Origin: an uncultured Candidatus Poseidoniales archaeon
Lineage (GTDB): Archaea > Thermoplasmatota > Poseidoniia > Poseidoniales > Thalassarchaeaceae
DNA: 32,421 nt
Direction: 5' to 3'
Assembly (NCBI GenBank): GCA_902573015.1
Contig: CACGIE010000015.1
Location: 1 to 32,421 of the forward strand
In this document: positions 1 to 32,421 of the stretch, piece by piece
How positions within the stretch are numbered: the first letter of the stretch is position 1
How the letters are laid out: each line of letters opens with the position of its first letter
Notes under the pieces: generated by a model
The model's input: only the letters and a program-made list of their open reading frames with translations
The model's database searches: none
What the model was told of the DNA's origin: nothing
Translations under genes and position numbers: made by a program

Positions 1-936
1 ACAGAGGGTGTAAACACAGTCCTGAGAAGCCTGGATTTGAAGCCGGGTGACGAGATTATCGTTACCAATCACAGCTACCAAGCTTGTTGGAATGCTGTTG
101 ACTTCGTAACCAAAAGGTCGGACGCAAAGACCGTCGTCGTAGATATTCCATTCAGAGTGAAGAACGAGCAAGAGGTAGTCGATTTGATTCTGGACAAAGT
201 AACTGGAAAGACCGTTCTCGCGATGATTGATACTGTAACAAGCGCAACCGGACTCAGAATGCCATTCGAGAAACTAGTACGAGATATACAGGGAGCCGGG
301 GTAGACGTGCTACTGGATGCTGCACACGGCCCTGGCATAGTCCCGCTTGATCTGATTGCAATGGATGCAGCATATTGCACTGGAAACTGCCACAAATGGA
401 TATGCACCCCAAAGGGCTCTGCATTTCTACACATAAGAGAAGATAGGAAGAGTCTGGTGAGGCCGTTAAGTATCAGCCACGGACACAGCTTCGAGGGCAC
501 TGATCAGGAGAAATTCGAGTATGAGTTCGGATGGCCGGGAACGCAAGACCCTACTGCCTGGCTCTGCATTCCTCACGCAATAGAATTCCTTGGGAGCCTA
601 TTAGATGGGGGATGGCAGGAAATAATGGAGCATAACAGGGCACTCGCTATACAAGGGAGGGAGATTCTATGCGGAGCATTAGGCACTAGTCCACCTGTAC
701 CGGACTCAATGGTGTCCTCTATTGCAGCCGTTGAGATGCCGGGTGAAGGGGATGTGGGGCCGATGAGTCTGGAGGGGGATCCTTATCACAACTTTCTGCT
801 AGATGAGTTCGGAATCCAGGTTCCCGTTTTCCCATGGAGGCATCACAACAAGAGGTACATCAGAATATCCGCACAACTGTACAATCACGTGGAAGAGTAC
901 GAGTTCCTAGCAGACTGTCTGAGTAGATCTCTCTGA
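1..936 (+). CDS. PLP-dependent class V aminotransferase, CefD (isopenicillin N epimerase)-like, 5' truncated
   Basis: The frame is open back to base 1 (TEGVNTVLRSLDLKPGDE), so the TTG start of the ORF track at 37 is an artefact of the window edge and the true start lies upstream. The sequence resembles the aminotransferase class V branch that includes isopenicillin N epimerase and hercynylcysteine sulfoxide lyase: the TEGVN helix near the cofactor phosphate, the cofactor-ring aspartate in LLDAAHGPG, and the Schiff-base lysine in GNCHKW. The motif GWPGTQDPTAWL matches the family's TGTRDP region. The C-terminal end is complete. Fold and cofactor are confident; the substrate is not, since epimerase, C-S lyase and desulfurase activities all occur in this branch. 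The UbiX-like gene follows after 21 bp on the same strand. Confidence 0.85.
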   Translation, partial: TEGVNTVLRSLDLKPGDEIIVTNHSYQACWNAVDFVTKRSDAKTVVVDIPFRVKNEQEVVDLILDKVTGKTVLAMIDTVTSATGLRMPFEKLVRDIQGAGVDVLLDAAHGPGIVPLDLIAMDAAYCTGNCHKWICTPKGSAFLHIREDRKSLVRPLSISHGHSFEGTDQEKFEYEFGWPGTQDPTAWLCIPHAIEFLGSLLDGGWQEIMEHNRALAIQGREILCGALGTSPPVPDSMVSSIAAVEMPGEGDVGPMSLEGDPYHNFLLDEFGIQVPVFPWRHHNKRYIRISAQLYNHVEEYEFLADCLSRSL

Positions 937-957
937 TTATGGAAAGCAAACCATTGA

Positions 958-1563
958 ATGGAGGGTGGCGTACCCAGACACATGCCCGAGGTGGTTGTGG
1001 CCCTTACCGGAGCGTCCGGAGCGAAGTACTGCGTGAGACTCATAGAAGCCTTGGTTGAACACAATTGGTCCGTGAGACTAATCGTGACCGGCACTGGTGC
1101 AATTAACCTCGATCTGGAGTGCTCTATGACTCCTAGCGAGTTGGCATCTATGAATGGGGTCATACTAGAGGACAATGGCAATCTAGCCGCAAAATCCGCT
1201 TCTGGTTCCGCTAGATTCGATGCCTATGTGGTCTGCCCTGCAAGTGGCACCACAATAGGAAAAATCGCAGCCGGGATTAGTGATAACCTTGCAACTAGGA
1301 GCGCACTGGTGGCTATGAAGGAGAGGAGGAAATTGATAATTGTCCCAAGAGAAGCACCATACTCAACCCCTCATCTCAAGGCGATGTTCAATCTGTCTGA
1401 ATGGGGGGCCGTAATCTTGCCTGCTAGCCCTGGATTCTACAACTCTCCTGAAAGTATCGATGATCTAGTTGACTTCGTTGTGGCTAGGATTCTAGACCAA
1501 TTGGATATTGATCACTCCATCGGTAGAAGATGGTCGGGAGAAGAGGTCCCATTGGAAGACTGA
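958..1563 (+). CDS. ubiX: UbiX-like flavin prenyltransferase
   Basis: Members of this family join a dimethylallyl group to FMN to make prenyl-FMN, the cofactor of UbiD-type decarboxylases. Visible signatures are the N-terminal nucleotide-binding GASGAKY motif, PASGTTIGKIAAGISDNL, the VPREAPYS segment, and the C-terminal DLVDFVVARILDQLDI stretch. Length is about 200 residues, normal for the family. The ORF-track start at 958 gives eight extra residues. An ATG at 982 (MPEVVVALTGASGA) fits homologues better, with GGAGGGTGG upstream but at long spacing, so the start is unsettled. No UbiD-like decarboxylase is visible in the window, so the user of the cofactor must be encoded elsewhere. It is probably cotranscribed with the aminotransferase upstream. 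Confidence 0.88.
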   Translation: MEGGVPRHMPEVVVALTGASGAKYCVRLIEALVEHNWSVRLIVTGTGAINLDLECSMTPSELASMNGVILEDNGNLAAKSASGSARFDAYVVCPASGTTIGKIAAGISDNLATRSALVAMKERRKLIIVPREAPYSTPHLKAMFNLSEWGAVILPASPGFYNSPESIDDLVDFVVARILDQLDIDHSIGRRWSGEEVPLED

Positions 1564-1574
1564 CTCCTGCCATG

Positions 1575-1585
1575 TACTATATTGG
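1575..1585 (+). promoter_or_regulatory. candidate TATA element for the M28 peptidase gene
   Basis: The sequence TACTATATTGG is the most TATA-like stretch in the 64-bp gap before the peptidase gene. It would place transcription start near 1605, leaving a short leader of about 20 nt. No clear Shine-Dalgarno precedes the ATG. This is read by eye only. Confidence 0.3.
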
Positions 1586-1627
1586 AATGGGTTCAATAGT
1601 GTTGGAAAGTACTGAGCTGCAGATATC

Positions 1628-3181
1628 ATGAAGGAATGGCTGCGAGGTCTCAACAGGCCGTCATCAACAGTCCTGGTTGCTGGAATGCTAGTCCTTGGGG
1701 CCGCAGGAGGCGGGCTATTGTATGGAGAGGAGATTTCGAACTGGGTTGGTGGGGACACTGAATACGAACTTATCGACTTTGACTCAAACCAAACCAGAGC
1801 CTATGCCCAGGGCCTTGTGAATCTAGGAGATCCAGTCTGGGGAGGGAGGCTTTCAGGTACTGTCGAAGAAGAGAACGCCGCTCAATCCATTAAGACCAAC
1901 TTCTCAAACAGCGGACTTCCTTCCACTCTCGAGGAGTTTGAGGTCCCGTTGTACTACATGGGAAATTCATTCGAACTAATGATTTGTAACTCTGGTACCC
2001 TTGGAGGGGTTTTCGGAGGACCGACCCCCTGTACGGTTGCAGATATTAATCGAGAAGAGACGAACTTCCAGCATACCGTGGACTTCGTTGTACAGGGGTA
2101 CAGCGGAAGCGTAGATATTCCTGCCAGCAGTAATGTTGAGGTCGTAGATCTCGGAATGGGGAATGAATCTGAGGACTGGGACGTTGCAAGCAATGGGGTT
2201 GGCTTAGTGTGGCTTCGTGATGGGGAGGACGGACAGGCTGGAACGGAAAGTAACACGGTCCTGATGAAGAGGGCTCAGGAAAACGGTCTCAGAGGATTGA
2301 TCACTGTAAATTCTAGACAGAACTGCGACGATTTGGTTGCCGGAGATTGTATCCCCTACTCGAAATCTCTCGATATTACTCAGTTCGAGGAGAGGCCCTA
2401 CGATATTGGCTTCGTGATGGTATCTAGAAGCGTCGGGGAGCAGATTTCAGAGCAGGTTGTAAATTCTGGCGGTATGCTTGGATTACAAGTCGATGTGGAC
2501 AACCAGAACAATGGGAACATACATGTTCCCTGCGGAATCCTAGAGGGGGAGACTGACCAATTGATTGTAATCGGCGCTCATCATGATACGGTGTATAATG
2601 GCCAAGGAGCAGTGGATAACACCGCAGGAACAGCAACTGTGATGGAGATAGCTAGGCAATTCGGAATTCTTCATTCGGAACTCGGTGATCCGAAGATGAC
2701 GGTGTACTTCTGCACTTGGGGTGGCGAAGAGGAAGGCCTGTGGGGTTCTAAGGAGTGGGTGGACAAGCATAGGGATGACCTCGCTGAAAACCTCAGATTG
2801 TACATCAATCTCGATATGAACCACGTTGATGCAGAGAGGAACTCAGGGGTTGTCCTCCAAGGCAATAGCAAGACTGACGTTCGCCATATCAAAGGTCTAG
2901 TGGAAGAGTTCTCATCTTCCCACCCAGAGCTTTACGAAAAGTATAGCATTACGGTAAGAGAACTAGAGTCAGAGCAGATGCCCTACAATTCAGATCATGC
3001 CCCATTCGTTTACGAAGTGCATCAAGAGGAGGGCGAGTTTGGGAAAGCGATGCTCTGCTATGGTTCTGGATCGTTGGAGTACCACACCTACTTGGACAAC
3101 ATGGACAGATTCAACGAAGAGAGCTTGGCTGTGTCTGGGATTATCTATGGGTCCCTAGTTAGGCACCTAGCGTGGAGCTAA
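1628..3181 (+). CDS. membrane-anchored M28 family zinc metallopeptidase with PA-like insert
   Basis: This is a predicted secreted, membrane-tethered aminopeptidase. One hydrophobic segment at about residues 13-33 acts as signal anchor and puts the rest outside the cell. The catalytic domain carries the M28 di-zinc pattern in order: H/D in GAHHDT, the bridging D in VDNTAG, E-E in GGEEEGLWGS, D in NLDMN, and a late H in LEYHTYLDNMD. SDHAPF is also typical. The region of about residues 150-290, with the stretch GLRGLITVNSRQ, resembles a protease-associated domain inserted ahead of the catalytic core. Such enzymes fit a heterotroph degrading external protein. The stop overlaps the peroxiredoxin stop on the other strand by 4 bp. 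Family is confident; substrate preference is unknown. Confidence 0.9.
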   Translation: MKEWLRGLNRPSSTVLVAGMLVLGAAGGGLLYGEEISNWVGGDTEYELIDFDSNQTRAYAQGLVNLGDPVWGGRLSGTVEEENAAQSIKTNFSNSGLPSTLEEFEVPLYYMGNSFELMICNSGTLGGVFGGPTPCTVADINREETNFQHTVDFVVQGYSGSVDIPASSNVEVVDLGMGNESEDWDVASNGVGLVWLRDGEDGQAGTESNTVLMKRAQENGLRGLITVNSRQNCDDLVAGDCIPYSKSLDITQFEERPYDIGFVMVSRSVGEQISEQVVNSGGMLGLQVDVDNQNNGNIHVPCGILEGETDQLIVIGAHHDTVYNGQGAVDNTAGTATVMEIARQFGILHSELGDPKMTVYFCTWGGEEEGLWGSKEWVDKHRDDLAENLRLYINLDMNHVDAERNSGVVLQGNSKTDVRHIKGLVEEFSSSHPELYEKYSITVRELESEQMPYNSDHAPFVYEVHQEEGEFGKAMLCYGSGSLEYHTYLDNMDRFNEESLAVSGIIYGSLVRHLAWS

Positions 3182-3642
3182 GCGGAGCAGAAAGAGACAA
3201 TCTCTTCGTAATCAGGCTCAACTCCTGGGTTTTCAGCTACCCAACGATACTGAACCGTCCCCTCACTATCGATAATTATGACCACTCGATTGGCGCTGAC
3301 GTAGCCCTCAATACCTCCTAATCCGACGAATTTTGCATCATATGCCTCCACGGCGACCCTATCCAAATCCGATAGAAGTTCGAATTCTAGGTTGTATCTT
3401 CTAGAGAACTCTGCATTAGCCCATGGGGAGTCGACACTTATCCCCAATACAGTTGCATTGCAATCGTTTAGTTTGGCTAGATTTTCCTGGAATGAGCACA
3501 TCTCTTGGTCACAAACGCCCGTAAAGGCGCCGGGATAAAATGCTAGAATCACAGTCTTTCCATGATGTTCAGACAGTGTTACTGCTTCCTTTGAGGTATT
3601 CTTCAGTGTGAAATCGGGTGCCTTATCGCCTACTTTTACCAT
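3178..3642 (-). CDS. peroxiredoxin (AhpC/TSA family)
   Basis: This is a thiol peroxidase that reduces hydrogen peroxide or organic hydroperoxides in the cytoplasm. The protein is 154 residues with the active-site motif PGAFTGVCDQEMC: Cys44 is the likely peroxidatic residue, and Cys49 and a Cys three residues from the C-terminus are resolving candidates. The conserved YPGAFTxxC context and the later DRVAVEAYDAK segment support the family. It is the last gene of the minus-strand run prf1-argS-prx, 39 bp after argS, without an obvious Shine-Dalgarno. It could be of AhpE, BCP or Prx5 type; the exact subgroup cannot be settled by eye. Confidence 0.9.
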   Translation of the reverse strand: MVKVGDKAPDFTLKNTSKEAVTLSEHHGKTVILAFYPGAFTGVCDQEMCSFQENLAKLNDCNATVLGISVDSPWANAEFSRRYNLEFELLSDLDRVAVEAYDAKFVGLGGIEGYVSANRVVIIIDSEGTVQYRWVAENPGVEPDYEEIVSFCSA

Positions 3643-3681
3643 GTTGGGGCTACGGGGTCTGTAATTTGAAGATGCCTAGAT

Positions 3682-5451
3682 TCACATTCTCTCTGGAACA
3701 TTGATCCCCATCATTTCCAACCCCAGTTTCAGTTCTCTAGAGGTGGCTTCACACAGAGCAAGACGTCTCTGAGAAATTATTTCATTATCCTCCTTTAGTA
3801 TTGCACAATTCTCGTAAAAGGAAGCAAAAGAGGATGCTATTGAGTGCAGGTGCTTGCAGAGCTTATGAGGGCTGAAAGTTGAAACTGAGTCATCTAAAAT
3901 CGAAGGGAATTCCACTAGTCTTCTAGAAAGTAAAATCTCTTCACCCCTAAGTGTGCTAAGTTCGCTTTCCATTAGAGATTCGAAGTTCGTTGTAAGAGAT
4001 TCCCTATCGCCTCCCCACTTTCTGAAGATACTGGATATTCTGGCGTATGCGTATTGAAGATATGGAGCAGTATTTCCCTCGAAGGATAGCATCTTCTCCC
4101 AGTCGAAAACGTAATCCTTGGTCCTCTCGGTTGATAGGTCGGCGTACTTCACAGCGCCGATTCCCACCGCTCGAGCGACTTCTTCCCTTTCCTTGCCTAT
4201 TAAATCGGGATTCTTGTCATCTATGGACTGCTCGGCACGCCTTATTGCTTCTTCAAGAAGGTCGTGGAGCTTTATCACCTCGCCCTCTCTACTCTTCAGA
4301 ACCTTGCCGTCAGTATCCAAAACAGATCCGAAGTTTACGTGTACTGCTTGATGATTATGACTCATGAAACCAGCTTTCTTTGCTACTTGGAATACCATCT
4401 CGAAATGCTGTTTCTGAGGAGTCCCGACAACATACAGGAATCCATCACATCCTAGTCTCTCCACTCTGTCAATTATGCATGCCAGATCTGAAGTACTGTA
4501 GTTGTAACCACCATCTGCCTTCCTAATTATCATTGGAAGGGGTTCTCCATCTCGATTAACCCAACCTCCTGGGAAAACGACATCTGCGCCATCGCTCTCC
4601 TCGAGGTCTCCGGATTCTCTGAGTCTTTCAACTACCTCCGGTAGCAGTTCTTGATAACTGGACTCGCCTCTGATATCGTCGTCGGTAAGCATGACTCCGA
4701 GCATTGAGTAAACTTCGTTGAAGTACCTCATTGACTCGTCCACTAGAATGCGCCACAGACGGAGGGTCTCAGCATCCCCTCCCTGTAGTAGTACTACACG
4801 GCTCCTGGAACGATTAGCGAATTCTTCATCCGAGACGAACTTTGATCTGGCTTGCTTGTAGAAGGAATCCAGGTCACCTACTCCTAATTCGTTTGCAGCG
4901 CGGTCTTCCCCCAAATCTAGGAGATGCTCGATCAACATGCCGAATGGAGTACCCCAGTCTCCTACGTGATTCTCTCTAATGACAGTGTGTCCCTTGAATT
5001 CCAGCATCCTTACAATCGTATCTCCGATAACAGTTGATCTAAGGTGTCCCACATGCATCTCTTTGGCGACATTCGGAGCAGAGTAGTCCACGGCGAAGGT
5101 TTTCTTCTCATCAACACTAACTCCGAGCCTAGGATCAGCAAGTATTATCGATAGTCGCTTCGACAGCCATTCTGGTTTGGCTGTAATATTAACAAAGCCA
5201 CTCATAGATGAAACGATGGCGAATGATTGCAGATCAGACGCGACGAGTTCGGAAATCTGTTTGGCTATTTCCTGAGGTGCCTTTTTCAGAATTCCAGCTA
5301 GAGAGTGGCAAGGAAGAGCCACATCCCCATGATCCTCCACGGTCGCCTTTCCTAGAAGCGGGAGCCATGTTGAGTCGGGTATGTCCAGTGAATTCATGGC
5401 ATTGGAGAATATGGGTTTTAATTGGTTAATCAATTCCTTAATCCTAACCAC
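3682..5451 (-). CDS. argS: arginyl-tRNA synthetase
   Basis: A class I aminoacyl-tRNA synthetase that charges tRNA-Arg in the cytoplasm. An N-terminal arginyl-specific additional domain (about residues 1-90) precedes the Rossmann core carrying the HIGH signature as HVGH (residues 133-136, within SAPNVAKEMHVGHLRST). The second signature loop appears as VLKSREGEVI, the KMSKS-poor form common in ArgRS. The C-terminal DALR anticodon-binding domain holds NTAPYLQYAYARI and ends in the family-typical GLEMMGINVPERM. Length 589 is normal. The start is GTG at 5451, one base after the prf1 stop, so translation is probably coupled; the junction GTGAGGTGG itself offers Shine-Dalgarno-like sequence. Confidence 0.97.
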   Translation of the reverse strand: MVRIKELINQLKPIFSNAMNSLDIPDSTWLPLLGKATVEDHGDVALPCHSLAGILKKAPQEIAKQISELVASDLQSFAIVSSMSGFVNITAKPEWLSKRLSIILADPRLGVSVDEKKTFAVDYSAPNVAKEMHVGHLRSTVIGDTIVRMLEFKGHTVIRENHVGDWGTPFGMLIEHLLDLGEDRAANELGVGDLDSFYKQARSKFVSDEEFANRSRSRVVLLQGGDAETLRLWRILVDESMRYFNEVYSMLGVMLTDDDIRGESSYQELLPEVVERLRESGDLEESDGADVVFPGGWVNRDGEPLPMIIRKADGGYNYSTSDLACIIDRVERLGCDGFLYVVGTPQKQHFEMVFQVAKKAGFMSHNHQAVHVNFGSVLDTDGKVLKSREGEVIKLHDLLEEAIRRAEQSIDDKNPDLIGKEREEVARAVGIGAVKYADLSTERTKDYVFDWEKMLSFEGNTAPYLQYAYARISSIFRKWGGDRESLTTNFESLMESELSTLRGEEILLSRRLVEFPSILDDSVSTFSPHKLCKHLHSIASSFASFYENCAILKEDNEIISQRRLALCEATSRELKLGLEMMGINVPERM

Positions 5452-5452
5452 C

Positions 5453-6700
5453 TCACGAAATTGCGTACCTCAGAAGAGCCGCAATGCCTCCAAATGCTGT
5501 GTTCAGAGTAGCCCCCTCCTCGGTATCGAGAGAAATTATTCGCACCTTTGCCGAGGTGTGACCTGCCAAAACAGTCAGTTCATCTATCAAATCCATCGAG
5601 TTTTCCTCGTCTTCGAAGACTTTGTCTGACCCACATTCCGGGCAATTCGGTGGTGCAGAGGATTTGTCATGTGATGTTTTCCAAGTATTCTTGCCCTCTT
5701 TGCAAATCCATTGTACCCTTCTCTTTGTTACTGCCTCTGAAATCAAAAGAGTCTCTACTGCTCCTTGATCTAGTGCTGAGCGGATCATCACTTCCCCGTA
5801 CGTTGCCTTGGGATTTGCCTGCATCACCTCTTGTAGGAACCTATCAACTATAGTTCTCTCAACATCTAACTCTATCTGATCCATTGTAGAGCCGGCGCGT
5901 TGGACCAATTCCCTCAATCCGCTTTCGTTGGAGTAACCTACGTCGAAGAATGGCTCTGCAATGAGTTTCTTTATTTCGTGGTGGAAATAGTCATTCTTCA
6001 CTACGAAGTCCTTTGTTGCTCCCGGACCACCAATGATTATTCCCTTCAAGTCATTTACCATCGGAAGCCAGTAATTGCATGCTCTCTCTGTGGCTTTCTT
6101 GAAGAAGTTATGAGCGGCTTCTTCGATAAGACGCTCGAATCTCTGGGCAGACTGACCACCTCTCCCGTGTTTTGAGGGGACCAGGGATGTGATGTGCTCC
6201 TGGAAATGCAGCCTTTTCCCGGATGCCAGTCCATAGGCGGCCTCGGACCTGTCAATTACGAACAACCCGTAAGAAGTTCGATCGATTAGCATCTCTTCTA
6301 ATTGGCTGATCTCGAAGGTTGAGTCGCATCTGTATCTGAATGATGAAAATGGCTCAGGCGGATCATCGATTACTGTTGATGTCAGTTTTGTCTTGTTATT
6401 TCCCACGATGACGTGTCCAACGAAAATGGCAATTCCCCCTTCTCCCGGAGTCTTGTACCTGTTGATTGAGGAAATGGCTGACTCCAAGGCGTCCGTAACA
6501 TGTTTCTTCGTTGATTTTGACTTGATATTAGCAGCCTGACCCATCTCGTTTCCTAGTTGGTGCCGAACATCGCTAATCATCTTCTCAGGAGGGATCACTA
6601 CGGTGACTAGTTCTGTCCCCATGCCTTTCATCTCAGACAGTTCCTTGAGACTCTTCTTTAGCCTTAGTCGGCGCTGCTGTAGTTCCAGATCCTCGGACAT
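5453..6700 (-). CDS. prf1: peptide chain release factor aRF1
   Basis: The archaeal/eukaryotic-type class 1 release factor, which reads all three stop codons and triggers peptidyl-tRNA hydrolysis. The stop-codon recognition motifs are present: NIKS at residues 58-61 and YRCDSTF at about 123-129, corresponding to the YxCxxxF element. The catalytic GGQ lies at about 181-183 in KHGRGGQSAQRFERLIEEA. The C-terminal third carries a zinc-ribbon-like pair of cysteine motifs (WICKEG and CPECGS), typical of archaeal aRF1. Length of 415 residues is normal. A strong Shine-Dalgarno (CGGAGGAGGAGC) lies directly before the ATG. It heads the prf1-argS-prx run and is transcribed divergently from pyrH across a 96-bp gap. 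This gene is good evidence for an archaeal source. Confidence 0.98.
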   Translation of the reverse strand: MSEDLELQQRRLRLKKSLKELSEMKGMGTELVTVVIPPEKMISDVRHQLGNEMGQAANIKSKSTKKHVTDALESAISSINRYKTPGEGGIAIFVGHVIVGNNKTKLTSTVIDDPPEPFSSFRYRCDSTFEISQLEEMLIDRTSYGLFVIDRSEAAYGLASGKRLHFQEHITSLVPSKHGRGGQSAQRFERLIEEAAHNFFKKATERACNYWLPMVNDLKGIIIGGPGATKDFVVKNDYFHHEIKKLIAEPFFDVGYSNESGLRELVQRAGSTMDQIELDVERTIVDRFLQEVMQANPKATYGEVMIRSALDQGAVETLLISEAVTKRRVQWICKEGKNTWKTSHDKSSAPPNCPECGSDKVFEDEENSMDLIDELTVLAGHTSAKVRIISLDTEEGATLNTAFGGIAALLRYAIS

Positions 6701-6796
6701 GCTCCTCCTCCGTGTTCAGCCACGAAGGGCGGCATTTCAACCCTTCAGCGCTACAAGAGCATACGTATTGAAAGGCAAGGTGCCAACCTATGGACG

Positions 6797-7498
6797 ATGG
6801 CGACGGTTGTTGTTGCTCTTGGCGGGAGTCTTTTGAGACCGGAAGTGGAGGAGCGTCACAAATGGCTGGAAGATATGGTTGAAGTGGTGAAAAATAGCGT
6901 AAGTTCCGGCGTTAAACTAGCATTAGTAGTTGGAGGGGGGGCCCCTGCACGGGAAGGTATAGATTTAGCTAGACCGGTAATCCACGACTTATCTCATCTT
7001 GATAGAATAGGAATTGCAGCTACCAGGCTGAATGCAACAATAGTCAGAGAAGCCATTGCAGAAGGAGGAGTCGAAGTTTCCGAGAATATTCCGAAAAGCA
7101 TCGATGAGGCAGTTGATGAATTGTCAGATTTCCCAGTAGTTGTAATGGGGGGGACGGTCCCCGGCCATACTACTGATGCAGTAGCAATCAGATTGGCAAT
7201 ACAATTCGAAGCAGACAAGTGCATAATTGCAACGAATGTCGCGAAGGTTCACTCTGAAGACCCAAGGGAGAATCCGGGTGCAGAATCCTTTGACAGGTTG
7301 ACCCTGGATGAATTACAAGAAATCGTAGGCCCGCCTGATCATGCAGATGCAGGCTCTTCGAAGGTTGTTGACCCCGTTGGAGTTGGGGATGCTAGAGAAA
7401 ATGGACTCCCACTAGATGTCCTCGATGGAAGGGATCCTCGAAGAATATCCTCCTCGATAAATGGGGAAGATTTCGAAGGAACGATGGTGACTCCATAA
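6797..7498 (+). CDS. pyrH: archaeal-type UMP kinase
   Basis: It phosphorylates UMP to UDP with ATP, feeding pyrimidine nucleotide synthesis. It belongs to the amino acid kinase fold: N-terminal VVVALGGSLL, the glycine-rich VVGGGAPAR, IGIAATRLNA, the GGTVPGHTTDAVA motif characteristic of archaeal UMP kinases, IIATNVAKVHSEDP near the ATP site, and a C-terminal DFEGTMV. Length 233 agrees with the family. The ATG at 6797 has no clear Shine-Dalgarno; TACGTATTG lies about 30 bp upstream, so the transcript may be nearly leaderless. The stop overlaps the next start by one base (TAATG), indicating an operon. Fosfomycin-resistance-type kinases share the fold, but the GHTTDA motif favours UMP kinase. 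Confidence 0.94.
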   Translation: MATVVVALGGSLLRPEVEERHKWLEDMVEVVKNSVSSGVKLALVVGGGAPAREGIDLARPVIHDLSHLDRIGIAATRLNATIVREAIAEGGVEVSENIPKSIDEAVDELSDFPVVVMGGTVPGHTTDAVAIRLAIQFEADKCIIATNVAKVHSEDPRENPGAESFDRLTLDELQEIVGPPDHADAGSSKVVDPVGVGDARENGLPLDVLDGRDPRRISSSINGEDFEGTMVTP

Positions 7499-7806
7499 TG
7501 GCCAGTAGAAAGGATACGATACTGAAAGCCGCACAGAGGACGGCGAAACAGGCTCATTCTGCTGCGACCCAGAGGAGGAAAAGGCCATCATCCAGAGTCA
7601 ACGTGGATCCACATAGACATTGCTCGGTTTGCTGGAAACCAATTTCTCTGGAAAGCGACCCCCCGATCTGTGGAGATGATGACTGCGTTAGGATGTATGA
7701 AAGGAGGGAGAAGTCGAGGAAGCGTTTCTCTTTCATCATGTATCTAGGTATTGCTGTTTTCGTAGGAATGCTAGTAGTTCAGATATACATGGGGGCATCA
7801 GGTTGA
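7498..7806 (+). CDS. DUF2116-like zinc-ribbon protein with C-terminal TM segment
   Basis: A 102-residue protein resembling the archaeal DUF2116 family. A basic N-terminal stretch (RRKRPSSR) is followed by a treble-clef or ribbon pattern with Cys42, Cys45, Cys58 and Cys63 (HCSVCWKPI ... ICGDDDC), a charged helix ERREKSRKR, and one membrane helix at about residues 79-98. The metal site should therefore lie in the cytoplasm next to the membrane. The function of the family is unknown. The ATG overlaps the pyrH stop, and GGTGA about seven bases upstream can serve as ribosome site. The CPxC-(N)-C spacing also resembles the zinc domains of ribosome-linked proteins, but I see nothing that proves such a role. 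Confidence 0.75.
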   Translation: MASRKDTILKAAQRTAKQAHSAATQRRKRPSSRVNVDPHRHCSVCWKPISLESDPPICGDDDCVRMYERREKSRKRFSFIMYLGIAVFVGMLVVQIYMGASG

Positions 7807-7834
7807 ACAGTGGAGGTTTAGGAGTGAAGTTGTC

Positions 7835-8425
7835 ATGATGGTCAGAATCCTTTCTCTGCTGCCAATGTTGTTTGGATTACTGTGCGCCTTGATTGTGGTT
7901 CTGAGTCTGTTTGGATACCAAGCTCCGACTACAAGTAGCGAGGCCCCAATTGTTCCATGTTCCGACGGAGATGAGGGGTGCAATGTGGCGATGAATCTAG
8001 AGGATATGGAAGTTCCAACGGCATTCGCCCTACTTGATATCACATTGGAGATAGAATGGGAAGAGCCTGAAAGAGGGTGGTTGGGAGTGGTAGACGCATC
8101 TGCGGCCGAAGAGTGTCCTCCTGATTCGTCCACACGACTTACCCCCTGTACAGAGGAAGAGATAACGAAGTATCTCATAGTAGGAGGGCCAGATAACGGT
8201 GGTTTGATGACATTCAGGTTGGAACCCGGGGAATACAGATTCGTAACGGGAGGATACGAGGGCTCTGGACTCTCCATGCAGGATGTAGACATGGACGCGA
8301 GTATCCACTTGGACAATTATGTCGAGATAGTTCTCGCCGCGACCGCTGCCCTTCTATTATTGGGGGCTGGAGAGATGGCTTTTCCCGTTCGAAACCTACT
8401 CAATCGCTTTAGACGCGAAGTGTAA
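7835..8425 (+). CDS. hypothetical two-TM protein with extracytoplasmic cysteine-containing domain
   Basis: I do not recognise a family. The protein has 196 residues with an N-terminal hydrophobic segment (about 5-27, LPMLFGLLCALIVVLSLFGY), an acidic middle domain of about 130 residues, a second hydrophobic segment (about 163-180, VLAATAALLLLGAGE) and a short basic tail RFRREV. The middle domain probably faces outward. It holds cysteines in two groups (PCSDGDEGC and ECPPDSSTRLTPC), which could form disulfides. A Shine-Dalgarno-like GGAGTGA lies seven bases before the ATG at 7835. The 28-bp gap from the DUF2116 gene suggests the same transcript. The domain RLEPGEYRFVTGG could be a small beta-sandwich, but that is only an impression. 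Confidence 0.75.
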   Translation: MMVRILSLLPMLFGLLCALIVVLSLFGYQAPTTSSEAPIVPCSDGDEGCNVAMNLEDMEVPTAFALLDITLEIEWEEPERGWLGVVDASAAEECPPDSSTRLTPCTEEEITKYLIVGGPDNGGLMTFRLEPGEYRFVTGGYEGSGLSMQDVDMDASIHLDNYVEIVLAATAALLLLGAGEMAFPVRNLLNRFRREV

Positions 8426-8470
8426 GCCTTACTCAGTATCGTTGAATAACCCCTTCTGATTGGGGAGAGC

Positions 8471-8587
8471 ATGCGCGTGACGAAGTGCCCAAATTGCGGT
8501 TCAGAGGTAGACGTTTCCGGGATATCAGCCTCATATGGGGGTCACAACTTCTATTGCGTAATCTGCGGCCACTCATGGCACGTCTAG
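8471..8587 (+). CDS. 38-residue zinc-ribbon microprotein (not in ORF track)
   Basis: A short open frame reads MRVTKCPNCGSEVDVSG and ends with CVICGHSWHV. Two CxxC knuckles (Cys6/Cys9 and Cys29/Cys32) make a complete four-cysteine zinc ribbon, which takes up almost the whole protein. GGGGAG lies five bases before the ATG, a plausible Shine-Dalgarno, and the gene follows the two-TM gene by 45 bp. The last 15 bases overlap the 3' end of the NOG1 gene on the other strand. Single-ribbon proteins of this size occur in archaea and may bind nucleic acid or a partner protein; no specific role can be read here. The motif is unlikely to be chance because both knuckles, the CG-turn residues and a ribosome site occur together. 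Confidence 0.75.
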   Translation: MRVTKCPNCGSEVDVSGISASYGGHNFYCVICGHSWHV

Positions 8588-9634
8588 ATCGAAGTCCTCT
8601 CTTGCATCATCCTCTCTAGGCCAGTTCTCGGGAAGTTTCAGTGGGTCTTCCACCCTGTCCGCATCGATAATCTCAATCAGATCAGAACGTAGGTCCTCCA
8701 GACCATGCCCTGTTAGTGAACTAATCCTATGGTCATCTGCAGGGTTTTCTTCTTCGGTTATATCGGACTTGGATGAAACTAGTAGGACTCGCCTATCGGA
8801 GAGAAGACCTCGCACCTCCATCAGGAGTCTCTCCTGCTCTGAAATAGGAGTTGTAGACTCGGAAGATCTGTCTATCAGGAAGAGAAGTACATCTCCTAGG
8901 TGCTCTAGGGCGGCAATGGCCTGCATCTCAATTTGGTTCCTCTCATCCATTGGCCGGTCCAGAAGTCCCGGAGTATCCACCATCTGGTATACCCTCCTAC
9001 GATGCGTGAAGTGACCCACGTGCAATTGTTTGGTGGTGAATGGGTAAGACGCAACTTGTGGCTCTCCGCTGGATAGTGCCCCGATAAGAGCAGATTTTCC
9101 AACATTGGGAGATCCAGCTACCACGATACAGGGTTCGCTTGGATCGATTGAGGGCAGTTTTCTCAGGATATTCCTGGCATCTCCTAGCCAAATGATCTGG
9201 GGCGAAATCTGATCAATTACTGAGGAAAGTCTCCCGTATGCGTGTCTCCTTGCCTTGTGAAAACCATCAATGTCCCTCAATCTCAGGATCTTTGCCTGAG
9301 CCTCTCCAGAAATTCTCTGAGACCTCTCTGCAGCCCATTGTAGGGAAGCCAGATTTCTCTTGTAGTCATCACATCCTACTGCTGCGTCTACAAGAGATCG
9401 GTCGAATTCTGTCAGTGCATTCAGGCTAGGCCACCTATCAACGTACGAGTTCAGAGTCTTGGTCGCCACGTCGCATGCAGACTGGACCATTCGGTTCATC
9501 TGCTTCCTAACTCTGTGGTATTTGTCTGGATCCTCGACCAAATCCGCCTGACTGCTCGCCCTTCCGAATGCTTTGTCAAGAATTTCTTGAGGATAGAGTA
9601 CGGTCGGAATTGACCTCCATTCAACTGATGCCAT
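8573..9634 (-). CDS. NOG1-type GTPase (ribosome assembly)
   Basis: An OBG-HflX superfamily GTPase of the archaeal/eukaryotic NOG1 group, linked in eukaryotes to large-subunit assembly. G1 is AGSPNVGKSALIGAL, followed by VASYPFTTKQLHVGHF, where switch I/G2 is NOG1-like, and G3 is DTPGLLDRPMDERNQIE. The G4 motif reads SKSD rather than NKxD, and SSLTGHG fits G5. The helical N-terminal NOG1 domain (PTVLYPQEILDKAFGRAS) is present. The track start at 9829 is too early: it would overlap the divergent gene at 9751. The ATG at 9634 has GGAGG seven bases upstream and gives 353 residues, close to archaeal NOG1. An ATG at 9679 is a less likely alternative. The 3' end overlaps the zinc-ribbon microgene by 15 bp. 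Confidence 0.9.
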   Translation of the reverse strand: MASVEWRSIPTVLYPQEILDKAFGRASSQADLVEDPDKYHRVRKQMNRMVQSACDVATKTLNSYVDRWPSLNALTEFDRSLVDAAVGCDDYKRNLASLQWAAERSQRISGEAQAKILRLRDIDGFHKARRHAYGRLSSVIDQISPQIIWLGDARNILRKLPSIDPSEPCIVVAGSPNVGKSALIGALSSGEPQVASYPFTTKQLHVGHFTHRRRVYQMVDTPGLLDRPMDERNQIEMQAIAALEHLGDVLLFLIDRSSESTTPISEQERLLMEVRGLLSDRRVLLVSSKSDITEEENPADDHRISSLTGHGLEDLRSDLIEIIDADRVEDPLKLPENWPREDDAREDFDLDVP

Positions 9635-9750
9635 GGCACTGCCTCCGTCGACTCCGCCACGGTATTGCACTTCAATCATTAGCAAAGTTGGAGAAAAAAA
9701 GAAAATGTTCTGACCCGCTTGTTTTTCTATGACCTCCGGAACGTAGGCAT

Positions 9751-10203
9751 ATGTCGGACGCAACGGGCGGAGGTGACGACGGCACCCTGCCACAGTGGGC
9801 CAGGAGTTTCTTTGAGGAATATGGTTCACCAGACCTCGGTGAGTTGGGCGATGTTTTTCATGGGCCTCTTCTAGACCGGAAGTACGGCCTAAGGAAAGAT
9901 GACCTGGTAGAGATTCTTCTCGATAGTAGGATGCTTCCAGAAGGAAGGGACCCCTGGATAAAGGGGATGATGGTAGGGGGGAGAAGTTCTTCTATCGATA
10001 TCCTGGACGAAGACAGAGGTTTCAGGTCCATATCACGAGATGCCATCGTGGAGGTAAGGCTAGTTACGCACCTCAGGAAGTCATACATAGAGGATGAAGA
10101 GTTACTAAAGTTCGAGAAGGAAGACATGAAGAGAAGGTCCGAGGTTCACGAGATGGCGGAGAAAACCAGTGAGGGGCACGGCAACAATCTGTCTTGGGGG
10201 TGA
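9751..10203 (+). CDS. hypothetical acidic protein, possible small beta-barrel
   Basis: Unrecognised protein of 150 residues. It has a flexible Gly/Asp-rich N-terminus (SDATGGGDDG), a helical-looking segment with QWARSFFEEYG, a central segment DPWIKGMMVGGRSSSIDILDEDRGFRSISRDAIVEVRL (read as consecutive strands), and a charged helical C-terminus LLKFEKEDMKRRSEVHEMAEK. The strand pattern with turning glycines loosely recalls Sm-like or other small RNA-binding barrels, but no Sm signature is convincing. The ATG at 9751 lacks a Shine-Dalgarno. A GGAGGTGA at 9769-9776 lies inside the frame and encodes Gly-Gly-Asp, with only a CTG (9787) suitably placed downstream. It is the first gene of a plus-strand run; the next gene starts just after its stop. 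Confidence 0.65.
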   Translation: MSDATGGGDDGTLPQWARSFFEEYGSPDLGELGDVFHGPLLDRKYGLRKDDLVEILLDSRMLPEGRDPWIKGMMVGGRSSSIDILDEDRGFRSISRDAIVEVRLVTHLRKSYIEDEELLKFEKEDMKRRSEVHEMAEKTSEGHGNNLSWG

Positions 10204-10207
10204 GTCT

Positions 10208-10540
10208 TTGGATAATCTATCAGATATGGAGTGTATTCCCTGTAAAGGCGGAGTTCCGCCCCTAAGTGAGGAGGAATCGAGTGCTTTCCTATCTCAGATT
10301 CATGATGATTGGGAGGTAGTAGAGAACCATCACCTTACTCGTACATGGTCATTCCCAGACTTCGCGTCGGCTCTGGAATTTACCAATCAGTTGGGAGAAA
10401 TATGTGAGCAGCAGAATCATCATGCGGACTTCGAATTAGGGTGGGGGAGGGTTGTTTCCGTTATCTACACGCACAAGATTGACGCCCTCACTGAATCTGA
10501 CTTCGTGCTGGCGGCTAAGTTCGACACCATCCAACGGTGA
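10208..10540 (+). CDS. pterin-4a-carbinolamine dehydratase (DCoH/PCD family)
   Basis: The PCD family dehydrates 4a-hydroxytetrahydropterin during pterin recycling; some microbial members have been linked to molybdopterin metabolism. The signature is clear: CKGGVPPLSEEE at the N-terminus, then EQQNHHADFELGW with paired histidines at the active site, and VSVIYTHKIDALTESDFVLAAKFD. The track start at 10169 lies inside the previous gene. A TTG at 10208 is preceded by GGGGGTGA with four-base spacing and is my choice (110 residues). An ATG at 10226 would give 104 residues, also normal, but lacks a ribosome site. The stop overlaps the next frame as GTGA. No aromatic amino acid hydroxylase is seen in the window. 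Confidence 0.9.
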   Translation: MDNLSDMECIPCKGGVPPLSEEESSAFLSQIHDDWEVVENHHLTRTWSFPDFASALEFTNQLGEICEQQNHHADFELGWGRVVSVIYTHKIDALTESDFVLAAKFDTIQR

Positions 10541-10545
10541 GAAGG

Positions 10546-11112
10546 ATGGGTGGCGTGCAGGAAGCATTGACTTCCAGACGCACAGTTTACAGGTACAAGC
10601 GAGAGGAGGTTCCCGATCGGATTCTCGAGAGTGCATTCGAGGCTGCCAGAAATGCGCCCTGCCACAAGAATACTCATCCATGGAAATTCTACGTAATGGG
10701 TGAGAAGACCAGAGAATCACTGATACCTGAAGTTGAGAAGCTGGCGAAGAAAAAATCGATAGATGGAGAAGAAGAAGGGGCCGGCATCTCCAAGGCCATT
10801 GAGAAGATAATCTCCCCTCCTTTGCTAATATGTGTGACGAGCGCCAGAAGTCCTCAGGACCCATTCAGGGAAGAAGAAGACTATGCTGCGACGGCATGTG
10901 CAATCCAGAACATGACCCTATCACTATGGGGCAATGGTGTCGGCTCTCAGTGGAGTACCGGAGCAATAACTCGATCCGATGCTGCATATGCGGCAATAGG
11001 CGTATCTAGGGAGGAGGAGCGGATTGTTGGATTCATCAAGGCCGGATATCCGGAGAAAATTCCATCAATTACCAAGAAGGCAGTGGAGGAAATAAGGGCC
11101 TATCTGCCTTAG
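10546..11112 (+). CDS. nitroreductase family FMN-dependent oxidoreductase
   Basis: A flavoprotein of the nitroreductase fold, which transfers electrons from NAD(P)H through FMN. The N-terminal SRRTVYRYKREEVPD and the following LESAFEAARNAPCHKNTHPWKFYV match the family's FMN-phosphate-binding arginines and the A-P-S/C-x-x-N-x-x-P-W/R-F pattern. Near the C-terminus, VGFIKAGYPEKIP corresponds to the conserved G-Y-P element. About 190 residues is usual. The track start is GTG at 10537, overlapping the PCD stop; the ATG at 10546 sits five bases after GGTGA and is preferred, though coupling from the GTG is possible. The natural substrate cannot be predicted; quinones, nitro compounds, flavins and pterins are all used in the family. 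Closely coupled to the PCD gene. Confidence 0.88.
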   Translation: MGGVQEALTSRRTVYRYKREEVPDRILESAFEAARNAPCHKNTHPWKFYVMGEKTRESLIPEVEKLAKKKSIDGEEEGAGISKAIEKIISPPLLICVTSARSPQDPFREEEDYAATACAIQNMTLSLWGNGVGSQWSTGAITRSDAAYAAIGVSREEERIVGFIKAGYPEKIPSITKKAVEEIRAYLP

Positions 11113-11144
11113 GATGATTCGAATTTGGAAAAGGGATTGGTAAA

Positions 11145-12167
11145 TTGAGGAAGATAGTATATCCCAGAGCAGGTGGTGTCGAAACCATACAGATAGTAGA
11201 GGCAGAGGATCCATCGCCCGCGAAGGGAGAGGTTTGCGTGAGAGTTCACCGTGCAGGAGTGAACTTCGCAGAGCTGATGATGAGGCAGGGCTTGTATGGC
11301 TCAAGTCCTGACTACCCTTTCACCCCAGGATACGAAACAGCGGGCGAGGTGATAGGCTTGGGAGAGGGGGTTGATTCTCTGAATAAGGGAGACCGGGTCC
11401 TCGCAATGACTGGATTTGGGGGTTATGCTGAGAAGGTCTGTCTAGATGCAAGAAGAGCGGTAAAGATTCCCGACTCTGTCTCTTTCGATCAGGCTGCAGC
11501 AATCCCGGTTACCTACGGAACCTCGTATCACATGCTAGTTCATCTAGGAAGAATAGTCCGGGGAGAAACCGTTCTAATCCACCATGCGGCAGGGGGAGTT
11601 GGGACTGCAGTTGCACAAATCTGCAATGCCCTAGGTGCGTCCCTAGTAATCGGAACTGCTTCGGCACCGAAGAGGGATTTCGTTGAGTCATTAGGAATGA
11701 GGTTCGTGGACAGGGAAGAGGAGGATTTCGTAGATGTCTGCAAGAGCCTTACAGAAGGAAAGGGAGTCCATCATGCAATAGACCCGGTAGGTGGCAAACA
11801 CCTACTACGATCATACAAGTCTCTAAGGAAGGGAGGAAAGTTGTACTACTTCGGGGCATCTGCTGCAGTGAAGGGCAACAGAAGGTCGAGGCTTTCTGAG
11901 TTCAGGATGTGGTGGGGGATGCCAAGATTCGACCCACTAAAGCTGATGTCCTCGAACAAGGCAGTTTTTGGAGTCCACATGGGATTGCTAGAGGATGAGT
12001 CGGTTTTCAAGGGCCATCTTGATGATTTGTCCAGGATGCTCAGTGACGGGGAAATAGATCCAATAATCGATGGAGTTTGGAGGTTTGAGAATGTGGCTGA
12101 TGCCCAGATGCATATGCACGATAGGAAGAACATGGGAAAGGTGCTGCTGGACTTCTCCCCTCAATGA
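11145..12167 (+). CDS. quinone-oxidoreductase-like MDR protein (VAT1/QOR type)
   Basis: A medium-chain dehydrogenase/reductase of the zinc-free quinone oxidoreductase branch, expected to reduce quinones or enones with NAD(P)H. RVHRAGVNFAELMMRQGLY and PFTPGYETAGEVIGLGEGV form the N-terminal GroES-like domain. HHAAGGVGTAVAQICNALGA is the Rossmann dinucleotide site with the AxxGxxG motif. The catalytic zinc ligands of alcohol dehydrogenases are absent. The C-terminal part, with LYYFGASAAVKG and a WW-containing segment, resembles the VAT1-like group. The start is TTG at 11145, the only site that gives the family's normal N-terminus (RKIVYPRAGGVE). Length 340 is standard. It ends the run 9751-12167, and its stop directly abuts the stop of aIF2-beta on the opposite strand. 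Confidence 0.9.
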   Translation: MRKIVYPRAGGVETIQIVEAEDPSPAKGEVCVRVHRAGVNFAELMMRQGLYGSSPDYPFTPGYETAGEVIGLGEGVDSLNKGDRVLAMTGFGGYAEKVCLDARRAVKIPDSVSFDQAAAIPVTYGTSYHMLVHLGRIVRGETVLIHHAAGGVGTAVAQICNALGASLVIGTASAPKRDFVESLGMRFVDREEEDFVDVCKSLTEGKGVHHAIDPVGGKHLLRSYKSLRKGGKLYYFGASAAVKGNRRSRLSEFRMWWGMPRFDPLKLMSSNKAVFGVHMGLLEDESVFKGHLDDLSRMLSDGEIDPIIDGVWRFENVADAQMHMHDRKNMGKVLLDFSPQ

Positions 12168-12599
12168 CTACAGCCTGACCGGCCGAGTTGCCCCACATGC
12201 TTGACACTTCAGAAGGGTAGTCCTGTCCTCCCTAACGAACCGAGTGTCCGGAGCCTTGCACTCCCCGCATAGAATGAAGGCCTTAACGTACGAGACGATC
12301 TTCTCCTTGATTCTCTTAGGCGGTACCTTCCCCTTCAGCATGATTCTAAATTGCTCTCTGCTACCAGACGTACCAAGTTCGTTTAGCAGATATTGGAACA
12401 CATGATTCGCGTCCCTATCCATGGAGTCAACAATCTCTGAGAAGTTCCTGAGAATGGTCTGGCTACCTTCAATCATGATGTCTGGTTGTGGCATTGTCCA
12501 CCTAGACCTCTCACTGATGTCCTTGGGGATTCTATCCCTAGCCCGTTCCAATAGTTCCTCGTAGTCGTGGTTGGTCACGGCTGTGCGAGAATAGTGCAC
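12168..12599 (-). CDS. translation initiation factor aIF2 subunit beta
   Basis: The beta subunit of the heterotrimeric archaeal initiation factor that brings Met-tRNAi to the small subunit. The central alpha-beta domain contains TILRNFSEIVDSMDRDANHVFQYLLNELGTSG, typical of eIF2-beta/eIF5, followed by FRIMLKGKVPPKRIKEKIVSYVKAFILC. The C-terminal zinc ribbon reads CGECKAPDTRF and CQACGATRPV. Length 143 is normal for archaea. The start is GTG at 12599, supported by GAGGTGA four bases upstream, an almost complete match to the anti-Shine-Dalgarno. It is a single-gene unit, divergent from dut across 59 bp and convergent with the MDR gene with no base between the two stop codons. Confidence 0.95.
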   Translation of the reverse strand: MHYSRTAVTNHDYEELLERARDRIPKDISERSRWTMPQPDIMIEGSQTILRNFSEIVDSMDRDANHVFQYLLNELGTSGSREQFRIMLKGKVPPKRIKEKIVSYVKAFILCGECKAPDTRFVREDRTTLLKCQACGATRPVRL

Positions 12600-12658
12600 C
12601 TTTTCACCTCACCGGGAGTTTTGGGAACGGTCAAGGACCTGTTCTTACTCGAACTGCC

Positions 12659-13108
12659 ATGGGAGACGCCCCGGTTGTGAAGGTTGCAAAGACCGATCAC
12701 AATGCCAGAATGCCAACGAAAGGGAGCGAGCATGCTGCTGGATGGGATCTGTACTGCTTGGAGGACACTGTGGTAAATTTCCGCTCTAGCGTCAAGGTCA
12801 AAACTGGTCTTAGAGTTGCCATTCCGGAGGGTTTCGAAGGGCAAGTGAGGGCTAGGTCTTCTCTTGGATCCAAGGGGCTCATCCTCCCTCACAGCATTGG
12901 GACGATTGATGCAGACTACAGGGGAGAGTTGTTCGTCCTAATGACGTGGATCGGGGAGGGCGAGTCGTACGAAGTAAAATCTGGAGAAAGAATTGCCCAA
13001 TTGGTAATTGCCCCGATTCCGGATGTACAGTTCGCCGAGGTCGATGAGGGGGATCTGGGGGAAACCAAGAGGGGGGACGGTGGTTTCGGTAGCACCGGAA
13101 GATTCTGA
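12659..13108 (+). CDS. dut: dUTP diphosphatase (trimeric dUTPase)
   Basis: It hydrolyses dUTP to dUMP and pyrophosphate, keeping uracil out of DNA and providing the dTMP precursor. All five motifs of trimeric dUTPases can be seen in order: AAGWDLYCL (1), RARSSLGSKGL (2), GTIDADYRGEL (3, with the catalytic Asp), GERIAQLVIAP (4) and RGDGGFGSTGRF (5, the mobile C-terminal arm). This separates it from archaeal dCTP deaminases, which lack the complete motif 5. Length 149 is typical. The ATG at 12659 has no good Shine-Dalgarno. It leads the plus-strand run dut, GfcR-like, lysS, SnoaL-like. Confidence 0.95.
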   Translation: MGDAPVVKVAKTDHNARMPTKGSEHAAGWDLYCLEDTVVNFRSSVKVKTGLRVAIPEGFEGQVRARSSLGSKGLILPHSIGTIDADYRGELFVLMTWIGEGESYEVKSGERIAQLVIAPIPDVQFAEVDEGDLGETKRGDGGFGSTGRF

Positions 13109-13120
13109 ACATACGAAATT

Positions 13121-13128
13121 CAATATTT
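13121..13128 (+). promoter_or_regulatory. candidate TATA element upstream of the GfcR-like gene
   Basis: CAATATTT within the AT-rich stretch AATTCAATATTTCC lies about 57 bp before the ATG at 13181. It predicts transcription start near 13150 and a leader of about 30 nt holding the hairpin described separately. This is visual evidence only. Confidence 0.3.
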
Positions 13129-13159
13129 CCCATAGTTTAGTCCCGGTGGATTCATATCG

Positions 13160-13173
13160 CCCCAACGCTGGGG
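13160..13173 (+). promoter_or_regulatory. inverted repeat covering the likely ribosome site of the GfcR-like gene
   Basis: CCCCA-ACGC-TGGGG is a perfect 5-bp inverted repeat with a 4-base loop. Its right arm, TGGGG, ends seven bases before the ATG at 13181 and contains the only Shine-Dalgarno-like sequence. As RNA it could hide the ribosome site; as DNA it could be an operator. A 5-bp stem can arise by chance. Confidence 0.3.
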
Positions 13174-13180
13174 ACGTTTG

Positions 13181-13762
13181 ATGCACCTAAGTGTAGATGA
13201 GTTGCGGAGCAAGGTCGAGGAGTTCAGAGAAAGCGGACTGAACACGCAACAAATAGCTGATGAGCTATCCTTGTCCCAGACTACTGTGCAATGGCTATCT
13301 GCCAGTGACTTCGAAGTCGATGAAAAGCCTCTGGATGTGAAAGTTGGATGGAGGTCAATAGCTGTCAAGGGAGAGAGGATAGAGGCAGTCTCGTATATTT
13401 TCTGCGACATCATTGATGAGATGGTTGGAGATGATGTTGACACGATTGTTGGCGTGAGCATTAATGGAATAGCTTTCGCACAGGCTATATCTTCTACCAT
13501 GGACCTAGAGATGTCAGTCGTTAGAAGCATCAACGAGGACGTCAGTGGACACCTGTCCCAGGTTTACGCGGGCGTTGAAGGAAAGAGGGTTATCATCATA
13601 GACGACGTATACTCCAGCGGGAGGACAATGAAGAAAACTGCTTCCGATCTCAGTGATGCAGGTGCGGAAGTCAAGATGTGCATGGTCCTAGTCAACAAAT
13701 CATGGGACGATGACGTAGACGGAGTCCCACTTAGGGCTTTGATCAGAGCAGCGACGGTCTGA
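13181..13762 (+). CDS. GfcR/PyrE-like HTH-phosphoribosyltransferase protein
   Basis: An N-terminal helix-turn-helix (about residues 5-45; GLNTQQIADELSLSQTTVQWLSA) is joined to a type I phosphoribosyltransferase domain with the PRPP-binding motif VIIIDDVYSSGRTM. This arrangement is the archaeal orotate phosphoribosyltransferase-like group, one member of which (GfcR of Haloferax) acts as a transcription regulator of sugar metabolism. Here the HTH suggests DNA binding, with PRPP or a nucleotide as possible effector; catalytic OPRTase activity is not established. The track start is TTG at 13178, directly followed by an ATG at 13181 that I prefer (193 residues). It lies 8 bp upstream of lysS and is probably cotranscribed with it. 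Confidence 0.85.
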   Translation: MHLSVDELRSKVEEFRESGLNTQQIADELSLSQTTVQWLSASDFEVDEKPLDVKVGWRSIAVKGERIEAVSYIFCDIIDEMVGDDVDTIVGVSINGIAFAQAISSTMDLEMSVVRSINEDVSGHLSQVYAGVEGKRVIIIDDVYSSGRTMKKTASDLSDAGAEVKMCMVLVNKSWDDDVDGVPLRALIRAATV

Positions 13763-13770
13763 GGTGTCAT

Positions 13771-15348
13771 ATGCACTGGGCGGATTACACCGCACAAAGG
13801 CTCATGGAGCGAGGGGGAGAACAGGTCTCCGCTTCCGGCATAACTCCTTCTGGAGAATTCCACATCGGCCACCTGAGGGAGATTCTCTCGGCCGAAATGA
13901 TCCATAGGGCCTGCCTAGATGCCGGAATGAGTTCGAAATACATATTCATTGTAGACTCGATGGACCCTTTGAGGAGAGTCTACGACTTCCTCTCTCCAGA
14001 ATACGAGGAGTTCATTGGTTGCCCCCTAGCATTCATTCCTGCTCCTGAAGAGGACGGGAGTCCTGGAGATGGAGGCATAAGCTATGCTGAACACTTCCTC
14101 TCCCCATTCCTTGAAGCTCTCGAAGAAATAGGGGTCATTCCAGATGACATAGTAATGAATCATGAGACCTACGAGAAGGGACTGTTCGCCGAATATATCG
14201 ATTCAGCAATCACGAAAAGGAATGAGATAAGGGGAATAATCGAAGAGATTTCAGGGAGAGAACTGTCTGAAGACTGGTTTCCCTACAATCCAATGGGTTC
14301 TGATGGCAGTCTTGATCGGGTAAAGGTCACGGGATACGAGAAACCCTACGTCTTCTGGAAAGATTCTCACGGAAATGAGGGGAAAGCAGACATCAGAAAG
14401 GCGCAAGGCAAAATGCCATGGAGGATTGACTGGGCAGCTAGATGGGTCATTCATGAAATAACCTGCGAGCCCGCGGGGAAAGACCATGGCGCAGCAGGGG
14501 GGAGCTATGATACCGGAATACCAATATGCAAACTTCTTGGTGGAAATCCTCCTGAAAAGATGGTCTATGAATGGATACAACTCAAGGGCATGGGACCAAT
14601 GTCAAGTTCCACTGGGTTGACTATAGGTCCGATGGAAGCACTTTCAATAGTTCCTCCAGAAATTCTCCGATATGTCATTGCTAGAAGCAAAATGAATCGT
14701 CATATTGAGTTTGATACTGGTGGGATGATGTTCGTTACGGCAGACGAATATGAACGTCTCGTTTCCGAACCCCCAAGCATAGAAGAGGGGATGAGCAAAA
14801 GAAAGAAAATCTCAGTTAACACTCGTACTGGAGCGATGAGGCTCAGCCAAGTTTCTCGCATCTCGGTACCTTCTGAATCGGTTGGAGGGGTGTCATTCAG
14901 GCACCTCTCGATGTTAGCCCAGATCAAGTCATCAGATGATGATGTTTGGACATCACTAAACAAATCTGGACACATACAGGGTGAGCCTAGCGATTCCCTC
15001 AGGGTAAGGCTCACTAGAATGAGAAACTGGATTGGCGGGCCCCACTTCCCAGAAAACTCCAGAGTTAAGATTCGAAACGAAATAGGTGATGAGGCCAAGG
15101 AACAGATTGGCGATGAAGGAATTTTCTTTCTAAACGAACTTGCCTCGTTACTTTCTGAGTGCGAATGGAACGATGCAAGAATAGGAGGGGCAATATCGGA
15201 AGCTTGCGACTCGAGAGGGATATCCAGGAAGGAAGGTTATGCTGCGATTTACTGGGCTATGATTGGTAGGAGGTATGGCCCCAAGGCCTCATCATTGATA
15301 TTTGAAATGGATAGGGAGGAAATTGTATCCCTTCTTGGAAGTTCATAG
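13771..15348 (+). CDS. lysS: lysyl-tRNA synthetase, class I (archaeal type)
   Basis: Charges tRNA-Lys. It is the class I form found in most archaea and few bacteria, unrelated to the usual class II enzyme. The HIGH signature appears as SGEFHIGHLREIL near residue 35. The KMSKS loop appears as GPMSSSTGL, the serine-rich variant typical of class I LysRS. The N-terminus MHWADYTAQRL and the segment MPWRIDWAARW (the conserved W-R-x-D-W-x-x-R-W region) are characteristic. The 525 residues with an alpha-helical C-terminal anticodon domain match the family. A GAGGTG ribosome site lies just before the ATG, at the end of the GfcR-like gene. Confidence 0.97.
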   Translation: MHWADYTAQRLMERGGEQVSASGITPSGEFHIGHLREILSAEMIHRACLDAGMSSKYIFIVDSMDPLRRVYDFLSPEYEEFIGCPLAFIPAPEEDGSPGDGGISYAEHFLSPFLEALEEIGVIPDDIVMNHETYEKGLFAEYIDSAITKRNEIRGIIEEISGRELSEDWFPYNPMGSDGSLDRVKVTGYEKPYVFWKDSHGNEGKADIRKAQGKMPWRIDWAARWVIHEITCEPAGKDHGAAGGSYDTGIPICKLLGGNPPEKMVYEWIQLKGMGPMSSSTGLTIGPMEALSIVPPEILRYVIARSKMNRHIEFDTGGMMFVTADEYERLVSEPPSIEEGMSKRKKISVNTRTGAMRLSQVSRISVPSESVGGVSFRHLSMLAQIKSSDDDVWTSLNKSGHIQGEPSDSLRVRLTRMRNWIGGPHFPENSRVKIRNEIGDEAKEQIGDEGIFFLNELASLLSECEWNDARIGGAISEACDSRGISRKEGYAAIYWAMIGRRYGPKASSLIFEMDREEIVSLLGSS

Positions 15349-15392
15349 TTTGATTAGGAAACTATGAAATCGTAACTGGCTGGCGAGGAGAT

Positions 15393-15722
15393 ATGGCAGT
15401 CTACGAACTACTAATGAGGTCAATGGAAGAGAGGAACGCAGAGCATTACATCGAGGCATTGCACGATGACTACGAATTCGTGCGACACCAATCTGGAACA
15501 ACGATGGATAAGGAGCAAGTCAGTGAGATGATGAGGGGGATGATGGCAAATTCAGATGTCGTGATAGATGAGCCTAGATGCATCTATGAGAATGATGAGA
15601 TTCTTGTGGAGCACTCAATGATGGACTTCCCAGATGGAACTCGAGAAGCAGTAATGGCAGTACACACAATCAAGGATGGGAAAATCATCCGAACCGAAAC
15701 AGGTGCAACGCTAATTCAGTGA
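15393..15722 (+). CDS. SnoaL/NTF2-like small protein
   Basis: A 109-residue protein that looks like the SnoaL-like (NTF2 superfamily) cone fold: an N-terminal helix pair with ERNAEHYIEALHDDYEFVRHQSGTT, then strands including ILVEHSMMDFPDGTREAVMAVHTIKDGKIIRTETG. In this family a helix-strand opening containing a D-D-x-x-F/Y motif is usual. Members include isomerases, hydrolases and binding proteins, so function is open. GCGAGGAG lies two or three bases before the ATG. The end overlaps the carB stop on the other strand by 12 bp. It follows lysS by 44 bp. Confidence 0.75.
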   Translation: MAVYELLMRSMEERNAEHYIEALHDDYEFVRHQSGTTMDKEQVSEMMRGMMANSDVVIDEPRCIYENDEILVEHSMMDFPDGTREAVMAVHTIKDGKIIRTETGATLIQ

Positions 15723-18700
15723 TTTGATTTCCAGAAGTCTTGGCTCAGGGATGCCGTCCAGGGCTTCCTTGATTGCTTCGACCTCCATCCTTGCTCCTGC
15801 CATAGTTGTCACGAACGGGATGTTTAGCTCGACTGCAAGTCTCCTCATCATGTTCCCGTCTAGAACTGCTCCTCCGGTAGATCTTGGAGTATTGATAACA
15901 AGTTGTATCTTGCCTTGCCTCATTAGGTCTAGAGCATCTGGAGACCTCCCCTCGGCAATTCTGTAACAGGTCTTGACCTCTAGATCTTCCACACTTCGAA
16001 GAACTCTAGAGGTCCCTCTTGTTGCATATATGGTGAATCCCATACCTTTCAGTTTCTCTGCTAGAGGAATCATCGAGTACTTGTCTTCGTCCTTTACTGT
16101 GATGTACACGCCACCTTCAGTTGGAACCGGGATTTCAGTCGCCAGTCTGGCCTTTAGGTAGGCAGCTGATGGCCTTACGTGCGATCCCATTACCTCTCCT
16201 GTCGACTTCATCTCCGGGCCGGGTGCTGGATCGAGCCCCCTTAGTTTGATGAATGGGAAAACCGGAGCCTTTACGCACACTGCATCGGTCTGGGGCTCGG
16301 GGATATCTAGGTCGGACAGCCTCTCCCCGAGAGCGACCCTAGCCGCAATCCTAGCCAAGGGGATTCCAGTTGATTTCGCGACGAAAGGGAATGTTCTGGA
16401 TCCTCTGGGGTTGACCTCCAATACGTACAGGAGGCCGTCATGAATTGCAAACTGGATGTTATAGCAACCGCGAACTCCTAACTCCAGGCCAATTACCCTA
16501 GTCCACTCCTCGACCTGTTCAAGGATTTCATCGGGGACGTTTTGTGGTGGGATGAAGCAAGTGGAGTCCCCAGAATGAATTCCCGCCTCCTCCAGATGCT
16601 CCATGATCGCCCCTATTAGGACGTCCTCGCCATCGCACACTGCGTCAACGTCTAACTCCATTGCATTACCTAGGTACTTGTCTATCAGGAGAGGTCTATC
16701 TGAGGAAAGATATGCATCCCTCATGTATGACTCCAATTGCTTGTAATTTGCTAGAATCTCCATTCCTCTGCCCCCCAAGACGTATGAGGGACGGACTAGG
16801 ACGGGGTAGCCGATTTCGTTTGCTGCGTGCCTAACCCCCTCTGGCGTGGTTGCAGTTGCTCCATCGGGCATCCTCAATCCGCATCTAAGTGCGAATTCCT
16901 CGAATCTCTCTCTATCGCTGGCTTCATCAATGGACTCGGGCGATGTCCCCTCCATCATCAACTCCAGACCCATGGTCGAAAGATGAGGCAGTTCGTTTGC
17001 GAGTGGGAGTGCTAGATTTATCGCAGTCTGGCCCCCGAACTGGAGAAGGATCCCGTTAGCATCCTCACGAAGGAGAATCTCAGATACTGATTCTAGTGTA
17101 AGAGGGTCGAAGTAAAGCCTATCGCTTGTGTCGAAGTCTGTAGAAACTGTCTCTGGATTATTGTTGATTATGATGGCCTCATGACCTAAATCTTGGATTG
17201 CACCGGCAGCATGGACACAGCCATAATCAAACTCAATGCCCTGTCCGATTCTTATTGGACCTGATCCTACGACTGCAATCTTCTGCTTTACTGATGAGGA
17301 GAGTCCTGGAACGTAGTCGACTCCTGACTCAGCAGAGCCGCCTTCGTAAGTCGAGTAATAGTAAGGGGTGACAGCAGCAAATTCCGCAGCACAAGAGTCG
17401 ACCATCCTATAACGTGGATGGATCCTTAATTCGTGCCTCCTCATCCTCAGAGCAGTCTCATCCTGACCGGTTGGAAGGTTCTTGAATCCCGATTCTGGGA
17501 AGCCGCATAGAGCGTCAGCAATGTGTAGATCAGTGAATCCGGCGCCCTTCCAAGACCGCATCTCTGACTCAGGTATGCCAGCCGGCCTCATGCCTATCTC
17601 TCCTGCCGCCCTGATCTCAGTCTCTATTGCGGCGAGTTTCTCGAACCTCCTCAGGAACCAACGAGTTATCCCTCCCGTAAGGTCCCTGACGTCCTCAATC
17701 GAATACCCCCTACGGAATGCCTCGATTACCGCACCCATCCTTCTGTCGGTAGGAACCCTGAGCCAGTCTTCTAGAAGTGCAGTAGGAAGCTTCTCAGAGG
17801 CCCTCTCATCCATTGTCTCTCCATCAGAAGCATCGGACATTGTAAGTGGTCGAGGGTGGGGTTTTCCGTACTCTAGGCTGGCCCAGGCCTTCAGGCACGC
17901 CTCCTCGAAAGAGCGCCCAATCGCCATAACCTCGCCTGTCGACTTCATAGAAGTTCCAATCTTCCTATCTGCTGTTCGGAACTTATCGAACGGCCAACGG
18001 GGAATCTTGACCACACAGTAGTCAAGTGTGGGTTCGAAAGCGGCCGTGGTGCCTTCGCCGGTGATGGGGTTTGGCAATTCATCCAAGGTGTATCCTACTG
18101 CGATTAGTGCAGCCATCCTTGCTATTGGGTAGCCCGTAGCCTTAGATGCTAGAGCAGATGATCTGGATACCCTAGGGTTTACCTCTATTACTCTGTAATC
18201 TCCAGTTGACTGCTCAACTGCGAACTGTACATTACAACCCCCCTTAATGTTCAGTCTTCTGATTAGCTTCAATGCGGCATCCCTCAGACCCTGGTGGTCA
18301 CTATCCGAAAGCGTCTGCTGAGGTGCGACCACTATTGATTCTCCAGTGTGAACCCCCATTGGGTCAATATTCTCCATTGTGCACACAATTATCGCATTAT
18401 CCGAGCCATCCCTCATCACCTCATACTCGTGCTCCTGCCATCCAAGGATGCTTTCCTCGATTAGCACCTGACCTATAGCAGAGTGCAGAATCCCCTGGCT
18501 TGCGATCTCTACCAATTCACCCATATTGAAAGCGGTTCCACCTCCCAAACCACCTAGTGTGAATGCAGGTCTGATAAGCAAGGGGAAAGAGCCCAGTTCT
18601 TCTGCTGCAGCGATAACCTCCTCGATTGAGTCACATGCCAGGGCCTTGCAAACTGGTAGGTCAATCTCCTCGCAGACCTTCTTGAACAGGTCTCTATCTT

Positions 18701-19079
18701 CTGCCTCGTCAATTGCTGCAAGATTGCACCCGATTAACTCGACTCCCAACTCATCGAGGGTGCCATCCTTGGCTAGCGCAGATGCTATGTTCAGAGCGGT
18801 CTGTCCCCCCATCCCAGCAAGAAGGGCATCTGGCTTCTCTGATTCCATAATTCTCTTGACTACCTCAGGGAGCAATGGCTCGATGTATATCCTATCTGCC
18901 ATCTCGGGATCGTTCTGGATAGTTGCTGGATTCGAGTTGACCAGAATTACTTCGTACCCGTCTGAACGAAGAGCTCTGCATGCTTGAGAACCTGAGAAAT
19001 CGAACTCCGCTGCCTGACCTATCCTGATGGGCCCACTGCCAAGAATGAGGATTCTCTTCAGATCATCACGACGAGGCAT
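15711..19079 (-). CDS. carB: carbamoyl phosphate synthetase, large subunit
   Basis: It makes carbamoyl phosphate from ammonia, bicarbonate and two ATP, for pyrimidine and arginine synthesis. Two homologous ATP-grasp halves can be seen: the first begins LILGSGPIRIGQAAEFDFSGSQA and the second VVGSGPIRIGQGIEFDYGCVHA. Each has the RPxxxLGG motif (RPAFTLGGLGGG; RPSYVLGGRGME) and EVNPR metal-site residues. The C-terminal MGS-like domain, from about ITVKDEDKYSMIPLAEKL, is where family members are allosterically regulated. It is 1122 residues against about 1070 in bacteria; part of the extra length seems to be in the linker around DASDGETMDERASEKLPT. Its ATG shares one base with the carA stop (TGATG), and GGCGGTG gives a ribosome site, so the subunits are translationally coupled. 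Confidence 0.98.
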   Translation of the reverse strand: MPRRDDLKRILILGSGPIRIGQAAEFDFSGSQACRALRSDGYEVILVNSNPATIQNDPEMADRIYIEPLLPEVVKRIMESEKPDALLAGMGGQTALNIASALAKDGTLDELGVELIGCNLAAIDEAEDRDLFKKVCEEIDLPVCKALACDSIEEVIAAAEELGSFPLLIRPAFTLGGLGGGTAFNMGELVEIASQGILHSAIGQVLIEESILGWQEHEYEVMRDGSDNAIIVCTMENIDPMGVHTGESIVVAPQQTLSDSDHQGLRDAALKLIRRLNIKGGCNVQFAVEQSTGDYRVIEVNPRVSRSSALASKATGYPIARMAALIAVGYTLDELPNPITGEGTTAAFEPTLDYCVVKIPRWPFDKFRTADRKIGTSMKSTGEVMAIGRSFEEACLKAWASLEYGKPHPRPLTMSDASDGETMDERASEKLPTALLEDWLRVPTDRRMGAVIEAFRRGYSIEDVRDLTGGITRWFLRRFEKLAAIETEIRAAGEIGMRPAGIPESEMRSWKGAGFTDLHIADALCGFPESGFKNLPTGQDETALRMRRHELRIHPRYRMVDSCAAEFAAVTPYYYSTYEGGSAESGVDYVPGLSSSVKQKIAVVGSGPIRIGQGIEFDYGCVHAAGAIQDLGHEAIIINNNPETVSTDFDTSDRLYFDPLTLESVSEILLREDANGILLQFGGQTAINLALPLANELPHLSTMGLELMMEGTSPESIDEASDRERFEEFALRCGLRMPDGATATTPEGVRHAANEIGYPVLVRPSYVLGGRGMEILANYKQLESYMRDAYLSSDRPLLIDKYLGNAMELDVDAVCDGEDVLIGAIMEHLEEAGIHSGDSTCFIPPQNVPDEILEQVEEWTRVIGLELGVRGCYNIQFAIHDGLLYVLEVNPRGSRTFPFVAKSTGIPLARIAARVALGERLSDLDIPEPQTDAVCVKAPVFPFIKLRGLDPAPGPEMKSTGEVMGSHVRPSAAYLKARLATEIPVPTEGGVYITVKDEDKYSMIPLAEKLKGMGFTIYATRGTSRVLRSVEDLEVKTCYRIAEGRSPDALDLMRQGKIQLVINTPRSTGGAVLDGNMMRRLAVELNIPFVTTMAGARMEVEAIKEALDGIPEPRLLEIKSLN

Positions 19080-20413
19080 CAGGCACCGCCATCCTTCGTT
19101 ACGATCTCTGCCCCTGCTCTACTCAGGTGCTCAGCCACCATGTTCTGGAATCTATCGAAAAGTGGAGATGCGTCATGAGGGCCCGGGCAGGCCTCAGGAT
19201 GGAACTGGATTGTGAATGCTGGTTTGTCCAGAAGATCGAGCCCTTCCACAGTCCCGTCATTGGAGTTGACATGTCTGACTTTGAATTCGGCGCCCAGAAC
19301 ATTGTCTGTCACCTCTGAGCATGCACCGCTGGGATGTGGTGCCAGCATCCCCTGGATTGGATCCTCTACAGCAAATCCGTGGTTCTGGCTAGTGATGTGG
19401 ACCCTTCTTGTTTCTAGGTCCATGACAGGTTGATTCGATCCGCGATGCCCATAACGTAGCTTGTAAGTCCTCAGACCGGCTGCCAGCCCCATTAGTTGAT
19501 GGCCCAGGCAAATCCCCATCACCGGCATGCCTTGGCGAACTGCAGCTGCAAGAGTCTTACGGGCGTCGGTAGCTGCTCCGGGGTGAGCCGGATCTCCGGG
19601 CCCGTTTGAGGCGAATAGTGCATCGGGGGACCAGTCCCTGTTCATCTCCTCCAGAGTCATGCTAGCTGGGCACCATACAACCTCGAATCTGCGACACAAT
19701 TCCCTCAGGATATTATGCTTGACTCCACAATCTATAGCGGCAAGACGAGGGAGTGCTTCCCCTTCATCGTCAGTGGCTCCTGGATTCAGTAGTCTTGGTT
19801 CGTCGCATGTTACCTCGGAAACCAGATCATCTGCATCCGGAGGAGTCATCTCTCGAAGAATAGTCTCCATTTCATCGACCCTTTCAGCTGGGCCGAAAAC
19901 GCATAGCAAGGTGCCATGCTCCCTGACTCTGCGAGTAAGTGCCCTGGTATCGATTCCTTCTATCCCGGGTATGTTGTGCGCAACTAGTAAATCATGCACG
20001 CTCCCAACTGAGTCCCTATGGTCCGGGAAAGTCATATGCTGTTTGCATACCACTCCTCTAGGATGAACTGAGGACGACTCTGAGACACCTGGATGGATGC
20101 CATAGTTTCCCAAGAGTGGGTAAGTGAAAGTCAGCACCTGACCAGCGAAAGATGGGTCCGTGAGGCTCTCCTGGTATCCACACATCCCAGTTGTGAATAC
20201 TAGTTCCCCTTCTGCAATTTCTTCTGTGCCGAATAGGGTCCCCTCGAAACGAGTTCCATCGGCTAGGAGAAGTACTCCCTTCGAACCGCTGGGCTGTTCT
20301 GAGCCGGGGGAGTTGAGAAGGGAATCGGCGGCATCCGGGAAGGTAGGCGGGTGTTCGACGCCACGAATTCCAGCCCCGGGACAGAAGCCCCCGTGCGCTG
20401 AACTCTCCGACAT
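19079..20413 (-). CDS. carA: carbamoyl phosphate synthetase, small (glutaminase) subunit with N-terminal extension
   Basis: It hydrolyses glutamine and passes ammonia to CarB. The CarA-specific N-terminal domain starts at GVLLLADGTRFEGTLFG and includes TTGMCGYQESLTDPSFAGQ. The class I amidotransferase domain has the nucleophile in MGICLGHQLMG and the His/Glu pair in FHPEACPG. The track start is TTG at 20419; the ATG at 20413 is preferred. About 44 residues (SSAHGGFCPGAGIRGVEHPP...) come before the point where bacterial CarA begins, and there is no ATG, GTG or TTG in frame within that stretch, so the extension appears real. No Shine-Dalgarno is seen, but ATTAAGAAT lies 26 bp upstream. Confidence 0.96.
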   Translation of the reverse strand: MSESSAHGGFCPGAGIRGVEHPPTFPDAADSLLNSPGSEQPSGSKGVLLLADGTRFEGTLFGTEEIAEGELVFTTGMCGYQESLTDPSFAGQVLTFTYPLLGNYGIHPGVSESSSVHPRGVVCKQHMTFPDHRDSVGSVHDLLVAHNIPGIEGIDTRALTRRVREHGTLLCVFGPAERVDEMETILREMTPPDADDLVSEVTCDEPRLLNPGATDDEGEALPRLAAIDCGVKHNILRELCRRFEVVWCPASMTLEEMNRDWSPDALFASNGPGDPAHPGAATDARKTLAAAVRQGMPVMGICLGHQLMGLAAGLRTYKLRYGHRGSNQPVMDLETRRVHITSQNHGFAVEDPIQGMLAPHPSGACSEVTDNVLGAEFKVRHVNSNDGTVEGLDLLDKPAFTIQFHPEACPGPHDASPLFDRFQNMVAEHLSRAGAEIVTKDGGA

Positions 20414-20434
20414 CAGCAACGCTGCCCAAGTACG

Positions 20435-20443
20435 ATTCTTAAT
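20435..20443 (-). promoter_or_regulatory. candidate TATA element for a leaderless carAB transcript
   Basis: ATTAAGAAT on the minus strand is centred 26 bp before the carA ATG at 20413, the distance expected when transcription starts at the start codon. No Shine-Dalgarno is present. It lies in the 66-bp gap after the trm56 gene, so carAB may have its own promoter. Confidence 0.35.
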
Positions 20444-20479
20444 GGTTGACAGAGATATGGAGAATTTAGTTATCCAATT

Positions 20480-21034
20480 TCACTCTTCTTCATCATTGAT
20501 AACGACCTTTCCACTAGCGGACGGGAGCACTTTGATCTGGGCCCCTTCGAACATCGATTTTGAATCGAGAGGGCCCAGCCACGAGTCCAAGAATACGGCT
20601 AGAGCGGCTACTTCTGAGTGAGGTTGGTTTCCGACGGAGATATTGTAATCCGACAAATGGAATACCTCTGAAGGAACCTTTGTCCCTCCCACTACAACAA
20701 CAGCTGGCTTGTCCGTAGGGATTGATGGGGTTGCTTCCCTCCAAGCCTCGCCATACATCGTCAGGTGAACTATAGTTGCTTCACTGGACTTGGAGATGCT
20801 TCGGAGCCACGAAAGTGGACTTTCCTCGAATCTACTCTCGAAGTTCCCGCCAAATCTTTCAGTAACAGAATCCCATGTTTCCAGGGCAGATGGATCTCTG
20901 TCTCCTGCGAGGACTACCTCGTCTGCACCGAAAGCCCTAGCTGTCAGCCCTAAATGGGACGTAATTCTCTTGTCCCTGTCTCGACGGTGGCCCAGTCGGA
21001 GAACGGATAGCCTGGGAGGAGTATCGCGACCCAT
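20480..21034 (-). CDS. tRNA (cytidine-2'-O-)-methyltransferase, aTrm56 family
   Basis: A SPOUT-class methyltransferase that in archaea methylates the ribose of C56 in the T-loop of tRNAs. The N-terminus VLRLGHRRDRDKRITSHLGLTARAFGADEV is the conserved family signature. VVVVGGTKVPSEVF and the C-terminal VGNQPHSEVAALAVFLD form the knotted AdoMet site. Length of 184 residues is usual for aTrm56. It is archaea-specific, so it supports the domain assignment. The ATG at 21034 lies 3 bp after the stop of the upstream membrane protein gene, so the two form a transcription unit. The C-terminal tail is acidic (NDEEE). Confidence 0.92.
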   Translation of the reverse strand: MGRDTPPRLSVLRLGHRRDRDKRITSHLGLTARAFGADEVVLAGDRDPSALETWDSVTERFGGNFESRFEESPLSWLRSISKSSEATIVHLTMYGEAWREATPSIPTDKPAVVVVGGTKVPSEVFHLSDYNISVGNQPHSEVAALAVFLDSWLGPLDSKSMFEGAQIKVLPSASGKVVINDEEE

Positions 21035-21037
21035 GGC

Positions 21038-21685
21038 TCATGCGTAAGGGGGTGACTCATCAGCATGACCCTCTATGGGGTCGGATCCGGCTGAGGGAAA
21101 AACATCGACCCCCATGTTCAACATGCTCGCTCTGACCCACTGAAGCAGTAGTGCATCAAACATCATGTGAGAGGCAAAACCGACCATAACTGCGAGTACG
21201 AGGACCCTTCCGGTTGCGAATAGCGCATCTCCCTCCAAATCTCCGTAGTGCATCATTGCTGGTTCGAGAATGTAGAACGCTGCTAGAACGCCAAGACCCC
21301 CTCCGATTAGGTTCATTGTGGCATTCCCCCTCTCTCTGCCTATCCCCGTGAAAAGAGTAGCCACAATGATCAGAATTGGGACTATCAGGCTGACTGTTCC
21401 GAAGTCGAATGATCCCAACGTTGAGTTGGGTATCAGTGAGTCGTCCACCTGATCTGATCCTTCGCTAATGGCTATCCACCACCACAATGCGCTTGAAATG
21501 AACAGAGCTCCTGACGTCCTTGCGCGTTCTGTTATCATGTCCCTGACATGGTGGGCGTCGCGGGGCTTGAGCCTCTGGACTATGGATTCCAGAATGAATA
21601 GCGTCTCAGGATCGTGAGAGTCTCCTGAGTCCGCTGCGGACTGAGGCTCAGAGGCCTCTAGAGAAGTATCCTCTCCCAGAGTCAT
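21038..21685 (-). CDS. hypothetical multi-TM membrane protein
   Basis: Unrecognised 215-residue protein. An acidic soluble N-terminus (about 1-50, with the possible helix ETLFILESIVQRLKPRDAHHVRDMI) is followed by about four hydrophobic segments: ALFISSALWWWIAI, VSLIVPILIIVATLFTG, LIGGGLGVLAAFYILEPA and VLVLAVMVGFASHMMFDALLLQWV. The C-terminal tail is acidic. A GGAGGGG ribosome site lies about ten bases before the ATG at 21685, so the start is well supported. It sits upstream of trm56 with only 3 bp between them and is divergent from folP. Coupling to a tRNA-modification gene does not reveal its role. Confidence 0.7.
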   Translation of the reverse strand: MTLGEDTSLEASEPQSAADSGDSHDPETLFILESIVQRLKPRDAHHVRDMITERARTSGALFISSALWWWIAISEGSDQVDDSLIPNSTLGSFDFGTVSLIVPILIIVATLFTGIGRERGNATMNLIGGGLGVLAAFYILEPAMMHYGDLEGDALFATGRVLVLAVMVGFASHMMFDALLLQWVRASMLNMGVDVFPSAGSDPIEGHADESPPYA

Positions 21686-21710
21686 CGCCCGATTGCCCCT
21701 CCGTCACATC

Positions 21711-21716
21711 ATAAAG
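21711..21716 (+). promoter_or_regulatory. candidate TATA element for a leaderless folP transcript
   Basis: ATAAAG, centred about 26 bp before the folP ATG at 21740, is the only AT-rich element in the 54-bp divergent gap. No Shine-Dalgarno precedes the ATG, so transcription is likely to start at or next to it. Confidence 0.35.
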
Positions 21717-21739
21717 CAATCGTCGTTTGCGAGTCTCAT

Positions 21740-22573
21740 ATGGCCGACTGGCGACCCATGCTAAAACGCCGAGAAGACGGTTTTCCACGCATTATGGGCG
21801 TGGTGAACGTCACTCCAGACTCTTTTCATGCTCGTTCCAGATCCTCGAACAGCAATCATGCAGTAGAAACCGCGATGAAGATGGCATCCGAAGGTGCGGA
21901 ATGGATCGATATCGGAGGGGAGTCCACTAGGCCAGGAGCCAGCCCGGTGACAATCGAGGACGAGCTATCAAGAGTAATCCCTGCAATAGAAGAGATCAGG
22001 TCTCAGCTTCCCGATATCTGCATATCAATAGATACTAGGAGATCCGAGGTGGCGATACAGGCTCTGAATTCAGGGGCTGATATGGTGAACGACGTCTCTG
22101 CAATGAGCGATCCAGGAATGCTGAGTGTCGTTTCTGACCACGATTGCCCCGTTTGCATTATGCACATGCAAGGTTTGCCGGAGAACATGCAGGAAGACCC
22201 GAGCTACGACGACGTTGTCGCAGAGGTTAGGGGATACCTTAGCGAAGCTGCTGGGTTGCTCATGGATAAGGGGGTGAAACCGAGCCAAATCGTAGCAGAT
22301 CCGGGGATTGGGTTCGGTAAGACCCTGGATCACAACATCGCCCTGCTATCTTCTGGCAGATCGATAGTCCCAGATGATAGGATGGGCCTGATGTGGGGAG
22401 TAAGCAGGAAGAGCATGTTCCTTGACCTCCTAGGGAGGGAGGACAGTGAAGATAGGCTAGCCGGGACGCTAGGAGTCGCAGCGATCTCCCCGGAGAAGGA
22501 AGTGGACATCATTCGAGTCCACGATGTGGCTGAGCATTCGGACTCGTTCGAGGCCATGAAGGCAGTGCGGTGA
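21740..22573 (+). CDS. folP: dihydropteroate synthase
   Basis: It condenses a dihydropterin pyrophosphate with p-aminobenzoate or a related arylamine to make dihydropteroate. The TIM-barrel signatures are complete: IMGVVNVTPDSF, EWIDIGGESTRPGASPV, ISIDTRRSEVA, DMVNDVSAM, IMHMQGLPENMQ, VADPGIGFGKTLDHN, WGVSRKS and the final IIRVHDVAEH. Length 277 is standard. True folate-type DHPS is not general in archaea, many of which use methanopterin. Here the canonical residues argue for genuine DHPS rather than the distant archaeal homologues. The gene starts at an ATG without Shine-Dalgarno and is followed after 4 bp by the TraB-family gene. Confidence 0.94.
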   Translation: MADWRPMLKRREDGFPRIMGVVNVTPDSFHARSRSSNSNHAVETAMKMASEGAEWIDIGGESTRPGASPVTIEDELSRVIPAIEEIRSQLPDICISIDTRRSEVAIQALNSGADMVNDVSAMSDPGMLSVVSDHDCPVCIMHMQGLPENMQEDPSYDDVVAEVRGYLSEAAGLLMDKGVKPSQIVADPGIGFGKTLDHNIALLSSGRSIVPDDRMGLMWGVSRKSMFLDLLGREDSEDRLAGTLGVAAISPEKEVDIIRVHDVAEHSDSFEAMKAVR

Positions 22574-22577
22574 TTCG

Positions 22578-23738
22578 ATGAGTGCCAACAATATCGTCGA
22601 AATTGATGACGGGCTGAGAATCCTGGGGACCGCGCATGTCAGTAGCGAGTCGGTGGAACTGGTTCGAAATCAAATAGAAGATTGGGGCCCTGACCTAGTT
22701 GCAGTGGAGCTCTGTCCTTCTAGGATGGCTGCACTGACTGAGCCCGAGTCACTAGAATCAGAGGACCTCCTGAAGATAATCAAGGAGGGTAGGTCTGCCA
22801 TGATACTCCTACAGTCAGCCCTAGCCGCCCAGCAAAGAAGGATGGGGATTTCCTCTGGAGAGAAACCCGGAGCGGAGCTCCTGGCCGCGGTAAACGCAGC
22901 TGAGGAGTCGGACATTGCGGTGGAGATGATCGACAGGGACGTTGTAATCACGCTAAGAAGAGCATGGAGGAAGATGGGCATGATTGAGAAATGGAGGATA
23001 CTCAATGCACTGCTGTGGGAGGAAGACGATGAAGAGGTCTCCATAGACGAGGTCCTAGGCGACTCCGATCTCCTGAGCAGCATGATGGAGGAGGCCAGAG
23101 AGGTCGCCCCCAGAGCTGGCGAGGTTCTCATCGACGAGAGGGATGCATTCCTGGCTGGCAGGATTCAGCAGATTCGAGGAAAGGGGAAGGTTCTGGCAGT
23201 AATTGGAGCGGGTCATCTCAGCGGGGTTGTCCAAAACCTAGGCGAGCCTGCGATGGAGACTACCTCGAGACTAGCGGTGCTATCTGAGGAGCCGCCCAAG
23301 TCTGTTTGGCCGATCGCACTGATGGCAGCCATACCCGTCTTCCTTCTAGGGGCTGTGGGGTGGATGGCCTACAACGGGGAAATGGAGGAGCTCAAGCAGA
23401 CTGCCCAAACTTGGCTCGTCCTCAATGCCCTACTCGCTGGGCTGGGCGTGCTAATTGCTAGGGGCCACCCGCTCTCTATACTGGTTGGAGCGGTAGCCTC
23501 ACCAATCACCTCACTCAATCCGACCTTGGCAGCAGGCTGGTTCGCGGGCTACACCCAGCTGAAGGTGGCCTCCCCGACTGGAAAGGACGCCCAGGACTTC
23601 CTCAAGCTAGACGAGACCTCGCTATTCTGGAAAAACAGAGTGGGGAGGGTGCTACTGGTAACTGCACTTGGCAATGTTGGCTCGATGGTTGGAGCGTGGC
23701 TGGCGGGAGCATCAATTCTTGGCATGCTAATTAGCTGA
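22578..23738 (+). CDS. TraB/PrgY family protein with C-terminal membrane domain
   Basis: The N-terminal TraB domain (about residues 1-225) has the family marks LRILGTAHVSSESVELV, DLVAVELCPSRMAAL, FLAGRIQQIRG and VIGAGHLSGV. The conserved histidines and glutamate look like a metal or hydrolase site related to the erythromycin-esterase/Tiki-like fold. The C-terminal part has three or four hydrophobic segments (WPIALMAAIPVFLLGAVGWMA; AQTWLVLNALLAGLGVLIA; LSILVGAVASPITSLN; VLLVTALGNVGSMVGAWLAG). TraB proteins of Enterococcus shut down pheromone signalling; the role in archaea is unknown. GGTGA lies four bases before the ATG, so translation is coupled to folP. The molybdoenzyme genes follow. Confidence 0.88.
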   Translation: MSANNIVEIDDGLRILGTAHVSSESVELVRNQIEDWGPDLVAVELCPSRMAALTEPESLESEDLLKIIKEGRSAMILLQSALAAQQRRMGISSGEKPGAELLAAVNAAEESDIAVEMIDRDVVITLRRAWRKMGMIEKWRILNALLWEEDDEEVSIDEVLGDSDLLSSMMEEAREVAPRAGEVLIDERDAFLAGRIQQIRGKGKVLAVIGAGHLSGVVQNLGEPAMETTSRLAVLSEEPPKSVWPIALMAAIPVFLLGAVGWMAYNGEMEELKQTAQTWLVLNALLAGLGVLIARGHPLSILVGAVASPITSLNPTLAAGWFAGYTQLKVASPTGKDAQDFLKLDETSLFWKNRVGRVLLVTALGNVGSMVGAWLAGASILGMLIS

Positions 23739-23770
23739 CACAGAACCATTTTGCGTCGTACCCCTTCGCA

Positions 23771-25189
23771 GTGTCAGTGGTGAACTACGGATTCGTAATC
23801 AACAACCAGACTTGCATCGGATGCCACGCTTGCACGGTGGCATGCAAGTCAGAGCATGACGTGCCGATTGGCGTCAACAGGACCCACGTGAAGTACATCG
23901 AGAAAGGGACCTTTCCCGATTCAACTAGGGAGTTTAGCGTCCACAGGTGCAATCACTGCGAGGACTCTCCCTGCACGAAGATTTGCCCCACGACTGCCCT
24001 CTTCACCAGAAGTGACGGAATCGTGGACTTCGATGACGATCGTTGCATCGGTTGCAAGTCCTGCATGCAGGCATGCCCCTACGACGCCCTCTACATCGAT
24101 CCAGACAAGGGGACTGCAGCTAAGTGCAACTACTGCGCCCACAGGATAGAGCATTCCTACGAACCGGCATGCGTGATCGTCTGCCCCACGGAGTCGATAG
24201 TCTCCGGGGACCTCAGCGATCCGGAGTCTGCAATCTCTCAGCTAGTTGCCACTCACAACACCACCGTCAGGAAGCCCGAGTCTGGTGCAGAGCCCAATCT
24301 ATACTACATCGATGCTAGTGAGGAGATGCTTGACCCGAAGGCAACGGAGCTGACCGGTTCTGGGATGTGGACCGAGCAGGCATTCGGAGTCGGTCACTTC
24401 GCAAAGTACGCCGAGAGCAGGCTGGGAGAGGCAGATACCACCTCTATGATAGTTCAGCTGGCTCTAGAGAAGAAGGCGAGGAGCTCTGCTCCTCGTGACC
24501 AGGCCATAATCAAAGACGTAATGGAGAGGCTGGCTGACGAGTCGGGGTCGGCGAAGAGGAGCTATGACCAGCCTAGCAAGGGAGTCCTCTGGGGTTGGGA
24601 GGTCTCTGCCTACATCTGGACCAAGGGCATCGCTGCTGGTACGTATGTTGTCGCAATGCTTGCCATGCTATCGGGCATGGTGGAGATGAGTGACCAGCTC
24701 TGGGCCATGACCCTAGGCGTCGGCATAGTTTTCCTGGCGCTCACAGGGCTTCTCCTGGTAATCGACCTGGACAGGCCAGAGAGGTTCCTGTACGTCATGC
24801 TGAGGCCCAATTGGGACTCTTGGCTCGTCAAGGGCGCCTACGTACTCTCGGGCTACGGTGGCGTGCTTGCTCTCAGTACGGGAGTACTGCTCCTAGACCT
24901 GGATAGGTCTCTACTGAATTATCTGGCAATCGCCGGAGTCCCCCTGGCACTCCTAACCGGAGTATACACCGCTTGGCTACTGGGCCAGGCCAAAGCGAGG
25001 TCGTGGTCGGAAGACTCACTGCTTCCTGCCAAGTTTCTCGTGGAGACCCTAGTTATCGGGGCTGCGGTTTTCTTCCCCATGGCCCTCATGGACCCACTCG
25101 CAATCGTAGTCGGGTTAGCGATCCTAGCCGGAGTCCTCGTCCACGACAACAGGCTGGTAGTCAAGCCGCAGATGGAGCCGTTGCTGTGA
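23771..25189 (+). CDS. 4Fe-4S electron-transfer subunit fused to NrfD-type membrane subunit
   Basis: One polypeptide joins two subunits that are usually separate in PsrABC/DmsABC-type enzymes. Residues 1-170 resemble PsrB/NrfC/DmsB, with four cysteine groups for four 4Fe-4S clusters: CIGCHACTVAC (Cys15-25), CNHCEDSPCTKIC, CIGCKSCMQAC, and CNYC with a distant CVIVC. After a linker, residues about 275-472 hold six hydrophobic segments starting at WEVSAYIWTKGIAAGTYVV, an NrfD-type quinone-site domain; PsrC-like proteins usually have eight or more helices, so this one is short. No signal peptide is visible, so the iron-sulfur part should face the cytoplasm. The start is GTG at 23771 (further GTGs at 23777 and 23780 are possible). 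The catalytic subunit follows after 9 bp. Confidence 0.88.
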   Translation: MSVVNYGFVINNQTCIGCHACTVACKSEHDVPIGVNRTHVKYIEKGTFPDSTREFSVHRCNHCEDSPCTKICPTTALFTRSDGIVDFDDDRCIGCKSCMQACPYDALYIDPDKGTAAKCNYCAHRIEHSYEPACVIVCPTESIVSGDLSDPESAISQLVATHNTTVRKPESGAEPNLYYIDASEEMLDPKATELTGSGMWTEQAFGVGHFAKYAESRLGEADTTSMIVQLALEKKARSSAPRDQAIIKDVMERLADESGSAKRSYDQPSKGVLWGWEVSAYIWTKGIAAGTYVVAMLAMLSGMVEMSDQLWAMTLGVGIVFLALTGLLLVIDLDRPERFLYVMLRPNWDSWLVKGAYVLSGYGGVLALSTGVLLLDLDRSLLNYLAIAGVPLALLTGVYTAWLLGQAKARSWSEDSLLPAKFLVETLVIGAAVFFPMALMDPLAIVVGLAILAGVLVHDNRLVVKPQMEPLL

Positions 25190-25198
25190 GGTGTCCCA

Positions 25199-27925
25199 AT
25201 GGGTAAGACATTCATCGAGGACATGGCACAGCGGTTGAGGATAATCCCCAACCTGGACAGGGAGAAGTCCAGAGGGGCGAAGACGCCTCTGAAGTCCTTC
25301 CCTGAGCCCGAGGACTGGCACGATCACGTAGAGCTAGACGCTAACGAGTGGCCCAAGATGGTCGAGAAGCGCTACTCCCTAGTCCCGACGACATGCTTCA
25401 ACTGCGAGTCTGCATGCGGCCTTCTCGCCTACGTGGACAAGGACTCCGGGCAGGTCTCAAAATTCGAGGGGAACCCCCATCACCCCGGTAGCAGGGGTCG
25501 GAACTGCGCCAAAGGGCCTGCAACCATCAACCAGATCAACGACACTGAGAGGATCCTCCACCCGATGAAGAGGGTCGGCCCCAGGGGAGAGGGCGGTTGG
25601 GAGAGAGTTTCCTGGGACCAGGCCCTAGATGAGATCTCCACCAAGATCAGAGAGTCACTCAAGACCGGGGCCAAGGACAGGGTGGTCTACCACGTGGGAC
25701 GCCCGGGCCATGAGGGATACACCAACAGGATCCTGAAGGCATGGGGAGTTGATGGGCACAACAGCCACACAAACATCTGCTCTGCAGGGGCGAGGACGGG
25801 GTACGCTCTATGGCACCGCCATGACCGGCCCTCCCCCGATCACGCCAACGCCAAGGTGATTCTGCTAACCTCCTCTCACCTGGAGACTGGGCACTACTTC
25901 AATCCGCACGCCCAGAGGATTCTGGAGGGAATGATGGACGGTGCCAAGCTGGTCGTGATCGATCCCAGGCTTTCCAACACTGCGGCAATGGCAGACCACT
26001 GGGTCCCTACGTGGCCAGGATCGGAGTCAGCCCTTTTCCTCTCTTGGGCCAGCATGATCCTAGAGAGGGATCTGTACGACAGAGACTTTGTGGAGAACTG
26101 GGTCAACTGGGAGGAGTGGCTGCAGGCTGATTACCCAGATGAGGAGAGGTCCTTCGAGAGATTCATCGAACTGCTGAAGTCAGAGTACTCCGAGTATACC
26201 CCCGAGTTCGCAGCGAAGGAATGCAGGATACCTGTGGAGCAGGTCATAGAGGTTGGCGAATTAGTGGCAAATGCCGGTAGCCGTCTAGCCACCCACGTCT
26301 GGAGGGCGGCTGCTATAGGCAACCTCGGGGGGTGGCAGGTCAGCAGGACCCTGCACCTTCTGAACGTCCTGACTGGCAGCGTTGGAACCGAGGGGGGAAC
26401 TTCACCGAACTCCTGGTCCAAGTTCAAGCCCGAGCTGTTCGATGTGCCCCCAGACCCGGACGGCTGGAACGAGCTGCACTTCCCTCCCGAGTACACTCTC
26501 TCACACTACGAGATGAGTCACATACTGCCGCACCTGATCAAAGACGGGAGGGGCTCTATGGACGTCTACTTCACCAGGGTATTCAACCCGGTGTGGACCT
26601 ACCCTGACGGATTCTCCTGGATAGAGATGCTACAGAACGAGGATTCGGTGGGGTGCCACATCGCTCTGACTCCCACCTGGAACGAGACGGCCTTCTTCGC
26701 CGACTACGTCCTGCCCATGGGACATGCCTCGGAGAGGCACGACGTGAACTCCTATGCCACGAGCTCTGGCAAGTGGGTGGCCTTCAGGCAGCCTGTCCTT
26801 AGAGAGTACGCTCGCAGGGAGGGGAGGGAGGTAGAGTTCACCCACGAGGTCAATCCCGGCGAGGTCTGGGAGGAGGACGAGTTCTGGAACGAACTATCCT
26901 GGAGGATCGACGATGGCACCATGGGGATCAGGGAGCACTTCATGAGCCCCTACAGGGAGGGTGAGAGGATCACCATCGACGAGTACTACCAGTACATGTT
27001 CGAGAGGGTACCAGGCCTCCCCGAGGCTGCGGAGGCGGAGGGCACTGACGCCCTTGGTTACATGAGGAAGCACGGTGCATTCCAGATCGAGGAGGAGACC
27101 TACAACAAGCACGAGCAGGACGGCTGGCCGACCCCAAGCGGCAAGCAGGAGATATACTCCAAGAGTATGGTGGAGTTCGGCTATCCCGAGCACTCCATCC
27201 CCCACTACAGGGTGATGAGCCACGTCCATCCGGACAACCTGCAGGAGGAGGACGAGTACTGCCTCCTCCCCAACTTCAGACTCCCCCAGCACATCCATTC
27301 GAGATCGGCAAACGCCAAGTGGCTGGCAGAAATAGCCCACAGGAACCCCCTGTGGGTCCATCCCAGCGATGCGGCCAAGCTCGGGGTCGGGGAGGGCGAC
27401 CTCCTGAAGGTGGAGACCGAGATAGGCTGGTTCATCGACAAGGTCTGGGTCACAGAGGGCATTAAGCCCGGAATAATCGGCTGCTCGCACCACATCGGAA
27501 GATGGAGGAGGAAGCAGGACTCAGGGAACCGTTACATGACCAACGAGGTCGAGATCGAGGACTTGGGCGATGGTAAGATGAGGATGAGAACGGTATCCGG
27601 AGTGCGTCCCTGGGAGTCTGACGACCCCGACACCAACAGGGTCTGGTGGAGGGACGGGGGAGTGCATCAGAACATCACCCACGCCGTGCAGCCCGACCCC
27701 ATAAGCGGAGCCCACTGCTGGCTCCAGAAGGTCAGGATAACGAGACCGATGGATGGGGAGGAGTACGGAGATGTGGAGGTGGATACCAACAAGTCGTTCG
27801 AGTACTACAAGAGGTGGAACGAGATGGCAAAGGAGAACGAAGTCCACCCTCGAGGAGAGAGGAGACCGCTATGGATGAACAGGCCACTTCCGCCGAGGAA
27901 GGAGCACTGGTTCATTCGGAGATGA
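25199..27925 (+). CDS. molybdopterin oxidoreductase catalytic subunit, bis-MGD, no Tat signal
   Basis: The catalytic subunit of a DMSO-reductase-superfamily complex. The N-terminal 4Fe-4S site is CFNCESAC plus a later CAKG (Cys66, 69, 73, 103). NICSAGARTGY places Cys194 where the family's molybdenum ligand is expected. VIDPRLSNTAAMADHWVPTWPGSE is a typical MGD-binding stretch. The C-terminal molydopterin-binding domain begins near LLPNFRLPQHIHSRSANAKWL. No twin-arginine signal is seen (N-terminus MGKTFIEDMAQRL), so it should act in the cytoplasm. Substrate is unknown: formate, sulfur compounds, nitrogen oxides and arsenic species all occur in the superfamily. GAGGTG precedes the ATG. Its third codon positions are very G/C rich. 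The last 14 bases overlap the DUF2061 gene on the other strand. Confidence 0.92.
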   Translation: MGKTFIEDMAQRLRIIPNLDREKSRGAKTPLKSFPEPEDWHDHVELDANEWPKMVEKRYSLVPTTCFNCESACGLLAYVDKDSGQVSKFEGNPHHPGSRGRNCAKGPATINQINDTERILHPMKRVGPRGEGGWERVSWDQALDEISTKIRESLKTGAKDRVVYHVGRPGHEGYTNRILKAWGVDGHNSHTNICSAGARTGYALWHRHDRPSPDHANAKVILLTSSHLETGHYFNPHAQRILEGMMDGAKLVVIDPRLSNTAAMADHWVPTWPGSESALFLSWASMILERDLYDRDFVENWVNWEEWLQADYPDEERSFERFIELLKSEYSEYTPEFAAKECRIPVEQVIEVGELVANAGSRLATHVWRAAAIGNLGGWQVSRTLHLLNVLTGSVGTEGGTSPNSWSKFKPELFDVPPDPDGWNELHFPPEYTLSHYEMSHILPHLIKDGRGSMDVYFTRVFNPVWTYPDGFSWIEMLQNEDSVGCHIALTPTWNETAFFADYVLPMGHASERHDVNSYATSSGKWVAFRQPVLREYARREGREVEFTHEVNPGEVWEEDEFWNELSWRIDDGTMGIREHFMSPYREGERITIDEYYQYMFERVPGLPEAAEAEGTDALGYMRKHGAFQIEEETYNKHEQDGWPTPSGKQEIYSKSMVEFGYPEHSIPHYRVMSHVHPDNLQEEDEYCLLPNFRLPQHIHSRSANAKWLAEIAHRNPLWVHPSDAAKLGVGEGDLLKVETEIGWFIDKVWVTEGIKPGIIGCSHHIGRWRRKQDSGNRYMTNEVEIEDLGDGKMRMRTVSGVRPWESDDPDTNRVWWRDGGVHQNITHAVQPDPISGAHCWLQKVRITRPMDGEEYGDVEVDTNKSFEYYKRWNEMAKENEVHPRGERRPLWMNRPLPPRKEHWFIRR

Positions 27926-28151
27926 CCATGGGAGCGGGATCGGCTACGCCCCAGTCCACCGCTTCCCATAACCTCTCATGGAAGTAGTAGAACCCCATCT
28001 TCAACGGGAACTCAATTACGATGAACCATCCCGCCGTCTCTATCTCTCCTGTAAGGAGTCCTGCAACCGCCGCACCGGTCAAAGTTGCAATTATTCTCCA
28101 AGCGAATGTCTTCGCAAGGACTCGTTCTCTAGTGTACATTCCCATCGCCAT
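27912..28151 (-). CDS. DUF2061 membrane protein, single domain
   Basis: A 79-residue member of DUF2061, a small membrane protein family of unknown function. Its recognisable elements are RVLAKTFAWRIIATLTGAAVAGLLTG, FIVIEFPLKMGFYYFHERLWEAVDWG. Two hydrophobic helices can be seen (about 18-35 and 40-55), followed by the conserved YYFHERxW motif at the membrane edge. It is a diverged paralogue of the two-domain gene immediately upstream. Three possible starts exist (MAMGM); the first is at 28151. The final 14 bases overlap the 3' end of the molybdoenzyme gene. Confidence 0.85.
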   Translation of the reverse strand: MAMGMYTRERVLAKTFAWRIIATLTGAAVAGLLTGEIETAGWFIVIEFPLKMGFYYFHERLWEAVDWGVADPAPMVISE

Positions 28152-28264
28152 AGGAAGTTGGTCCCATCAATGAGCAAATAACATGCACGGTATTGGCTGA
28201 CTGTCAAACTGCAATTAGTATAGGGTTGGGATTTCGCCGGACAAGCTGCTTATTGGTTCGATTC

Positions 28265-28759
28265 TCAGTGCGCCGGACTCACGTCTGGAGCATCCGGATC
28301 ATCTAGGCCCCAGTCCGATTTACTCCATGCCCTCTCGTGGAAGTAGTAGAGGATCATCTTCGTGATGACTTCGATTCCTCCGATTGCAAGGCCCTCCGTC
28401 CAGCTACCAGTAATGAACCTGGAAATAAGTATTGTATCGGTGGTTGCGATTCCCCTCCAGAGGAATGTCTTTGCTACGCTACGCTTCTTGTTAGCATGCC
28501 CCTCACCTGGCAATTTGTCCTCTTTCCCATCGACTTCTCCTAAGCCCCAGTCGGATGTGCTCCATGCCCTCTCATGGAAGTAGTAGAGTAGCATCTTCGT
28601 GAACACTTCGATAATGCCGATAGCTAGACCTTCTGTCCAACTTCCTGTAATTATCCTGGAGATAACTATTGTATCTGTGGTGGCGATTCCCCTCCAGAGG
28701 AATGTCTTCGCGAGACTGCGTTTCCGGTTAGCATGACCTCCGCCTGCTACAGTCGACAT
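28265..28759 (-). CDS. tandem-duplicated DUF2061 membrane protein (two domains)
   Basis: The 164 residues consist of two copies of a 66-residue DUF2061 unit, at residues 8-73 and 87-152, joined by the acidic/basic linker GEVDGKEDKLPGE. Each copy has the basic start HANRKRS or HANKKRS, KTFLWRGIATTDT, a hydrophobic pair of helices and YYFHERAWSxSDWGL. I count eight differences in 66 aligned positions (88 percent identity), so the duplication is recent or is kept similar by conversion or selection. The function of DUF2061 is unknown. The ATG at 28759 has no Shine-Dalgarno; an AT-rich stretch lies about 20-25 bp upstream. Confidence 0.88.
   Translation of the reverse strand: MSTVAGGGHANRKRSLAKTFLWRGIATTDTIVISRIITGSWTEGLAIGIIEVFTKMLLYYFHERAWSTSDWGLGEVDGKEDKLPGEGHANKKRSVAKTFLWRGIATTDTILISRFITGSWTEGLAIGGIEVITKMILYYFHERAWSKSDWGLDDPDAPDVSPAH
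28304..28501 (-). repeat. internal DUF2061 repeat, copy 2
   Basis: The C-terminal copy of the 198-bp coding repeat, residues 87-152 of the two-domain gene. Compared with copy 1 the protein changes are mostly conservative (L/V, V/L, I/F, F/I), plus I/G and T/K. Confidence 0.85.
28541..28738 (-). repeat. internal DUF2061 repeat, copy 1
   Basis: The N-terminal copy of the 198-bp coding repeat, residues 8-73. Long blocks are the same in both copies, for example the stretch coding for AKTFLWRGIATTDT and the one coding for TGSWTEGLAIG. Confidence 0.85.
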
Positions 28760-28773
28760 GAACTATTCAAGGG

Positions 28774-28785
28774 CTTATTTTTGAT
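28774..28785 (-). promoter_or_regulatory. candidate AT-rich promoter element for the two-domain DUF2061 gene
   Basis: ATCAAAAATAAG on the minus strand lies about 15-26 bp before the ATG at 28759, in a gap that holds no ribosome site. It may drive the DUF2061 genes apart from the thiolase gene upstream. Confidence 0.3.
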
Positions 28786-28789
28786 AACC

Positions 28790-28803
28790 CCTCCGTACAG
28801 AGG
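28790..28803 (-). terminator. possible short hairpin after the thiolase gene
   Basis: The minus strand reads CCTCTGTACGGAGG, which can pair four bases plus a U-G wobble around a GTAC loop, nine bases after the thiolase stop. No T-run follows, so it is at best a weak terminator or an RNA-end-stabilising hairpin. Confidence 0.2.
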
Positions 28804-28812
28804 TTTACCATC

Positions 28813-30045
28813 TCAGATAGACTCAATAACGACTGCGATTCCTTGTCCGCCACCGATACAGGCTGTTGCCACCCCGTACCTAGAACCGGTTTCTTTGAGT
28901 TGATGAGATAACGTGAGTACAAGTCTGGTACCGGTAGCTGCAAGCGGATGGCCGATGCCCACGGCACCGCCATTGACATTGACGATGTCATACGATATCC
29001 CGAGATCCTTGATGCAGGCTACTGCCTGTCCTGCGAAGGCTTCGTTTATCTCCCAAAGATCGATATCGGACACAGAAAGTCCTGCCTTCTCTATCGCCTT
29101 TAGGCTGGATGGGACCGGTCCGTATGCCATGATGCTCGGCTCCAGACCCACTACTCCCCAAGAGACGATTCTCGAAAGAGGCTCGTCTCCATCAGCCTCG
29201 GCCTTGGTTGCTGACTTGACTACCACTGCGGCAGCACCGTCCACGACCCCGGACGCATTTCCTGCTGTGACCAAGGATTGCGGACCGAAGTGAGTCCTGA
29301 GTCCTGATAGGGTCTCCATGGTGGTTCCAAGAACTACGTGATCCTCATGTGTGTGGTCGACAGTGCCATCGGCGGTTTCAACCGGTACGACCTCTTGTTC
29401 CCAGGTTCCTGATGAGACACTGGACTCTGTCCTCTGATGGCTCATTGCCGCGTACTCGTCTGCTTGCTCGCGTTCTACGCCCTTCCTTCTGCACAGCTCA
29501 TCGCTGGTTTGTGCCATGAACATGCCACTGACCCCGTCCACCAGGTTGGTGAACAGGTAGTCCTCCATGTCCTGTGCTAGCTCCTCTCCTGCCGAAGGGG
29601 GCCTCCCGAGCTTGTACGTGTCCCTCATACCCCTCAAGACGTGAGGTGCCTGGCTGAGGTTCTCCATTCCACCAGCCACCACTACATCGGCCTCCCCGAG
29701 CATTATCATCTGAGTTGCGCTGATGATTGACTGGGCTCCACTCCCGCAGAGCCTGTTCAGTGTGAGCATCGGGACTTCCTCGGGGATCCCCGATCTGAGA
29801 CCTGCGTGCCTAGCTCCGAAGATTGCTTGCCCGGAGGTCTGCAGGGCGTGACCCATCACCACGTGTTCCACACTGGTTGGGTCTGTTCCGGTCTTCTCCA
29901 TGGCACCCTTGATTGCTACTGTTCCGAGTTGCTCGGCTGAAACTGATGCTAATCGCCCGCCTGGTCCCCCATCTCCTCTCTTGCCTCCAAGCCACTCGCA
30001 GAAGGGCGTCCTCGCCCCACCTACGACAACCGCTCCCTCGGTCAT
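28813..30045 (-). CDS. thiolase family protein (acetyl-CoA acetyltransferase-like)
   Basis: A thiolase that either condenses two acetyl-CoA to acetoacetyl-CoA or cleaves 3-ketoacyl-CoA. The nucleophile is Cys100 in LNRLCGSGAQSI. His366 is in GGAVGIGHPLAATGTRL. Cys396 is in ACIGGGQGIA. WEINEAFAGQA carries the usual N-E-A-F oxyanion-loop motif. This is the canonical bacterial/mitochondrial-like form with all catalytic residues, unlike the archaeal mevalonate-pathway thiolases that work with a DUF35 partner. Length 410 is slightly above the usual 390. AAGGAAG precedes the ATG, which lies 17 bp after the flotillin-like gene. Beta-oxidation or synthesis direction cannot be decided from this window. 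Confidence 0.93.
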   Translation of the reverse strand: MTEGAVVVGGARTPFCEWLGGKRGDGGPGGRLASVSAEQLGTVAIKGAMEKTGTDPTSVEHVVMGHALQTSGQAIFGARHAGLRSGIPEEVPMLTLNRLCGSGAQSIISATQMIMLGEADVVVAGGMENLSQAPHVLRGMRDTYKLGRPPSAGEELAQDMEDYLFTNLVDGVSGMFMAQTSDELCRRKGVEREQADEYAAMSHQRTESSVSSGTWEQEVVPVETADGTVDHTHEDHVVLGTTMETLSGLRTHFGPQSLVTAGNASGVVDGAAAVVVKSATKAEADGDEPLSRIVSWGVVGLEPSIMAYGPVPSSLKAIEKAGLSVSDIDLWEINEAFAGQAVACIKDLGISYDIVNVNGGAVGIGHPLAATGTRLVLTLSHQLKETGSRYGVATACIGGGQGIAVVIESI

Positions 30046-30062
30046 CTGACTACTTCCTTAGT

Positions 30063-31481
30063 TCAGGACTCGTCTGACTCTTCCGTCATCGAGCCAAGGT
30101 AGTCTGGTAGTTCGACGCCCGACATCTTCGCGACGTCGTGTATCGGAGGTAGGCTCTGTACTAGGCTGCTGACGAAGTTGCTAGTTGCAGAGTTTCCGTC
30201 TTTGTCGTTTCCGCTGTCCCATACTGTGATCTTGTCTATCTTCAGGTTGCGGATTGCCTCGGTCTGAGCCGACACCATGGCCTCTATCTTCTCCACCATG
30301 AGTAGGGTTGCCGCAGCCTTCGGATCTCCTGACGCGCTTGAAACTAGGTTGCTGTAACCCTGGGCCTTTGCTTCCAGAACCTTCTGGACACCCTCGGCCT
30401 CTGCCTCGTACTTGGCGAGGATGGCATCTGCCTCACCGCGGGCGATCCTCCTCTGCCTCTCTGCCTCGGCCTCAGCTGCTATCTCTACCTGCTGTTTGGC
30501 GATGGTTTCCCTAGCGATCTCGCTAGCTCTGAGAGATTGTTCTTCCTCGTCGTATTTCGCCTTAGCAATCTCGGCCTCGGCTTGAGCCGAGGCCACATCG
30601 GCTCTCTGCTTGGCCGATGCTTCTGCCTCAGCGAGGTCGGCGTTTGCCCTGGCGATCTCTGCCTGAGCAGCGTTCTCACCGCCAACTGCCATCGCTTCCT
30701 GCTGTTCGACGTAAACACGCTGGTCTGCCTGCGCCGCCTTCCTTCCCTTCTCTGCCTCCGCGTTATTCTGTGCTACCTGAATCTCTCTGGTTCGGTCGGC
30801 CTCTGACTGTCCGATGGCTCCATCCCTCTGTGCGTTGGCGACATCGATCCTAGCCTGCTCGACTGCAGTGGATGCGGCCTTCTTACCGATGCTCTCGATG
30901 TAGTCGGACTCGTCTGTGATGTCAGCGATGTTAACGTTGATCAGATACAGTCCGACCTTCCTCATCTCCTGTCCGACGTTCTTCTGAATTAGCTCTAGGA
31001 AGGAGTCCCTGTCCTGGTTGATCTGCTCGATTGTCAGGGTGGCTACCGTGAGACGGAGTTGACCGAAGATGATCTCCTTCGCCATCTCCTCTATGTCCTC
31101 TACCCTGAAGCCGAGGAGACGCTCGGCTGCGTTGGCCATTATCGAAGGCTCCGTCGAGACGCCTATGGTGAATGTGCTTGGAACGTTGATTCTGATGTTC
31201 TGGAGAGACAGTGCGCCCCTCAGGTCGATGTTGATGGTCATCGGCTTCAGCGAGATGTAGGCGTAGTCCTGGATTAGTGGCCATACCAGTGAGGCGCCTC
31301 CGTGAAGGGTCTTGGACGGTTTCGGTCGACCGTCCGCCGTCCTTTCCGTCCTACCGTAAATCACCATTATCTGATCCGGAGGACATCGCTTGTATCGCTG
31401 TGCGAAAAACATCACAGCGGCCACAAGAATCAATACGACTGCAAATATCATTATTCCTAGTACGTCTTCTGCTTCTGCCAT
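30063..31481 (-). CDS. flotillin-like SPFH/band 7 membrane scaffold protein
   Basis: A membrane microdomain scaffold protein of the FloT/YuaG type. One N-terminal membrane helix (about 8-27) is followed by the SPFH domain (about 30-200; RCPPDQIMVIYGRT, GGASLVWPLIQDYAYI, LTIEQINQDRDSFLELI). A long Ala/Glu/Lys/Gln-rich coiled coil (about 205-385), with the family's EA repeats (AEAEIAKAKYDEEE), ends in the oligomerisation segment near GYSNLVSSASGDPKAA. Length 472 is within the flotillin range. The NfeD-like gene lies directly upstream, as in the bacterial yuaF-floT pair, which strongly supports the call. The thiolase gene follows 17 bp later. Confidence 0.92.
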   Translation of the reverse strand: MAEAEDVLGIMIFAVVLILVAAVMFFAQRYKRCPPDQIMVIYGRTERTADGRPKPSKTLHGGASLVWPLIQDYAYISLKPMTINIDLRGALSLQNIRINVPSTFTIGVSTEPSIMANAAERLLGFRVEDIEEMAKEIIFGQLRLTVATLTIEQINQDRDSFLELIQKNVGQEMRKVGLYLINVNIADITDESDYIESIGKKAASTAVEQARIDVANAQRDGAIGQSEADRTREIQVAQNNAEAEKGRKAAQADQRVYVEQQEAMAVGGENAAQAEIARANADLAEAEASAKQRADVASAQAEAEIAKAKYDEEEQSLRASEIARETIAKQQVEIAAEAEAERQRRIARGEADAILAKYEAEAEGVQKVLEAKAQGYSNLVSSASGDPKAAATLLMVEKIEAMVSAQTEAIRNLKIDKITVWDSGNDKDGNSATSNFVSSLVQSLPPIHDVAKMSGVELPDYLGSMTEESDES

Positions 31482-31572
31482 TGGCTCAACTCATTACATA
31501 AGACGCCGCAGTCACCTATGAATGCTTACCCGCCACGACCGTTTCAATGGACCGTGAGGTTATTTTTCTGCC

Positions 31573-32160
31573 TTAGATTCTCTTGACTACTAGGACCTCT
31601 CCGATTGTGTCTACAACTTCGATGAAGTCTCCCGTCGCGATCCCTGCCCCATCCTCGGACTTGGCGTTGAATGTCCTCTGCGCCTCGTTGACCTCGACGG
31701 TGACCTGTCCGACGCCCTCGTCCGTGATTCTGAGGTAGACCTGTCCCTTGGCCCCTATGGCCTCGGAAAGTTCCACCGTCCCATCCTGCTGAAGGTTGAC
31801 GAAAAGTTCGAACAGTTTGCCAGTGAAGTACATCGAAGCGCCACCGGCAATTGCTCCTGCCAAGATGGCTGGCGAAGGGCCTCCCCCGGACTTTGTCACG
31901 TAAAGCCCAGCTAGTCCGAAGAACATCAGGAATGCCATGATCCCCTGGAAAGTGAGAGCCTTGAACGATGCATCCGCACCCATGTCCACGTCTATTCCGA
32001 ATAGTCCGTCGAATATGTCCGTGGCAATTCCGCCTATCATCAGTAGGAAGAAGTACAGGACGAACAGGATGCCCCCTACCAAGGCACTTGCCGCGAACAG
32101 CATGTCAATTCCTGTAACATCCCCTAGCCCTACCAACTCGAACAAACTGAACTCGACCAT
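31573..32160 (-). CDS. NfeD-like membrane protein (YuaF type)
   Basis: A partner protein of flotillins. Three to four hydrophobic segments (about 20-48, 68-92 and 96-118) are followed by a C-terminal OB-fold domain (about 128-195) beginning SEAIGAKGQVYLRITDEGVGQVTVEVN and ending VVDTIGEVLVVKRI, the characteristic NfeD end. It lacks the N-terminal ClpP-like protease of long NfeD proteins, so it is the short NfeD1b/YuaF class. Length 195 fits. The ATG at 32160 has no Shine-Dalgarno; AAAAATTAG lies about 24 bp upstream. The 91-bp gap to the flotillin gene is longer than other intra-run gaps here. Confidence 0.88.
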   Translation of the reverse strand: MVEFSLFELVGLGDVTGIDMLFAASALVGGILFVLYFFLLMIGGIATDIFDGLFGIDVDMGADASFKALTFQGIMAFLMFFGLAGLYVTKSGGGPSPAILAGAIAGGASMYFTGKLFELFVNLQQDGTVELSEAIGAKGQVYLRITDEGVGQVTVEVNEAQRTFNAKSEDGAGIATGDFIEVVDTIGEVLVVKRI

Positions 32161-32179
32161 TGTAACTGCGTGTGATGTC

Positions 32180-32187
32180 TAATTTTT
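32180..32187 (-). promoter_or_regulatory. candidate TATA element for the NfeD-flotillin run
   Basis: AAAATTAG on the minus strand is centred about 24 bp before the nfeD-like ATG, in the 59-bp gap after the partial membrane gene. No Shine-Dalgarno is present, so a leaderless transcript is possible. Confidence 0.33.
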
Positions 32188-32219
32188 GACTTGTTCGGCG
32201 GAAACGGGCCCGCTAGTAC

Positions 32220-32421
32220 TCATTTCTTGGAAAGTAGGACGCCGATGTAGCGCTCCAGGTTCAGGATGGGGCCAAGAGAGAGTCCGACAATAACGAACGA
32301 GATGGTGAGATTGGTGTCAGAGCTGATGCTGAATAATGAGTCTATGAGCGTGTATGAAAAAAGTCCCAACAGGAATAGTATGACGGGGATTGCTGCCCTC
32401 CTGAAGAAGATGTGATACCCG
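32220..32421 (-). CDS. partial membrane protein, C-terminal 66 residues
   Basis: A frame open to the window edge and absent from the ORF track. It reads GYHIFFRRAAIPVILFLLG..., and ends RYIGVLLSKK with a TGA at 32222-32220. Two hydrophobic segments (AAIPVILFLLGLFSYTLI and LTISFVIVGLSLGPIL) mark it as an integral membrane protein; the N-terminal part lies beyond the window. The frame is clean for 66 codons. No family can be named from so little. It lies upstream of the NfeD-like gene on the same strand, 59 bp away. Confidence 0.6.
   Translation of the reverse strand, partial: GYHIFFRRAAIPVILFLLGLFSYTLIDSLFSISSDTNLTISFVIVGLSLGPILNLERYIGVLLSKK

Follow-up and report, generated by a model that had tools for sequence, protein, structure and literature searches.

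The window, by which we mean the whole 32,421-nt stretch of Poseidoniales DNA analysed here, carries a reverse-strand gene whose 164-residue product scored 133.3 bits against the Pfam family PF09834 (DUF2061), in two stretches of a single open reading frame (Table 1). Taken alone, the two units scored 73.7 and 71.4 bits, each covering the whole 52-position model; the protein and both units lie above the curated cut-off of 23.1 bits. With scores of 71–74 bits for each unit, the similarity between them is far beyond chance. The initial annotation had described an in-frame duplication of two 66-residue DUF2061 units, 88% identical and separated by a charged 13-residue linker (EVDGKEDKLPGEG), and our analysis agreed on all of these points: 57 of 65 residues match between the units (nine differences if 66 positions are counted; range 86–88%). 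The eight differences between them are R12K, L16V, V32L, I36F, I49G, F53I, L57I and T68K.

In the window genome (63% complete), the only other DUF2061 gene found was the single-domain paralogue B, which overlaps the end of a convergent oxidoreductase gene by 14 bases. No NCBIfam name was matched by either DUF2061 gene of the window. The thiolase gene upstream of DUF2061 is kept in nearly all archaeal loci compared, and archaeal DUF2061 genes have neighbours that encode a thiolase, a flotillin-like protein and a molybdopterin oxidoreductase. Within the window, positions 23771–27925 (+) encode an Fe-S/NrfD fusion protein, as well as a thiosulfate/tetrathionate/DMSO reductase-type molybdopterin oxidoreductase; neither reaches any NCBIfam cut-off. 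A 195-residue predicted membrane protein with no Pfam match (31573–32160, −) adjoins a flotillin-like gene, a layout that suggests an NfeD-like partner.

Table 1. Positions of DUF2061 genes and associated features, in the window and in bacterial loci (locus labels L are ours).
Feature	Location	Positions	Strand	Details
Two-domain DUF2061 gene	window	28265..28759	-	164 aa; ATG start; ORF and Pfam PF09834
N-terminal DUF2061 unit, residues 9-74	window	28538..28735	-	AlphaFold2 helices 12-38, 41-68
13-residue charged linker EVDGKEDKLPGEG, residues 75-87	window	28499..28537	-	low AlphaFold2 confidence
C-terminal DUF2061 unit, residues 88-153	window	28301..28498	-	AlphaFold2 helices 91-117, 120-147
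Single-domain DUF2061 paralogue B, 79 aa	window	27912..28151	-	Pfam PF09834, 57.8 bits; second-copy clade 100/96
Acetyl-CoA C-acyltransferase (thiolase), upstream neighbour	window	28813..30045	-	Pfam and NCBIfam; near-universal synteny among archaeal loci
CysN (sulfate adenylyltransferase large subunit)-DUF2061 fusion	L126	3953-5566		
CysN-DUF2061 fusion	L193	157-1842		
CysN-DUF2061 fusion	L194	1459-3090		
CysN-DUF2061 fusion	L195	1279-3111		
DUF2061 at N-terminus of APS kinase (CysC)	L122	3468-4187	-	Bacteroidota genome
Two DUF2061 units and inositol-phosphatase-family (CysQ-like) domain	L090	5926-7212	+	

Age of the fusion

A search of related genomes for one- and two-domain forms, as the initial annotation had proposed, found that seven other species of the window's genus (G001, G002, G009, G012, G022, G026 and G027) carry the fused gene at this locus, and that 16 congeners, of the 24 with the gene, have a single-unit form. 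Linker length is identical in seven of the eight fused genes and one residue shorter in G027. The fused contigs come from separate assemblies, including the isolates AG-422-I20, AG-457-A01 and AH-287-M04, which are single-cell genomes by their naming. Because the same fusion appears in independent assemblies, an assembly-made duplication, which the initial annotation had raised as a possible objection, is ruled out.

Rates between the two copies were also compared, as proposed. Their 63-codon cores share 81.5% of nucleotides, with dN = 0.07, dS of about 1 to 1.1 and dN/dS of about 0.07. Among 52 identical residues other than Met and Trp, 21 are encoded by a different codon and 31 by the same codon, against 19.4 of 52 expected at saturation. 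Thus, the dN, the dS and the excess of shared codons indicate that the duplication is old and unsaturated, and that the likeness of the two protein halves has been held by selection. Between the window gene and that of G009, nucleotide identity is higher for like units (N-N 0.86, C-C 0.85) than for unlike ones (N-C 0.77). In the tree, the C units of the eight species form one clade (100/99); the best tree leaves their N units ungrouped, but a clade of N units is not rejected (p-AU = 0.24). Forcing the window's own N and C units together costs 19 log units (p-AU = 0.054).

The initial annotation had called the duplication recent, and a recent event private to the window genome would fit the 88% amino acid identity of the halves and a p-AU just short of rejection at 0.05. 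However, a synonymous divergence near 1, the same-locus fused genes with near-identical linkers in seven other species and the strongly supported C clade make such an event so improbable that we consider it ruled out, by dS and by the orthologous fused genes above all. Rather, the duplication is old, and eight or more species of this Marine Group II genus have it in common. In the history that we favor, a single-domain DUF2061 gene 3′ of the thiolase gene was the ancestral state; an in-frame duplication occurred in the ancestor of these species (Poseidoniales, Thalassarchaeaceae-like), and strong purifying selection has since maintained both halves of the fused gene. Across 55 aligned two-domain proteins, K18, W22, R23, T30, E51, K55, H62, E63, R64 and W66 are invariant in unit 1, as are K97, R102, T109, E130, K134, H141, E142 and W145 in unit 2, so neither half is decaying. 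The same invariant positions thus recur from one half to the other.

Tandem DUF2061 genes in other lineages

Tandem DUF2061 fusion recurs, and the single-domain form remains the majority. When genomes were drawn evenly, and genes were counted as two-domain if two matches fell within one open frame, 50 of 59 Pseudomonadota genes and 21 of 23 Bacteroidota genes had a single domain. In the window's genus, 16 of 24 genes did. Most DUF2061 proteins are therefore single-domain, as first annotated, and the accompanying worry that relatives might mostly be two-domain already was unfounded, two-domain genes being a minority in every group counted. The implied novelty of the architecture did not hold up: about 56 distinct two-domain ORFs, from several phyla, were present among the loci retrieved, with examples in Flavobacteriales, Gammaproteobacteria and Alphaproteobacteria, and outside archaea most of the closest matches were two-domain genes. 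In a domain tree built on few columns and with rough supports, the archaeal, Flavobacteriales and gammaproteobacterial pairs and one alphaproteobacterial set group apart. Archaeal single-domain genes nest inside the archaeal group, which places the origin of the archaeal fusion within archaea. The gammaproteobacterial type (L113–L118) is a divergent subfamily with the motif KTxTFAxxHF and without cys genes nearby.

A further fusion was found in UBA220 (L039, 5971–6462), the sole two-unit member of a genus in which 12 of 13 genomes are single-domain. Its units share 94% of their nucleotides (dS = 0.16), and judging from these sequences the UBA220 fusion is apparently a separate and truly recent event. 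A single origin for every archaeal fusion, this one included, without homogenisation, was rejected (p-AU = 0.0015 for a clade of all C units). The single unit of a relative, UBA86 (L041, 5971–6246), shares 4 of 10 informative sites with the UBA220 N unit and 6 with the C unit. The two kinds of site are interleaved, a hint that recombination caused collapse or exchange. Such a mosaic could also be read as the trace of one old duplication whose halves underwent partial homogenisation through gene conversion and now and then collapsed to one unit; in keeping with that, the window's own N and C units are 87% identical in amino acids, compared with 71–83% in the seven sister species. We consider this reading unlikely, as the single-domain majority in UBA220's genus favors a separate duplication there, and the dS near 1 between the halves of the window gene allows for little conversion in recent times. 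Since the doubling is old, common to several species and repeated in other microbes, the window gene represents an unremarkable form within a family that is poorly understood, and its duplication alone is of modest interest.

Predicted topology of the fused protein

The initial annotation had supposed two helices per unit, and an AlphaFold2 model of the fused protein (mean pLDDT 82.6, pTM 0.76) bears this out. No relatives were found in the PDB by sequence, nor by fold (best E 2.3). Pfam describes PF09834 as a predicted membrane protein; the helices are 27–28 residues long and paired by short uncharged turns. The helices are of low hydropathy for transmembrane segments (best 19-mers 0.8–1.25 on the Kyte-Doolittle scale), a consequence of the conserved R, D, E and K residues inside them. 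These in-helix charges and the fusions of DUF2061 to soluble Cys enzymes would suit an amphipathic helical protein, soluble or peripheral, in which fusion merely fixes a helical bundle, but the Pfam description and the length and pairing of the helices speak against it, and we think it quite unlikely. The product is probably a small four-helix protein, for which membrane insertion is predicted.

If the helices span the membrane, two helices per unit place both units in the same orientation. DUF2061 is fused to the C-terminus of CysN and to the N-termini of CysC and of a CysQ-like domain, all cytosolic enzymes, which fits with both ends of the unit lying inside, as do the positively charged start of the chain and the uncharged hairpin turns. 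Each unit would then be a helical hairpin with both ends in the cytoplasm, and two hairpins in the same orientation would let one chain do the job of two single-domain chains elsewhere. The parallel, tied-together dimer that the initial annotation suggested is a plausible proposal, strengthened by recurrence, since tandem fusions that arise independently, again and again, are evidence from nature that a minimal two-helix unit works as a same-orientation pair. Taken as a whole, an old in-frame duplication that produced a small four-helix membrane protein with parallel hairpins, one chain standing in for two, is in our judgment a likely explanation of the window gene.

Sulfate-activation genes and comparison with known systems

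The best functional lead for DUF2061 comes from the association of the family with sulfate-activation genes in bacteria. The canonical subfamily occurs in an operon, cysQ-DUF2061x2-cysC-cysD-cysN, at about 30 Flavobacteriales-like loci, and a further operon type reads cysK/metZ-DUF2061-cysH-cysD-cysN-sir. Of the evenly drawn loci, 15 of the 22 from Bacteroidota and 2 of the 54 from Pseudomonadota had cys genes no more than about 4 kb from DUF2061; a different DUF2061 subfamily dominates in Pseudomonadota. In one alphaproteobacterial family, four or more genomes encode CysN with a C-terminal DUF2061. As a lead, then, bacterial DUF2061 may assist sulfate activation or the handling of PAPS from the membrane, serving as an anchor or in oxyanion passage, and its joining to three different sulfate-activation enzymes makes a role for the family testable. 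In published studies, DUF2061 receives single mentions: as one of the iron-responsive genes of Caulobacter (PMC3751524), as a gene in Shewanella work on iron regulation (PMC12442407) and, in a Pseudomonas study of polymyxin, as a putative membrane protein (PMC12632274). None of these assigns it a function.

For the window gene, the sulfate role is a family-level lead and not a result. No CysD was found in the 28 genomes of the window's genus that were searched, and no cys gene adjoins DUF2061 in the archaeal loci compared; thus, the lead may not carry over to archaea. An association of DUF2061 with sulfate genes within archaea was rejected: APS-kinase-family genes are common in the window's genus (found in 18 genomes) but lay elsewhere in the one region inspected, ATP sulfurylase (PF01747) was absent from the 96 genomes searched, and co-occurrence of DUF2061 with sulfate genes across genera is only partial. 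In that region (L213, 3930–5716), the APS-kinase-family gene follows a CysQ-like gene, away from DUF2061 and with neither CysD nor CysN nearby. A locus from another genus (L214) carries CysQ-CysD-CysNC in a similar setting. MGIIb genomes have been reported with CysD, CysN and CysC and MGIIa genomes without them, and known sulfate transporters went undetected in MGIIa MAGs (PMC6864105). A part for the archaeal protein in sulfate activation or PAPS handling is thus a guess, and a doubtful one. We give an equally low chance to a broader scheme, in which DUF2061 hairpins would form an unrecognised membrane part of sulfate activation, working as a parallel dimer that passes sulfate to CysDN and CysC or holds them at the membrane; the tandem arrangement and the CysN, CysC and CysQ-like fusions would fix this assembly, and Marine Group II archaea would put it to a related oxyanion or sulfur use.

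Among known systems, the SMR transporters offer a general analogy, as small membrane units that occur singly and paired or fused. They differ in that the two helices per DUF2061 unit imply parallel rather than inverted units. In comparison with single-domain members of PF09834, each unit of the window protein likewise matches the whole model, but its chain holds two units where most members have one. Finally, the two-domain proteins of Flavobacteriales share the two-unit layout and the conserved residues, mostly at 42–52% identity to the window protein, but by the domain tree their fusion had a separate origin, and they are encoded in sulfate-activation operons, unlike the archaeal gene.
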